A stretch of DNA of 64,000 nucleotides from Legionellaceae bacterium (GTDB lineage Bacteria > Pseudomonadota > Gammaproteobacteria > Legionellales > Legionellaceae): positions 1-64,000 of the forward strand of contig JARGPO010000018.1 of the NCBI GenBank assembly GCA_029213075.1. Direction: 5' to 3'. Positions within the stretch are counted from its first letter, which is position 1, and each line of letters opens with the position of its first letter. Position numbers and translations under genes: made by a program. The notes beneath the pieces were generated by a model. That model worked only from the letters and a program-made list of their open reading frames with translations, was not told the origin of the DNA and made no database searches. Below are positions 1-64,000 of the stretch, piece after piece.

Positions 1-272
1 ATGCCTTGTCTTTTCGTTTACCAAAATGATATGCAAGAACCTCATGAGTATTATGATCAATCGCATGCCATAACCAGCGTTGGTTTGACTTTTTGCCAAC
101 AAAACTCCACATCTCGTCAAGTTCAATTTCCTCAACTTTAAAGATATCAACTAGCATCGAAGCGCTTTCTAGCTGTCTCTGTCCAAGCAGATTTCTGTTT
201 ACCGGCTGCATTTGTACCGAATTTAATGACATTATCTTCTTTGCATGAAGGGAATTTCACGAAAACCACCTC
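1..272 (-). mobile_element. IS1-family transposase remnant, frame-disrupted and cut by window start
   Basis: Read on the minus strand. One frame (roughly 263 down to 147) gives an InsA-like N-terminal stretch, PSCKEDNVIKFGTNAAGKQ, then unrelated residues and a TGA at 149-147. A second frame, open from 232 to the window edge, gives the InsB-like stretch IELDEMWSFVGKK then RWLWHAIDHNTHEVLAYHFG, which carries the DEMW and WAIDHNT-type motifs of IS1 DDE transposases. The middle of InsA and the start of InsB are missing, so this is an internally deleted relic. The right boundary near 272 is an estimate because I could not identify a terminal repeat with confidence; the left part lies outside the window. 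Confidence 0.75.
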
Positions 273-419
273 TATTTACTTCATTCCTTTGAAAAATTTT
301 AAAAAGTTAAGTTTACATTAACAACTAATTTGAGTCACTACCATTTATAACAACATAAAATCTTCTGTGCAAAAGATGTGTTAATAAATTTACATTGGTT
401 TTCAATGTTGATAAGAATA

Positions 420-1004
420 TTATCGACAATGTGCAAGCTGTGATTGATATATTTTTGTTCTGCGTTCCACTTTTCTGGCAACTGCCATCAACCAAGGTTT
501 CTTAAGATAGGTTCTGCGCTTAAATCCTGTAATTCCTTCATGATAAGCTAAGTATAAAGAATAGCTATCACTTCTTGAGATGCCCTCTCTTATATAAGCT
601 TGATGTGCATACCAGCCGATAAAGTCTGTTGCATCTCCAAAGCTATCTCTAGATGAGAAAATCCAGCCGCGCTTTTTTTTATAAATCTTCCAAGTACTAT
701 CTAGTACTTGCGAATATCCATAAGCTGTTGATGGTCTAGTCCATGGAATTACCCATAATAATTTAGTGCGTTTGGGCTTGGCAGTAGGATTAAACTTTGA
801 TTCTTGATGAATAATTGCCATTTGTACAGCAACGGGCACTTGCCAATGCCTCTCAGTTGCCAATGCATCAGATCTCCAACTTGGATACTGTTTAAAAACA
901 CTACAAATATTATCAACTTTATTTGGTGGGGTCGGTGTCATACAGCTAGTTAACACAACTAAAATTAAGCCTAGACAAAGAACTCTTGCTTTTTTTATAG
1001 ACAC
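420..1004 (-). CDS. Lytic transglycosylase (SLT-type) lipoprotein
   Basis: 194 residues. The first 20 residues form a signal peptide ending in the lipobox LTSC, so Cys21 is the expected lipidation site and the protein should sit on a membrane facing the periplasm. The rest resembles a goose-lysozyme/SLT fold: IIHQESKFNP holds the probable catalytic Glu68, followed by an AYGYSQV segment and an AYHEG motif typical of membrane-bound transglycosylases. By family it would cleave peptidoglycan glycan strands to 1,6-anhydroMurNAc products. It lies 28 bp downstream of the glycosyltransferase gene on the same strand and may be co-transcribed with it. Which Mlt/Emt class it belongs to is not settled. 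Confidence 0.8.
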   Translation of the reverse strand: MSIKKARVLCLGLILVVLTSCMTPTPPNKVDNICSVFKQYPSWRSDALATERHWQVPVAVQMAIIHQESKFNPTAKPKRTKLLWVIPWTRPSTAYGYSQVLDSTWKIYKKKRGWIFSSRDSFGDATDFIGWYAHQAYIREGISRSDSYSLYLAYHEGITGFKRRTYLKKPWLMAVARKVERRTKIYQSQLAHCR

Positions 1005-1032
1005 GATTCATCTCACTCTTATAGGGTGAAAC

Positions 1033-1785
1033 TTATGTAGGTAGTTGCTCTCTATCTTTATAGAGTTGCTTTACCCCCCGATACCATGAGCCTTGAGCAC
1101 TAAATATTGCAAATAACAACCCAGGCTTTCCATCCATAAAACCGCCTTGAATAATATAACAACGCACAAACATCCAAACACTTGCAGCAATTGTTTTTAA
1201 AAGGCTTGGTTTTAGATTATCATTAATTCGTATCTTTGCGCTATAAGAAGAGTACAAATTTATTTTAGATAAGGCATGACTTACATCGCGAAATGAATTA
1301 TGTAATATTGGGAGTTTTATTTGTGAAATTCGCGCTTTCTTTGGAAGTTCGATCTTTTCATGAACAATATCTTTGCTAAAACGCGCCCCACTTCTCTTAA
1401 ATAATCTTACATGCCGTCTCGGGCTTGCAGAAAATCTAAGCGGCTTACCATAAAAACACATGCGAATTGGCACTTTATATGCATCAGCTACTGAAGAATT
1501 AATCGCGGATTGAATAATATTTTTCAAGTCATCACTAACATACTCATCAGCATCTAGATTTAAAACCCAATCGCTTGTTGCTAAATCTAGTGCACGTTGT
1601 TTTTGAATACCAAACCCTTGCCAGTCTGTTTCAAAAACTTTATCAGTGTATTGTTTGGCGATACTAACAGTGGAGTCAGTGCTCCCAGAATCGAGAACAA
1701 TAATCTCACGTGCCCATTTTACTGACTCTAGCGCACGCTTGATATTGCTCTCTTCATTTTTAGCTATGATAATTACACTTAACAT
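1033..1785 (-). CDS. Family 2 glycosyltransferase, WaaE/KdtX-like (LPS core)
   Basis: 250 residues, a GT-A glycosyltransferase starting MLSVIIIAKNEE. The nucleotide-binding segment LDSGSTD is at residues 31-37 and the DxD-type motif at Asp78-Ala-Asp80 (LNLDADE). The pattern IAKNEE-LDSGSTDST-GFGIQKQ is that of the WaaE/KdtX beta-1,4-glucosyltransferase group, which adds a sugar to inner-core heptose of lipopolysaccharide. The C-terminal third has an amphipathic or hydrophobic stretch consistent with membrane association. The gene starts 6 bp after the clpA stop, so it may be read through from clpA. The acceptor and donor sugar cannot be read from sequence. Confidence 0.8.
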   Translation of the reverse strand: MLSVIIIAKNEESNIKRALESVKWAREIIVLDSGSTDSTVSIAKQYTDKVFETDWQGFGIQKQRALDLATSDWVLNLDADEYVSDDLKNIIQSAINSSVADAYKVPIRMCFYGKPLRFSASPRRHVRLFKRSGARFSKDIVHEKIELPKKARISQIKLPILHNSFRDVSHALSKINLYSSYSAKIRINDNLKPSLLKTIAASVWMFVRCYIIQGGFMDGKPGLLFAIFSAQGSWYRGVKQLYKDREQLPT

Positions 1786-1791
1786 TTTCTA

Positions 1792-4059
1792 CTAACAAAC
1801 CCCTTCACGATAATCATAACTTTCAAAGATTAATTTATCATCTTGCATACTAAGTGCAACATGACCTCCGTTCATTAGCTTACCAAATAGTAGCTCCTCA
1901 GCCAATGGTTGTTTAATGTTTTCTTGTATTAACCTTGCCATAGGTCTTGCACCCATAACTTTGTCATAACCATGGCTCATTAACCATTCCTTAGCAGAAT
2001 CAGCTACATCTAGGGTTACACCCTTGCTACATAGTTGCTCTTCTAACTCTATTATAAACTTATCAACAACAAGTCCTATTGTTTCTTCGTCTAAAGATTT
2101 AAAGTTAATGACAGCATCTAATCTATTTCTAAATTCAGGGCTAAATTGTTTTTTCATTAGATCTACACCATCAGAACTATTATCCTGATCAGCAAACCCC
2201 ATGGAGTTACGACCCATCTCCGTTGCACCAATGTTACTAGTCATGATTAAAACTACATGCCTAAAGTCAGCATGTCGACCATTGGTATCTGTTAAAGTAC
2301 CATGATCCATGATTTGTAAGAGCAAATTAAATACATCACTATGCGCCTTTTCAATCTCATCTAATAATAAAACTGAATGGGGATGTTTAGATATTGCCTC
2401 TGTTAACAAACCACCTTGATCATAACCAACATAACCAGGAGGCGCACCAATTAATCTAGAGACTGTATGTTTCTCCATGTACTCAGACATATCAAACCGT
2501 AGAAGCTCAATACCAAGTAGATTTGCAAGCTGCATTGTAACTTCAGTTTTACCAACCCCAGTTGGACCAGTAAATAAGAAACAACCCACTGGTTTTTCAG
2601 GATCGCGAAGACCAGAACGAGAAAGCTTAATAGCTGATGATAATGATGTAATTGCCTTATCTTGACCATAAACTAACAACTTCAAGTCTCTTTCAAGATT
2701 TTTCATGGTATCTTTATCTCGAGCAGAAACTTTTTTAAGCGGTATACGCGCTATTTTTGCAACAACACTCTCAATCTCTGCAACTGAAATAATTTTACGA
2801 CGCTTATTAACCGTTAGAAGATTTTGATAAGCACCTGCCTCATCAACCACATCAATTGCTTTGTCAGGTAGAAATCTATCATTTATATATTTAGCAGATA
2901 ACTCAGCTGCAGCTTTTAAAGATGGGACTGAGAACTTAACCCCATGATGCTCTTCAAGCCGCCCCTTCAAACCTTTAAGAATTTCGAATGTTTCATCAAC
3001 TGTTGGTTCACAAACATCAATTTTTTGGAATCTACGAGCCAAAGCTTTATCTTTCTCAAATATACCTCGATACTCTTGATACGTAGTTGAGCCAATGCAT
3101 TTCAGCTCACCATTCGCAAGTAATGGTTTAATTAAATTAGAGGCATCCATAACACCACCTGATGCAGCTCCAGCACCTATTATAGTGTGAATCTCATCAA
3201 TGAATAAAATACCACCTTCTTGCTCGCTTAGTTGCTTTAATACCGCTTTGAGACGTTTTTCAAAGTCTCCTCGGTATTTTGTACCTGCTAGTAGTGAGCC
3301 TAGATCTAGTGAGTAGACAACGCAATTACTAATTGCATCTGGTACCTCTTCATCAACAATTTTACGCGCCAAGCCTTCAGCTATCGCTGTTTTACCAACC
3401 CCTGCTTCACCAACTAAAAGAGGATTGTTTTTGCGTCTTCGGCATAAAACTTGAATGGTTCTTTGAACCTCTTCATTCCTTCCGATCAATGGGTCAATTT
3501 TACCTATTCGCGCTCTTTTATTTAAGTTTAAGCAATAGTTTTCTAGTGGAGACTCGCTAGCTTCAGGACTAATCATTTCTTCATCTAGAGATGAATGCAT
3601 ATTATCCCTAATATCAGTGTTTTGATATTTAGAAACACCATGCGAGATATAATTAATAACATCTAATCTAGTTATATTTTCTCTACGAAGAAAATATACA
3701 GCTTGGCTGTCTTGCTCACTAAAAATAGCCGCAAGTACATTTGCTCCGCTAACTTCTGTTCTCCCAGCTGATTGAACATGAAAGACCGCCCGTTGAAGTA
3801 CTCGTTGAAATCCAAGGGTTGGCTGCGTTTCTCGACTAGTATCATCTACTGGAATAATAGGAGTTGTCTCGTTAATAAACTCTTCTAAATCCCGTCTTAA
3901 ATCGTCTATATTAGCTTCACACGCTTGCAAAACGTTACCAGTAGATGGATTATCAAGCAATGCTAGCAATAAATGTTCAACGGTCATGAATTCATGACGT
4001 CTGTCTTTGGCATCCTTAAAAGCTAAGTTTAAGGTAAACTCTAGTTCTTTATTTAGCAT
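1792..4059 (-). CDS. clpA: ATP-dependent Clp protease ATPase subunit ClpA
   Basis: 755 residues from the chosen start at 4059. The open frame runs upstream to 4155, but the family N-terminus is MLNKELEF and a good ribosome site (AAGGAG, 8 nt upstream) precedes 4059, so the extra 32 codons are left out. Order: Clp N-domain (about 1-150), AAA-1 with Walker A GEAGVGKT (217-224) and [11 protein letters not shown]-2 with GPTGVGKT (498-505) and [10 protein letters not shown], then the C-terminal D2-small domain. ClpA is a hexameric unfoldase that feeds proteins to ClpP in the cytoplasm. clpS lies directly upstream (40 bp), the usual pairing. No ClpP gene is seen in the window. Confidence 0.96.
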
Positions 4060-4099
4060 GATCGTTGCTCCTTTATCCACCATTGCCAGAATGTTTGAA

Positions 4100-4423
4100 C
4101 TACTCTTGCTCCATGCTGCATAACAATGGATGTTGATTAAGTCTGGCGAAATCATTCACCAAGACAACTTTCGTTTCTGCTATATCGCGGGGGAATAAAC
4201 CACAAAGTCCACGCCCCTGACGATGCACTTGAAGCATAATTTGTGTGGCAACTTCCTCATTCATATTGAAGAACTTCTGTAAAACAGTTACCACAAAATC
4301 CATGGGTGTATAGTCATCATTCAACAAAAATACTTTATATTTTTTAGGCTCTAATAACTCGGTTATGGGTTCCAATTCCGAAACTGTACATCCCTCAAAA
4401 TCAACAGTTATCTTGTTACCCAT
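4100..4423 (-). CDS. clpS: ClpS adaptor for N-end rule degradation
   Basis: 107 residues from the ATG at 4423; a GTG start at 4432 would add three residues, but AGGG lies 8 nt ahead of the ATG. The motif [13 protein letters not shown] is the N-degron binding segment and [12 protein letters not shown] is the conserved C-terminal segment of ClpS. The flexible N-terminal tail precedes it. ClpS docks on the ClpA N-domain and delivers substrates with destabilising N-terminal residues. It is upstream of clpA in the same direction, consistent with a clpS-clpA operon. Length matches the usual size of about 106 residues. Confidence 0.95.
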
Positions 4424-4512
4424 AACATACACCCTACACTATTTTTATAGACTTAAATTAGCCTTTTAGCCAGATAAAATCATATTTTTTTATAAAATAA
4501 AAAAGTTGATTT

Positions 4513-5769
4513 CTACATGGTTTTAATCATTGCCTCAGCAAATCCAGAACAGCTTACTTCAGTTGCATCTTCCATTTGTCTAGCAAAATCATATGTTACA
4601 GTTTTAGCATCTATAGCTTTTTGCATGCCAGTAATAACTAAATCGGCAGCTTCTGTCCACCCTATGTGTCTAAGCATCATTTCAGCTGATAAAATTAGTG
4701 AGCCTGGATTGACTTTATCCTGCCCAGCATACTTAGGTGCCGTGCCATGAGTTGCTTCAAACACAGCTACATCATCACTCATATTTGCTCCAGGAGCAAT
4801 ACCAATACCACCAACTTGTGCAGCTAGAGCATCAGAAATATAGTCACCATTTAAATTTAAGGTTGCAATTACGCTGTATTCTTCTGGGCGAAGTAATATT
4901 TGCTGCAAGAAAGCATCTGCTATTACATCTTTAATAATAATTGGTTCGCCAGTATTAGGATTGGTAATTTCCATCCATGGTCCACCTTGATAGTCTTTAG
5001 CTCCAAATTCATTCTTAGCCAAAGCATATCCCCAGTCTTTGAAAGCACCTTCGGTAAACTTCATAATGTTACCTTTGTGAACTAGGGTAACCGAATCTCT
5101 TTTATTGTCGATTGCATAACGAATAGCAGAACGTACAATTCGCTCAGTACCTTGCTTAGAAACTGGTTTAATACCAATTCCGCAATTATCAGGAAAACGG
5201 ATTTTTTTAACACCCATTTCCTCTCGCAAGAAACTAATAACCTTATTTGCATCATCAGTGCCAGCCGACCATTCAATACCCGCATAAATATCTTCAGAAT
5301 TTTCACGAAATATTACCATATCTGTTTTCCATGGCTCTTTAACAGGACTAGGAACACCATTAAAGTAGCGAATTGGGCGCAGGCATGTGTATAAATCAAG
5401 CTCTTGTCTAATTGCAACATTTAAAGATCTAATCCCGCCACCGACAGGCGTAGTCAGAGGTCCTTTAATTGCGATTATATATTCTTTAATTGCTTCAAGA
5501 GTCTCTTTTGGCAACCATTCATCTTGACCATAAACATTAACAGATTTTTCACCAGCAAAAATTTCCATCCAAGAGATCTTTTTCTCTGAACCATATGCTT
5601 TTTCAACAATTGCATCTATTGCCATGCGCATTGCATGAGTTACATCAGGACCAATACCATCCCCTTCAATAAATGGAATAATAGGATTATTTGGAACGTT
5701 AAGGGTTAAATCTTTATTTACAGTAATAGCCTTTCCATCTGTTGGTACAACAATATTCTTAAATGTCAT
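4513..5769 (-). CDS. icd: Isocitrate dehydrogenase, NADP-dependent
   Basis: 418 residues, close to the E. coli enzyme. Visible are [11 protein letters not shown], the substrate loop [11 protein letters not shown] (Ser115 corresponds to the AceK phosphorylation site), [13 protein letters not shown], and the coenzyme segment [15 protein letters not shown], whose Lys-Tyr pair is the classical NADP determinant. It catalyses oxidative decarboxylation of isocitrate to 2-oxoglutarate in the TCA cycle, in the cytoplasm. It stands alone: clpS starts about 90 bp downstream and mreD ends 19 bp upstream in the same direction. Whether an AceK kinase exists cannot be seen here. Confidence 0.97.
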
Positions 5770-5788
5770 TTTATAATCCTATAAAAAA

Positions 5789-6273
5789 TTAAATAAATTT
5801 ACGATCTTTTAATTCAACCACCATAGGTGATGAAAATATAAACCGTAACCACGGCCAAATTAATACGCTTAAAAATGACGAGCCAATAACGTAAAATACA
5901 TTACTTGTTAGTCCCAAAGCTGCATCTATTAAGTATATTATGAATTGATATAACAAACAAAATAATAAGATTACACTCATTTGTTGCAATGTAGAGTAAA
6001 AAATAAATCCTCGTGAACGTCCGGTTGCAATCCACGTAGTTAATAATAGCGTGAAAGAATGCAATCCCATAACAGTAGATGATAGTGCATCTAGGCAAAG
6101 ACCTAATAACAAGACCCAAGTCACCCGAAAATATTTAGGTAAACAACATTGTATGTATAAAACCAACAATAATACCCAGCTTGGTCTTAACATACTAATA
6201 CTACTCGGTAGAGGTAATATAGTTAAAACAAGCACCGCGATTAAAGATAAAAGTAGTCTAGTATTTAGAGGGT

Positions 6274-6277
<4 letters not shown>
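5789..6277 (-). CDS. mreD: Rod shape-determining protein MreD
   Basis: 162 residues, almost entirely hydrophobic with about five membrane segments (for example RLLLSLIAVLVLTILPLP near the N-terminus). Sequence conservation in MreD is low; the identification rests on size, topology, the LDALSSTVMGLHSFTLLL segment typical of the family, and position: its start overlaps the end of mreC by 4 bp in an mreB-mreC-mreD order. MreD is an inner-membrane partner of MreC in the elongasome, which guides lateral wall synthesis. Confidence 0.9.
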
Positions 6278-8350
<2,073 letters not shown>

Positions 8351-8390
8351 TTATAAAGCATAAATAGTCCAACCAATTAAGGAGAATTGT

Positions 8391-8708
8391 ATGAATGCAA
8401 ACTTACTTGCAACTGTTTTATCGCTATCAATTTTATCAACCCATAGTCTTGCTGCTGTGAATGCAACGACTTCTACTAAGCAATCATTGCCTACAACGAA
8501 AAAAATCAATATTAACCAAGCTAGCGCTGAAGTGCTAAGTAAATCATTTAAAGGCATCGGTGAAAAAAGAGCTGTGAATATAGTAAATTACCGTAAAGAT
8601 AACGGTAATTTCAAAAAAGTCGCAGATTTATCTTCGGTCAAAGGCATTGGCAAAGCATTCGTAGATAAATATATAGTTCAACTACAAAATGTTTTTTCTG
8701 TAGAGTAG
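8391..8708 (+). CDS. ComEA-like secreted helix-hairpin-helix protein
   Basis: 105 residues with a clear signal peptide (about 1-22, ending LAA). The C-terminal half (about 37-105) is a ComEA-type tandem helix-hairpin-helix: ININQASAEVLSKSFKGIG then FKKVADLSSVKGIGKAF. AAGGAG lies 7 nt before the ATG. Proteins of this class bind double-stranded DNA non-specifically in the periplasm and act as a ratchet in natural transformation. It stands alone and is followed by a strong hairpin. It fits with the pilin-like genes at 47734-49109 as part of a competence or pilus apparatus, but that link is inferred. Confidence 0.85.
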   Translation: MNANLLATVLSLSILSTHSLAAVNATTSTKQSLPTTKKININQASAEVLSKSFKGIGEKRAVNIVNYRKDNGNFKKVADLSSVKGIGKAFVDKYIVQLQNVFSVE

Positions 8709-8716
8709 ATAACTAA

Positions 8717-8755
8717 GTTGAACCTTCCTTTGATGATATCGATGGAAGGTTCAAC
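8717..8755 (+). terminator. Perfect 12-bp stem-loop downstream of the ComEA-like gene
   Basis: GTTGAACCTTCC (8717-8728) is matched exactly by GGAAGGTTCAAC (8744-8755) with a 15-nt loop. It lies 9 bp after the stop codon. There is no run of T after it, so it may be a weak terminator or an mRNA 3' stabiliser. Confidence 0.55.
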
Positions 8756-8891
8756 GTATATCAACATACTTTCATCCTGAGCTTAATTATAATTTTTGCT
8801 AAATTTCATAATATGCCTTTGCACAATCAAAATATACATTTAAAATAACGACAAATAATTTGGTACTTATAATAATTAAGGTCTGTTTGCT

Positions 8892-9689
8892 ATGAGCGAA
8901 ACTCTACACGCTAACTTCTACAAATCGTTTGAAGACAAATACCGCGGCTCTCGTGAATTAATAAAATCACGCCTTCAAGTTTACAAACCTTTTATTAAAT
9001 CAATACAAGATATATATCCAAACTCCAAAACTATAGATTTAGGTTGTGGTCGTTGTGAATGGTTGGAAATATTAACTCAATCAGGATTTAAAGCTACAGG
9101 TGTTGATCGTGATGAAAATATGTTAAGCCTAGGAGTAGAGCTAGGCTTAGACGTGCACTGCGCAAATGCCCTCGATTTTTTAAAAAATGTAGATGACAAT
9201 AGTCAGTCGATAGTTTCAGCTTTTCATTTAGTAGAACATATAGAATTTGAAGAGCTACAAACTTTGGTTTTTGAAGCACTACGAGTTTTACGTCCTGGTG
9301 GGTTGTTAATAATGGAAACTCCAAACCCTGAAAATATTGTTGTTGGAACTTGTGCTTTTTATATGGATCCTACTCACAAAAGACCAATTCCACCTAATTT
9401 ATTGGCATTTTTACCAGAATATTATGGTTATAAAAATTATAAAATCCTTCGCTTGCAAGAATCAAAAGATTTAATGAAATCTCTAAGATTTAAATTAATG
9501 GATGTTTTAAATGGTGCGAGCCCAGATTATGCGGTAATTGCTCAAAAAGACGCAGAATCAGATCTATTAAATATAACAAACAGCGCTTTTGAAAAGAATT
9601 ATGGCCTAACCTTAGAACAACTAGCGGCAACTTATCAGCGGGGTATAAATGTTCAGTGGATAAAAAACAAATTCAAACGTAATTTGTAA
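8892..9689 (+). CDS. Class I SAM-dependent methyltransferase
   Basis: 265 residues. SAM-binding motif I is TIDLGCGRCEW (48-57) and the acidic end of strand 2 is ATGVDRDENM; VEHIEFEEL and LRVLRPGGLLIMETPNPEN follow as motifs post-I to III. The later MDPTHKRPIPP segment is typical of methyltransferases found in polysaccharide and O-antigen gene sets (for example the methyltransferase part of WbdD-like proteins). The acceptor is unknown. It is monocistronic: the neighbours are on the other strand or separated by hairpins. The start is preceded by AAGG at a suitable distance. Confidence 0.8.
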   Translation: MSETLHANFYKSFEDKYRGSRELIKSRLQVYKPFIKSIQDIYPNSKTIDLGCGRCEWLEILTQSGFKATGVDRDENMLSLGVELGLDVHCANALDFLKNVDDNSQSIVSAFHLVEHIEFEELQTLVFEALRVLRPGGLLIMETPNPENIVVGTCAFYMDPTHKRPIPPNLLAFLPEYYGYKNYKILRLQESKDLMKSLRFKLMDVLNGASPDYAVIAQKDAESDLLNITNSAFEKNYGLTLEQLAATYQRGINVQWIKNKFKRNL

Positions 9690-9726
9690 TAGTTCATTAA
9701 AATTTAAATTATCAATAAAATAACAA

Positions 9727-9762
9727 GCCTAGGCTCCTAGGTTTTGCAAAAGGTGCCTAGGC
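9727..9762. terminator. Stem-loop between convergent genes
   Basis: GCCTAGGCTCC (9727-9737) pairs with GGTGCCTAGGC (9752-9762) with one mismatch and a 14-nt loop. It lies between the methyltransferase stop and the convergent gene ending at 9835, so a bidirectional terminator is the simplest reading; there is no T tract. GCCTAGGC is itself a palindrome, repeated in both arms. Confidence 0.45.
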
Positions 9763-9834
9763 GAGAATAGAAGTTGTAAACACGCCCTTATAATAGAAAA
9801 TATATTTTAATTAGGGTCTGTTGAAAAGCTTCAT

Positions 9835-10260
9835 TTACCGCATGGCATAATTTGAATCACTATCTTCTGAAGAACAAGTATTAACCGCTCCACCAACCAG
9901 GTCAACCAAGTTAACTATAGGACTAATTACTGTAGAGAAGAGACAAACAACAGAAGCTCCAATACAATATAAAGAAGCGTCAAGAGCTTCAAGAGAATCC
10001 TTCTTGGTTTCAAAAATAGCATTTTTTAAAGAAAATAGTAAATTTGCCACACCAGCAATAAGATAACAAAGAGAAAACACGGGGAAAATTATTGGCGCGG
10101 TAATGATCGTTGCTGCTCTATACAGTGGGTTACGAAGCCGTTCAGAATTTTTATATGAATTGAAAAAAGATGGTTCGTAATCGTCCCAATCGTCATGAGC
10201 ATCAACTAGATTAATTCCATAAACACCTGTTAAAGATAAAGCTAAATTAAAAAGTTTCAT
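9835..10260 (-). CDS. Small exported/membrane protein, unknown function
   Basis: 141 residues; I do not recognise the family. The N-terminus looks like a signal peptide (about 1-20, ending LVDA). Then comes an acidic stretch DDWDDYEPS, a hydrophobic segment around 50-75, a charged linker (ETKKDSLEALD) and a second hydrophobic segment around 95-125 that is rich in Cys, Ser and Val. AGGAAT precedes the ATG. The layout (two hydrophobic segments split by a charged linker, Cys-containing) recalls the protein at 16580-17101. It is flanked by a hairpin downstream and by the inverted-repeat element upstream. Confidence 0.6.
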   Translation of the reverse strand: MKLFNLALSLTGVYGINLVDAHDDWDDYEPSFFNSYKNSERLRNPLYRAATIITAPIIFPVFSLCYLIAGVANLLFSLKNAIFETKKDSLEALDASLYCIGASVVCLFSTVISPIVNLVDLVGGAVNTCSSEDSDSNYAMR

Positions 10261-10415
10261 AATTATTAAATTCCTGTAAAATTAGTTGATGTCGATTATA
10301 TCAAAAATATTACAACTGTCAAATAAAAATCCACTTGTTCTATTGGGTAGCAAAAAGAACAAATATCAATTAAAGAGCGCTTAATTTTAAAATACACGTA
10401 ATAATAAACAATTTG

Positions 10416-10729
10416 CTGTAGGGTGGGCCTTGGCCTAATGGCTCTGCCTTAAGCTGCGTCATTAGGGCAGGGGTATCCTATAACAAAAACTTTAGTGAAT
10501 TGTTACCACCAACTGAAAACATAATACTCCCCTACCTCCGCCTACTTGGTCCGACTTGTTCGAACCATCTAGGGAATTTAAAAATAAATCTGGAAGATAC
10601 CCTGCATAAAGCAGGGTAAGTAGGTGTAGGTTTAGGTTTAGGTTTAGGTTTAGGTTTAGGTTTAGGTTTAGGTAGGTGTGATGTGACCCCTCTTAAGGCA
10701 GCGCCATAATGACTAGGACCAACCTACAG
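10416..10729. mobile_element. MITE-like non-coding element with 38-bp imperfect inverted ends
   Basis: The left end at 10416-10453 begins CTGTAGG and ends CTGCCTTAAG; the right end at 10692-10729 is its reverse complement with 31 of 38 positions matching. Between them lie nested smaller inverted repeats: TACCCTGC/GCAGGGTA (10598-10618, loop ATAAA), and CCTACCTCCGCCTACTT (10531-10547) against AAGTAGGTGTAGG (10618-10630). A (TTTAGG)7 tract is also inside. No coding frame of note is present. The right edge is 3 bp past the murG stop codon. No clear target-site duplication is visible. It could be a non-autonomous transposable element or a large structured RNA/terminator region for murG. Confidence 0.55.
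10631..10672 (+). repeat. (TTTAGG)7 hexanucleotide microsatellite
   Basis: Seven exact, uninterrupted TTTAGG units (42 bp) sit inside the inverted-repeat element. The unit resembles eukaryotic telomere hexamers, but it is internal to ordinary gene-dense sequence. A tract like this is prone to strand slippage, so copy number may vary between strains. It is not in a coding region. Confidence 0.9.
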
Positions 10730-10732
10730 TAT

Positions 10733-11803
10733 TTATAGCAATAAAGAATTACACAATTCATAAATACTCTCACCCGCAGATGAGAGATTTAAGTCACGCA
10801 TTTTCTTTATAGTATTGCCACTCTCTTGCTCACATTTATCAATTGCAGCAATAATAGTTTCAGAGGATAAACTATCCTCGTCAAGCACAATACTTATTCC
10901 TTGATCTGAAAAATATTTAGCATTTTGAACCTGATCTCCTCGACTAACTTTCATGGGCAAAGGAACCAAGATATGCGGCTTATTTAAAGCCAAAATTTCG
11001 CAAAGTGAATTAGCTCCTGATCGAGATACAACTAGTTCACTTGCCGCAAATAAGTGTGCAATTTCTTCATTTGCATACTCAAACTGACAGTAGTTTTTAT
11101 GCTTTAACAGTGCCTTATCTATTTTTTTCTTACCACACAAATGAATGACCTGATATCTATTACACAAAACATCTAAAGAATCTCGTATAGCTTTATTAAT
11201 AGCTACCGATCCTTGCCCTCCTCCCATAACTAATAAACAGGGCAAAGAACTATTAAAACCGCAAAGTTTTAAGCCTTGCTCTTTACTACCAGTAAACAAC
11301 TCTTCGCGAATAGGCGTACCAACAACCTCAACTTTTTCTTTATTTTTAAAATGTTTTTTAGTTTCGGCAAAAGTTGTGCAAATTTTCTTTGCAAATGGAA
11401 AACTTAGTTTATTCGCAAGTCCTGGGGTCATATCTGACTCATGAATAATAATAGGTACTCTATTTAAATACCCACCTATCACAACCGGTAGTGCAACAAA
11501 TCCGCCTTTGGAAAAAATTACATCTGCTTTTAATTTTCTAATAAGAAAATAAGATTGAATAATACCAATTACAAGATTAAAAGGATCAAGAAAATTTTGC
11601 CAACTGAAGTATCTACGAAGCTTTCCTGAACGAACAGAATGATAAGGCACACCTATCTGTTCAATCATTGTTTTTTCAACCCCATCAATTGAACCTATAT
11701 AATTTATATTCCAATTGTTTTTCTCTAAAATAGATATTAACGCAATGTTTGGAGTAACATGCCCGGCTGTACCACCACCAGTTAAAACAATGTTTTTTAT
11801 CAT
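10733..11803 (-). CDS. murG: UDP-GlcNAc:undecaprenyl-PP-MurNAc-pentapeptide transferase MurG
   Basis: 356 residues. GT-B fold with IVLTGGGTAGHVTPN at the N-terminus, the acceptor-side FSKGGFVALPVVIGG and HESDMTPGLANK, and the donor-side GGGQGSVAIN and SRSGANSLCEIL. It makes lipid II from lipid I on the inner face of the membrane. The wording (GGGTAGHVTPN, SGKLRRYFSWQNFLDPF, HESDMTPGLANK) is what I recall from Firmicute MurG proteins rather than the GGTGGHVFPGLA and HEQNGIAGLTN of gammaproteobacteria, so horizontal origin is possible. It lies 2 bp after nadC and far from the mraZ-murE cluster. Confidence 0.9.
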   Translation of the reverse strand: MIKNIVLTGGGTAGHVTPNIALISILEKNNWNINYIGSIDGVEKTMIEQIGVPYHSVRSGKLRRYFSWQNFLDPFNLVIGIIQSYFLIRKLKADVIFSKGGFVALPVVIGGYLNRVPIIIHESDMTPGLANKLSFPFAKKICTTFAETKKHFKNKEKVEVVGTPIREELFTGSKEQGLKLCGFNSSLPCLLVMGGGQGSVAINKAIRDSLDVLCNRYQVIHLCGKKKIDKALLKHKNYCQFEYANEEIAHLFAASELVVSRSGANSLCEILALNKPHILVPLPMKVSRGDQVQNAKYFSDQGISIVLDEDSLSSETIIAAIDKCEQESGNTIKKMRDLNLSSAGESIYELCNSLLL

Positions 11804-11805
11804 AT

Positions 11806-12636
11806 TTAATCCACTATTAATAAACTCAAATCTATAGCCGTAATTGATTTGGTAAGCTTGCCAACTGAAACATAATCAACATTAGTCTTTGCAATTTCTT
11901 CTAAATTACTAATATCTACATTACCAGAAAACTCAAGATCTGAAACTCCAGATTTGTTCATTTCTATTGCCTGCTCTAACATCTCTATCGTAAAGTTATC
12001 AAGCATAATCCTATCTGGGGATTTGTTTATTGCCTCTGCAAGTTCAACTAAACTCTCTACCTCAACTTCTATTAATAAATCTGGATGAGATTTTCTAGCT
12101 AAATCAATCGCGCTAGATATAGAACCGCAGGCTTTAATATGATTTTCCTTAATTAAAAAAGCATCATACAAACCCATTCGATGATTAACCCCACCAGCAC
12201 ACGTTACTGCGTATTTTTGAGCATGCCTTAGCCCTGGTATGGTTTTTCTCGTATCCAATAAACGAGTTTTACTATTTTTTAATTTTTGCAGGTAATAATA
12301 TGTTTGCGTGGCCGTAGCAGATAAAGTTTGTAAGAAGTTTAAGGCCGTGCGCTCCGCTGTTAAAATAGATCGAGCTAAACCGCTAATTTCACAAAGCGTA
12401 ACTGGTGAGGATTGCCAAGATCCTTCCTCAACCAACCACTTAAGATTAACATCCGCATCTATCTCAGCAAAGACACATTCAACCCATTCACGACCACATA
12501 CAAGCATCGGTTCGCGAGATATTATTTTTGCGCACACTAACAAATCATCAGGAAGTAAGCCTGCGCTAACATCCCCATTTCCAATATCTTCCTCTAATGC
12601 ACGAGTTACATCAGTTAATATACTCATCTCTATCAC
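11806..12636 (-). CDS. nadC: Nicotinate-nucleotide (quinolinate) pyrophosphorylase NadC
   Basis: 276 residues from a GTG that overlaps the antiporter stop (GTGA); an ATG at 12627 would shorten it by three. Conserved features: EDIGNGDVS, RTALNFLQTLSATAT, DTRKTIPGLRHAQKYAV, GGVNHRMGLYDAFLIKENH, EVEVESL and IMLDNF. The enzyme converts quinolinate and PRPP to nicotinate mononucleotide, the step after NadA and NadB, which are encoded about 6 kb away on the other strand. Its place between an antiporter and murG in one run of genes is unusual. Confidence 0.96.
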   Translation of the reverse strand: MIEMSILTDVTRALEEDIGNGDVSAGLLPDDLLVCAKIISREPMLVCGREWVECVFAEIDADVNLKWLVEEGSWQSSPVTLCEISGLARSILTAERTALNFLQTLSATATQTYYYLQKLKNSKTRLLDTRKTIPGLRHAQKYAVTCAGGVNHRMGLYDAFLIKENHIKACGSISSAIDLARKSHPDLLIEVEVESLVELAEAINKSPDRIMLDNFTIEMLEQAIEMNKSGVSDLEFSGNVDISNLEEIAKTNVDYVSVGKLTKSITAIDLSLLIVD

Positions 12637-14021
12637 AAACTCTTATTTTCTTGCATTTTTTTATCGTGACTATTATATCTTAACTTCATTAAGAAAGGAG
12701 TCAAAATAGTAGTTACTACAACCATCATGATAACACTTGAAAATAATGAGTCATCAATCACACCTATAGTTTTCCCAACCGATGCAAAAATTAAACCCAC
12801 CTCTCCTCTTGGCATCATTCCAATACCAATCAAAAGACGATCATCACGTTTAGCAGCACCAAGGCCACTAGCAACTTTCCCAATAATTGCAACAACAATT
12901 AGTACCACTGCAACCGTTAACACATGAAGATCTAAAAATGTTTCAATTCGAACTTGTAGACCTATGAGTATGAAAAATAACGGTGCAAAGATCGCTTCAA
13001 ATGGAGCCATTAAATGCTTAATACTCAAAGGTTTTTTTTGTTCTCGTTCACGAGCTTGAAAAAAGCCATCATGTAATATTATCCCGGCAACAAACGCCCC
13101 AATAATTGTTGACATCTTAACCAATGTCGCCATCCAAGAAAAACCCATTACAAAAATGAAACTAATTAATAGTTTAGATTCCCAAGGATCCATAAAGTCA
13201 AACCAGGAGATCATACTCCTTAATATTCTTGGTCCTAAAAACAATGCGGCAGGAAAAAATAATAGAGACAATGCTATTATTTTACCTATCCCCAAAAAAT
13301 CAATATGATGACTTATTGCCATGTTACTAACTACAGCCAAAATAACTAGTCCTAAGACATCATCTATCATTGCTGCACCTAAAATAGTTTTTGACTCCCT
13401 AGTATGAGTCTTTTTCATATCTTTTAGAACTCTAGCTGTAATACCAACACTAGTTGCAGACAATGTCGCGCCAATAAATAGTGCTGTATTAAATTGAACG
13501 CTTGTCATGAGAAGATATACTGATACTATTCCAAGAGTAATAGGCGCTAAAACACCAATAATAGCAACACCTAATGCTTCTTTACCGGTTTTTTTAAGCT
13601 CTTGCACGGAGCTTTCTAAGCCAACCATAAATAACAAAAGTATAACCCCATAGCGAGATAAAATATCAACCACATATGATATTTTTACCCAGTCACCGGC
13701 ATTAGGTCCGCTCAAAGCCTGATAAACTTGATTTGCGTAGTGAGGATCTTTAATCACACTATTTACAGCATCAGCACGAGTCATCCCATTTAAAATATTC
13801 TGAACAATGGAAAATACGGCTGGGCTATCGCGAAGAATAAACATCAATTGCATACCAGCAAAATAACAAACATTACCAACTAATACGCCCATTAGGAGCT
13901 CACCAAGAACTCCCGACTGATTAAATAGCTTAGCTATATATCTACCAACAATCCCCATGAATAATAATAAGGTTCCCCATAGTATTACTCCACCAGCAGG
14001 ATCAAGATGTCCTTCAAACAT
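12633..14021 (-). CDS. CPA2-family cation:proton antiporter, NapA/KefB-like
   Basis: 462 residues with about 12-13 membrane segments. The transport core holds the Asp220-Asp221 pair in [12 protein letters not shown], which in NapA-type electrogenic Na+/H+ antiporters is the ion-binding site, preceded by the [14 protein letters not shown] unwound-helix segment. [12 protein letters not shown] is near the C-terminus. There is no RCK/TrkA-N domain, so it is not a full KefB/KefC. An unusual extracytoplasmic insert of about 40 residues (about 70-110) follows the second membrane segment. It overlaps ppsA upstream by 8 bp and nadC downstream by 4 bp. Confidence 0.85.
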
Positions 14022-16410
14022 TTTCCTTCCTTCTTAACTTTTGCTCAATGGAACCGAGGAATAAACAGGTATCCATGACTGAATCAGGATTAAGAGATAT
14101 ACTATCTATCCCCTCTTGCATTAACCACTCAGCAAAATCAGGATGGTCAGATGGACCTTGTCCACAAATACCAACGTATTTTCCTTGTTTTTTACATGCG
14201 CTAATCGCCAAATGTAATAATGATTTAACAGCCGCATCACGCTCATCAAATTGGTCAGCCACTAGACCTGAATCTCTATCTAGACCTAGAGTCAATTGAG
14301 TTAAATCATTAGAACCAATTGAAAAACCATCAAAATGTTCTAAAAATTCTTTGGCTAACAAGGCATTTGATGGCAACTCACACATCATTATAATTCTTAA
14401 GCCATCTTTTCCTCTTTCAAGACCATGTTTCGCTAATTCTTTAATTACTTGCTTAGCTTCTGAAACCGTTCGAACAAAAGGTATCATTATTTCGACATTT
14501 GTAAGACCCATATCCTCACGAACTCGCCGAATCGCCTTACATTCTAGGGCAAAACAGTCTTCAAAATTAGGCGATACATACCTTGATGCCCCACGAAAAC
14601 CTAGCATTGGATTTTCTTCTACCGGCTCATAAATACTGCCTCCAACTAAGTTGGCATATTCATTTGATTTAAAATCAGATAAACGAACTATCACAGGTTT
14701 TGGATAAAATGCCGAGCCAATGGTTGCAACACCTTCTTTTAATCTTTCTATATAAAACTCAACTGGTGATTCATACGCCGCGGTTGTTTCAGTGATATGT
14801 TGTTTTAATGTCTCATCAGCCAGGCTATCATATTGCAACAAGGCTTTAGGATGAATACCAATGGTATTTGAGATTAAGAACTCAAGTCTCGCTAAACCAA
14901 CCCCAGAATTTGGAATAGATTGAAAATCGAAGGCACGTTCTGGATTACCAACATTTAACATAACTTTCATAGGTAATTTAGGCATTGTTTCAACATCTAG
15001 GGATACTTTTTCAAATGGTAGTAATCCTTCATAGATATAACCATTTTCACCCTCGGCGCAACTTACTGTAATATCAATATCATCAGCAATTGTACTCGTT
15101 GCATCACCACAGCCAACAACAGCCGGAATACCTAACTCTCTTGCGATAATTGCTGCATGACAAGTTCTGCCACCACGATTAGTAACAATTGCCGAGGCCC
15201 GTTTCATTACGGGCTCCCAATCAGGATCTGTCATATCAGAAACTAAAACGTCACCATCTTCGACCCTATGCATTTGACTAACATCGTTAATAATACGCAC
15301 CCGGCCCTGACCAATTCTCTGACCAATGCTACGACCATCACTTAAAATCTTTCCTTTTGATTTTAAAGTATATCGCTCTAAAACTTGCTTGTTTGTTCTA
15401 CTTTCTACTGTTTCAGGTCTTGCTTGTAATATATACAATTTACCATCATTACCGTCTTTAGCCCACTCAATATCCATTGGTCGACCATAATGCTTCTCAA
15501 TTGTAATAGCATGCTTTGCAAGCTCCGATATTTCTTCCTGAGTTAAAGAAAACAATAACTGATCCTCTTTAGCAACAGGGACAATTTTAACGTCTTCATC
15601 CTGACAATAAACCATTTTAATTGCTTTTGAACCAAGGTTACGCCGAACAACTGCAGACTTACCAGCTGAGAGACTTGGTTTATGTACATAAAACTCATCT
15701 GGGTTAACCGCTCCCTGTACAACTAATTCTCCGAGTCCATAGGATGATGTAATAAAGACAACTTGGTCAAATCCAGACTCGGTATCCATTGTAAACATTA
15801 CACCACTTGCGGCAATATCACTCCTAATCATTTGCTGAACACCAGCTGATAAAGAAACTTCATGATGAGCAAAGTCATTATGAGCTCGATATGAAATAGC
15901 TCTATCGTTGTATAAAGATGCAAACACCTGCTTAATAGCAACTAAAACCGCATCAATACCTGAAATATTTAAATATGTCTCTTGCTGACCGGCAAAAGAG
16001 GCTGTTGGTAAGTCCTCTGCGGTTGCAGATGAACGAACCGCAACACTAAAATTATCTGTTCCAATTTCATCAGATAGTTTCTTATAAGAATGCCTAACAT
16101 CTTCTTCAAAATCCTTATTAAAAGGAGTAGCTATGATCCAGTCACGAATAGTACTTCCAACCTCAGCTAACTTACAAACATCATCAACATCTAAACCACT
16201 AAGCAAATCATATATTTTTTTATCTAAGTTATCTTGTGATAAAAATTCAGTAAAAGCTGTTGCTGTAGTTGCAAATCCCATAGGAACGGCAATTTTAGCG
16301 CCTGCCAAGTTCCCAATCATCTCACCCAAAGAAGCATTTTTGCCCCCTACTTGATTAAGATCATGCATGCCAACTTTTTTCAAGTCTATAGTATTAACAT
16401 TGCCGACCAT
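14014..16410 (-). CDS. ppsA: Phosphoenolpyruvate synthase
   Basis: 798 residues, the usual size. An N-terminal ATP-grasp-like domain ([38 protein letters not shown]), the swivelling phosphohistidine domain with His418 in [23 protein letters not shown], and the C-terminal PEP/pyruvate barrel ([33 protein letters not shown]). The enzyme makes PEP from pyruvate and ATP for gluconeogenesis. GGAG is 5 nt before the ATG. It heads a run ppsA-antiporter-nadC-murG with no gaps; the promoter should lie in 16411-16579, which is shared divergently with the gene at 16580. Confidence 0.97.
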
Positions 16411-16579
16411 ATTACTCCACCCAATCCATAGTTATTAATATCAAATCATTCTACTTAATTTAGCTGATAAAGTGAATCAAGTATTTAAGTATTATTAACA
16501 GAACAATTATTTTACAAATAAGATGATTTGTGCTATTTTGTGCGCAATTACAACTATATTTAACTTGGAGTTTAGAATT

Positions 16580-17101
16580 ATGTTTTTTCAAAAATTAGAT
16601 CTTTTATCACGTCAACAAGCGGCAGCTGAGTATAGACTACTACAAAACCAAGTGGGAAGCTTGGGCAAAAGATATAGTAAAGGAATATTTGCTGAGACAA
16701 TGTCAATAGCGTTTATTCCTGCTATCTTTAAATGTATTAAAGCTTTTTGTAATGTTATGTTTGGGATTGTTCTGTTATTATCTTGTATATTTTATAACCC
16801 AAGAAATACGGTTGAGTTAGACAATGGCACTAAATTTTCAAGCACAAACGCACAGTCAGCTTGGCATTTCACATGTAACGAAGGAGATGTATTTTTTTTA
16901 AGTATTGCAAATACTGTAACTGCAATTGGTTCAGCGCTTTCTCGTGGATTACTTACAATTTGCAAAGGATATGATGAAAAGAACCATAACAATGACATTG
17001 CGATAGCAAGCCAGTCAGTAGAGCTTATTGATGGTCGAAGTATCTTAAAATCACCGGTTGACATAGCTAATTTCCAAGCGATGGGATTTGGTAACAATTA
17101 A
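16580..17101 (+). CDS. Unknown membrane protein
   Basis: 173 residues from the ATG at 16580, which has TTGGAG 8 nt upstream; the frame is open further up to 16523 but has no ribosome site there. Family not recognised. The N-terminus (MFFQKLDLLSRQQAAAEYRLLQNQ) is polar and helical, followed by two hydrophobic segments (roughly 40-75 and 105-130) separated by a polar part with two Cys, then a hydrophilic tail. No signal peptide. The overall layout resembles the protein at 9835-10260, though I cannot show homology by eye. Confidence 0.6.
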   Translation: MFFQKLDLLSRQQAAAEYRLLQNQVGSLGKRYSKGIFAETMSIAFIPAIFKCIKAFCNVMFGIVLLLSCIFYNPRNTVELDNGTKFSSTNAQSAWHFTCNEGDVFFLSIANTVTAIGSALSRGLLTICKGYDEKNHNNDIAIASQSVELIDGRSILKSPVDIANFQAMGFGNN

Positions 17102-17338
17102 AAAACTGTAATATTGACCAGCATTTCAGGTGGCATAAAATTAAGCCGACTCGAATTCTGGTCAGTATAGCAACCAGCATGTTCTTTATCATGCCTTATC
17201 ACGTCAACTATTTTGACCTTAGAATCTTCTTTTGAGAATCATTGTTTCAATCCTAAGATAAATTAAGAATTTTTATTCACTTCTGGCTTAGCATCTAATA
17301 TCATATATGCTTTCATTTAATAGGCTGAAAACAATACA

Positions 17339-18709
17339 ATGACTTTATCTGCGCTAAACGCTATATCTCCAATAGATGGACGCTACTTAAAAAAAACCGA
17401 ATCTCTAAGTCCATACTTCAGTGAGTTCGCACTGATATATTACAGATTATTTGTTGAGGTACGCTGGTTAGAATCATTAGCTGCAAATAAAAATATCCAA
17501 GAAATAGAGCCCCTTGATCGCCAATCAATTGTTTTTCTCGAAAACCTATTAGAACAATTTGACGAGCATGAAGCATTAAAAGTTAAAGCCTTTGAAAAAC
17601 AAACTAATCACGATGTGAAGGCTATTGAATATTATTTACGTGAAAAATTAGAAGGATCAACAAAATTAAAAAACCTCTCAAGCTTTATTCACTTTGCTTG
17701 CACATCAGAAGATATTAATAATCTTGCCTATGCCCTAATGTTAAAAGAGGCAATTGCTCAAGTAATTCAACCAACACTTGCTGAAATAGTTGGGGGAATA
17801 ACCCTTTTAGGAAAACAACATGGTAACGTGGCTATGCTTGCACGAACTCACGGCCAGCCAGCTACACCAACAACGATTGGTAAAGAGCTAATTAACTTTG
17901 TTGCAAGACTAAAGCGTCCGATGCAACAACTAGCCGAAGTTTTAATTTCCGCAAAATGTAATGGCGCAGTCGGTAATTATAATGCACATATTATTGCATA
18001 TCCTGAAGTAGATTGGCGTCAACACTCAAACGACTTTGTAACGTCTCTGGGCCTTTCTTTTAGCTCGTATACAACCCAAATTGAACCACACGACGGTGTA
18101 GCTGAAGTCTCCCACATAATGACACGCATCAACAATATTTTACTTGATTATAGTCAAGACATTTGGAGTTATATATCACTCGGATACTTCAAGCAAAAAA
18201 CTGTTGCTGATGAAGTTGGCTCATCAACCATGCCCCACAAAGTTAATCCTATTGATTTTGAAAATGCCGAAGGTAACTTAGGGCTCGCAAACAGTCTGTT
18301 TGAGCATTTTGCTAACAAATTACCGAAATCAAGATTACAAAGAGATTTGTCAGACTCAACGGTTATGCGTAATCTAGGCGTTGCTTTTGCATATTCACTA
18401 ATAGCTTATCAATCAATCGCTAAAGGTAATGATAAGCTACAAATCAACACCAAAGCTATGCAGGAAGATTTAGATAGTAACTGGGATATTTTATCAGAAG
18501 CAATCCAAACAGTTATGAGACGGTATAGTGTACCAAATGCCTATGAACAAATGCGCGATCTAACTCGAGGTCAAGGTATTAATCGTGAAAGTCTAATCGA
18601 GTTTATTAAATCTCTAGATATTCCTGAAAAATCTAAAGAAGAACTTTTAAAACTAACACCGCAGTCATACACAGGTCTTGCGCAACAGTTAGTAAAAGCA
18701 TTTTCATGA
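17339..18709 (+). CDS. purB: Adenylosuccinate lyase
   Basis: 456 residues. The fumarase/aspartase-superfamily signature is SSTMPHKVNPIDFEN (295-309), with the proposed catalytic His171 in ARTHGQPATPTT and HFACTSEDINN as the substrate loop. It acts twice in purine synthesis, splitting SAICAR and adenylosuccinate, and releases fumarate. The stop overlaps the nadB start by 4 bp (ATGA), making a purB-nadB-nadA operon; both pathways consume aspartate, which may explain the grouping, but that is inference. Confidence 0.97.
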   Translation: MTLSALNAISPIDGRYLKKTESLSPYFSEFALIYYRLFVEVRWLESLAANKNIQEIEPLDRQSIVFLENLLEQFDEHEALKVKAFEKQTNHDVKAIEYYLREKLEGSTKLKNLSSFIHFACTSEDINNLAYALMLKEAIAQVIQPTLAEIVGGITLLGKQHGNVAMLARTHGQPATPTTIGKELINFVARLKRPMQQLAEVLISAKCNGAVGNYNAHIIAYPEVDWRQHSNDFVTSLGLSFSSYTTQIEPHDGVAEVSHIMTRINNILLDYSQDIWSYISLGYFKQKTVADEVGSSTMPHKVNPIDFENAEGNLGLANSLFEHFANKLPKSRLQRDLSDSTVMRNLGVAFAYSLIAYQSIAKGNDKLQINTKAMQEDLDSNWDILSEAIQTVMRRYSVPNAYEQMRDLTRGQGINRESLIEFIKSLDIPEKSKEELLKLTPQSYTGLAQQLVKAFS

Positions 18710-20349
18710 TAGAGACATATAGTCAGCAAGGACGTGTATTTGAGTTTGATGTTTTAGTTATTGGTACAGGACTTGCTGGCTTGCATTATTGTATGCAATT
18801 ACTCAATGCAAACCCAAAGATAAAAATTGCACTAATAAGTAAAGTTGCAGCTAGTGAATGTAATAGCCGTTATGCCCAAGGTGGAATTGCTGCTGTTTCA
18901 TCAAAAAATGATTCAAATGACTCGCATATTCAAGATACTCTTAAAGCTGGCGATAACTTATCTCATCGACCATCAGTTGAATCAATAATCAAACAAGGTC
19001 CTGCGGCAATATCTCAACTTGAACAATACAATATTGCATTTGATAAAAATGAAAATGAGTATCAGCTAGCCCAAGAAGGTGGTCATTCGCATAGACGAAT
19101 ATATAACTGCGGTGATCAAACCGGCTTAACTATGCTGACAAAATTACTTGCAACAGTAAAACAACAAGATAACATCCAATTATTTGAAAATCATACTGCC
19201 GTTAATTTAATTACCCACTATCATCCTTATAAAATAGGTAGTCATGGTGAAGTTTTAGGCGCATATATATTAGATTGTACTACTGACAGAATTCATACCT
19301 TTCTAGCCAAAGCCGTGGTACTTGCCACTGGTGGTGCTGGTAAAACCTATCGATACACAACAAACCCAATGGTTGCAACTGGGGATGGGGTTGCTATGGC
19401 GTATCGAGCTGGAGCAAGAGTTGGCAACATGGAGTTTTATCAATTTCATCCGACCCTACTCCATCATCATACATTAAATAACTTCCTAATTTCAGAGGCA
19501 GTTCGAGGTGAAGGTGCTATCTTAAAAAATGCGGATACCGGTGCGCGTTTTATGCAAAATTATGCGCCCGATAAACTAGAACTTGCAACTCGTGACATAG
19601 TATCACGAGCTATTTTCACCGAAATAGAACAAAGCTTTGAGAATTTTGTAAACTTAGATATTACCCATCAACCAAAAGAATTTTTAAAAAAACGTTTCCC
19701 ACAAATTTATACAAAATTACTATCAATTGGCATAGATATGAGCCAAGATCTAATCCCTGTTATTCCTGCTGCACACTACCAGTGTGGTGGCATACTAACA
19801 GATATTAATGGTCAAACTGACCTAGATAGATTATATGCAATTGGGGAAGTAGCTTTTACAGGACTGCATGGGGCCAACAGACTCGCTAGCAATTCTCTAC
19901 TTGAAGCTGTGGTTGTTGCAGCAAATTGTGCTAGAGCATCTCTAAGTGATGCTCTCAGACCTTGGGATTTTGAAATTAACATCCCAAACTGGGGCTGTGT
20001 TGGTGAAATTAATGCTAGACGAGCAAGTCAAATTAATGCACACTGGCGTGGTCTTCGTGGGGAGATGACCTCTTATGCAGGAATTGTCAGAACAGAAGAC
20101 GGTTTAAATGATTTGTTAAAACTGATAACGCAAAGACACACAATTATTGAAGAATACTACTGGAAGCATAGGTTAAGCCGTGATTTCATTGAACTAAGAA
20201 ACATAATATTAAATGCGGAATTAATAGTTAAGGCGGCTCTTGCAAGACGTGAGTCTAGAGGCGGTCATTACCGTGAAGATTTTCCAAATAAATATGCAAA
20301 GGCTATGGCAAGCACAGCCTCTGTAAATGAAACTAACAACCCTTTTTGA
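18706..20349 (+). CDS. nadB: L-aspartate oxidase
   Basis: 547 residues. The FAD-binding GTGLAGLHYC (20-29) at the N-terminus, SRYAQGGIAAVSS, GGHSHRRI, and the FAD/substrate region HPTLLHH through SEAVRGEGAIL; the C-terminal GLHGANRLASNSLLEA is characteristic of the succinate dehydrogenase flavoprotein/NadB superfamily. NadB turns aspartate into iminoaspartate, which NadA uses. It is coupled to purB by a 4-bp overlap and to nadA with no gap. NadB rather than SdhA is supported by the adjacent nadA. Confidence 0.96.
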   Translation: MIETYSQQGRVFEFDVLVIGTGLAGLHYCMQLLNANPKIKIALISKVAASECNSRYAQGGIAAVSSKNDSNDSHIQDTLKAGDNLSHRPSVESIIKQGPAAISQLEQYNIAFDKNENEYQLAQEGGHSHRRIYNCGDQTGLTMLTKLLATVKQQDNIQLFENHTAVNLITHYHPYKIGSHGEVLGAYILDCTTDRIHTFLAKAVVLATGGAGKTYRYTTNPMVATGDGVAMAYRAGARVGNMEFYQFHPTLLHHHTLNNFLISEAVRGEGAILKNADTGARFMQNYAPDKLELATRDIVSRAIFTEIEQSFENFVNLDITHQPKEFLKKRFPQIYTKLLSIGIDMSQDLIPVIPAAHYQCGGILTDINGQTDLDRLYAIGEVAFTGLHGANRLASNSLLEAVVVAANCARASLSDALRPWDFEINIPNWGCVGEINARRASQINAHWRGLRGEMTSYAGIVRTEDGLNDLLKLITQRHTIIEEYYWKHRLSRDFIELRNIILNAELIVKAALARRESRGGHYREDFPNKYAKAMASTASVNETNNPF

Positions 20350-21702
20350 ATGAGAAGAAAGTACATGTTTAAAAATACCACCACATATAAACCTACCTCA
20401 TCAATGCTCAAAATTACTAATGATATGAGCATTTGCCAAGCTGATTATCCCCTTGATTGGTATCAGCCTGAGTTCGCTAGTTATGCAGAAGAGTATTTAG
20501 CTCTTCCTGATAGAAAACTAGTAACTATTTTAGACTGGATGACTCCTTACATGCATAAAGCTACGGATCATTTTGGTGATAAACTTATGTTGCTTGCTCA
20601 TTACTACATGGGTGGTGATATTGTACGTCTAATTGAGCAATTTGGCGGACAAATTGGTGACTCATATCAACTAGCATTAATGGCTGCAAACCATCCTGAA
20701 AAATCAGTTATAATTGAATCAGCGGTCCATTTCATGGCTGAATCAATCAGTATTTTAGCTAATGATAATCAGCAAGTGTATATCACCAATCCAAAATCAG
20801 GATGCACGATGGAGATGTTTGCTAAAGACTTTATGGTTGAGCCAGCATTTTTAGATCTAAACCAAAGATATGGTGAGGATAACATCCTTCCAGTTTGTTA
20901 TATGAATACATCTGGTCGTGTAAAAGCCATGACCGGCGCCCAAGGTGGCGCGGTTTGTACAAGCTCAAATGTTAAAAAAATATTCTCCTGGGCGCAAAGC
21001 CAAAACAAAAAAATATTATTTATACCCGATCAGCACATGGGAGAAAATGTTGCATACTGGCTAGGAATAAAAAATATCGCATACTGGCCAGGAGGAACAA
21101 AAGGAGCCCAGTATTCTCTTGCAGAACAAAATGAAGCAACACTGAAAAAATTTGACCAAGCAGAATTAATCTTATTTGCAAGCGAGTGCGCTGTGCACAC
21201 TCATTATCAACCAGAAATGTGTGAGTATTGGCATGAGAGAGATTATACAACTATTGTTCACCCAGAATGCCGTAATGATGTAATTAGAGTCGCCAATCAT
21301 GCTGGTTCCACAGCTTTTATCTGGGATTATGTTGTTAATGATCGAGGTAATACAAAAAAATATGCAATTGGCACAGAGAATCATATGGTTGAAAACCTCA
21401 AGCAATATTGTCTCCCAATGGGTATAACCGTTGTAAATTTAGCTGAAGCCAAGCAAAATAATGCCGAAAACGGCGTTGGCTGTGGCTGTGCTACAATGTC
21501 TAGAAATGACCCTCCGCATTTAGTTGCATTAGTTGATCTACTCCGTCAGGGAAAATCACTACCATATAATGAAGTGAAAGCTGGTGATATGGTTAATGAA
21601 TTCACGGGTGTACGACAAAGACTGCAAAGAAATGATGAGCAATGGGTAATTGATAATGCTAAAAAGGCTCTCAATAAGATGATTGAAATAACTGAGTCTT
21701 GA
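20350..21702 (+). CDS. nadA: Quinolinate synthase NadA (long form)
   Basis: 450 residues, about 100 longer than the E. coli type. The 4Fe-4S ligands are probably Cys152 (KSGCTMEMF), Cys307 (HPECRNDV) and Cys378 or Cys380 (GVGCGCATMSRNDP). The substrate residues in LLAHYYMGGDIVRL and GDSYQLAL and the NTSGRVKA loop are present. It condenses iminoaspartate with dihydroxyacetone phosphate to quinolinate. The annotated start is flush with the nadB stop and has no clear ribosome site; the ATG at 20365 (residue 6), with a purine-rich leader, is an alternative. Confidence 0.95.
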   Translation: MRRKYMFKNTTTYKPTSSMLKITNDMSICQADYPLDWYQPEFASYAEEYLALPDRKLVTILDWMTPYMHKATDHFGDKLMLLAHYYMGGDIVRLIEQFGGQIGDSYQLALMAANHPEKSVIIESAVHFMAESISILANDNQQVYITNPKSGCTMEMFAKDFMVEPAFLDLNQRYGEDNILPVCYMNTSGRVKAMTGAQGGAVCTSSNVKKIFSWAQSQNKKILFIPDQHMGENVAYWLGIKNIAYWPGGTKGAQYSLAEQNEATLKKFDQAELILFASECAVHTHYQPEMCEYWHERDYTTIVHPECRNDVIRVANHAGSTAFIWDYVVNDRGNTKKYAIGTENHMVENLKQYCLPMGITVVNLAEAKQNNAENGVGCGCATMSRNDPPHLVALVDLLRQGKSLPYNEVKAGDMVNEFTGVRQRLQRNDEQWVIDNAKKALNKMIEITES

Positions 21703-21718
21703 GGTTGATAAGTACCTT

Positions 21719-21877
21719 AGAACCTGTTTAAAGTCTTTTAAGAATGATATGCTTTGCCGGGAAAGTAATAAAAATATCGGTACAATAAACAAGGATGTCA
21801 AAATGCATCATTAATACCCAAGAGACATTGGTAGAGAAAAACTTATAGAAATCGAACCATTATTCATGGGCCTGTAG
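21719..21877 (+). mobile_element. Probable IS5-type insertion sequence relic
   Basis: A frame at 21803-21877 reads MHH, stop, YPRDIGREKLIEIEPLF, then a stop. The YPRDI-REK-IEPL pattern matches the N-terminus I recall for IS5-family transposases (YPsDisREqF-IrPlL). The part upstream (GAACCTGTTTAAAGTC from 21720) could be the terminal repeat. The relic ends 4 bp before the end of the GGDEF/EAL gene at 21882, so only the first fifty or so bases of a transposase gene remain. No full repeat pair was found; the assignment is tentative. Confidence 0.4.
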
Positions 21878-21881
21878 ATGA

Positions 21882-23780
21882 TTACTTCTTATTTTTATCA
21901 TCATTATAATTATTTAAGTACACCAACATTTCATCAGCTGTCTTCGGTTTACTAAAGTAATATCCTTGCCCTTTTTCACAGCCATTTTTAACTAAATAAT
22001 CTAATTGCTCCTTTGTTTCAATACCCTCAGCGACCACTTCAATACCTAAACCTTTAGACAAAGATAATATTGAACTAACAATAGCTGTGTCACTTTGAGC
22101 GATGTTAATATCTCGTACAAACGACTTATCAATTTTCAACTCAAAGATCGGCAATAGCTTTAGGTGAAGCATAGATGAGTACCCTGTTCCAAAATCATCA
22201 ATAGAGAACTTTACTCCAAATTTATTAAACTCTCGTAAATATTTCTTTGATGATTCCAAATCAATCATAACTACAGTTTCGGTTAACTCTAAAATCAGAC
22301 AAGATGGATCAATTTGATATTTTTTAAGAAGACGTTCTACTTTTCCAGATATGCCATCTATAAATAATTGCTTTATCGAAAAATTTATATTGATATCAAA
22401 TTTAAGACTAAATTTCTTTTTCCATTTTGAATATTGATGTAAAGCTTGTTCCATAACCCAGTCACCTACAGCAACTATTAAACCAGACTCCTCAACCAAA
22501 GGGATAAATTCTTCAGGGCCAACATCCATTAATAAACGATTATTCCAACGTAATAAAACCTCAACACCAACAATACAGTTATCCTTTAGAGAAATGATAG
22601 GCTGATATACCAAGTAAAACTCTTCGTTCTTCAAAGAAGAGTTTAGAAGCTTCAAAATTGTCTGTCTACGCAGGTGGGATTTTCTTAAAACTTCTGAGTA
22701 ATATTCAAAACTAGAACCCATGGTTTTTTTAGCCCTATACATTGCCGCATCAGCTTTATTTAACAAACTTTTAGCACTAGAAGAATTGTCATGGCAACAA
22801 TTAACACCAATACTTACCGATACTCGAATAGAAACATCTCCAATTTCAAGTGGCTCTTTCAAGGAATTAATAATTCTTTCAGCAATAACTGAGGCATCAT
22901 TTAACGTCTTAATTCCAAAAGAAATTAAACCAAATTCATCACCACCTATTCTACCCCAAACATCCCCTTTTCGTGACTCATCTTTCCAAATCATAGCTAG
23001 GTGCTGTAATACTTTATCCCCAACTTCATGACCATAAGCGTCATTAATATCTTTAAAACCATCAATATCTATAAAAAAGATCGCAAAACAAGCTTTTTGA
23101 CGATCAGATAATGATAAAACCTGTTCAATGCGACTTTCAAACTCTATTCGATTATATACTGATGTTAGTGTATCCTTTGTACTGATATCTCTATACTTCT
23201 GATTATGAAATTCAATTTTTTCTAACAAATATTGTAAATTGCTTTCGTCCATTACATTAGATATAGTATTTAAATTTAAAGAGCCTTCTTCTTGACTATT
23301 TTGAATAGCACTCAACATTCTTTGCTTAAAATAACAACAGTCTTTAACTTTCATAATATTTCTATATATAATTACCACATTATGAATAAGATTGTTTATC
23401 TCTTGAAACCTATATTGACCTTTAATTAAATATGCACCTAACCCTTTCTTTACAAATGAAATTTTTTGATTATCACTAACTATATTTACAAGTGCAATAA
23501 TAGGTATTATAGGAGATACATCATGTATTTTTTTAAATACTTCATCACTATTAGATATATCCAAATCTATAATAATAATTTGAATGTGTTCTTTAAAATT
23601 ATTAGGTAGCAACTGAGACTTTTTGAACGATGAGACACTTGTTAGATTGTAGTTAAAAACAACTTCTTTGCTTAAGGTTTTTTGCAGAGCAAGTTCTATA
23701 TCAGGAGAAAGATTAATCAACAGCAAATCAATAACTTCTTTTTTTTGCGCATCAAATTTTGTCATGCTCTTAATTTCCAT
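21882..23780 (-). CDS. GGDEF/EAL cyclic-di-GMP signalling protein with receiver-like N-terminus
   Basis: 632 residues. About 15-130 looks like a response-regulator receiver fold (LLLINLSPD, IIIIDLDIS with Asp72/Asp74, Lys120), though not all phosphorylation residues are obvious. A short coiled region follows, then a diguanylate cyclase domain with intact GGDEF (279-283) and an inhibitory RxxD site (Arg270-Asp273), and a phosphodiesterase domain with EVL (407-409) in place of EAL, ILELTET, IDDFGTGYSS and EGIET preserved. Either or both activities may be retained. An ATG at residue 6 is an alternative start. It is monocistronic. Confidence 0.9.
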   Translation of the reverse strand: MEIKSMTKFDAQKKEVIDLLLINLSPDIELALQKTLSKEVVFNYNLTSVSSFKKSQLLPNNFKEHIQIIIIDLDISNSDEVFKKIHDVSPIIPIIALVNIVSDNQKISFVKKGLGAYLIKGQYRFQEINNLIHNVVIIYRNIMKVKDCCYFKQRMLSAIQNSQEEGSLNLNTISNVMDESNLQYLLEKIEFHNQKYRDISTKDTLTSVYNRIEFESRIEQVLSLSDRQKACFAIFFIDIDGFKDINDAYGHEVGDKVLQHLAMIWKDESRKGDVWGRIGGDEFGLISFGIKTLNDASVIAERIINSLKEPLEIGDVSIRVSVSIGVNCCHDNSSSAKSLLNKADAAMYRAKKTMGSSFEYYSEVLRKSHLRRQTILKLLNSSLKNEEFYLVYQPIISLKDNCIVGVEVLLRWNNRLLMDVGPEEFIPLVEESGLIVAVGDWVMEQALHQYSKWKKKFSLKFDININFSIKQLFIDGISGKVERLLKKYQIDPSCLILELTETVVMIDLESSKKYLREFNKFGVKFSIDDFGTGYSSMLHLKLLPIFELKIDKSFVRDINIAQSDTAIVSSILSLSKGLGIEVVAEGIETKEQLDYLVKNGCEKGQGYYFSKPKTADEMLVYLNNYNDDKNKK

Positions 23781-23897
23781 GCTTAGTCATAATTATCCTT
23801 AATAAAACACTCTGCTCATTATTTATATCGACAATATTATGTTTTACTTTAATGAAATTCTACAAAAAACCAAAACATACTTATTGTGCTATTTTGA

Positions 23898-23926
23898 TTG
23901 ATAATACTCCATTTATAGATTATTAT
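23898..23926 (+). promoter_or_regulatory. Sigma-70 type promoter of the RES/Xre pair
   Basis: TTGATA (23898-23903), 17-nt spacer, TATTAT (23921-23926), 24 nt ahead of the antitoxin ATG with GAGGAG as ribosome site. The spacer and flanks are AT-rich and contain loose dyads where an autoregulating antitoxin could bind. Confidence 0.6.
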
Positions 23927-23950
23927 TATATATAAATAGAGGAGATTTGT

Positions 23951-24346
23951 ATGTCTACAGCAGCAAATGACCCACAACCAGATATAAGCAATGATGTACT
24001 ACAAAGAAATACTCAAAATATTATTGCTCTTTTTAAGCTGTGGGGTTTAAAAAATGATGAGGAATGCAACCTTCTAGGTGGGGTAAGCCCGGCTCAACTT
24101 GCAAAATATAAAAATGGAAATGCTCAGATATCTGGACGAGATACCATCGAAAGAGTTGGTAATATGCTTGGCATACATAAAAACTTAAGAATTTTATATC
24201 CATATAATAAAGAAGTGGTTTATAAATGGGTAAAGAGTCGTAACTTAAAATTACATAACTTAAGTCCTCTTGATGTTATGTTAGAGCGTGGCTATCTTGG
24301 AATTTCACAAATCCGACTTTTCACCGACCATATTAGAGGCCAATAA
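23951..24346 (+). CDS. Xre/MbcA/ParS-family antitoxin (DUF2384-type)
   Basis: 131 residues. A helix-turn-helix-like N-terminal part (QNIIALFKLWGLKNDEECNLLGG, then YKNGNAQISGRDTIERVGNMLGI) is followed by a C-terminal toxin-binding stretch (WVKSRNLKLHNLSPLDVMLERGYLGISQIR) of the kind found in Xre-family partners of RES toxins. It should bind and block the toxin encoded 2 bp downstream and repress its own promoter. The order antitoxin then toxin and the tight spacing are those of type II systems. Confidence 0.85.
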   Translation: MSTAANDPQPDISNDVLQRNTQNIIALFKLWGLKNDEECNLLGGVSPAQLAKYKNGNAQISGRDTIERVGNMLGIHKNLRILYPYNKEVVYKWVKSRNLKLHNLSPLDVMLERGYLGISQIRLFTDHIRGQ

Positions 24347-24348
24347 AT

Positions 24349-25041
24349 ATGACTTTGTTTGATACAGCTATTGATTATTCAAAAGATGTATTTCGCAATA
24401 TTCGCAGCATTAAAAAATCACAAAATTTATTCGATGATTTGAGCCCAGATCCTAAAAATTGGGAAGCTGCTATTTCACTAGACATTAACACTCACCCAGC
24501 TTTAAAAAATGAACAACTAATCCAACGCGGATTTGACTACAGCCAAAATGAATTTATTACATTTCCTTTCGAAAACATTACTGCATCAAGATTTAGTAAC
24601 GGTTCAAATCCATGTTGGTATGGTGGTGAAGATCTTATAACAACGATATATGAAACTAGTTATCACTTTATTCAAGAAATTCAAAGTTCATATGATGTTT
24701 TTAAAAATGAAGAGGAAATTAGTATCGATAGACGAGTTGCATTAGTTAATTGTCATGGTCTAGCCTTTGATCTATCTGATAAAACAAATCTATACCCATG
24801 GCTAATAGATAAAAGTGACTATACCAAATGCCAAGAAGTTGGAATTAGAGTAGCTGATGAAGGTCACCCTCTTTTGAAAGTTGCATCAGCTCGTAAATAC
24901 GATGGTATAAATATAGTGGTATTCAAACAAAAAGCACTCTCAAATGTCAGAGATTATTGTAATTTACAGTACGTATATAATATAGAAAGTAATAAGGTTA
25001 AAGTATTACGTGGTGATGAAGAGTTAAAATGCGTTATCTAA
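24349..25041 (+). CDS. RES-domain toxin
   Basis: 230 residues. The RES motif elements are visible: Arg81 in ASRFSNGSNPCWYGGEDLITT, Glu102 in IYETSYHF, and a later Ser in VASARKYDGINIVVF. Characterised RES toxins (ParT, MbcT, Res) are ADP-ribosyltransferase-like enzymes that modify a host protein or degrade NAD+; which applies here is not known. It follows the antitoxin after 2 bp and no terminator is seen before the tRNA-Leu promoter. The N-terminal 50 residues (KSQNLFDDLSPDPKNWEAAI) are the usual RES lead-in. Confidence 0.85.
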   Translation: MTLFDTAIDYSKDVFRNIRSIKKSQNLFDDLSPDPKNWEAAISLDINTHPALKNEQLIQRGFDYSQNEFITFPFENITASRFSNGSNPCWYGGEDLITTIYETSYHFIQEIQSSYDVFKNEEEISIDRRVALVNCHGLAFDLSDKTNLYPWLIDKSDYTKCQEVGIRVADEGHPLLKVASARKYDGINIVVFKQKALSNVRDYCNLQYVYNIESNKVKVLRGDEELKCVI

Positions 25042-25096
25042 ATAATGCTATTATTAACCACTATTAGATTAAATATAAATTTTTTTAATAATTAGC

Positions 25097-25124
25097 TTGT
25101 ATGAGTAGCGGTTATTGTTATAAT
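25097..25124 (+). promoter_or_regulatory. Promoter of tRNA-Leu
   Basis: TTGTAT (25097-25102), 16-nt spacer, TATAAT (25119-25124), with the tRNA starting 11 nt further on. Near-consensus for the housekeeping sigma factor. It probably also serves the glycosyltransferase that begins 6 bp after the tRNA. Confidence 0.8.
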
Positions 25125-25134
25125 AAGCTCCTGT

Positions 25135-25221
25135 GCCGGGGTGGCGGAATTGGTAGACGCGCCGGATTCAAAATCCGGTGGTGGTGACACCGTGTCGGTT
25201 CGATTCCGACCCTCGGTACCA
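25135..25221 (+). tRNA. tRNA-Leu (CAA)
   Basis: 87 nt with encoded CCA. The acceptor GCCGGGG pairs with CCTCGGT (two G-U pairs), the anticodon loop TTCAAAA gives CAA (reads UUG), the variable arm is long (class II) and the T arm GGTTCGATTCC is standard. Confidence 0.97.
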
Positions 25222-25226
25222 AAATA

Positions 25227-26744
25227 TTGGAGTTAGAAATTAACACAAAACTCACAATAAAAAATGACTTATTTCTACCTGGCATAATTATTCTAGTGGC
25301 ACTGCTCATTAGAATTTTTGCCATTAGTCATATGGACCTTCTAGTCGAAGAGTCCTATTACTGGAACTATGCAAATCATCTAGACTTTAGCTACCTAGAT
25401 CATCCACCAATGGTAGCCTACCTCATCAAATTATTTACTATTATATTCGGCACTAATGAATTTGCTGTTCGCCTTCCTGGCATACTTTGTTGGATAATTT
25501 GCTCTATTTATAGCTACAGGTTAACGGAACTAATAAAACCTAAGTCTGGAATTTATTCGCTTTTATTATTAGCCGTGCTACCATTTTTCTTTATTCAGTC
25601 AATTGCAATGACCCCAGATCTACCACTAATAGCCGGATGGTCAGCTTGTCTCTACTACTTATATTTAACTCTCGTAAAAAATCAAACACAGTCGTGGTAT
25701 CTAGTCGGAATAGCTTTTGGTCTTAGTTTGCTCTCAAAATATACTATAGTACTCCTGCTACCGGCCATCTTTATATATATGTTATTTGTTAATCAAGCAT
25801 ATAAAAAGTTACTTAGCCCGCAACCTTACTTGGCTGCATTGATAGCTGCCTGTTTTTTTTCACCGGTTATCTATTGGAATATTAACCATGATTGGGTATC
25901 TTTTTTGTTTCAAAGCACAAGAAGGTTTAATGAGACAAATGAATTTTCATTCCATCAACTTAGCGGATTATTTGTATTATTCTTAACGCCGCTTGGTGTT
26001 TGGAGTTTTGTGCTAATGTATAAAACTAAAATTCTCAACCAAAATAATATAAACAAAGACACCCAAAGATTTATACAAATATTCACAACAGTCCCATTGC
26101 TTTTCTTCGCTATTTTCAGCCTTATTCACGAAGTAAAATTTAACTGGATTGGCCCGGGATTGTTAGCTATTATTCCATGGATTTCCATACAAATAGCTAA
26201 TAAATCATACCTTAAGTTATACAAGCTTTGGTTAATTACCGCAGTTGCACTGTTAATCGCATATTCTGGAATGATTTTTTGCATTACGACAGGTACACCG
26301 CAAAAAATATATCGAGCGGTTTTTTCAAAATTTATTAATTGGAATGATTTTCATCACCAGGTAAATATTATTGCAAAAGATATTGGAGCCAAATATAAAA
26401 AACCAGTTGCGTATTTACCAATAGATAAATACAACATTGCAAGTGAACTAGCTTTTTATCAAGATCGCGCTTTAAGTTTAAAACAAATCAATACCCGCCA
26501 TAAAATAATTGGTAGAAACATCTTCGGCCAAGACTCACTCATGTATGAATATTGGTATGATAATAAACCTGTAGACGAAATGATTTTTATTATGCTGTGC
26601 GAAGAAAGGTATATGTTTGATCAGACTCAATTTGACATTGAAACCATTGCCCTCACACCTGTAATAAAGTTTTGGGCTAAAGCTCCGGGAAGCAATAACA
26701 ACATCACTGCATACCATTACCAAGTTGTAGAAATGAAAAACTAG
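25227..26744 (+). CDS. GT39/ArnT-like membrane glycosyltransferase
   Basis: 505 residues with about 10-12 membrane segments, a GT-C fold. The first periplasmic loop carries acidic residues (LLVEESYYWNYANHL) where ArnT and PMT enzymes have the catalytic Asp/Glu pair, followed by YLDHPPMVAYLI, a conserved signature of the family. Such enzymes move a sugar from a polyprenyl-phosphate donor to lipid A or another acceptor on the periplasmic face. The polyprenol-phosphate sugar synthase at 26921 could supply the donor. The start is uncertain: no ATG precedes the first membrane segment; the frame opens with TTG at 25227, 6 nt after the tRNA, and GGAG within 25229-25232 points to a start just after, perhaps a non-AUG codon. 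Confidence 0.8.
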   Translation: MELEINTKLTIKNDLFLPGIIILVALLIRIFAISHMDLLVEESYYWNYANHLDFSYLDHPPMVAYLIKLFTIIFGTNEFAVRLPGILCWIICSIYSYRLTELIKPKSGIYSLLLLAVLPFFFIQSIAMTPDLPLIAGWSACLYYLYLTLVKNQTQSWYLVGIAFGLSLLSKYTIVLLLPAIFIYMLFVNQAYKKLLSPQPYLAALIAACFFSPVIYWNINHDWVSFLFQSTRRFNETNEFSFHQLSGLFVLFLTPLGVWSFVLMYKTKILNQNNINKDTQRFIQIFTTVPLLFFAIFSLIHEVKFNWIGPGLLAIIPWISIQIANKSYLKLYKLWLITAVALLIAYSGMIFCITTGTPQKIYRAVFSKFINWNDFHHQVNIIAKDIGAKYKKPVAYLPIDKYNIASELAFYQDRALSLKQINTRHKIIGRNIFGQDSLMYEYWYDNKPVDEMIFIMLCEERYMFDQTQFDIETIALTPVIKFWAKAPGSNNNITAYHYQVVEMKN

Positions 26745-26792
26745 CTAACTAAAGCAGAGCAAACGCATCTTATGCTGCAAATCAAACCCAAA

Positions 26793-26893
26793 TGTCGTCA
26801 TTGCGAGCATCGCGAAGCAAACCAGATCGGTGTATTAATTAGGTGTCGATCTGGGTTAGTTCACAATGTTACTTAGCGATGCTCGCAACGACA
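26793..26893. repeat. Palindromic repeat element (TTGCGAGCATCGC type)
   Basis: The left arm TGTCGTCATTGCGAGCATCG (from 26793) and the right arm, reverse complement TGTCGTTGCGAGCATCGC (ending 26893), form a long hairpin. An inner pair CCAGATCG/CGATCTGG flanks the loop. It lies between convergent genes (GT39-like and the polyprenol-phosphate sugar synthase). The sequence type (GTCATTGCGAGC-GCGAAGC) is a dispersed repeat known from many bacterial genomes. It may serve as a transcription stop. Confidence 0.75.
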
Positions 26894-26920
26894 AATTTTT
26901 CAGTGAATAAGTGTTCAAAA

Positions 26921-27682
26921 TTAAGATGCGGTTGCCCTGCTAACTAAAGACTTAATTGATTTAAGACGCAATAGGAACAGAACTCGCAAGGAATCTGTTA
27001 TACTATTCGCTGGCAATTTACTTTGACCTTTCGTTCTATCTATAAACTCAATTGGGTGTTCGCAAATTTTGGCCCCATTTTTATGAAGCATCCATAAAAG
27101 CTGTAATTTATACGCATAATGATCTGATATAAAATCATCTTCAAGGATATTTTTTAAGAAAAAATTCCTTGTTATACGAAAACCGCTGGTAAAATCTTTG
27201 TATTTGCCCGTTAAAATCATCCTAGCAATTTGATTGCCAACGATTGAAATAAGCTTACGGCGCATCCCCCAATCATTAGGAATACTACCATCAACAACAT
27301 ACCTACTTCCAAGAACAACATCATGAGTGTTCATCTTTGAAAGCATCGGTACTATATATTTTGGTTGATGAGAAAGATCGGCATCAAACTCTATCACAAT
27401 ATCGGCTTGCATCCTTGATAACGCGTACTTCATGGCTTGAATATATGCAGAACCTAAACCAGATTTTTGTGGCTCAGTTTCTAAGTGCAACCACGGGTAT
27501 ACTTTTAAAAGATTTACAACTATTGCTTGAGTATCATCAGTTGATGCGCTATCAAAAACCAAGACATGAATATCGAACCCTTCTGCTTGATTTCTAATTT
27601 CTGAGATAGCTTTTATGGTTTCGGTAATTACTTCTTCTTCATTATAGGTAGGAATAATAATTACAACTTTTTCAGGGTGCAT
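26921..27682 (-). CDS. Polyprenol monophosphomannose synthase-like glycosyltransferase (DPM1 type)
   Basis: 253 residues. GT2 fold with IIIPTYNEEEVITETI, FDSASTDDT, KSGLGSAYIQAMKYAL, the DxD-type FDADLSHQPKYI, and LGSRYVVDGSIPNDWGMRRKLIS as the acceptor segment. Members transfer a sugar from a nucleotide donor to polyprenyl phosphate on the cytoplasmic membrane face. There is no C-terminal membrane domain, as in bacterial Dpm1-type soluble forms. It is convergent with the GT39-like gene, which would use such a donor; the pair may form one envelope glycosylation route. The sugar is not known. Confidence 0.85.
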   Translation of the reverse strand: MHPEKVVIIIPTYNEEEVITETIKAISEIRNQAEGFDIHVLVFDSASTDDTQAIVVNLLKVYPWLHLETEPQKSGLGSAYIQAMKYALSRMQADIVIEFDADLSHQPKYIVPMLSKMNTHDVVLGSRYVVDGSIPNDWGMRRKLISIVGNQIARMILTGKYKDFTSGFRITRNFFLKNILEDDFISDHYAYKLQLLWMLHKNGAKICEHPIEFIDRTKGQSKLPANSITDSLRVLFLLRLKSIKSLVSRATAS

Positions 27683-27801
27683 AGATAGAGGCTTTAAATT
27701 ATCAATTGCATAATTATAAACTTCATCCCAATCGAAGTCGATAGCTCAATTAAACTAAACATATTATGCTAAAAGTTATCTCTAGAAAAATACTTGTAAA
27801 T

Positions 27802-27818
27802 CGGTTATGATATAACCG
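27802..27818. promoter_or_regulatory. Short perfect inverted repeat upstream of trhO
   Basis: CGGTTAT, GAT, ATAACCG (27802-27818): 7-bp arms, 3-nt centre, 23 bp before the trhO ATG. The TATGATAT core inside it looks like a -10 region, so it may be an operator over the promoter; no -35 box is obvious. Confidence 0.35.
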
Positions 27819-27841
27819 TTTTAATTTTGAGAAATATTAAC

Positions 27842-28576
27842 ATGCCTACTAACACACACAAATATATTATTGCTAATTTTTATAAGTTTGTTGGCCTTGA
27901 AGACTATGAAAGCTTGCGTGAGCCACTTCTAAACGCAATGAAACAACACCAAATTCTTGGTACTGTTTTATTAGCAAAAGAAGGAATAAATGGTGGCTTT
28001 GCCGGTGAGCCTGAAAAGATGGCATGTATTTATGATTATCTAAAACAAGATCCACGCCTTGCTGATTTAACCTTCAAAGAATCATTCGACGATCTTATGC
28101 CTTTTGAAAAAGCCAAAGTTAAACTTCGAAAAGAAATTGTAACTTTAGGAGTGCCTGGAATCGATCCTCTTCAACAAACTGGTACTAGAGTGAAGCCTGA
28201 AGAGTGGAATAGCTTAATATCAGACCCAAATGTGGTAGTAGTAGACACTAGAAATACCTATGAATTTGATCTTGGATCATTTAAAAATGCTATTAATCCT
28301 GAAACTGAAAATTTCCGCGACTTCCCCAAATATGTTGAGGAAAACCTATTAGATAAAAAAGATAAAAAAATAGCTATGTTTTGCACTGGTGGAATTAGAT
28401 GCGAAAAATCAACAGCCTACTTAATGGATCTTGGCTTTAAAAATGTATATCAACTAGAAGGTGGTATTCTCGACTATTTTAAAGATATTCCTACAAAAGA
28501 ATCAATGTGGGAAGGTGGTTGTTTTGTATTTGATGAAAGAATTACAATTGACGGGCACGAAGGTAGTAGCAAATAA
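27842..28576 (+). CDS. trhO: tRNA uridine-34 hydroxylase TrhO (rhodanese domain)
   Basis: 244 residues from the ATG at 27842; the frame extends to a TTG at 27827 but the family N-terminus fits the ATG. An N-terminal acylphosphatase-like domain ([45 protein letters not shown]) is followed by a rhodanese domain with the active Cys181 in [14 protein letters not shown]. TrhO (YceA/YbfQ) makes 5-hydroxyuridine at the wobble position of some tRNAs using oxygen. It is monocistronic and convergent with murE. Confidence 0.95.
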
Positions 28577-28615
28577 CAAAACTATACCCGTCGGCCTATA
28601 AAGTAAAATTGTATC

Positions 28616-30079
28616 CTATCCTAGAAGTTCTTGGACCAAACCTTTGTCTGAGAACTTTATTTTTTTACTACCTACAATTTGATATTCTTCATGCCCCTTT
28701 CCTGCTATCACAATAATATCATTAGTATCAGCCATTGAAACAGTTTGTTCGATGGCCTCTTTTCTATCAGTGAATTTTAATGCCCGAGTTGTGCTTAATA
28801 AACCCTTAGCAATTTCCGAGATTATTTTATCAGGATCTTCAGTCCTAGGATTATCACTTGTTAATACCACTACATCAGCAAATTCACTAGCAATTCGCCC
28901 CATTACCTCTCGCTTTGCAGTATCTCTATCACCACCACAACCAAATACAGCCCATATATTTCGCTTGGTATCGCTCATGGATTTCAAACTAGAAAGAGTT
29001 AATAGAACATTTTTTAGAGCATCTGGTGTGTGCGCAAAATCAACAATTACACACGGGTTATTTGCGACTATTTCCATCCTACCAGCCGATGGTTCTAACT
29101 TCTCTAGTACTTGACCGACATCCTTACTAGAGTAACCATGCGCGAGTAAACTGCAATATACTGCTAAACTATTATAAATATTGAACGCACCAATATTCTT
29201 TACTTTCACATGTTGACTACCAAATGAAGTTTTAATATCAAACTCACTGCCACTTAACGAATATACGCAATTTATAGCTCTAACATCACAACCATCTTCC
29301 AAGCCATAAGTTATCTTCTTGCAACTTTCATGCCTCGCCTGATCCATTATATTTACATATGGACAGTCATTATTTAAAATAGCAACAGAGATTGACGGGG
29401 ACTGAAATAATTTGGACTTAGCCTCAGCATACGCCTTCATTGTATGATGATAATCTAGATGTTCATGACTTAAGTTGGTATAAATAGCTTGGTTAAAATC
29501 CACTTCATCAACTCGACCTTCTTGCAAGGCATGCGAGGAAACTTCCATACATACTTCATCAACTCCAGAGTCAAGATAATTAGCAAACAAACTCTGAAGG
29601 CATAAACTATCCGGAGTTGTATTATTTAACTTCTCAAGGCTTTTAATATTTCCCTGACCTAAAGTACCAATATACGCTGAACTGCGCCCCATTAAATCAT
29701 GCGCGTTTGCTAGTTGATATGCAATTGTCGTTTTTCCATTAGTACCAGTTATCCCGGTAATAGACAAAGACTTGCTTGGGTAGTCAAAAAACTTAGCCGC
29801 AATTGTTGCCATAGAACGGGCGAGATTAGGTATTGGGATATGTGGTACTTTACTTGAAGATTGCTCACTTACACAGAAGTCCTTGGGTTCATATACAATC
29901 GCCACAGCACCTAAGTCTATTGCTTGATCGATGTAATTTCTTCCATCACTTATTGCACCAGGGTATGCAACAAATAAAAATCCTGGTTTTATTTGCCGAC
30001 TATCATTATGTATGCCTAATACTTCACAATTTAATATTGGTTGATCAACCAATGAACTTAGTAATGACTCAAGATTCAC
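28616..30079 (-). CDS. murE: UDP-MurNAc-tripeptide ligase MurE (meso-DAP type)
   Basis: 487 residues from a GTG with AGAGG 6 nt upstream. The Mur ligase domains are clear: N-terminal UDP-binding (DSRQIKPGFLFVAYPG), central ATPase with GITGTNGKTT (109-118), and C-terminal domain with GRMEIV and the SDNPRTED motif, which is the DNPR signature selecting meso-diaminopimelate. It adds the third residue of the peptidoglycan peptide in the cytoplasm. It is the last gene of mraZ-rsmH-ftsL-ftsI-murE; murF, mraY, murD, ftsW and the rest do not follow here. Confidence 0.96.
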   Translation of the reverse strand: MNLESLLSSLVDQPILNCEVLGIHNDSRQIKPGFLFVAYPGAISDGRNYIDQAIDLGAVAIVYEPKDFCVSEQSSSKVPHIPIPNLARSMATIAAKFFDYPSKSLSITGITGTNGKTTIAYQLANAHDLMGRSSAYIGTLGQGNIKSLEKLNNTTPDSLCLQSLFANYLDSGVDEVCMEVSSHALQEGRVDEVDFNQAIYTNLSHEHLDYHHTMKAYAEAKSKLFQSPSISVAILNNDCPYVNIMDQARHESCKKITYGLEDGCDVRAINCVYSLSGSEFDIKTSFGSQHVKVKNIGAFNIYNSLAVYCSLLAHGYSSKDVGQVLEKLEPSAGRMEIVANNPCVIVDFAHTPDALKNVLLTLSSLKSMSDTKRNIWAVFGCGGDRDTAKREVMGRIASEFADVVVLTSDNPRTEDPDKIISEIAKGLLSTTRALKFTDRKEAIEQTVSMADTNDIIVIAGKGHEEYQIVGSKKIKFSDKGLVQELLG

Positions 30080-30094
30080 AATTAGCCTCTTAAA

Positions 30095-31768
30095 TTAAAG
30101 ATTTTCATTCTCATCTCGTGGAACATCTAGGTATCTTAATGAAGCAGCCATTACTTTAGCAAATAAGGGCCCAGCCACGGTAGATCCATAATAACTTTTT
30201 TTAGTTGGTTCATTTATAAAAACAGCAACAATCACTCGTGGCTCAGATACCGGCGCAATACCTACAAAACTAGACATATATCGTCTTTTTTTATAACCAT
30301 CTCTACCAGCAATTCTTGCCGTTCCAGTTTTACCTGCAACTCTATAGCCCGCAACTTTAGCAGATCGTCCTGTACCCTCTTTAACAGTCTTCTCTAACAT
30401 AGTTAATATTTCATCAGCAGTTTCTTGCTTAATAACCTGCTTTTCCTCGCCTACTTCACTATTAAATATTAAACTTATTGGAAATAATCGTCCATGGTTT
30501 GCAAAAATAAGATATCCTTTAGCAATTTGTAAGGCTGTTACCGATAAACCATACCCAAAACTCAAAGTTGCTAAAACAAATGGGCTAGAAAAGGCTGAGC
30601 TAGAAATTACCCCATCACTTTCACCAGGATAACCACTTTTTGTTCTTCGACCAAAACCACTATTTTCTAAGATATTAATTAGTTGCTCTGGTGGACTACT
30701 AAGAGCCATCTTGGTAACACCAACATTACTAGAGTGACTCATTACTCCAGTTACATCAATAACACCATAGTTACTAACATCTTTAATGGTATGGCCATTA
30801 AGAACCATCCAGCTTGGTCTAGTATCAATTATAGTTTCTGGAGTATATTTACCTGAATCCAAGGCGCTAGCTATACTAAAAGGTTTTATCACTGAACCAG
30901 GTTCAAAAATATCAGTAAACGCCCTATTTCTATAACTTGATGAATTATATTTTCCTCTAACATTTGGATTAAATGATGGGGAATTGACTGCTGCTAAGAC
31001 TTGTCCAAAACGTGTATCTAAGACAACGATTGACCCTGATTTTGCTCCAAACTCCGCTATTGTTTTTTCTAATTCAGAATACGCAAAAAACTGTATTCTT
31101 CTATCTATACTCAATTGCAGAGCATTCCCAGATCGCGGCTCACGAATGGTACTTAGCTCATCAATAATTCGACCTGTTCTATCTTTAACGACCCTTTTTT
31201 TACCGCTAATTCCAACCAACCAATGCTGATATGCTAGTTCTAACCCCTCTATACCATTATCATCAATATTAGTAAAACCAAGTAGTTGAGCTGTACTTGC
31301 GGCCTCAGGATAGTATCTTTTAAATTCTTCTTGAAATGCAACACCGGGAATTTTAAGATCCCTAATAGTCTTTGCAACTGTTGGGGTTAACTGACGCTTA
31401 ATATATACAAACTCTCGACCTTCAGATCTTTTGACTCTCGAAGATAAATTCTTTGTTGATATTTTTAATAAACGAGCAAGTTTTTTCAATTGCACACGAG
31501 TAGGCGCAAAATCTTTAGGACTAATCCACATAGATTCTACAGGGGTGCTAATAGCAAGAGGAACACCTTCTCTATCTAGAATCATTCCACGATACGCAGG
31601 TATATCTATCACTCTCAAACTTCGAGCATTACCCTGTCCCTGTAAAAACTTACGATTTAAGACGGTTAAATCTATCAATCTCCACAACAAAACTGCAAAC
31701 AATAAACTAAAAAATATAGCAACAATTAAAAGTCTGGAAAAATGACTTCCATTTTTTTCTTTAATCAT
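30095..31768 (-). CDS. ftsI: Peptidoglycan transpeptidase FtsI (PBP3)
   Basis: 557 residues. One membrane anchor (about 12-34), the non-catalytic dimerisation domain with RGMILDREG, and the transpeptidase domain with Ser292-x-x-Lys (GSVIKPF), the SSN motif at 346-348 (SHSSNVG) and Lys480-Thr-Gly-Thr (AGKTGTAR). FtsI crosslinks septal peptidoglycan and is a target of beta-lactams. It follows ftsL with a 1-bp overlap and precedes murE by 15 bp. Confidence 0.97.
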   Translation of the reverse strand: MIKEKNGSHFSRLLIVAIFFSLLFAVLLWRLIDLTVLNRKFLQGQGNARSLRVIDIPAYRGMILDREGVPLAISTPVESMWISPKDFAPTRVQLKKLARLLKISTKNLSSRVKRSEGREFVYIKRQLTPTVAKTIRDLKIPGVAFQEEFKRYYPEAASTAQLLGFTNIDDNGIEGLELAYQHWLVGISGKKRVVKDRTGRIIDELSTIREPRSGNALQLSIDRRIQFFAYSELEKTIAEFGAKSGSIVVLDTRFGQVLAAVNSPSFNPNVRGKYNSSSYRNRAFTDIFEPGSVIKPFSIASALDSGKYTPETIIDTRPSWMVLNGHTIKDVSNYGVIDVTGVMSHSSNVGVTKMALSSPPEQLINILENSGFGRRTKSGYPGESDGVISSSAFSSPFVLATLSFGYGLSVTALQIAKGYLIFANHGRLFPISLIFNSEVGEEKQVIKQETADEILTMLEKTVKEGTGRSAKVAGYRVAGKTGTARIAGRDGYKKRRYMSSFVGIAPVSEPRVIVAVFINEPTKKSYYGSTVAGPLFAKVMAASLRYLDVPRDENENL

Positions 31769-32106
31769 TATTGGGTTCGCAGTACCATTATTGTTTTGTT
31801 ATCAGGCAAAATCATATTAAGCTTAGTACGTGCTAAACTTTCAACTCGAGACGAAGTTGCCAAGCTTGCTTGCTCAAGTAGCAATCTTCCCCACTTAAGT
31901 TGCAACTGATGATTCTGTTGCTCTGCTGTTTCTAATTTGTTAAAAGTTAGACGCTGCATATTTGTCACATAAATAACAGCAAGAGCACTAACTAGTACTG
32001 AAACAATTAAACCAATCTGCAAAGTACTTGAAAAAGAAATTCTTATACTTGCCAATTGACCATGAAAAAAACTACTTTGATTTATGTATTTAGCTGCTGC
32101 GTTCAT
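31768..32106 (-). CDS. ftsL: Cell division protein FtsL
   Basis: 112 residues. A cytoplasmic tail of about 35 residues, a membrane segment ([21 protein letters not shown], about 29-50), then a coiled coil ([25 protein letters not shown]) and the [11 protein letters not shown] tail. The sequence is poorly conserved in general; the call rests on this bitopic layout and on its place between rsmH (4-bp overlap) and ftsI. FtsL forms a complex with FtsB and FtsQ that activates FtsWI. Confidence 0.92.
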
Positions 32107-33029
32107 ATCAATTTTTCTCCTATTCTTAATACCGCGCTTCTTGCGCGAATATTTTGCTGAACTTCAGCCTTCACTGGCTTGATAGCTTTACCAATACGTT
32201 TAAAACTGGACTTTATATCTATTGATCTTATTGGGACCTCTAAAGGTATTTCCTCCCCCTTTTCTTGTTTTCTCATAAATTGTTTTACAATTCTGTCTTC
32301 TAAGGAATGAAAACTAATAACAACAAGCCTTCCTCCTACAGCCATAACTTCTAGTGACTGTTCTAGTGTTGCAATTAAATCAGTTAGTTCTTGGTTAATA
32401 TGAATCCTTATGGCCTGAAAAACTCTCGTTGCCGGATGTTTATGTTTCTCCCACTTCGGATGTGCTTTTTTAACAATTTCGGCAAGTTCTAAAGTTGTCG
32501 TAATCGGCTCTTCATCTCTTGCGCTAATTATTGCGCGAGCAATACGACCTGAATATCTTTCCTCACCATATTCTCTAAATATTTTGACCATCTCATTTTC
32601 TTCTGCACTATTAACAAAAATCGATGCATCTAATTCTTGAGTCTTATCCATGCGCATATCAAGAGGACCATCTTTCATAAAGCTAAATCCTCTTTTTGAA
32701 TCATCTAGCTGCGGAGATGACACACCTAGATCCATTAAAATACCGCATATCTGACCAAATACTCCTAAATCTTTAGCGATCGCAGCTAGGTTTTTAAATG
32801 AACCATGCACTATTTGAAAGCGTTTATCATCTCCAAATTTTTCCTTTGCATGCTCTATGGCTGCTAAATCTTTATCTATTGCTATAAGTCGCCCATCTTC
32901 ACTCAATTTATTAAGAATGGCTAAACTATGCCCTCCTCTACCAAACGTACAATCCACATAAATACCATTCGGTATGATTTCTAGACCACTTATAACTTCT
33001 TGCATTAAAACTGGGTTGTGAGTTTCCAT
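32103..33029 (-). CDS. rsmH: 16S rRNA (cytosine-1402-N4)-methyltransferase RsmH
   Basis: 308 residues. [13 protein letters not shown] at the N-terminus, SAM motif [48 protein letters not shown], and the C-terminal [17 protein letters not shown], all hallmark RsmH/MraW segments. It methylates N4 of C1402 in the ribosomal P site. It follows mraZ by 3 bp. Confidence 0.97.
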
Positions 33030-33032
33030 AAT

Positions 33033-33491
33033 CTACAAATTAAAAGTTTTTAATTCATCAGGCAACTGACCCAACTTGGTTGTTTCATCATCCAACCATT
33101 GATCTCTTCGTGCCTCCCAAATGGACTCAGCCCACACTTCAAACTTATTACTCTGACCTATCATTAATACTCTCTTATCTAATTTTGCGTATTCTCGTAG
33201 TAGTGGTGGCAACAACAACCGACCATTACCATCTAGCTTTACATCTGTTGCATGTCCGATTAATAAACGCTGAATTCTTCTAGTTGTTGCGTCAAAACTC
33301 GGTAACCGTTGCAGATTTTCTTCAATAATTTGCCACTCTTTAACTGGATACAACAAAAGACACTTTTCTTCGGTGTCGATTGTAACAACCAACGATGCTC
33401 CATCATCCATACCCAAAGCACAGCGGTACTTAGTCGGCACTGCAAGCCGTCCTTTTCCATCTATGTGTATGGCGCTTATTCCACGAAACAT
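33033..33491 (-). CDS. mraZ: Transcriptional regulator MraZ
   Basis: 152 residues with two SpoVT-AbrB-like halves: AIHIDGKGRLAVPTKYR (first swapped-hairpin domain) and DVKLDGNGRLLLPPLLREYA (second). MraZ is a ring-forming DNA-binding protein that represses its own cluster by binding short direct repeats upstream; candidate boxes are at 33515-33551. First gene of the division cluster. Confidence 0.96.
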   Translation of the reverse strand: MFRGISAIHIDGKGRLAVPTKYRCALGMDDGASLVVTIDTEEKCLLLYPVKEWQIIEENLQRLPSFDATTRRIQRLLIGHATDVKLDGNGRLLLPPLLREYAKLDKRVLMIGQSNKFEVWAESIWEARRDQWLDDETTKLGQLPDELKTFNL

Positions 33492-33514
33492 AATATTTGT
33501 TTATGAGGCATTAC

Positions 33515-33551
33515 CCCCACAATTCTCCACTATTAATATATTATACTCCAC
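33515..33551 (-). promoter_or_regulatory. mraZ promoter with candidate MraZ boxes
   Basis: On the minus strand, GTGGAG (33551-33546), TATAAT (33545-33540), then GTGGAG (33530-33525) and GTGGGG (33520-33515). The last two start 10 bp apart, the period of TGGGN-type MraZ boxes, and they lie just below a perfect -10 hexamer. The -35 box is not clear. Binding by MraZ is inference. Confidence 0.5.
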
Positions 33552-33717
33552 TTTTATACACTATAGGGACACATTTTCCCTAACGTCAAGATAAAAATCT
33601 ATTATTAAGCTCATAAATGTATTTTATGATCAATATATGACAAACAAGGCCAAAATAAATCTAATGACCGGTGAATTCAACAATAAGATTGAGCTTTGTA
33701 TAATTAGTGTGGTTTAT

Positions 33718-34488
33718 TTAGACAGGATTCATTTGTGCGGCGATTTTTATACCTTGCAAAACAAGATCTGGTACATGATGATCATATACCCCATGATTCT
33801 CAAATAAAGAGGCAAAGCCCCCTGTAGCTAAAACAGTAACATCCTTATCGGAAAATTCTTCTTTTTTTATACGTTTAATCAATTCAATTGTAGAGCCAAT
33901 AGTTCCAAAAAAGACTCCTGACTGCATACTTTCAATTGTAGATCTACCAACAACTCGATTAACCTTAACTATTTCTACCGGTGGCAATTTTGCGGTGTTT
34001 TTTGAAAGTGCATTAACCGATAAACTTAATCCAGAAGTAATTACTCCCCCCAGATATTCTTTACTACTGCTAATAACACAAAATGTGGTTGCAGTCCCAA
34101 AATCAATAACAATTAAATTTTTATCCGGAAACTTATCACAAGCGGCAATTGCATTGGCAATCCTGTCGGCACCTACATCTTTAGGATTATAATACTTAAT
34201 ATTTAAGCCTGTTTTTACACCTGCCTGCAAAAAAAATGGTGTTTTTGCAAAGTACTTTATACATGCAGAACGAAGAGAATACTCGAGTTGTGGTACTACA
34301 GAACATATGGCTATTTTCTCTACCGAGCTTGGATCGAATTCATTTTCTCTCAAAACCGATTTAAGAAAAATTCCTAATTCATCTGAGGTGCTAACTTTCG
34401 AAGTATGCCTAAAACGCAGGCAAATACTCTCACCAGAAAACAAACCACCATATATATGTGAATTACCGACATCCAAACATAACAACAT
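33718..34488 (-). CDS. coaX: Type III pantothenate kinase
   Basis: 256 residues from the ATG at 34488 (MLLCLDVGNSHIYGGLF). The frame is open up to 34563 but that part runs into the RNase P RNA gene. ASKHA motifs: LDVGNSHIYGG, KDVGADRIANAIAA, VIDFGTATTFCVI with GGVITSGL, and VLATGGFASLF. The enzyme phosphorylates pantothenate in CoA synthesis without feedback control. There is no good ribosome site. It starts about 40 bp after the 3' end of rnpB in the same direction, so it may depend on read-through or on its own weak promoter. Confidence 0.95.
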   Translation of the reverse strand: MLLCLDVGNSHIYGGLFSGESICLRFRHTSKVSTSDELGIFLKSVLRENEFDPSSVEKIAICSVVPQLEYSLRSACIKYFAKTPFFLQAGVKTGLNIKYYNPKDVGADRIANAIAACDKFPDKNLIVIDFGTATTFCVISSSKEYLGGVITSGLSLSVNALSKNTAKLPPVEIVKVNRVVGRSTIESMQSGVFFGTIGSTIELIKRIKKEEFSDKDVTVLATGGFASLFENHGVYDHHVPDLVLQGIKIAAQMNPV

Positions 34489-34528
34489 ACGAAAAAAACC
34501 TATAAATTGCCAAACTAAAAGATAAAAC

Positions 34529-34886
34529 AAGTCGGTCGATAAGCCGGGTTCTGTCGCGGACAATCATTCATCTGGGACAAACGTCACCGTTTGCCTCAAG
34601 CAACCTACCCGGATCTCGCATGGGCCATGCGTTATGATTTTACAATCATGTAGATCCCTATTTGGTCTTGCTCCAAGTGGGGTTTTCCCTGCCACGCCTG
34701 TTGCCAGACGCGCGGTGCGCTCTTACCGCACCATTTCACCCTTACCTACTAAAGCAGGCGGTATATTTTCTGTGGCACTTTCCGTAGACTCTCGCCTCCC
34801 AGGCGTTACCTGGCACTTTGCCCTATGGAGCCCGGACTTTCCTCCCCTACCCGTCTCAGAGTAAGAGCGATTGCCTGACCGACTAT
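34529..34886 (-). ncRNA. rnpB: RNase P RNA (bacterial type A)
   Basis: On the minus strand the 5' part contains GGGGAGGAAAGTCCGGGCTC then CCATAGGGCA and GTGCCAGGTAACGCCTGG, and the 3' part CGACAGAACCCGGCTTATCG, all universal RNase P RNA segments. The ends pair as P1 (AGTCGGTC with GACCGACT). Length about 358 nt, as in other proteobacteria. The RNA is the catalytic part of RNase P, which trims tRNA 5' ends. Long open frames on both strands here are not proteins. Confidence 0.97.
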
Positions 34887-34960
34887 GCGAACAGATACTA
34901 ACAAAATGATCAGCAAAAATCCAGCACTTATCAAGTAGTAAACAATACAAATACTTTAAA

Positions 34961-36109
34961 CTAACTAACCTCAATAGACCCACTAGTAACGCATTTTGAA
35001 TCAGCAAGAACTTGACGATATAATTTTCCATATTCTGCAGACATTTTTGAGGCTGTAAACAAGCTTTCAAACCTAAGTTGTGATTTTTGTCCCATTCTAG
35101 AGCTTTCATCTGGATGATTCCAAATGTAATCCATAGCCTCTCGAAGTGCCACGTGATCATTTGGCGGAACTACTACTCCAGTTTCACCATCATCATTTAT
35201 ATAACTTGTACCTGTGCCAATTTCTGTAGAGATCAATGGTTTTCCAAACATCGCTCCCTCTAGAAGAGAAATTCCAAAAGCCTCTGATCGCACATTAGAT
35301 GGAAATACTAATGACAAACATAATTTTAAAAGAGAAATTTTATCTTCATCTGGGAGCTTTCCTACAAAGTGAACATTTGGCAAGTTTAGCTCTTTAGCTC
35401 TAAGTTTTAGCTTTGACTCAATAGGCCCACATCCAACAATTACTACCGGAAAATTAGTGCCGGCCATCGCCTCTAATAAGACATGTAACCCTTTATAATA
35501 CCTCATTACACCAACAAACAAGAAAAACTTATCTCCAAAGCGATTTTTCCAATATGTTAATCTCTCTTGACGAGGCTCTGGATAATCTGATTTTTGAATA
35601 CCGATTGGAATTACTACAGATTTATCTTTATAAGATTGTAAAACACTACTTGAATCCAAGTATTTTTGTGACGTTGCTACCAATCTATCAGCTGAATTCA
35701 AAAAATTTTTCATCAAAGGCGTGTATAGATATAAAAGCTTTTGCTGTCTGATTATATCTGAGTGATAAGTAACAATAGAAGGCTTATCAACTTTCCACAC
35801 ATATCTCATTAAATCAGCAAAAGGCCATGGAAAATGATAATGAATTAAATCATATTCTTTAGCAATAGAACCAAAATCTCGCAAAAGACTAAATGAAACA
35901 GGATTAGATGCTATTGAAAAGCTCTCTTTGTAATGAATATTATCAGCTAATGGAAAAGAATGATCTACTCCCGTTGGCCTTGAAGAAAGAGATAAGACAC
36001 TAAATTCAAGACTAGGATCAGGATTATTTCTAATAATACTAGCAATAACTTGCTGAGTACCACCCATAGTATCATTAATAAATGTTTTATAGACATGCAG
36101 TATTTTCAT
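34961..36109 (-). CDS. GT4-family glycosyltransferase
   Basis: 382 residues, GT-B fold. N-terminal half with GGTQQVIASIIR and YHFPWPFADLMRY; C-terminal Glycos_transf_1 domain with FLFVGVMRYYKGLHVLLEAM, IVGCGPIESKL and the EX7E-like SEAFGISLLEGAMFGKPLIS. These enzymes use a nucleotide sugar in the cytoplasm to build LPS, capsule or O-antigen. It lies alone, 18 bp after radA on the same strand, with no other polysaccharide genes nearby. Substrate unknown. Confidence 0.85.
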   Translation of the reverse strand: MKILHVYKTFINDTMGGTQQVIASIIRNNPDPSLEFSVLSLSSRPTGVDHSFPLADNIHYKESFSIASNPVSFSLLRDFGSIAKEYDLIHYHFPWPFADLMRYVWKVDKPSIVTYHSDIIRQQKLLYLYTPLMKNFLNSADRLVATSQKYLDSSSVLQSYKDKSVVIPIGIQKSDYPEPRQERLTYWKNRFGDKFFLFVGVMRYYKGLHVLLEAMAGTNFPVVIVGCGPIESKLKLRAKELNLPNVHFVGKLPDEDKISLLKLCLSLVFPSNVRSEAFGISLLEGAMFGKPLISTEIGTGTSYINDDGETGVVVPPNDHVALREAMDYIWNHPDESSRMGQKSQLRFESLFTASKMSAEYGKLYRQVLADSKCVTSGSIEVS

Positions 36110-36127
36110 TCGCCAATAATACTAGGA

Positions 36128-37471
36128 CTAGCATATTTTTTCCAGCACATCTTGTAAATGTTTTACTGCTATTATTTCCATACCCATAGATTGCTTAGGA
36201 GCATTAGCGTGAGGAACAATAGCAGACTTAAAGCCATGTTTGGCGGCTTCTTTCAACCTTTCTTGACCACTTTGTACAGGACGAATCTCACCTGCAAGTC
36301 CAATTTCACCAAAAATTATTGTTTCATTATTAAATACTCGATTGCGCAAACTTGATATTACGGCAGCAATTAGTGCTAGATCACTACCTGTTTCTGTAAC
36401 TTTCACACCCCCAACAACATTAATAAAAACATCTTGATCAAATGTAGCTATACCGCCATGGCGATGCAAAACCGCTAATAATATTGCTAGACGGTTATGT
36501 TCAAGTCCTGCAGTAACTCGTCTAGATTGTTGACCTTGCGCCTCATCAACTAACGCTTGAACCTCAACAAGCATCGGTCTTGAACCTTCCCAAGTTACCA
36601 TAACCGCACTCCCGGGCATTGGCTCTGGAGCTCTAGATAAAAATATCGCAGAAGGATTTGAAACCTCCTTTAAACCTTTATCTGTCATAGCAAAAACACC
36701 GAGTTCATTGACAGCACCAAAACGATTTTTAATTGCTCTAATCACTCGAAACCGACTATCAGATTGACCTTCAAAATACAAAACACAGTCAACCATATGC
36801 TCCAAAACTCTAGGTCCAGCTAAAGCCCCATCTTTAGTAACATGCCCAACTAACAACACTGCTGTTTGCGTCATTTTAGCAAATCGAACGAGTTGTGCGG
36901 CAGACTCCCTAACCTGACTCACACCACCAGGAGCCGAGGCAATACTCTCCGTATAAATAGTTTGAATGGAATCAATAACAATAACCCTTGGTTTATCTTG
37001 TTTGGCATGAGAGAGAATGCTTTCTACTTGTGTTTCAGCTAAAAGACGTAGATTTTCAACCGGAAGTTGCAATCGTTTAGCTCGCATGGCAACTTGCTGT
37101 AGAGACTCCTCACCAGTTACATATAATACCTTTGCAAAAGAAGACAGATTAGCAAGAGTTTGAATTAATAAAGTGGACTTACCAATTCCTGGGTCACCAC
37201 CTATTAAAACCACAGAGCCATCTACCAAACCACCACCTAAAACACGATTTAACTCTGATAAGCGACAATCTAATCTTATTTCATTATCAATAACAACGTC
37301 TTCAACTTTAGTAATCGCTGAGCGCTGATTAGCATAATTTGTATAACGTTTAGATGGCTCGCCACTTGTTTCACTAATCGCATTCCACGAACCACACTGC
37401 ACACACTGCCCTGACCACTGTGAAAACACGGCCGAACATTTACTGCATGTAAATCTTGTTTTTACTTTCAT
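36128..37471 (-). CDS. radA: DNA repair protein RadA
   Basis: 447 residues. N-terminal zinc finger with Cys9, Cys12, Cys23 and Cys26; RecA-like ATPase with Walker A GGDPGIGKST (91-100); the RadA-specific KNRFG motif (RAIKNRFGAVNEL); and a C-terminal Lon-like domain (VFINVVGGVKVTETGSDLALIAA). RadA is a DnaB-like helicase that extends recombination intermediates, and it matters in transformation in some species. AGAGGT precedes the ATG. Divergent from xseB. Confidence 0.97.
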   Translation of the reverse strand: MKVKTRFTCSKCSAVFSQWSGQCVQCGSWNAISETSGEPSKRYTNYANQRSAITKVEDVVIDNEIRLDCRLSELNRVLGGGLVDGSVVLIGGDPGIGKSTLLIQTLANLSSFAKVLYVTGEESLQQVAMRAKRLQLPVENLRLLAETQVESILSHAKQDKPRVIVIDSIQTIYTESIASAPGGVSQVRESAAQLVRFAKMTQTAVLLVGHVTKDGALAGPRVLEHMVDCVLYFEGQSDSRFRVIRAIKNRFGAVNELGVFAMTDKGLKEVSNPSAIFLSRAPEPMPGSAVMVTWEGSRPMLVEVQALVDEAQGQQSRRVTAGLEHNRLAILLAVLHRHGGIATFDQDVFINVVGGVKVTETGSDLALIAAVISSLRNRVFNNETIIFGEIGLAGEIRPVQSGQERLKEAAKHGFKSAIVPHANAPKQSMGMEIIAVKHLQDVLEKIC

Positions 37472-37539
37472 AAAAATAATACCTCTTTTCTCTATCCTTA
37501 GGTATAATCTTGAAAATTACAACCTAAAAGAATGATAAA

Positions 37540-37758
37540 ATGACTAAACCAATACCTTTCGAAAAATCAATCAAAGAATTAGAAGCCATTGTTATTCAAT
37601 TAGAAAAAGGCGAACTATCTCTAGATGATTCACTCAAACAGTTTGAAAAGGGCATTTCTCTAGCTAGAATATGCCAAGAAAAACTTACAAGTGCCGAACA
37701 AAAAATAGAATTCTTGTCAGCACCAATAAAAACAACCAACGGCGACAACAATGAATAA
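37540..37758 (+). CDS. xseB: Exodeoxyribonuclease VII small subunit
   Basis: 72 residues, all helical: [43 protein letters not shown] is the family signature. It binds several-to-one to XseA to form exonuclease VII, which degrades single-stranded DNA. Its end overlaps the ispA start by 8 bp, the common xseB-ispA order. Confidence 0.95.
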
Positions 37759-38638
37759 TCCCGCTATTATCAGCTATATTGCACGTCATGAACAAGTACT
37801 TTATGACCTAATTAAATCAGCAGAAATTCCCGCTGCACGACTAAAAGAAGCAATCTTATACTCTCTATTTCCAGGAGGAAAAAGATTGCGTCCTGTTTTA
37901 GTATATCTAAGTGGTGAATTACTAGATACAAATCAAAATGCTCTGGATATTATTGCTGCATCTATAGAACTAATTCACTCATTTTCATTAGTACATGATG
38001 ACTTACCAGCAATGGACGATGATGATTTTCGTCGTGATAAACCAAGTTGCCATAAAGCTTTTGATGAAGCCACTGCTATTTTGGTAGGTGATGGAATTCA
38101 AGCTTTGGCAATAGATATATTATTAACAGAGCTACCAAAGTATCTTCCAATGGACCAAGTTGTAGCCGTTACCCATGAGTTATTACATGCTTGCGGACCA
38201 GCTGGAATGGTTAGTGGCCAGAGTCTAGATATGACTGAACTCACAAATCCAGATATTGATGAAGAGTCTCTATCAAAAATCCACTCTTTAAAAACTGGTA
38301 AGCTAATTATTGGTTGTATTAAAATGGCAATTAAAGCGAGTCAAGCCTCGCCTGCCGCTATAAAATCATTAAATGATTTTGCCGAATCACTAGGATTACT
38401 CTTTCAAATGCAAGATGATTACTTAGATAAGTATGATGAAAGCAACACTTTAGGTAAATGCAGATCATCAGATCAAGCTAATCATAAAATGACTTTTGCA
38501 AATATTTATTCTAAAGAAAGATTATCTAGTATAATCAAAAACCATATTGCTAAGTCTCAGCAATCTTTGGAGATATTTGGAGATAAAGCTAAAAATCTAC
38601 AAGATTTATTATCGTTTTTAAGTGCAAGAACCTATTGA
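37751..38638 (+). CDS. ispA: Farnesyl diphosphate synthase (polyprenyl synthase family)
   Basis: 295 residues. First aspartate-rich motif [26 protein letters not shown], second [11 protein letters not shown], and [12 protein letters not shown] at the N-terminus. It condenses IPP with DMAPP and GPP to farnesyl diphosphate, precursor of undecaprenyl phosphate and quinone side chains. In short-chain enzymes the residues before the first motif set the chain length; by context IspA is most likely. It overlaps xseB; no dxs follows, as tRNA genes come next. Confidence 0.93.
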
Positions 38639-38663
38639 CAGACATAATAAGCTCACTTATAAT
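38635..38663 (+). promoter_or_regulatory. Consensus promoter of tRNA-Ala
   Basis: TTGACA (38635-38640), 17-nt spacer, TATAAT (38658-38663): a perfect housekeeping promoter, overlapping the ispA stop codon. The tRNA starts 20 nt after the -10. Confidence 0.9.
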
Positions 38664-38682
38664 TCGCCTCAGTTATCAGTTT

Positions 38683-38758
<76 letters not shown>

Positions 38759-38860
38759 CTACAGAGTAATTAGTTCTAAATATGACTATGAATCTGAACT
38801 AAAATAGTGTATGATTCAACAAATCCTCAATACTTGAAAATTTGAGGTAAACCTGTAAAT

Positions 38861-38936
38861 GTCCCCATCGTCTAGAGGCCTAGGACACTGCCCTTTCACG
38901 GCGGCAACAGGGGTTCGAATCCCCTTGGGGACGCCA
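38861..38936 (+). tRNA. tRNA-Glu (TTC)
   Basis: 76 nt with encoded CCA. The acceptor GTCCCCA pairs with TGGGGAC, the loop CTTTCAC gives anticodon TTC, the T arm is GGGGTTCGAATCCCC. It is about 100 bp after tRNA-Ala; no separate strong promoter was seen, so both may be one transcript ending at the hairpin at 38963. Confidence 0.97.
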
Positions 38937-38962
38937 TCTTTCTGGCGTCATGTGAACACCAT

Positions 38963-38990
38963 GAAAGCACCTTGACAACCTGGTGCTTTT
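38963..38990 (+). terminator. Rho-independent terminator after tRNA-Glu
   Basis: AAAGCACC (38964-38971) pairs with GGTGCTTT (38982-38989) around a 10-nt loop, ending in TTTT. It lies 27 nt after the tRNA-Glu CCA. Confidence 0.75.
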
Positions 38991-39051
38991 GACAAAAACA
39001 ATATCTCAAAAAATTAATTAAAATACCTTATCTAAATAAAAGGAAACCCAA

Positions 39052-39753
39052 GTGAAAGTAATTTTAATTGCTGGAGGCTCAGCCTCAGGAAAATCATCGT
39101 TATCTAGAAAATTATTAGATGCTCTTAGAACTGAAGGAAAAAACGCAGAGCTCATCATAATGGATAGTTATTACAAAGAAATTCCTGCTGATAGAGAAAT
39201 TAATGAATACCGAGCTACTACTAACTTTGACAGAGTTAGTATGTTTGAAATTGATGACTTAAAAGACGATGTTATTTCTTTAAACGAAGGTAGGGATATA
39301 AATAGGTATGAATATGATTTTACCACCAATAGACGAAGAGCAGTTGGTAGTATATCTCAACCAGAGTTTCTTATTATTGAAGGTCTCTTCACAATGCACC
39401 TTAAACGTAAACTACCTGCTGATTTGTCACAGTTAACTGTATTTGTTGAGGTTAGTTCATATTTAACGCTTATCAACCGTCGTATTATAAGAGATCAGGC
39501 CACTCGAAACCTAACTCCCGCGCAAACTATTCAAGGTGAAAGAAAGTATGTTGGTATCGCCTATTTCCATAATATTGCAAGCGGTATGAGGGGTGTAGAT
39601 ATTAGCGTTGTAAATGACGATCCGATTGATAACGAACAACACCCTCTAGAAAAAGGTATTGATGATATTCTTGCATCATTAGAAGTCGAGAGAACTATTG
39701 TTCCTATTCCTGAAGAAGAATACACATGCGCACCTACTCCTGCACTAGGTTAA
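39052..39753 (+). CDS. Uridine kinase-like P-loop kinase
   Basis: 233 residues from a GTG with AAGGAA upstream. P-loop IAGGSASGKSSL (6-17), MDSYYKEIPADREINEY (substrate lid region) and NFDRVSMFEIDDL resemble uridine kinase and phosphoribulokinase. IIEGLFTMHL and RRIIRDQATRNL complete the kinase core. It most likely phosphorylates uridine/cytidine, but the N(S)-type substrate residues are not decisive and the sequence differs from the standard Udk (for example, no HPxAFD). It lies downstream of the tRNA terminator and alone. Confidence 0.8.
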   Translation: MKVILIAGGSASGKSSLSRKLLDALRTEGKNAELIIMDSYYKEIPADREINEYRATTNFDRVSMFEIDDLKDDVISLNEGRDINRYEYDFTTNRRRAVGSISQPEFLIIEGLFTMHLKRKLPADLSQLTVFVEVSSYLTLINRRIIRDQATRNLTPAQTIQGERKYVGIAYFHNIASGMRGVDISVVNDDPIDNEQHPLEKGIDDILASLEVERTIVPIPEEEYTCAPTPALG

Positions 39754-39888
39754 ACGTAGGTATGTTTGAGAGACAAGCAAAAATTAAAAAATTATCAAGA
39801 TTAAATAATTCATCTTCAGTATTAGGCAATCCATCACCTAATTTATCTGGATTTTTATAAGAGTATGAATCATACTGGGAAAATACAT

Positions 39889-40348
39889 ATGTTCTCAAGA
39901 AGTGGGCTATTGCCAACAGTTCTTGGTAGAGTTATCCCTCCTTATGAATTGCAGTACCTAACCATGAGTAAAGTTGATGAACGTGCGGCTAAAATTAGAT
40001 GATTTCATGAGCCTTTTCTGGCAAGAAATATCAGAGGCGACTGGAGTTAAATATGATTTTTCTAATATAGTGAAATCCTCTAAAGAATTATGTTCATTAG
40101 AATGGTTAAATAAAAAACATAGCTTGGGTGGACTAGAAGTTAAAACAGATACTCTGCAGGTAATAGATAAATATGGCATGTCTAATAAAAGACTTTTTGC
40201 CATCGGTGAATTAACAAAAGGAGCTTGTTTCTTAACTACAGACTTAGGAACCGTGACCTCACACGCAGCTAGAGTTGTAGAGTTTATTAACTCTCAATTT
40301 CTTCTTAATCATAAAAATCCAGCAACTACACTCGAACATAGTGAGTAA
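39889..40348 (+). pseudogene. Remnant of an FAD/NAD(P)-binding protein (YdhS-like), frameshifted
   Basis: Frame 1 from 39889 reads MFSRSGLLPTVLGRVIPPYE, LQYLT, KVDERAAKIR and stops at 40000-40002. The next frame, from 39974, carries on with KLDDFMSLFWQEISEATG, then GGLEVKTDTLQVIDKYGMSN and LFAIGELTKGACFLTTDLG, which matches the C-terminal part of COG4529-type FAD/NAD(P)-binding proteins. The junction at about 39974-40000 is a frameshift and the large N-terminal FAD domain is gone; traces may begin near 39760. The downstream frame of 124 codons is the 3' fragment, not a separate gene. Function lost. Confidence 0.7.
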
Positions 40349-40414
40349 TTTAAAAATTAATACAAAAAGGTGTTATTGAACATTTATCTTAAATTTAGAT
40401 ATAGTTTTATAACA

Positions 40415-41740
40415 TCATAACCTCTCAAATATTGTTCTCGTATTAAAACCAAATAAGCGCTCGTGCATTCTATAGGCATATTCATCTGTCATATTGGCAA
40501 TGTAGTCACAAATTACGCGATGAGCTTGATCTGGATTTTCTGCCTTCCTGAATAAATCTCTGTTTTTATTGTCAAGTAAATGCTCTGGGTTTGAATTAAA
40601 TGACTCAAAAAGTCTTTGTACCACCATCTGACCACCATATTCGAATATTCTAGCGGCTTGTGAATCAATAACATATTTATAAACGCAATTCATAAAGTAT
40701 TTGAGTAACGCGTCGGCCTCAGGTAATAAAAAAGCATTATATTTTAATAGGTTATTCTCAAAATCATCATTTACCACTTTTACTTCAAGAGAGGTAACAA
40801 AATAATTAACTATTTTTCCAATTGACTCTTTTCTCTCAAATACTGATCCTGAAAATAAACAATCTAGTAAGCTATCTGTTGCTGTAGATAAAGTTGTATT
40901 AGCAAGTATTTCTCTCAATTCTTGGGTATCGCAATTATCTCTACAAATCAATCGCAAATGAATTGCATCCTCAAGATCATGAACCCCATATGAAATATCA
41001 TCAGCAATATCCATAATTGAGCAGTCAAATGAGTGGTATTTAGCTTTAGAATGCGACTTTTTACTTGAAGATTTAATTACTGATTGAAACAAATTTCTAT
41101 CATTTTCACTAAAAGGACTAAGAACCCAGTCAATTACATCTTGATCCTCATCAAAGTATGCCTTAGGAGGAAGCCAGTCATTAATTCTAATAGCGTTTTG
41201 ACGGCAATTATCGGTTGTTACTGGAAGTTTTTCTGCTACAACTTCTGAGCGAGCTACTGGGTATTTTAAAATTCCTAAAAGAGATCTCCTAGTTAAGTCT
41301 AATCCATAAGATCCATAGCTTTCCTCAACCTTTGTAAGTAACCGTAAAGTTTGACCATTCCCCTCAAAGCCACCATGCTTACTCATCATATAATTAAGTG
41401 CTACTTCTCCCCCATGTCCAAATGGAGGATGACCTATATCATGTAGTAAGCAAATAACACTCATCAAATCATCATTGGGCAGAATATCTGTTATGGTATT
41501 ATCTTGCTGATTAGTAATTAGATTCCTAACTAAAGCGCAACCAATAGATGCGACCTCCAATGAATGAGTTAGACGAGTCCTATGAAAATCACCCTCATCC
41601 GTACCTAAAATTTGAGTTTTTCTCTGCAGCCTTCGAAACGCTGGGCAATGTATAACCCTTGTTCTGTCTCTTTCATACGGCTCTCTGTGATCTTGATTGC
41701 CGCGTTGATGTGATTTTCCTGATCTGCGTTGTGTCCACAT
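40415..41740 (-). CDS. dgt: dGTP triphosphohydrolase-like HD-domain protein
   Basis: 441 residues. HD-domain metal ligands in RLTHSLEVASIG and LLHDIGHPPFGHGGE, then SIMDIADDISYGVHDLEDA and ICDYIANMTDEYAYRMHERLFG. The N-terminal YERDRTRVIHCPAFRRLQRKTQI is typical of the Dgt family, which hydrolyses dNTPs to nucleosides and triphosphate and shapes nucleotide pools. Length is near the type-2 dGTPase size, so it may be the Dgt-like subgroup rather than the 505-residue E. coli enzyme. It is divergent from the SPOR lipoprotein gene. Confidence 0.92.
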   Translation of the reverse strand: MWTQRRSGKSHQRGNQDHREPYERDRTRVIHCPAFRRLQRKTQILGTDEGDFHRTRLTHSLEVASIGCALVRNLITNQQDNTITDILPNDDLMSVICLLHDIGHPPFGHGGEVALNYMMSKHGGFEGNGQTLRLLTKVEESYGSYGLDLTRRSLLGILKYPVARSEVVAEKLPVTTDNCRQNAIRINDWLPPKAYFDEDQDVIDWVLSPFSENDRNLFQSVIKSSSKKSHSKAKYHSFDCSIMDIADDISYGVHDLEDAIHLRLICRDNCDTQELREILANTTLSTATDSLLDCLFSGSVFERKESIGKIVNYFVTSLEVKVVNDDFENNLLKYNAFLLPEADALLKYFMNCVYKYVIDSQAARIFEYGGQMVVQRLFESFNSNPEHLLDNKNRDLFRKAENPDQAHRVICDYIANMTDEYAYRMHERLFGFNTRTIFERL

Positions 41741-41842
41741 AAATATCTCTTTAATTACAAATATTACTAAAGTTTATTGTAAAACTGCAGATACTACTAG
41801 CATATATACTTATTTTTGCGGAAAGACGCATAAGAGGTCTAA

Positions 41843-42385
41843 ATGATGAAAACAATTAAAATAATACTAATTTCATTTTCAGCAATGTACTTATCAGCTT
41901 GTATGATGGATGGAACAAGCATGTCTAATTTTGGCTCTTATAGACCTTACGGATATTCTGATTCACAAATGGTATATCCAGAAGGATATGAATCATACGG
42001 CTCATATGAACAGGGCGGTTATGATCCTGAGAGGCGCACTGAGAGCAAAGTTGTTGTACCTAACTCATATCATGTTGGCTCTGGTAACCCAACACCATCT
42101 AAAGATTTAGATAAGAATTGGGTGAATAGTCAAAACCCACAATCTTATACAATCGAGCTTGCCAACGACAGAAAACCATCAAAGGTTGCCGGAGTTCTTT
42201 ATAAAGCTCCTAAAAATGAAAGATCTGCAGAGGTAAAAACAAGTAGTGGTAGTTATAAGGGATTATATGGTAGCTACCCAACTTATGAGGCTGCACAAGA
42301 AAAGCTAAACTCATTGCCAGATAATGTTAAAAAAGGCGCTGGAATTAAGTCTTGGGGCAGTGTCCAAAATGATGTTGGCTGGTAA
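41843..42385 (+). CDS. SPOR-domain lipoprotein
   Basis: 180 residues. Signal peptide with lipobox LSAC and lipidation at Cys20. A low-complexity Tyr/Gly/Ser-rich linker (YRPYGYSDSQMVYPEGYESYGSYEQ) joins a C-terminal SPOR-like domain (about 105-180: QSYTIELANDRKPSKVA, VKTSSGSYKGLYGSYPTYEAAQEKLNSLP, WGSVQ). SPOR domains bind peptidoglycan lacking stem peptides, usually at the septum. It ends 4 bp from the convergent gspM. AGAGG precedes the ATG. I do not recognise a named orthologue. Confidence 0.8.
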   Translation: MMKTIKIILISFSAMYLSACMMDGTSMSNFGSYRPYGYSDSQMVYPEGYESYGSYEQGGYDPERRTESKVVVPNSYHVGSGNPTPSKDLDKNWVNSQNPQSYTIELANDRKPSKVAGVLYKAPKNERSAEVKTSSGSYKGLYGSYPTYEAAQEKLNSLPDNVKKGAGIKSWGSVQNDVGW

Positions 42386-42389
42386 AATA

Positions 42390-42872
42390 TCAGGAGCCAC
42401 TGCTAAGTAAGACCATGACACTTACAACACCTGCGGGGCTTTTGTCATCGACGCTAAACTGCTTTACTGTTATAGCGTGCTTTCCACAAAAGTCCCATAA
42501 CCAAATCACAAAACTATTATATGGTACCTCATCAAAACTAAGCTGAATATTGCCATCATTAGTTTGTTCCAATTGATAATGAAATTTCTGAAAACTGCTG
42601 TGTTTTAACTCATTTGATAGTTCTGAAAGAGCCTCCTCACCACTCAATGACTCAGTAGGAGTTACATCAATATATTGAGAGCGAACCATCTTCATCCACT
42701 GTAGAGTCTCTTTTCCCTCAGTTAGTAATTTTTGCTTATCTTTAACAGAACTTACAAGAGGAGAATATATTAGAGCATAAAAAATGTAACAACATAAAAA
42801 TACAGCTGCAACAAGAAGCATTCTTCGCTCTCTTTCATTTATCTGCTCTAAGTACTCCTTTATATTTATCAT
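42390..42872 (-). CDS. gspM: Type II secretion system protein GspM
   Basis: 160 residues: a short cytoplasmic tail (NIKEYLEQINERERRM), one membrane segment (about 17-38) and a periplasmic ferredoxin-like region. The family is divergent, so the call leans on layout and on the 4-bp overlap with gspL upstream. GspM, with GspL, is part of the inner-membrane platform that links the GspE ATPase to pseudopilus assembly. Confidence 0.85.
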   Translation of the reverse strand: MINIKEYLEQINERERRMLLVAAVFLCCYIFYALIYSPLVSSVKDKQKLLTEGKETLQWMKMVRSQYIDVTPTESLSGEEALSELSNELKHSSFQKFHYQLEQTNDGNIQLSFDEVPYNSFVIWLWDFCGKHAITVKQFSVDDKSPAGVVSVMVLLSSGS

Positions 42873-44032
42873 GATAACTCCAAAGTAGCTATTACCTTAT
42901 CACCTTTAGTTGCTGCAGAAGATTTACGTACTGTGACGTGTAGTTTTTTTAATCTCAATGCAAGCTTTTCTAATCCATAAAAATCATGAGAGGTAATACG
43001 TACAGATAAGTTTGAGTTTTGGAACTTAAGTTGTTGAATAGACACATAATCATCTTTATCAAGATTATCTGGGTGCACAGCAGCAGATAAGTTAGCAAGC
43101 AACTTCCATATTCTTGCATCATATCCTGATTCATTTTTCTTTAATAGCTGATTTATACGAAACTTAGGGCTAATAACTTGTTTAGCATTAGGAAAAAACT
43201 CTCGATACACAACGGCAATTTTTTTATCATAATCAGATAACTGATTATCTAATACTAGCCAAGAAACAAGGTTTGTTAAAATTAAGCCGCAAACCCAAAC
43301 TGAACCTAATATGATTGCAAGCTTATACCATCGTTTAGAACTATCTTTGTGTGTATTATGTTGAAACTCTCCTTGACAAAAGTTCATTGGATTTTTTTTG
43401 AATAATTGGGTTGCAACCCAGTTATAAGAATCCATATCTACTTGTGTGAATTTTTCGGAGTGTTGCAAAACTTGACTATCTGTAAATTTAAGAACATGAG
43501 AAAATGAAGCTTGGCCTCCTAGGTACTTATCAAGTAAATCGATACTAAGTGCACCTTTAAAGTTAATATCATTTACAAGCAAGCTACTTTCAATTACACA
43601 TGCCTCACCAATATTTAACGAAAACCACTCGTTAGTGATTACATTATATTTAATATTAGCGCCAACTAATTTAGCTTTTAGATCAGAAATAATTTGTTTA
43701 TCTGTTACTAATATTAAATAACGATTATTCTCATAATGTTCTTTATCAAAAGAGAAGTGGAGATTTGTTACTGGTTGCGCAAGCTTATCCTCTAATGCAT
43801 ATGTTAATGCTGGTCGAGCTTTTCGCTCATTAATATAAGGCAACTCTAACTCATGAATACAAGAGACATGTGTAGGAAGTACGACTATAGTTTTAGAATT
43901 TTCTTGGAGTTTTTTAAAGTCTTCTATAGATCTTAACTGCAGAGGTTGCTCAACATTACCTTGCTCATCCAGACGAACACTTAAACAATTTTCATCATTA
44001 AAATGCTCTGAAAAAATATAACAAGTTAACAT
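42869..44032 (-). CDS. gspL: Type II secretion system protein GspL
   Basis: 387 residues. The cytoplasmic actin-like part covers about 1-230, with VVVLPTHVSCIHELELPYINERKARPALTYALED near the start and NFCQGEF just before the membrane segment (about 236-260). The periplasmic C-terminal domain is about 270-387. This is the standard GspL layout. GspL recruits GspE and pairs with GspM. gspK is on the other strand at 54322, so the system genes are scattered, as in Legionella. Confidence 0.92.
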   Translation of the reverse strand: MLTCYIFSEHFNDENCLSVRLDEQGNVEQPLQLRSIEDFKKLQENSKTIVVLPTHVSCIHELELPYINERKARPALTYALEDKLAQPVTNLHFSFDKEHYENNRYLILVTDKQIISDLKAKLVGANIKYNVITNEWFSLNIGEACVIESSLLVNDINFKGALSIDLLDKYLGGQASFSHVLKFTDSQVLQHSEKFTQVDMDSYNWVATQLFKKNPMNFCQGEFQHNTHKDSSKRWYKLAIILGSVWVCGLILTNLVSWLVLDNQLSDYDKKIAVVYREFFPNAKQVISPKFRINQLLKKNESGYDARIWKLLANLSAAVHPDNLDKDDYVSIQQLKFQNSNLSVRITSHDFYGLEKLALRLKKLHVTVRKSSAATKGDKVIATLELS

Positions 44033-44174
44033 ATCTCCCCTTTCTGATTAACAACACGACTACTTCTAACGTAGTGTAACTGCGAACATACTAAAAATAT
44101 AGGATATAATATTTTTTATCTAAATAACATCAGGGAATTAAAACAAAATAACCGAACTAGGGTTTTCAAAAAAA

Positions 44175-44254
44175 CATGGATACCAACTATAAAAAACAAG
44201 AAAAGTAGCGATTAGTAATTATTTTCTAACTCTACTTATCTTTTGGTATCCATG
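44175..44254. terminator. Long stem-loop with 12-bp exact arms between rplI and gspL
   Basis: CATGGATACCAA (44175-44186) is matched exactly by TTGGTATCCATG (44243-44254); inside, AAGTAG (44203-44208) pairs with CTACTT (44232-44237). About 80 nt. It lies 28 bp after the rplI stop codon. The arms are unusually far apart for a rho-independent terminator; a small repeat element or RNA structure is an alternative. Confidence 0.45.
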
Positions 44255-44281
44255 CAATCAAGTTACATATGCTTATTAAAA

Positions 44282-44728
44282 TTAAGCAGAAGCAACTTCA
44301 ACATTAACAACAGCCACTACATCACTATGTACTTGAACTTCTACTGTATATTCACCAACAGAATGAAACACACCATCAGGCATCGATATTTCACGCTTAA
44401 GAACTTCTAATGATTTTTCAAGTAGTGCTTCATGAATTTCTGTAACACCAACTGAACCATATAGCTTACCTTCATCACTAGCTTGAGCTTTGATTACTAA
44501 TTTAGTATTGTTAATTTTTTCAGCTCTTTTTTCAGCTTGAGCTAGATTATCAGCAGCTTTTTTCTCAAGTTCAGCACGACGGCTTTCAAAGTTTGCAATG
44601 TTTTTTTCTGTTGCAAAAACTGCTTTATTTTGTGGAACTAAGTAATTACGTCCATAACCTGCTTTAACAGTAACTGTATCACCTAATGAACCCAAATTTC
44701 TAATTTTTTCTAATAATATAACTTGCAT
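44282..44728 (-). CDS. rplI: 50S ribosomal protein bL9
   Basis: 148 residues: [36 protein letters not shown] is the bL9 N-domain signature, followed by the long central helix and the C-domain with [23 protein letters not shown] precedes the ATG. It binds 23S rRNA domain V. Last gene of the rpsF-rpsR-membrane protein-rplI operon. Confidence 0.97.
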
Positions 44729-44733
44729 TTTAT

Positions 44734-45642
44734 TTAACCTCTTTTTCTAGGTTTTAAAGAAAATAACCTTAAATTTAAAAAACTATCAATTAATCCCAAC
44801 ATACTATAAAAAGGAACCGTGACAAAAGGCACGAGTATTAATGGAACCAAAAGTAGCAACAATAACCGAGAGTTTTTTCTATCCACAACATTAGCGCAAA
44901 CACTCATGCCAGCCAGTAGAAAATATAAAACAACAGATGGCAACAAAATCATAGCTACAATATTTTGTCCACAAGCGGCACCAAAGATAATCAATAATAC
45001 CAACATTGCTAATTTATTGGCTCGAAAACTTAATACTTCTTGTTTAAATCCACCTGGATTATAAAGTCGTGACTGTATAGATCTTGCTGTCATTAGTGCA
45101 ATTAAAGCCGAAACCATAATACTAAGCATTTGTAACCCAAATGCATAACTTGCAATAACCGCTTGATCAATTTTAGTTTCAGACAACATTTTTACGATAG
45201 CAGTGTCTGATTGTGTTTCTCTTAAAATTCCTTGCAAATACACGTATTGCGAAATTATAAACTCAGGAGCAAATAATTGAATACCTATTGTAGTTAAACT
45301 AATTAAAAGAAAAAAAACGCACACGACTGATTGCCATGTCATGGTTGTACGCAATGCACAAGCTGCCAAGTAACAAGGTACAAACAATGTCATCGAATTA
45401 ACTATTGCTGGAAAAGTAGATGTGGCAACCAAGGAGCAACCAAAAAACACACAAGTTACAGGAATAACTAACATAGCCCCTTCACGCCAGCCTTTTCTAA
45501 GGGTGATAAGAGCAACGAAAACTACTGCTAACCAAGATGTAAATGGAATCATTGCTAATATCATTGTGCATAAGATTGCATAATTTTTATTAGCAAATAA
45601 TAACTGTAAATGCTTTTGCATTAACTCCCTAATGTGTGCCAT
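44734..45642 (-). CDS. Multi-pass membrane protein between rpsR and rplI (DUF2232/YybS-like, tentative)
   Basis: 302 residues with about eight membrane segments and few charged residues outside the loops (for example [37 protein letters not shown]). I do not recognise a function. A membrane protein in this slot of the S6-S18-L9 operon occurs in several gammaproteobacteria and in YybS-type families; the assignment to that group is by position and topology only. It is 3 bp from rpsR and 5 bp from rplI, so it should be made with the ribosomal proteins. Confidence 0.7.
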
Positions 45643-45645
45643 ACA

Positions 45646-45870
45646 TTACCTATGGCTATCGCAGTAAGGTATTAATCCTAATATTCTAGCTCTCTGAATT
45701 GCTTTTGCTATACGACGCTGATCTTTAGCGCTAGTTCCAGTAATTCGGCTAGGTACTATTTTACCAGTTTCGCTAATATAATTTTTTAATAAATTAATGT
45801 CTTTATAGTCTATTTCATTTGCACCATCGGTCAAACGAGAAACTTTTTTACGACGAAAATATTGTGACAT
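45646..45870 (-). CDS. rpsR: 30S ribosomal protein bS18
   Basis: 74 residues: [37 protein letters not shown] and [24 protein letters not shown] are bS18 hallmarks. GAGGAG lies upstream of the ATG. It binds bS6 in the platform of the small subunit. Confidence 0.97.
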
Positions 45871-45883
45871 ACTATTGCTCCTC

Positions 45884-46228
45884 TTAAGCTACATCTCTAA
45901 AATCTTTAGATTCTTTTTTCATCATCACTGATTCAGTGGTAACGGCGCTTTTCTTCTTCATTACTAAACTTCTTAAAACAGCATCATTAAATTTAAATGC
46001 TTCGCTTAGTTCATCTAAAGTTTTTTGACAGCACTCAATGTTGAACAAAAGATAGTGGGCTTTATGTAAGTCTTGAATAGCATAAGCAAGTTGTCTACGT
46101 CCCCAGTCTTCCTTACGATGTATTTTACCATTGTTTTTTGTAACAATAGACTCATAACGTTCTATCATTCCCGCAACTTGCTCACTCTGATCAGGGTGAA
46201 CAAGAAACACAACTTCATAATGTCTCAT
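45884..46228 (-). CDS. rpsF: 30S ribosomal protein bS6
   Basis: 114 residues: [55 protein letters not shown] and [12 protein letters not shown] are typical of bS6. The C-terminal extension is Glu/Lys-rich. AAGGAA precedes the ATG. First gene of the operon. Confidence 0.97.
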
Positions 46229-46672
46229 AATATGTTTCCTTATGGTTGAAGATATAAAGTTCTTTGTAAGTCTTTATATCAATTAGCCTTCAATAAATAC
46301 AATTTAAAGTAAGGCAAGGTTTTAAAAGCGTCATATATTAACTCTTTTTATCCTAAATTAATATAGTTTTCGAATATTAAATCTATAGTCGACTACCAGA
46401 AGAAGTAATCTAAAGCGATTTAAGCATGGGGACTTACAATGTTGTGCTAATTTCACTATTTTTAATTTATTATTGCAATAGCACCTAAAAAGGGAATACT
46501 TATGATATTTCACGCATTTTATAATAATTTCAATTTACGCTCTTGTTAATAAATCCAAATCAAGATAGTCTTTGATAAGGAAAATCATATCAATCGTACT
46601 AAAGATTGGAATGTACAAACAATGGATTGTAAAAAGCACCAGGAAGTGCTAAAGATTTTATATAGGGCGAAG
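46229..46672. other. Intergenic region without a recognised gene
   Basis: 444 bp between divergent rpsF and the lipoprotein gene. It must hold both promoters. I see only tiny frames (for example 46501-46548 with AAAGGGAATACTT before an ATG, 15 codons; and one of 20 codons from 46425) and no RNA gene or terminator that I can support. Confidence 0.4.
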
Positions 46673-47737
46673 ATGAGAAAGTATTTATTTGTGTTAATTA
46701 GTTTTTTAATGTTATCTTCATGTAAGAACATTGGACCTCTAGAAATACCAGTTGATCGCCGTAATTATAACGAATCGCTACAACATAGTGAGATGCAACA
46801 GCATTTACTTAATATTGTAAGGTTACGTTATAGTGACCCTCCATACTTTTTAGCTGTAAACAGTATAGTCGCACAATTTACTGTTTCAGCATCTGCAACC
46901 GCAAACGTAACAAACCAAGCACCACCTCCATTATTAGTAGGGTTTGGGGAGTTATCATCAACCTTTTCAGATAGCCCAACCATTACATTTAGCCCGATTC
47001 AAGGTGGGGAGTTTTTAACAAGACTAATGTCACCTATTGATATTAGTGTAGTGTATATGTTACTGCGCTCTGGATGGGGAATTAATCATATAATTCGACC
47101 AATTACCCAAAGATTCAATAATATTGAAAATGCTAGTATTGCATCACGTGTTACATCATCGCGAATACCAATATATAAAGAGTTTATGGATATAGGCTAC
47201 ACCCTTCTTAAGTTGCAACATACAAACCAATATCTAATGAGAATGAGTAAACTGCATAATAAGTTTGCGATTCATTTCATTATTCTCTCATTTGAAGGTT
47301 TAAATAAGCATGATATGGCTAATCTTAAAAAAATAGGAGTCGATAAAAACCGCAAAGATTTTTGGCTAACTGATACCTCACCAGAACGTCCAAATGAAAT
47401 ATATATTGAAACCAGAACAGTTTTAGGATTACTCAATTACTTTTCTAAAGGGGTACATGTTCCTGAAATAGATGTGAAAAATAAGCAGGCTCTTATAACT
47501 TATTATCCAAATGGTGACCGATTTTACTGGGATGAAGTTACAAAAGGATTATTCGAAGTACATTCATCCCAGTATAAGCCCAATAATGCTTTCGTAAGCA
47601 TTTGGTACCGAAATAAATGGTTTTATATTTCAGACTCTGATTTTGACTCAAAAGAAACAATGAATCTAATTATGATTATAATGGGTATATATCAAGGTAA
47701 AGTAGAACCATTCTTGCCGGTATTTACTGTCAGCTAA
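46673..47737 (+). CDS. Conserved uncharacterised lipoprotein
   Basis: 354 residues from the ATG at 46673; the frame is open to 46622 but a signal peptide with lipobox LSSC (Cys17) starts exactly at 46673. Recognisable blocks: RRNYNESLQHSEMQQHLLN then IVRLRYSDPPYFLAVNSI, and a later GGEFLTRLMSPIDISVVYMLLRSG. I recall similar blocks (LLNLVRLRYxDxPxFLEV) in hypothetical proteins of many proteobacteria, without an assigned role. C-terminal half: WLTDTSPERPNEIYIETRTVLGLL. It ends with a 4-bp tail-to-tail overlap with the pilX-like gene. Function unknown. Confidence 0.75.
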   Translation: MRKYLFVLISFLMLSSCKNIGPLEIPVDRRNYNESLQHSEMQQHLLNIVRLRYSDPPYFLAVNSIVAQFTVSASATANVTNQAPPPLLVGFGELSSTFSDSPTITFSPIQGGEFLTRLMSPIDISVVYMLLRSGWGINHIIRPITQRFNNIENASIASRVTSSRIPIYKEFMDIGYTLLKLQHTNQYLMRMSKLHNKFAIHFIILSFEGLNKHDMANLKKIGVDKNRKDFWLTDTSPERPNEIYIETRTVLGLLNYFSKGVHVPEIDVKNKQALITYYPNGDRFYWDEVTKGLFEVHSSQYKPNNAFVSIWYRNKWFYISDSDFDSKETMNLIMIIMGIYQGKVEPFLPVFTVS

Positions 47738-48234
47738 AATAGCATGCTCATAATTCCTGAATTAATATTCTTGAAATTATGGGCATTACAACTTGAAGAA
47801 GTATTTGGAGTTGCCACCCTAATTTTCATTAACCTTTCTTCTCCTAGTGGCGCAAGAACTATTAACCAATGCGTACTACTGAAAAGTATGTCTCCAACTT
47901 TTATTTGCAAGCAAGGATAATCACCTATCCGACCAATCAAAAAGTTATACTTCCTCTCTTTATCCTCTAAAACACAACCGCCCTTCTCTATTTTTTTTAT
48001 GTTCATATCTAAATTATCATTAATACATGAAGGCATAAGATAATTCTCAATGTTATTACTAATTTTTACAGCAAGCTCTTCAGTTGCATAAAAACTCTTA
48101 TGAGAGTTAATTAAATTGTTGGTCAATTTAATATGTAAATACAGTGAATTCTGTATTGAAATAACTAGCATGGTTAAAACTAACAAAATAACAATCGTTG
48201 TTATAAATATAAAACCCTTATTTTCACTTCTCAT
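47734..48234 (-). CDS. PilX-like minor pilin
   Basis: 166 residues. The N-terminus MRSENKGFIFITTIVILLVLTMLVISI, then SHKSFYATEELAVKISN, follows the PilX pattern (G-x-x-L, hydrophobic helix with LLVLTML, then a Phe/Tyr-A-x-E-A helix). The consensus prepilin Glu5 is lacking, as in PilX. Such minor pilins prime assembly of type IV pili. It overlaps the double prepilin gene by 4 bp upstream. No PilY1 or PilE follows; the next gene is convergent. Confidence 0.75.
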   Translation of the reverse strand: MRSENKGFIFITTIVILLVLTMLVISIQNSLYLHIKLTNNLINSHKSFYATEELAVKISNNIENYLMPSCINDNLDMNIKKIEKGGCVLEDKERKYNFLIGRIGDYPCLQIKVGDILFSSTHWLIVLAPLGEERLMKIRVATPNTSSSCNAHNFKNINSGIMSMLF

Positions 48235-49109
48235 TTCATCCTTACTCGCGCAATTAATTCATGTGTAGAGTTATCCTTTAATCCTAGTAACAAAGTGACT
48301 ACTGTATAACCCTGATTATATTTGCTAGATAAAGACATACTTTTAATAAGAGGCGTTAACTCATTTGTGTCACGAAATCTATAATTTAGAGACTTGATTC
48401 CTTGTCGGCTATTTTTAATAAAATATGATTCTTCTATCCACTCTCCGACATAAATAGGTACTTGATAGTTAAAATGCAAAGAATTTAACTCAACATTAAA
48501 ACCTTCATAATAAATATTATGTACTTCGGCATGATAACAATCTGCAATTAAAAGAGGAGTCGATCTGTTTTTTTTTATATTAGAAGGAATTTTTAATTTT
48601 CTCTGACTAGTTGACTCTTTATTAATGGTAAATTCATCGCTCATACGATTAATATGCAAAGAGTTTTCTCCCACCAGCAATGCCTGTAAATTAGCTTTAT
48701 TCGTTCTTGTATCAAATGTGTCTAGGTTACTAATTGTCAAACAAGGTGTTGCACCAGCCTTTTGAATACTTCTACGAATTAAATCATACGCCAACTGCAG
48801 ATCTACTGCTTGTTCAAGATTATTTTGTGAGATAATAACTTGACGTTTAACTTGAATATATTGCTGAACCAAACCACCAATTAGTAAATTAGCTAATAAT
48901 AAACTTATTAATAACTCGACTAAACTAAACCCTCGTTGTTTTAATTCAAAATTATTATCTAATTGTGTTACGGTTGCTAGGCGCGTTATTACTTTCTGGA
49001 CTAGCTGACTTGTTTGCCACTGTTGCTTTAACAAAAGTAGTGATATGCTTGCAACTAAAAATAATGAAACTAATACTTCAGCCAGTGAAAACCCATGATT
49101 TTTATGCAT
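48231..49109 (-). CDS. Double prepilin: truncated PilV-like segment fused to PilW-like minor pilin
   Basis: 292 residues containing two complete type IV prepilin sites. The first is HG|FSLAEVLVSLFLVASISLLLL with cleavage after Gly6; the second is QRG|FSLVELLISLLLANLLIG with cleavage after Gly60, Phe61 and Glu65 of the protein. After the second site the sequence is PilW-like (QLAYDLIRRSIQKAGATPC). The first segment lacks the PilV globular domain; only its membrane helix and about 25 residues remain, and then PilW begins with no stop. So a pilV gene seems to have lost its 3' part and fused in frame to pilW. Sequencing error is unlikely to give an in-frame fusion with both motifs. Confidence 0.8.
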   Translation of the reverse strand: MHKNHGFSLAEVLVSLFLVASISLLLLKQQWQTSQLVQKVITRLATVTQLDNNFELKQRGFSLVELLISLLLANLLIGGLVQQYIQVKRQVIISQNNLEQAVDLQLAYDLIRRSIQKAGATPCLTISNLDTFDTRTNKANLQALLVGENSLHINRMSDEFTINKESTSQRKLKIPSNIKKNRSTPLLIADCYHAEVHNIYYEGFNVELNSLHFNYQVPIYVGEWIEESYFIKNSRQGIKSLNYRFRDTNELTPLIKSMSLSSKYNQGYTVVTLLLGLKDNSTHELIARVRMK

Positions 49110-49182
49110 TATTTATTCCTGAGGTTGGATAGTAAATATCGTATCACTGCATGTTCTGAAGTTGCAAGGAGCGCTAGATAAA

Positions 49183-50289
49183 ATGAAATACAACTATAAA
49201 AACTTAACTCACCACGGCATTCAATCTCTAAAACCATATATACCAGGAAAATCAATTGAAGAAGTTGCTAGGGAGCAAGGAATAACTGATATTATCAAGC
49301 TTGCCAGCAATGAAAATGTTTGGGGATGTAGTGAAAAGGTAATCCAAGCATTGCAAGATCTTTCAACTCAAAATCTGTCTCTCTACCCAGCTTCTATCTG
49401 TCATCCTTTTAGAGAGCAAATCGCAAAGTTCTTGAATGTAGAAACCGAAATGTTAACTCTCAGCAATGGCTCTGATTTGTTAATATGTTTACTGCTGATT
49501 TGTTTCGCACTACATAACGACAAACATATTTTAACCCACGATCATGCTTTTATCTCATATCAAATACAAGCCAAAACACTTGGAATACCGGTTGTTAGCA
49601 CTCCTACAAAGAACTGGGAAGTTGATATTGACGCAATGATTAATGCATGCACTGAAAAAACAGCCATGATTTTCTTAGCAAATCCTAATAATCCAACAGG
49701 AGGATTAATCAGTTATGAAGATGTAAAACGCTTAATTGAGTCAATTCCAGAAACAACAATCCTAGTTCTTGATGAAGCCTATTATGAATATGCCAAGGCT
49801 GACTTCAAAGGAAATTCAATTGATCTAGTTAAAAAGCACTCAAACATGGTGGTAATTAGAACCTTTTCAAAAGCTTACGGTTTGGCTGGATTAAGGCTAG
49901 GGTATGCAATATCAAATCCACAAATCACTCAACTACTTTATAGTGTCCAATTACCTTTTGCCGTAAATATTGCCTCCTTAACCGCTGCAAGTGTCGCCCT
50001 TAAAGATCAAGACTTTATTGATAAAGTTTTATCATTAACTAATCAAGGACTACAACAGATGAGAGATGGGCTAGATAATCTCAATATTCCTTATTTGCCA
50101 AGTTCAGCAAACTTTATTACTATCGATTGTGGGCGAGATGGCAATGATGTTTTTGATTTTCTACAAAAAACTGGGATTATTACAAGGCCTCTGCATCCTT
50201 ATAATATGAGCAACTTTTTAAGAATAACTATTGGTACAAAAGAACATAACGAACGAACCCTCAGTGCTTTATCTAGAGAAATTAAATAA
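49183..50289 (+). CDS. hisC: Histidinol-phosphate aminotransferase
   Basis: 368 residues from the ATG at 49183; the frame opens at TTG 49162 but AAGGAG lies 11 nt before the ATG. PLP enzyme of fold type I: IIKLASNENVWG, LSNGSDLLI, FLANPNNPTGGLI, LVLDEAYYEYA, and the Schiff-base lysine in RTFSKAYGLAGLRLGYAI. HisC makes histidinol phosphate in histidine synthesis; this group can also act on aromatic amino acids. phhB follows by 11 bp, so an aromatic role is possible here. Confidence 0.9.
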   Translation: MKYNYKNLTHHGIQSLKPYIPGKSIEEVAREQGITDIIKLASNENVWGCSEKVIQALQDLSTQNLSLYPASICHPFREQIAKFLNVETEMLTLSNGSDLLICLLLICFALHNDKHILTHDHAFISYQIQAKTLGIPVVSTPTKNWEVDIDAMINACTEKTAMIFLANPNNPTGGLISYEDVKRLIESIPETTILVLDEAYYEYAKADFKGNSIDLVKKHSNMVVIRTFSKAYGLAGLRLGYAISNPQITQLLYSVQLPFAVNIASLTAASVALKDQDFIDKVLSLTNQGLQQMRDGLDNLNIPYLPSSANFITIDCGRDGNDVFDFLQKTGIITRPLHPYNMSNFLRITIGTKEHNERTLSALSREIK

Positions 50290-50300
50290 GGAGTTTTAAA

Positions 50301-50639
50301 ATGACTAGTGATTTAACAAATAAACATTGTGAGTCTTGTGAAGGAATTGGCGCGGCTCTGACTGAGATACAAATTAAAAACCTATTACCACAACTATCTG
50401 AAAACTGGGAAGTTTCCTCAGATAATTGCTCAATGAAACGCTCATATTCCTTTAATAATTTTTATGAAACCATGGCCTTTGTAAATGCGCTTGCATGGAT
50501 TGCGAACACTGAGAATCATCATCCAGATTTAGAAGTAGGATACAACTACTGCCATGTGGTTTTTCAAACTCATGCCTTAAAAGGCTTATCACAAAATGAT
50601 TTTATATGCGCGGCAAAAACAGACTCATTAACTGTGTAA
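50301..50639 (+). CDS. phhB: Pterin-4a-carbinolamine dehydratase
   Basis: 112 residues: NWEVSSDNCSMKRSYSFNNFYE, then ENHHPDLEVGYNYCHVVFQTHALKGLSQNDF, which carries the His-His...His catalytic set of the family. It recycles the cofactor of phenylalanine hydroxylase. No phhA is visible in the window. AAGGAG is upstream. Confidence 0.93.
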   Translation: MTSDLTNKHCESCEGIGAALTEIQIKNLLPQLSENWEVSSDNCSMKRSYSFNNFYETMAFVNALAWIANTENHHPDLEVGYNYCHVVFQTHALKGLSQNDFICAAKTDSLTV

Positions 50640-50651
50640 TATCTAATTTAC

Positions 50652-50681
50652 TTCTGTATGTGTTTCTCAACACATACAGAA
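50652..50681. terminator. Bidirectional terminator-like hairpin
   Basis: TTCTGTATGTGT (50652-50663) and ACACATACAGAA (50670-50681) pair exactly around a 6-nt loop, between convergent phhB and the aminotransferase gene. T-runs are weak on both sides. Confidence 0.65.
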
Positions 50682-50688
50682 TATCATT

Positions 50689-51924
50689 CTAATCGGTATG
50701 ATCTAGAGCTGACAGTTCTTTTGCTGAAGCATCAAAATACCCATCTCGTTTAAACAGAGCTTTTAAATTCCGCAAAGCTTGTTTTATACGTTGCGGATTT
50801 TCTATCAGTCCAAAACGAACATATCCCTCTCCCTGCTGACCAAAGCCTATACCAGGAGAAACAGCCACATGCGCTTCTTTTAATAAATACTTACAAAATT
50901 CCAATGAACCCATCTTCTTATAAAAACTAGGAATAGGAGCCCAAACAAACATAGTTGCCTTTGGTCGAGTAACTGACCACCCAATATCACACAGACCATC
51001 ACACAAGACATTTCTACGATTTTCATAAAGATCACGAATCTCGTGTACATAACTATCCGGTCCTTCTAAAGCTGCTATGGCCGCTACTTGAATAGGTGTG
51101 AATGTACCATAATCCAAATATGACTTTATTTTAGTAAGTGCCGCAACTAACTCCTCATTACCACATGCAAACCCTACTCTCCAACCAGGCATATTATAAG
51201 ACTTAGATAGCGAGTATGTTTCTATGGCAATATCAATAGCTCCAGGAACTTCTAATATAGATGGAGCCTTATAACCATCAAAAACAATATCTGCGTATGC
51301 TAGGTCATGAATAACCCAAACATTATATTGCTTTGCGATTTTTATAACTTCCTCAAAAAATGACAGGCTCACACAATGAGTACTAGGATTTGCAGGAAAA
51401 CCAAGGACTAAAGCCTTTGGCTTTGGCCATGATTGCACAATACAGTGTTCAATTGCTTCTAAAAACTGTTCCTCATTAATCAAAGGTACATGCTTTACGT
51501 TAGCGCCGGCAATGACAAAACCATAAGTATGAATAGGATAAGCCGGATCAGGAACAAGTACTGTATCCCCTGGACCTGAAATGGCTAAAGCCAAATGAGA
51601 TAAACCCTCCTTGGAACCAATTGTCGTCACAATTTGAGTTTCAGGATTCAAATCAACCTCATAGTTTCTTTTATACCAAGAAGCCATTGCTCGTCGAATA
51701 CGAGGTATTCCTTTAGACATTGAATAACGGTGCGTATCTGGACGCTGAGCACTTTCTACAAGTTTATCAACAATATGCTTTGGAGTTGGTTGATCAGGAT
51801 TACCCATACCAAAATCAATAATATCCTCTTGCCTAGCACGAGCCTCGGTTTTAAGTTGATTTAAGGTGTTAAAAACATAAGGAGGAAGGCGCTGGATTCT
51901 AGGAAATTGTGTCATATTATTCAA
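50689..51924 (-). CDS. alaC: AlaC-type pyridoxal-phosphate aminotransferase
   Basis: 411 residues. [59 protein letters not shown], and the PLP lysine in [22 protein letters not shown]. The pattern fits the AlaC (YfdZ) alanine aminotransferase group of fold type I. It makes alanine from pyruvate using glutamate. No neighbours share an obvious pathway. The symbol is the likeliest but other class-I aminotransferases are possible. Confidence 0.85.
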
Positions 51925-52048
51925 CCAATTAAATTACATACATTTGCTTAACATTATAAATAGATACTAAGAGTTGTAAATATTACTATCAGAATTAAGT
52001 TTCAAAAACTATTAAATAAGACTAGAAATTTACACACAAGGCCACGTC

Positions 52049-52160
52049 ATCCAAAAAGAGGCGGAGCCTCTTGAAGGATCTGCACCCGGGAGATGTCTCG
52101 GCAAGCTCGACATGACGAGATCTCGGATTATGTCTCAACAAGCTCGACATGACGGGGTCT
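52049..52160. repeat. Repeat cluster: hairpin plus two 31-bp direct repeats
   Basis: A palindrome AAGAGGC, GGA, GCCTCTT (52056-52072) lies within a longer stem (ATCC at 52049 with GGAT at 52076). It is followed by two 31-bp direct repeats at 52093-52123 and 52130-52160 with 4 differences, each containing CAAGCTCGACATGACG. The unit is a dispersed repeat type seen in many bacteria. Only two copies with no spacers of CRISPR size. Confidence 0.75.
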
Positions 52161-52179
52161 TGATATGTCTACAAGACCT

Positions 52180-54195
52180 CTACCAAATAACACATTTTTT
52201 AACATTAACCATTGCACTATTATCTTGGATATTAAAAGCCTGTTTAAACTGTGGCATATTTGCTAAAGTTCCGTTTACCCTATAAACTGCAGGAGGATGT
52301 GAGTCAATAGTAACTAAATTCACTGACTGCTCCGGACGCATATTATTGGCCCAGATATGAGCAAAACTTATAAAGAACTGCTGATCTGGTGTATAACCAT
52401 TTATTGTAGGAGCCGTTTTATATTTTTCTGACTCATGAAAAGCACGATATGCAAGAATTAACCCTCCTAAATCAGCCGTGGCTTCCCCAACAACTAATTT
52501 ACCCTGTACCGAAACATCGTTGTTTACCTTGTACTTAGAGTATTGATCAACTATACACTGGGTAGCCGCTTGAAATTTCTTCAAATCCTCTTCTTTCCAC
52601 CAGTTTTGTAAGTTACCTTTAGCATCAAACTTAGCACCTTTATCATCAAAACCATGAGTTATTTCATGCCCTATAACAACACCAATGGCTCCATAATTTA
52701 CAGCTTCAGGAGCTTTTGGATCAAAATATGGAGGCTGCAAAATACCCATTGGAATATTAATACTATTCATAGACGAATGATAATAAGCATTAACCGTTTG
52801 TGGCGTCATTTCCCATTCATTTCTATCAACAGGCTTACCAATTTTATCCAAATCACGCTTAACCAAAAACTTACTACACTCTAAGATATTTAAAACATAT
52901 GGACCACGATTAATTTTTAATGATGAGTAATCACGCCATTTATCAGGATAGCCAACCCGATCTTCGATTAAATCCAATTTATTAACTGCCTCAGTACGTG
53001 TCTCTGGGGTCATCCACGCTAAACGTTGTAAATCAGAACGTAATACCTTACGGATATTTTTAATCATATCCATAACTTCATTTTTTGCCGCAAGTGAAAA
53101 ATATTTTTCAACATATAATTGGCCAACAGCAAAACCCAAAAAGCCACTTTCTGTTCCAACTACTCTTTTCCAGCGCGCAGGTAGTGTTTCAATACCTGAC
53201 AAAACCTTGGCCATATGAAAATTTTGCTGAACAAAAGGCTCAGACAAATATGATGCAACACTGTCTAGTAAATGCCAGGTTAAATATGTTTGCCAATCTT
53301 GTATTGAAAATTCTACCAGTGCAGTATTTACTGCCCGCATAAAATCAGGCATTCCCATATTTAATTCAGTCAAATTAGACTGACCCATAGCACTTAAATA
53401 TTTATCCCATGAAAAATTTGGAGTTAAATCAGATAACTGTTTCAAATCCATAATATGATAAAGAGCATCCGGGTCGCGAAGCTCAATTTGACTCATTGAA
53501 GACTTTGCTAATTTCATCTCCATTTTCATAACTGTATGAGCACGCTCTTTAGCAATTTTTTCATTGTCACCATATAACTCAAACATCTTGGCCATATGAG
53601 AAATAAACTCTTCTCGAATATGCTGAAATTTTTTGTCTTCTTTTAAATAATAATCTTTATTAGGTAAACTCAAACCGCTTTGTCCAACTGCCGCTATAAC
53701 CTTCGTGCTATCCTTAAAATCTTGCATGCTAGAAAAGCCAAACACAACTCCAAGACCTATCTTATGAAAATGGGTAATAGCCTGTTGTAGATCAGCTACA
53801 TTCTTTATTGAATTAATTTTGGCAAACTCTTTCTTGAGCGGAGTTACCCCTAACTTATTAATACTACCTACATCCATACCACTATAATAAAAATCACCTA
53901 CTTTTTGCTCAATACTACCTGGTTTTGCCTTTGTGTCTACAGATGCCTTTTTGAGCATTTCATGAATCCTAACCCTGTTCTTTTCTTGTAAAATAGAAAA
54001 CGAACCCCAACTAGAATAGTCAGCAGGAATAGGATTATTTTTCATCCACATCCCGTTAGCAAAACTATAAAAATCTGTATTGGCTTGTACCTTGTTATCA
54101 ATCCAGTCTATGTGCAAAGGATCATTATCTGATATTGGTGCCGCTTGGGCATTTAAAAACAAAGAACTCAAAAGAATAGTAATAATAGGTTTCAT
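52180..54195 (-). CDS. pepO: M13-family zinc metallopeptidase (PepO/neprilysin-like)
   Basis: 671 residues from the ATG at 54195, which begins a signal peptide (MKPIITILLSSLFLNAQAAP); the frame is open to 54213. The mature part begins DNDPLHIDWIDNKV. Catalytic zinc motif IGHEITHGFDD, second Glu in VGEATADLGGLILAYRA, and the C-terminal PxxVNV-like end (CVIW). Exported, so it acts in the periplasm or outside on small peptides. It is not linked to a peptide uptake system here. Divergent from gspK. Confidence 0.93.
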   Translation of the reverse strand: MKPIITILLSSLFLNAQAAPISDNDPLHIDWIDNKVQANTDFYSFANGMWMKNNPIPADYSSWGSFSILQEKNRVRIHEMLKKASVDTKAKPGSIEQKVGDFYYSGMDVGSINKLGVTPLKKEFAKINSIKNVADLQQAITHFHKIGLGVVFGFSSMQDFKDSTKVIAAVGQSGLSLPNKDYYLKEDKKFQHIREEFISHMAKMFELYGDNEKIAKERAHTVMKMEMKLAKSSMSQIELRDPDALYHIMDLKQLSDLTPNFSWDKYLSAMGQSNLTELNMGMPDFMRAVNTALVEFSIQDWQTYLTWHLLDSVASYLSEPFVQQNFHMAKVLSGIETLPARWKRVVGTESGFLGFAVGQLYVEKYFSLAAKNEVMDMIKNIRKVLRSDLQRLAWMTPETRTEAVNKLDLIEDRVGYPDKWRDYSSLKINRGPYVLNILECSKFLVKRDLDKIGKPVDRNEWEMTPQTVNAYYHSSMNSINIPMGILQPPYFDPKAPEAVNYGAIGVVIGHEITHGFDDKGAKFDAKGNLQNWWKEEDLKKFQAATQCIVDQYSKYKVNNDVSVQGKLVVGEATADLGGLILAYRAFHESEKYKTAPTINGYTPDQQFFISFAHIWANNMRPEQSVNLVTIDSHPPAVYRVNGTLANMPQFKQAFNIQDNSAMVNVKKCVIW

Positions 54196-54321
54196 ATATA
54201 AAAGTCCATTCATAAACTAAAAATAGATTACCTGCATATATCATTACTTGCAAATGATAAATCTTCCTGTTAGCTTAAACAGACTTGCAAGTGTTCCGTC
54301 TCCTCGAGAATAATCGTTTAT

Positions 54322-55275
54322 ATGCACACCCAAAATAAATTAGTCAAAGTTAATGGAAGCGCCCTTATAACCGCTCTTTTTATAATGACCCTAATTGCAA
54401 TAACAGTTACCTCAATGAGCTCAAAGCTGCAATTAGATATTCATAATGCACGCATAGTAATAAATAGTGACAAACTATATCTAGCCTCTCAAGCCGTTTC
54501 TTACTGGGCTATAGATAATCTAAAAGATCCCAACCAAAAACTTAAACCCACAAACTCTCAAGGAAAAATATTAATATATCCTGAAAAATTTAAAAACATA
54601 TATCCTGGAGTAAAAACTACCGGTGAAGTATACGACCTCCAAGCTAAATTTAATTTAAATAATCTAGTAGAAGCATCCTATCAAACGACATTTTTAGAGT
54701 TAATAAAAATAGCTCTACCAAAAACCGATAACAAAACAAGAAAGCTTATCGTAGACGCAACTACTAATTGGGTTAAAGGAATACCATCCTCAAGCGCCAC
54801 TCATGACGAATGGCTAGATCGATACCTTAGCCAAGATCGAGTATACCTACCAGGTTATCAGCTTATGCAAAGCGTATCTGAATTTAGAACAGTCTTTGGT
54901 ATTACTCCAAAAATATACAATGCATTAATACCATATATAACTGCAATCCCTGAAACTACAGCAATAAATATAAATACAGCTTCAAAAGCTATACTAAAAG
55001 CCCTAGGAGGTGACATAAAAGATAAGGATATAGAAAAACTAATTAAATTACGCAAGCACAAAGAAATCAAAAACATAAACGAAATAAGCAAAATTTTAAT
55101 CACTCTCAACATCCCAAGTAATGAACTAACTGTCAATAGTGATTATTTTTTAATAGTCGCGAGAACTACCGTTGATGATCTAACTTTTACAAACTACACA
55201 ACTGTAAAACGTTTTACAAGAAACGATAAAAAATTAATGGTTGATGTTGTCAAGAATAGCTTTAATACCATCTAA
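54322..55275 (+). CDS. gspK: Type II secretion system minor pseudopilin GspK
   Basis: 317 residues: prepilin-like N-terminus with VNGSALITALFIMTLIAITVTSM (no Glu5, as is usual for GspK), then the large domain with DLQAKFNLNNLV, TNWVKG, LPGYQLMQSVSEFRTVFGI and ITAIPETTAININTASKAILKAL. GspK caps the pseudopilus tip with GspI and GspJ. It is solitary and overlaps the mltA 3' end by 4 bp, tail to tail. No ribosome site is evident. Confidence 0.93.
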   Translation: MHTQNKLVKVNGSALITALFIMTLIAITVTSMSSKLQLDIHNARIVINSDKLYLASQAVSYWAIDNLKDPNQKLKPTNSQGKILIYPEKFKNIYPGVKTTGEVYDLQAKFNLNNLVEASYQTTFLELIKIALPKTDNKTRKLIVDATTNWVKGIPSSSATHDEWLDRYLSQDRVYLPGYQLMQSVSEFRTVFGITPKIYNALIPYITAIPETTAININTASKAILKALGGDIKDKDIEKLIKLRKHKEIKNINEISKILITLNIPSNELTVNSDYFLIVARTTVDDLTFTNYTTVKRFTRNDKKLMVDVVKNSFNTI

Positions 55276-56528
55276 GAGTCATCGGAATCTAACTTTCGAT
55301 CCATCCTTGGTAGAAGTAACCAATAATGACCAGAATGTTTCATTCGAACAGCCGTCTCTTTAGCACTACGACCTTCACCGAAATATATATCACCACGAAC
55401 CATTCCTTTAATAGAACCACCAGCATCTTGAGCTATCATTAACCGATCAAGATATTTTTCCTTTTTCTTTAGAGGGTCATACATCTTAGTTGTTAACCAT
55501 AAGGGCATGCCCATTGGTATCCACTTTCTATCAACAGCTAAAGAATATCCAGCTGTTAGAGGCACGCCCTGACTACCAACTACCTTATCTTTGGGTAACT
55601 TTCTGAAAAATACAAAGGACTTGTTCTGGTTTATAATATCTCTTAACTTATCCGGATAACTCTTGAAAAATTTTATAATGTTTTCCATTGATGCATCATT
55701 TTCGCGAATTAGGTTTTGTTTAATTAAAATGCTGGCCACGGAGCGATACTCACCTCCATTTGTACCAGAAAAACCTATGACCAAGTTATTATTGTTTTCT
55801 AAATTAATTACCCCTGAACCTTCAATCTCTATTGTTAGCCTATCTAACTCACTTCCAACCCAAGCTATTAAAGGTGCAGTATTAACAATAGCACCCTCAT
55901 CAATTTCTTTTCGTGTATAAAAAGGAACCATTCTATTATCAACCAACCTACCGACAATAGTTTTATTGACAGGCGATGCTTTAAAATCCCGTAAATTACA
56001 TCTGACTAAATTTGTAGGTAACGAATATATCGGAACTTGATACTCAGGACTTTTATTTAAACTTCCTTGCACCGTTGGCACATAATAACCAGTAAATAAA
56101 CCTTTTACTGGTCTATCATGTTTAAATTCAACCGGTAAAAACCAATGTTCAAAAAAAGACCTAGCCTCTTTCTCTGAGCTCAAACTAGCTTTAAGTGCAG
56201 CTCGGCACGCTGGATACCAGTCTTTTGCTTTAAGATGAATATACTGACTACCAACAAATGTTTCAGGGTTTTGTCTTAAAAAAGTATCACATGAATTTTG
56301 AAATGCATGTAGAGAGTTTTTAAAGTTTGCACTCCTATCGTGCCAACCTAATAAGTGACTATATTTACCAGGCTTAAGTGTTAAACCTCGCATAGAATCT
56401 GGTAAATCACTCAGAGATAACAATGGCAGTTGTGCTTTTTCAACACTAACCGGTTTTGGATGCCATAAAAAATAGCAGATTTGCAGAATAAATATGGTTG
56501 CAATAATATAGAATACATTTTTTCTCAT
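55272..56528 (-). CDS. mltA: Membrane-bound lytic transglycosylase MltA
   Basis: 418 residues. The MltA barrel (GLFTGYYVPTVQGS, YSLPTNLVRC, IEIEGSGVINL) is followed by the 3D domain (SQGVPLTAGYSLAVDRKWIPMGMPLWLT, MIAQDAGGSIKGMVRGDIYFGEG) with the catalytic Asp. Unlike E. coli MltA it has no lipobox; the N-terminus has a single hydrophobic segment (about 5-20) that probably anchors it to the inner membrane. It cleaves glycan strands of peptidoglycan. Confidence 0.93.
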   Translation of the reverse strand: MRKNVFYIIATIFILQICYFLWHPKPVSVEKAQLPLLSLSDLPDSMRGLTLKPGKYSHLLGWHDRSANFKNSLHAFQNSCDTFLRQNPETFVGSQYIHLKAKDWYPACRAALKASLSSEKEARSFFEHWFLPVEFKHDRPVKGLFTGYYVPTVQGSLNKSPEYQVPIYSLPTNLVRCNLRDFKASPVNKTIVGRLVDNRMVPFYTRKEIDEGAIVNTAPLIAWVGSELDRLTIEIEGSGVINLENNNNLVIGFSGTNGGEYRSVASILIKQNLIRENDASMENIIKFFKSYPDKLRDIINQNKSFVFFRKLPKDKVVGSQGVPLTAGYSLAVDRKWIPMGMPLWLTTKMYDPLKKKEKYLDRLMIAQDAGGSIKGMVRGDIYFGEGRSAKETAVRMKHSGHYWLLLPRMDRKLDSDDS

Positions 56529-56545
56529 ATCGAGCTAACCTAACC

Positions 56546-56581
56546 TTGCATATATACTTTCTTAAAATAGTATATATGCAA
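56546..56581. terminator. AT-rich 13-bp stem-loop between MFS gene and mltA
   Basis: TTGCATATATACT (56546-56558) is matched exactly by AGTATATATGCAA (56569-56581), loop 10 nt. It lies 46 bp after the end of the upstream MFS gene on the minus strand and 18 bp before mltA. A terminator or an operator are both possible. Confidence 0.55.
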
Positions 56582-56627
56582 TATCTTAGAATAACAATTA
56601 GTTCTTATATACAACAAAAAATGTCAT

Positions 56628-57917
56628 TTACTTGTTATTAACTCTCCTTCCGGGATGTGATTCCTTTAATAAGAAAACAACTAAAATTAGGCTTGCACAA
56701 TAACAAACAGGTAGCAATACTAGGGAGTTTTGATAAGCTTGAACTGAATATACTGGAATTGAATTAACAAGATGCCACGATGTACTATTATGCAGCCAAA
56801 CTCCAACTAATGGTTGAAATATAGCACCACCTATTAGAACAGCTAAATTATTAAACCCTGATGCAGTTCCAACTAAATGCGCTGGATTGTTATCGGTCAC
56901 AACTGCAAAACTAACCGTCTGACCACTTGAACCTATCCCAAAGAAAAACAATACAAGATACATAAGCCCCATCGAAACATTAGGCACATATAATAAAATT
57001 ATCGCGGCGGTCAAACCAAATATCGAGCTTATTCCCAAAGCAGTACGACGACTACTTAGTCTATCACTTAACCAACCAAGACTAGGACTACCTACTCCTA
57101 TCCCAACCCAAATCATACTACACATAGTAGATGCAACAATTACACTCACTTGATATTTTTCCTGTAAATATGGTACACCCCAAAGTGCAGCAAATACCGC
57201 GATTGGAGTCCATATAGTAAATGCATAAGCACCTGTTACCCAAGTATACGAATGCTTACAAACTTCAACTAGTCGAAAAAACTCATCTTTTAACTTACTC
57301 TTTGGTTTTTCTTGAGTGGTTTGATTAGGATAATCTCTTATAAATGTCCAAAGTAACAAAGCTAACAACAAACCTACTCCGGCTAATATAAAACTTGAAT
57401 TTCTCCAGCCAACTAGCGCAGTCAAAGACGCCAATGGGGCTTCTCCTGAAATAGCACCAACGGAACTCATTGCTTGAGCAACACCGGCAAGAACTGCAAA
57501 GTTCTTCGCTGGAAACCAACGAGAAATTAAAACAAGAACACCGATAAATGAAAAAGCAGATGCAATACCTATTAAAAACCTACCTAAACAAGCAGTAACA
57601 ACACTTTCAGTTGAAGCAAAAAAGAATGATCCCAAGGCACATAATACTAAAGCGATAGACATTAGCTTTCTAGGCCCGTATCTATCAAACAATAATCCTG
57701 CCGGAAGCTGCATTGGAGCATATGCATAAAAGTAAAAAGCAGAAATAACTCCGAAGCCTTCCGCACTAACATTAAATGTCTCCATCATTGGCCTAGCCAT
57801 AACACTAGGAGCAACTTGCAAGACAAACTCATAAAGATAAAAAGTTGCCGCTAATAAAAAAACAACATAGGATTTAAATCGGATCTCGGTATTTTCAAAA
57901 TTTTTTTTATTACCCAA
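56628..57917 (-). CDS. Major facilitator transporter, Pht-like
   Basis: 429 residues, 12 membrane segments. The N-terminal half reads YEFVLQVAPSVMARPMMETFNV, then GVISAFYFYAYAPMQLPAGLLFDRYGPRKLMSIAL, which matches the Legionella Pht/Francisella Fpt group of phagosomal nutrient transporters. That group includes amino-acid and nucleoside importers, but substrates cannot be inferred. The start at 57917 is a TTG with AGAGGGG about 7 nt upstream; no in-frame ATG gives the full N-terminus. Confidence 0.85.
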   Translation of the reverse strand: MGNKKNFENTEIRFKSYVVFLLAATFYLYEFVLQVAPSVMARPMMETFNVSAEGFGVISAFYFYAYAPMQLPAGLLFDRYGPRKLMSIALVLCALGSFFFASTESVVTACLGRFLIGIASAFSFIGVLVLISRWFPAKNFAVLAGVAQAMSSVGAISGEAPLASLTALVGWRNSSFILAGVGLLLALLLWTFIRDYPNQTTQEKPKSKLKDEFFRLVEVCKHSYTWVTGAYAFTIWTPIAVFAALWGVPYLQEKYQVSVIVASTMCSMIWVGIGVGSPSLGWLSDRLSSRRTALGISSIFGLTAAIILLYVPNVSMGLMYLVLFFFGIGSSGQTVSFAVVTDNNPAHLVGTASGFNNLAVLIGGAIFQPLVGVWLHNSTSWHLVNSIPVYSVQAYQNSLVLLPVCYCASLILVVFLLKESHPGRRVNNK

Positions 57918-58088
57918 AACATAACCCCTCTTTTGCGTATGACAAGCTTATGATAAAAGCAAAAACCATATGTCTCTTAAAACAGCATTACACTGTACCG
58001 CAAATAAGACTTAAAAGTCCATACCATGACTTTGATTAGTTCATAAAGATAATAAAATACACTTATAATAAGAAAGGAACGTATTTAA

Positions 58089-59288
58089 TTACGTTATAAC
58101 AACAGGATTTTTTATTTTTTTTGCGGTCAACAAGTACATATTTATAACACTTAAGATTATTAACGGACCTGCAAGAGGAAGGATTGTATTAATATTATTA
58201 CGAGTTACAAAAAAACCAATTATAGCAGGCAATCCATATTGAATTGCTCCAAACACACCAGAAGCAGTGCCAGCAGATTTTTCAAAAGGCGCCAAAGATG
58301 AGCTTGTGGCAGGACCCATAAGCAAACCACTACCAAGTGTTATCATTGAGTTACAAGTAACAATATCTATTACATTTAATCCAATATATAAATATGCTGT
58401 CAACATACTTATTGCCCCAATAAAGACCATAAAAGTACCTAGCATAACAATTCTTGAAAGCTTGAATTTATTTGCAAAAAATGACGATAAGAAATTTCCA
58501 GATAGATAAAAAGTTGCGTTTACTCCAAACAATAAAGAATAGGTATAACTTGAAATCCCTAGATTTTTCATTAAAAGGACACTACCGACAGCAAAATACA
58601 AATACAAGCCTGTCATGCTCATAGTTGCACACATAGTATAAGTCCAAAATATACGAGATTTAAATATTTCATTTAAAGAACTCATATTAATTAAAGATTT
58701 GTTTTTTAATGAATTTTTTTTTGGTTCACTTGTTTCAGGTAGATAAAAATAAACTAGAAACATAGACAAACTAGCAAATATAGCTAAAAAAGTGAATGTG
58801 GACTTATAAGTATGAAAAACATCAATTAAGTAAGCTCCTAATAAAGGGGCAAGCATTGCGGTAATAGCTGCAATACAACTAATATAACTATACATTTTCG
58901 CAGACTTATTATCTTCATACATATCTCTAATTACCGCATAAACTACAACCAGCCCACTCGCGGCACTCGTACCATGGAAAAATCTAATTACCGTTAACCA
59001 GAATAAATTATCAGCAACAGAACATAAATATGAAGTTACGCAAAATCCTATTGTTGAAATAAGCATAATTGGTCTTCGTCCATATCTATCAGATATTTTT
59101 CCCATAATCAACTGAGGAACACTTGATGCAACCATAAAACTTAGCAACATAAACTGTATTTGTTGGGCATTAATATTTAGAACGTCCATCATTAAAGGTA
59201 TGCCACTAACAAATATATCCATCCCCAAAGCTTGAAAGACAGCACAAGGAGCAAGAATATACAAAGCATAGGATTTAAAGTTTTTCAT
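58089..59288 (-). CDS. Bcr/CflA-type multidrug efflux MFS transporter
   Basis: 399 residues, 12 membrane segments. FVSGIPLMMDVLNINAQQIQFMLLSF and PQLIMGKISDRYGRRPIMLIST are Bcr/CflA hallmarks, as is RDMYEDNKSAKMYSYI. The C-terminal half has GVFGAIQYGLPAIIGFFV. Members export drugs such as bicyclomycin or chloramphenicol; the substrate here is unknown. It lies 171 bp upstream of the Pht-like gene on the same strand and probably has its own promoter. Confidence 0.85.
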   Translation of the reverse strand: MKNFKSYALYILAPCAVFQALGMDIFVSGIPLMMDVLNINAQQIQFMLLSFMVASSVPQLIMGKISDRYGRRPIMLISTIGFCVTSYLCSVADNLFWLTVIRFFHGTSAASGLVVVYAVIRDMYEDNKSAKMYSYISCIAAITAMLAPLLGAYLIDVFHTYKSTFTFLAIFASLSMFLVYFYLPETSEPKKNSLKNKSLINMSSLNEIFKSRIFWTYTMCATMSMTGLYLYFAVGSVLLMKNLGISSYTYSLLFGVNATFYLSGNFLSSFFANKFKLSRIVMLGTFMVFIGAISMLTAYLYIGLNVIDIVTCNSMITLGSGLLMGPATSSSLAPFEKSAGTASGVFGAIQYGLPAIIGFFVTRNNINTILPLAGPLIILSVINMYLLTAKKIKNPVVIT

Positions 59289-59395
59289 TTAATTTATCTT
59301 TACTATTATATAAAACGATACCATCTTGAATTAAACCCATTATGTCGTTATTTTATCTAAAATTATGACTGGCTTATAAAATATCATTCAATTCA

Positions 59396-59459
59396 AACCC
59401 TCATTATAAGGGTTAAGTATATCAGAATATAATATCGTTAGTCCAATTGGATGACTAAC
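59396..59459 (-). terminator. Two stem-loops after the porin gene
   Basis: GTTAGTC/GACTAAC (59437-59459, loop 9) overlaps the porin stop codon, and AACCCT/AGGGTT (59396-59414, loop 7) follows, then TTTG on the minus strand. Together they could terminate the porin transcript. Stems are short. Confidence 0.45.
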
Positions 59460-60354
59460 CTTTCCAACTCAGACCAAAAAATAATCCCTGCAAATTAAAA
59501 TTTGATGTATTAAAAACAGCGTTATTTGTTCTGGTAGATAAGTCGGATAATACCGCATCAAAGTATGTTGTCCACAACCAGCCTAAATCAGCAGTCAATG
59601 ATCCTCTAAGCAAATCACGTTGGTATTTAACTGCTAACTTAGTATCAACCTCTGGTACCACTGTACTATGCTTGCCGTATCTACCAGGAAAAAAATTAGT
59701 ATAATAAGTGGAAATCTTTTGCTGCCCAGCTAACATAGCAGCAGCAACATTTGCATGAGCCGTTAATGATTCTACTATTTTAAATCCAAAATCTCCACCA
59801 ATACGTGGTCCGAAACCATTAAATGTTCTATTTTTAGTAATTCCGCTTCTATCTACATTGTTATTAACAAGGGCGCTAGCGCTCCAATTTGTTATAATAT
59901 TGGCAAATGAAATACCACCATGAAATCTTAACATTGAGCGATTAAAAGCATTAACTTTCTGCCCTAATTCTAAATTAACTGCATTCCATTTAGGACGTAA
60001 TATAGCGAAGTCATCGACAAGAGATGTTTGTTCCGTTGAAGTATTTACGCCTGTATAACCTGATGTATACCCACTTAACCTATACCAATTTAGATTAACA
60101 TCATTACCAGTATTAAAGTTATAAGCAGCCCAAAGCTTAAAACCCCAATAATATTTATAGTCAAATTCTGTTATCTGACTCCCTCCGGAGGTGTCATTAG
60201 TCAACCCATGAACACCTTCGGCTCCCAATGAAGGACTAAGATATAATGCCTGACCTCCAAACTCATAAGAATTTCCTATATAACTTCCCATATCTCCTGC
60301 ATAAGTTGATTGACAACATAAGATTGCAGACATAAATACTACTTTTCTAAACAT
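59455..60354 (-). CDS. Legionella-type major outer membrane protein (Lpg1974/MOMP family porin)
   Basis: 299 residues with a signal peptide (about 1-19, ending STYA). The mature N-terminus GDMGSYIGNSYEFGGQALYLSPSLGAEG, the WGFKLWAAYNFNTGNDVNLNWYRL block and the final GLFFGLSWKG are those I recall from the Legionella MOMP/Lpg1974 porin family, a beta-barrel of alternating strands ending in an aromatic-Lys-Gly. AGGAG precedes the ATG. It is abundant in such bacteria and forms an outer-membrane pore. Confidence 0.85.
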   Translation of the reverse strand: MFRKVVFMSAILCCQSTYAGDMGSYIGNSYEFGGQALYLSPSLGAEGVHGLTNDTSGGSQITEFDYKYYWGFKLWAAYNFNTGNDVNLNWYRLSGYTSGYTGVNTSTEQTSLVDDFAILRPKWNAVNLELGQKVNAFNRSMLRFHGGISFANIITNWSASALVNNNVDRSGITKNRTFNGFGPRIGGDFGFKIVESLTAHANVAAAMLAGQQKISTYYTNFFPGRYGKHSTVVPEVDTKLAVKYQRDLLRGSLTADLGWLWTTYFDAVLSDLSTRTNNAVFNTSNFNLQGLFFGLSWKG

Positions 60355-60509
60355 ACAACTAACTCCTGTAAATATACTTGAAATTATTTAACCTAAAATA
60401 AAAAGTTCAAAATAAACCTATGGGCAAGAAAATACAACAGATCAACAAAAGCAATTTTTACTATTATATTCCTATTACGCAGGCAGAGTTGGAGGGTTGG
60501 ACTAACACA

Positions 60510-61118
60510 TCATCGATAACAGGTAATTCTACTAAATGCTAAGCATTCATCTCCAAAACATAATTTAGAATCTCCTAAGGACTTAGTTGCATTAACTTCC
60601 TTATCGATGACATAGCTCTGCTCTTTCATATACCCCATACGCTTACAAAATGAATCTGCCGCTCTCCTACCGCACTGCTGATCATTTTCATAGCACCAAG
60701 CTACACGATATTTTTTATAACGAGGATATACAAATGTTTTTGAACGAAAATAATAAGATTTCACCGGGTTATGACTTATATCATTAACACAACGTATTAA
60801 TTTAAAACCATTACAATTCCAGCCTTTACAAGTATGCTTGCATTCGCGACAACCGTCTAAGAAAATGGTATATCCAACATTATTAGCAATTATTGATTTT
60901 GAGGATCTATCATACCCCATCTTTTTACAATACATATTTGCTACATCATTGCCACATTTCTTCTTGTCATACAATAAACAATAACTTAACTGCTTATCAT
61001 GATACTTTGGGCTCCAAAAATCTCTAGAGTATGACAAATTATCTTTCTCAGCATGCCCTACTCCAAGGCAAACCACTAGCATAAAAAAAACAGTTAAAAA
61101 TAACCTAATAACTTTCAT
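60510..61118 (-). CDS. Cys-rich secreted protein with two internal repeats, unknown function
   Basis: 202 residues with a signal peptide (about 1-23, ending GHA). The mature protein holds two related modules of about 65-70 residues. Module 1 has Cys47, 55, 64, 97, 102 and 110; module 2 has Cys142, 149, 158, 187, 192 and 200; both share YCxxY/CYExx, CGxxxAxxxCKxMGY and C-x4-C-x7-C spacing. Module 1 also has Cys90 and Cys93. Six conserved Cys per module suggests three disulfides each. Basic residues are frequent. No family is recognised. It is 27 bp after dnaE on the same strand. Confidence 0.7.
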   Translation of the reverse strand: MKVIRLFLTVFFMLVVCLGVGHAEKDNLSYSRDFWSPKYHDKQLSYCLLYDKKKCGNDVANMYCKKMGYDRSSKSIIANNVGYTIFLDGCRECKHTCKGWNCNGFKLIRCVNDISHNPVKSYYFRSKTFVYPRYKKYRVAWCYENDQQCGRRAADSFCKRMGYMKEQSYVIDKEVNATKSLGDSKLCFGDECLAFSRITCYR

Positions 61119-61145
61119 ATAAAAATCCGCTAATTTAATGATCTG

Positions 61146-64000
61146 TTAATAACATAACTCCACATTAGTTGCACCAACCAAATCTAATAATTTTTCAATT
61201 AATTCATCGGATGGATTAACCCTATAATCTAGCCCTAAATTAATAGTCGCTTTTGCGACAGAATTAGAATAACAAATTTGAACAACGCAACCACCTTGAT
61301 AACTTTTCAGTAAAGATTGAAGGCTAGGTAATAGTTTTTCATCTGATGATGATAATGTCAAAGAAAGACACTTTATAAAACGTAATCGCGCATCCTCAAC
61401 ACTAAGTAGCAAGCTCGCCATTATCTTATTTCCACCAGTGTAACCATCTTCAGATAGCTCACCCTCAACTACCGCAATATCTCCAACTGAAATTCTTCCT
61501 TGTATCTGCTCAAAAATTTCTGAGAATGCTACTATATCGATTGCTCCCTTCGCATCGTCAAGATTTATGATAGCTAGCTTTTTTCCTCTTTTAGTAACAA
61601 TTTGTTTGATGCCTCTAATCAGACCACAAACTATAACTCGTTTCGATTTCAATGGATTTAATTCTGAAATTTTTTGTGTGAAAGATGTAAACTCTTTAAT
61701 GTATGGATCGCTTGGATGACCAGTTAAATATAATCCGAGAGTTTCCTTCTCTCCAGTAAGGCGCTCTTTAATAGACCAAGGCTTAGCTTCAACATATGAG
61801 TCAACTTTTGAGGACTCCTCAAACAAAGAAAACAAATCACCTTGACCACTTTGTTGATGCTTTTGATGATTAACTCCTATTTGCAAAGCTTTATCTATTG
61901 AGATACAAAGAGATGATCGCTCTACTTTGAAATCATCCATACAACCGCTTTTAATAAGAGCATCTAATACGCGACGATTTATTTTTCTAAGATCTAATCT
62001 TTTGCACAAATCAAACATGCTTGAATATAAGCCGTTTTGCTCTCTATCCTCAACTAAACTGGCAATAGCCGCCTCGCCAACACCCTTAATTGCCCCTAGG
62101 CCATAAATTATTGTTTTTTCATCGATAACTGTAAACGAATACTGAGAGTTATTTAATGACGGTGGCAAAACCGTCAGCCCCATATTGGCACATTCATTTA
62201 TAAAGCCTACTGTTTTCTCAGTGTTATCCATATCAGATGACATAACAGCGGCCATAAATGCTGCTGGATAATGCGCCTTTAGCCAAGCTGTTTGGTATGC
62301 AATTAAGGCATAAGCTGCAGAGTGAGATTTATTAAATCCATATCCGGCAAATTTTTCGATCAAATCAAATATAGTGGTAGATTCCTCAACAGGAACCCCT
62401 CGCTCTTTTGCACCATCTGTAAAAAATATTCGTTGCTTCTCCATCTCCTCTGGCTTCTTTTTACCCATGGCTCGCCGTAATAAATCGGCACCACCTAAAG
62501 TATAGTTAGCTAGAACCTGAGCAATTTGCATAACTTGTTCTTGATATAAAATAATACCATAAGTTGGTTTTAATATTGTTTCTAGATCTGGGTGCATGTA
62601 CTCAACCGGCGCATAACCATGCTTACGCTCAATAAAATCATCAACCATTCCTGACTGCAATGGGCCGGGTCTAAACAATGCGACTAGCGCGATAATATCC
62701 TCAAAGCAATCTGGCTGCAAACGATGGATAAGGTCTTTCATTCCACGAGATTCTAACTGGAAAACTGCCGTTGTTTTACATGCCTTTAAAAGCGTAAAAC
62801 TATCAGCATCATCCATTTTGATATCTAGTATATCAATTGCTTCAAGATTATTTGCAAGTCTGTCTTTATTTATTATTTTTAATGCCCAGTCGATAATAGT
62901 TAAAGTACGTAAACCAAGAAAATCAAATTTTACTAAGCCCGCAGACTCAACATCATCCTTATCAAACTGACTAACTATTTGAGTTGAACCTTCTTCACAA
63001 TAAATAGCAGTAAAATCCGTTAGTTTTGAAGGAGCTATAACCACACCACCGGCGTGCTTACCAGCATTTCTGGTCACACCTTCTAATTTTAGGGCAAGAT
63101 TCAACAACTCCCTAACCTCATCTTCTTCGGCGTAGCGTCTGGCTAATTCTTCCTCTTTTTCAAGTGCTAATGAAAGTGTAATACCTAACTCAAAAGGTAT
63201 AAGCTTAGCTATCTTGTCAACAAATCCATAAGGATGACCTAACACCCTACCAACATCTCGGACAACAGCCTTAGCAGCCATAGTACCAAAGGTTATAATC
63301 TGTGAAACACTTTGTCTACCATATTTTTTTGCAACATATTCAATAACTCGATCTCGACCATCCATACAGAAATCAATATCAAAATCCGGCATTGATACAC
63401 GCTCAGGATTTAGGAATCTCTCAAACAGCAACTCATACTCAAGTGGGTCTAGATCAGTAATTAACAAAACGTAAGCAACAAGTGAGCCAGCACCAGAGCC
63501 ACGACCCGGGCCAACTGGTACGCCATTTGATTTAGCCCAATGAATAAAGTCTGCAACAATTAAGAAATAACTCGCAAAACCCATTGAATTAATAACTTTA
63601 AGCTCAACTTTAAGTCTCTCATCATATTGTACTCTTATATCGGTAGTATCTTTTCCTGGAAATAAATGTTTTAACCTTTTATCCAATCCTTCAGATGCAA
63701 GAACAGATAAATAATCTTCAACAGAGGATAGATTTTCAGGAATTGGAAAATTTGGCAAACATGGTTCATCAAGTTTTAACTTCACACTACATCGAACACT
63801 AATTTCAACCGAGTTTTGTAAGGCTTGCGGTAAATCTTTAAATAGTTCTTGCATCTCACTTGCGCTACGCAGATATTGTTTTGGATTATATTTGCGCTCT
63901 CGCTTAGCATCATTTAAAGTGCAACCTTGTTGAATACAGACTCTCGCCTCATGTGCATGATAATCAACTTCATTTAAAAATCTTACATCATTTGTTGCAA
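61146..64000 (-). CDS. dnaE: DNA polymerase III alpha subunit DnaE, 5' part outside window
   Basis: The frame is open to the window end: upstream of an internal Met at 63854 the reading continues with TNDVRFLNEVDYHAHEARVCI, which is DnaE sequence, so that Met is not the start. About 950 residues are visible, lacking the N-terminal PHP part. Catalytic aspartates in MPDFDIDFCMDGRD, GAGSLVAYVL, GGADLLRRAMGKKKPEEME, then the HhH region and C-terminal OB domain (VIVCGLIRGIKQIVTKRGKKLAIINLDD). It is the replicative polymerase. Stop at 61146. Confidence 0.97.
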   Translation of the reverse strand, partial: ATNDVRFLNEVDYHAHEARVCIQQGCTLNDAKRERKYNPKQYLRSASEMQELFKDLPQALQNSVEISVRCSVKLKLDEPCLPNFPIPENLSSVEDYLSVLASEGLDKRLKHLFPGKDTTDIRVQYDERLKVELKVINSMGFASYFLIVADFIHWAKSNGVPVGPGRGSGAGSLVAYVLLITDLDPLEYELLFERFLNPERVSMPDFDIDFCMDGRDRVIEYVAKKYGRQSVSQIITFGTMAAKAVVRDVGRVLGHPYGFVDKIAKLIPFELGITLSLALEKEEELARRYAEEDEVRELLNLALKLEGVTRNAGKHAGGVVIAPSKLTDFTAIYCEEGSTQIVSQFDKDDVESAGLVKFDFLGLRTLTIIDWALKIINKDRLANNLEAIDILDIKMDDADSFTLLKACKTTAVFQLESRGMKDLIHRLQPDCFEDIIALVALFRPGPLQSGMVDDFIERKHGYAPVEYMHPDLETILKPTYGIILYQEQVMQIAQVLANYTLGGADLLRRAMGKKKPEEMEKQRIFFTDGAKERGVPVEESTTIFDLIEKFAGYGFNKSHSAAYALIAYQTAWLKAHYPAAFMAAVMSSDMDNTEKTVGFINECANMGLTVLPPSLNNSQYSFTVIDEKTIIYGLGAIKGVGEAAIASLVEDREQNGLYSSMFDLCKRLDLRKINRRVLDALIKSGCMDDFKVERSSLCISIDKALQIGVNHQKHQQSGQGDLFSLFEESSKVDSYVEAKPWSIKERLTGEKETLGLYLTGHPSDPYIKEFTSFTQKISELNPLKSKRVIVCGLIRGIKQIVTKRGKKLAIINLDDAKGAIDIVAFSEIFEQIQGRISVGDIAVVEGELSEDGYTGGNKIMASLLLSVEDARLRFIKCLSLTLSSSDEKLLPSLQSLLKSYQGGCVVQICYSNSVAKATINLGLDYRVNPSDELIEKLLDLVGATNVELCY

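What the first reader, a model, noticed from the sequence alone, without database searches (positions are those of the whole stretch)
48231..49109. A double prepilin: truncated PilV-like segment fused in frame to PilW
One frame of 292 codons contains two full prepilin cleavage and helix motifs, at Gly6|Phe7 and Gly60|Phe61, each with Glu at +5 and a hydrophobic helix. Everything after the second resembles PilW. If the prepilin peptidase cuts both, a 54-residue mini-pilin with almost only a transmembrane helix would be released along with mature PilW; if it cuts only the first, the second helix becomes internal, which would be an unusual pilin. Either outcome is worth knowing.
Basis: partly seen in the sequence, partly recalled or inferred. 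Interest (0 to 1): 0.72.

Follow-up and report, generated by a model that had tools for sequence, protein, structure and literature searches.

The report
Two pilins fused in one gene
In nine Legionella-family genomes a tiny helix-only pilus protein and its usual neighbour are joined in a single gene that keeps two complete cutting sites, so one chain may be cut into two tip parts of the DNA-uptake pilus, an arrangement for which I found no earlier report.

Summary
They are the only two such motifs in the window. It is not a private deletion or sequencing error: the same in-frame double prepilin occurs in nine genomes of four Legionellaceae genera, in two clades, with both sites intact and the junction under purifying selection (dN/dS about 0.1). 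No ATG, GTG or TTG lies within 33 codons before the second site. The "truncated PilV" is not truncated here: a free-standing helix-only V (48-78 aa) precedes W in 51 of 116 unfused pairs; the other 65 are 98-115 aa. The locus (hisC divergent; V-W-X) matches the L. pneumophila lpp1978-lpp1977-lpp1976 operon, whose deletion abolishes DNA uptake; it is not the pilY1 operon. Most likely the chain is cut at both sites, giving mini-pilin V and pilin W 1:1 for the complex that starts the pilus. The weak point is topology: both sites must face the cytoplasm. Fused linkers are more basic (+2.4 against -0.6), which would help keep the second site inside. Cleavage itself is untested.

The parts
48231..49109 (-). 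Fused V-W double prepilin gene, 292 aa, stop included
49117..49120 (-). SD-like AGGA before the V start codon
   Evidence: read from sequence
49089..49094 (-). Prepilin site 1, Gly6|Phe7 codons
   Evidence: invariant in all nine fused proteins
49029..49091 (-). V membrane helix, residues 7-27
48933..49028 (-). V alpha1 C-terminal part, now the basic linker, residues 28-59
48927..48932 (-). Prepilin site 2, Gly60|Phe61 codons
   Evidence: Gly60 and Glu65 invariant in A1 and A2
48858..48929 (-). W membrane helix, residues 61-84
48234..48857 (-). W alpha1 C-terminal part and beta-rich domain with invariant Cys123 and Cys191, residues 85-292
47734..48234 (-). X: PilX_N-like minor pilin without Glu5 (PF14341, 20.1 bits, under its cut-off); its start overlaps the W stop (ATGA)
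49162..50289 (+). hisC (histidinol-phosphate transaminase), divergent neighbour and synteny marker

Best explanation
The gene encodes a prepilin polyprotein of the Legionellaceae transformation (DNA-uptake) pilus. It joins minor pilin V (GspI/PilI position, reduced to a bare alpha1 helix) to minor pilin W (GspJ/PilJ position); X (GspK/PilK position, no Glu5) is encoded next. Shown: the fusion is real, conserved and under selection; both prepilin sites are intact in all nine fused proteins; no standard start codon lies near site 2 in this gene; PilB, PilC, PilD and ComEC are present. Inferred: one chain is made; the W domain crosses to the periplasm with the basic V-W linker held in the cytoplasm, so PilD can cut site 2; the released V then inserts as a small prepilin and is cut at site 1. 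This gives equal amounts of V and W for the complex that starts the pilus. Rough likelihoods: fusion real 0.97; single chain 0.9; right operon 0.9; site 2 cut 0.7; both sites cut 0.5.
For: Same fusion in nine genomes of four genera. Gly-1, Phe/hydrophobic +1 and Glu+5 kept at both sites in all nine; KQQW after helix 1 and N..E near the end of V also invariant. Purifying selection through the junction: dN/dS 0.09-0.11 where computable. No ATG/GTG/TTG within 33 codons before site 2 here, none within 40 in G063. Free-standing short V exists in 51 unfused pairs, so V can work as a bare helix. Linker charge +2.4 in fused, -0.6 in the same stretch of separate V. Two invariant Cys in W suggest a periplasmic domain also in fused forms. 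Model breaks the helix at site 2. Synteny with the operon needed for DNA uptake in L. pneumophila, W of exactly 268 aa in G112. PilB-PilC-PilD together on C65, ComEC-family protein on C84.
Against: No cleavage data. Topology: a first helix inserted the normal way would put site 2 in the periplasm, out of reach of the peptidase (PMC10191384). The stretch just before site 2 is not clearly basic (mean -0.3 in fused, +1.3 in the leaders of separate W). The linker charge difference rests on two clades, and some close unfused relatives also reach +2.
Confidence: 0.5

Rival explanations
1. Only site 2 is cut. V has become a long disposable leader or membrane tether (N-out, linker inside) that orients W; mature W is the only pilin product.
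For: Solves the topology problem; linker is basic.
Against: Site 1 (G, F, S, E+5) and the V helix are invariant in nine proteins of two clades, more than a mere leader would need. V and X remain conserved partners of W across the family.
Confidence: 0.2
2. Only site 1 is cut. The second helix stays internal and V-W works as one two-helix pilin.
For: Site 1 has the normal N-terminal position. V and W helices would be neighbours in the initiating complex anyway (by analogy with GspI-GspJ).
Against: Gly60 and Glu65 remain invariant in fused proteins, needed only if Phe61 becomes a mature N terminus. Normal insertion of helix 1 would leave the W domain in the cytoplasm, and two parallel alpha1 helices cannot be joined by a linker of 1-10 residues.
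Confidence: 0.15
3. W is also made on its own by internal initiation, so the fused chain is incidental.
For: Some fused genes have TTG or GTG codons 4-21 codons before site 2.
Against: The window gene has none within 33 codons and G063 none within 40. The junction is under amino-acid selection.
Confidence: 0.08
4. Assembly error or a decaying locus.
For: Relatives have separate V and W, commonly overlapping by ATGA (inferred from the 11-base spacing), so one indel could fuse them.
Against: Nine separately recovered genomes, purifying selection on the whole ORF, intact partner genes.
Confidence: 0.03

Closest known systems
L. pneumophila lpp1976-lpp1977-lpp1978 minor-pilin operon (PMC7811196)
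   Same: Gene order V-W-X, hisC neighbour, W of 268 aa in G112, type IV prepilin signals in V and W, X without one.
   Different: There V is a separate protein of about 105 aa; here V is a bare helix fused to W.
GspI-GspJ-GspK / PilI-PilJ-PilK / PilV-PilW-PilX initiating tip complex
   Same: Three adjacent minor pilins with the third lacking Glu5; W aligns with GspJ over the alpha1 helix.
   Different: V has no globular head; V and W share one chain; the W domain has no recognised structural match.
Geobacter PilA-N / PilA-C (recalled, not tested here)
   Same: A prepilin that is little more than an alpha1 helix, encoded directly before its partner.
   Different: PilA-N is a major pilin and its partner has no prepilin helix; here both parts are complete prepilins and are fused.

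Membership tests
Type IV prepilin (class III signal) | Gly at -1, Glu at +5, about 20 hydrophobic residues | tested here: met
   Met at both sites; two N_methyl matches above cut-off, invariant in A2
Type IV prepilin (class III signal) | A single signal, at the N terminus | tested here: not met
   Second complete signal at residue 60
PilV (TIGR02523) | Score above the equivalog cut-off 52.2 | tested here: not met
   22.6 bits, and at the second motif, not the first
PilW / GspJ | Family-level match beyond the N-terminal helix, or same fold | tested here: inconclusive
   GspJ TIGR01711 16.1 bits against 64.85; helix-only alignment with GspJ; no Foldseek match
lpp1976-1978 transformation minor-pilin operon | V-W-X order beside hisC, homologous W and X | tested here: met
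   the naming of G112 as L. pneumophila is inferred
lpp1976-1978 transformation minor-pilin operon | Needed for DNA uptake | not testable with these tools
   Shown only in L. pneumophila (PMC7811196)
fimU-pilVWXY1E operon | PilY1 next to the minor pilins | tested here: not met
   No PF05567 in the genome; the same search rings in 49 of 134 family genomes
Polyprotein cut by prepilin peptidase | Cleavage at both sites | not testable with these tools
   Needs protein data

The most novel reading that the evidence does not exclude
A prepilin polyprotein: one chain cut twice by the prepilin peptidase to give two pilins in fixed ratio, with an internal prepilin signal recognised downstream of a first membrane helix. 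I found no precedent in the papers searched.
Probability: 0.5. Interest if true: 0.75.

Novelty: new variant of a known kind. Interest (0 to 1): 0.6.

Why it matters
It would show that a prepilin peptidase can use an internal site and that pilins can be made as a polyprotein. It also indicates that V can work as a bare helix, so its job in starting the pilus would lie in helix packing, not in a globular head. The natural series within one family (105-aa V, 60-aa V, fused V, apparently re-split V) gives ready-made variants for testing how prepilins get their topology and how the initiating complex gets its stoichiometry.

Tried and rejected
Private deletion or indel: rejected, nine genomes share the fusion. 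Internal restart: no start codon within 33 codons in this gene. A separate intact pilV elsewhere in the genome: none seen; the other N_methyl genes are GspG/H/I/J, a PilA-like and a PilE-like pilin, a FimT-like one and one unclassified pilin on C45. The classical pilVWXY1 locus: rejected, no PilY1. Fold identification of W: two models, no significant Foldseek match. Sequence search of solved structures: nothing useful. One origin of the fusion: not excluded if G001 is counted with the fused group (AU p 0.136), marginal without it (p 0.047); the 126-row AU test did not finish. Homologous fusions outside Legionellaceae: none among the listed matches of a 369-genome class sample.

Full report
Observation. 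The ORF runs 49109->48231 on the minus strand, 292 aa, from an ATG with AGGA upstream. Two N_methyl matches pass the family cut-off. A six-frame scan of the window for the motif plus a hydrophobic stretch finds only these two. Site 1 is Gly6|Phe7 and site 2 is Gly60|Phe61, with Glu11 and Glu65 at +5. The stop overlaps the start of the next gene (ATGA), a 166-aa PilX-like pilin without Glu5.

Relatives. The genome belongs to Legionellaceae (record titles of its relatives). Of 143 family genomes, 129 have a match. I read 125 V-W pairs: 116 separate and 9 fused. The fused ones are the window genome (genus g1), G010 (g9), G025 (g24) and all six matched species of g54. Separate V lengths are bimodal: 51 of 48-78 aa and 65 of 98-115 aa, with nothing between 78 and 98; V starts were taken as the nearest ATG. 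The short forms are little more than an alpha1 helix. Fused V keeps the KQQW after the membrane helix and the N..E element near its end, and site 2 follows shortly after. So nothing conserved has been lost compared with free-standing short V.

Origin. In many separate pairs the V stop and W start overlap as ATGA (implied by the 11-base spacing), so one indel could fuse them. On a W tree the fused proteins form two groups: {G000, G010, G025, with unfused G001 inside} and g54. G001 has V and W in one frame separated by TAA and ATG, with an unusual 26-aa W leader; this looks like a fusion split again (inference). A single origin is not excluded (AU p 0.136 with G001 counted in).

Coding status. 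Across 12 codons either side of the junction, synonymous differences per site are 0.60-0.85 and non-synonymous 0.11-0.33 in five pairs; dN/dS is 0.09-0.11 where it can be computed. The window gene has no ATG, GTG or TTG within 33 codons before site 2, and G063 none within 40. A single translated chain is the best reading.

Which system. hisC relatives occur in 58 of 75 named loci and X relatives in 74. The operon lpp1976-1978 is needed for DNA uptake and for PilA2 filaments, and its authors propose that it forms the initiation complex (PMC7811196). The window genome has PilB, PilC and PilD together on C65, a ComEC-family protein, one prepilin peptidase and no PilY1.

Mechanism. The prepilin peptidase acts on the cytoplasmic face and prepilins insert with the leader inside (PMC10191384). 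Two such helices in a row pose a problem: if helix 1 inserts normally, site 2 lies outside and the W domain inside. Yet W keeps two invariant cysteines, and Gly60 and Glu65 are invariant. The linker between the helices carries +2.4 on average in fused proteins against -0.6 in the same stretch of separate V. By the positive-inside rule this favours a cytoplasmic linker, hence a cytoplasmic site 2 and a periplasmic W. This is suggestive only: the fused species form two clades and some close unfused relatives are at +2. Since site 1 is just as invariant, I favour cutting at both sites, with V inserting after release.

Structure. The model of the fused protein (23 sequences, pLDDT 86.8) gives helices 9-57 and 63-116, broken at site 2, then beta strands. 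The W domain alone models well (pLDDT 90.7) but matches no solved structure, so 'PilW' is a name by position and N-terminal helix.

Novelty. Searches for fused, tandem or polyprotein pilins found no relevant paper. No homologous fusion appeared among the listed matches outside the family. I class it as a new variant of a known kind: known minor pilins in a new architecture.

Noticed in passing
L011 / L133 (G001:C105) and L125 (G001:C79): G001, same genus, has V and W in one frame split by TAA+ATG with a 26-aa W leader, and a second V-W pair on another contig; no hisC or X relative was found beside that second pair (L217).
   Followed up: partly
family-wide: PilY1 (PF05567) was found in only 49 of 134 Legionellaceae genomes, and in none of the nine with the fusion among those reported.
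   Followed up: partly
L053 and L056 (G065, G066), start of the fused gene: Synonymous differences are 0.10 per site over the first 29 codons against 0.62 over the whole gene: recombination or an unknown constraint at the 5' end.
   Followed up: no
46622-47737 (+): 371-aa protein that looks like a lipoprotein by eye, no Pfam or NCBIfam family above cut-off, tail to tail with X; the two stop codons overlap.
   Followed up: no
54322-55275 (+), 42869-44032 (-), G000:C43: T2SS genes gspK and gspL lie apart from each other and from the gspG-H-I-J cluster on C43.
   Followed up: no
L137:1608-2129 (G000:C45): An additional 173-aa pilin-like protein of unknown assignment.
   Followed up: no
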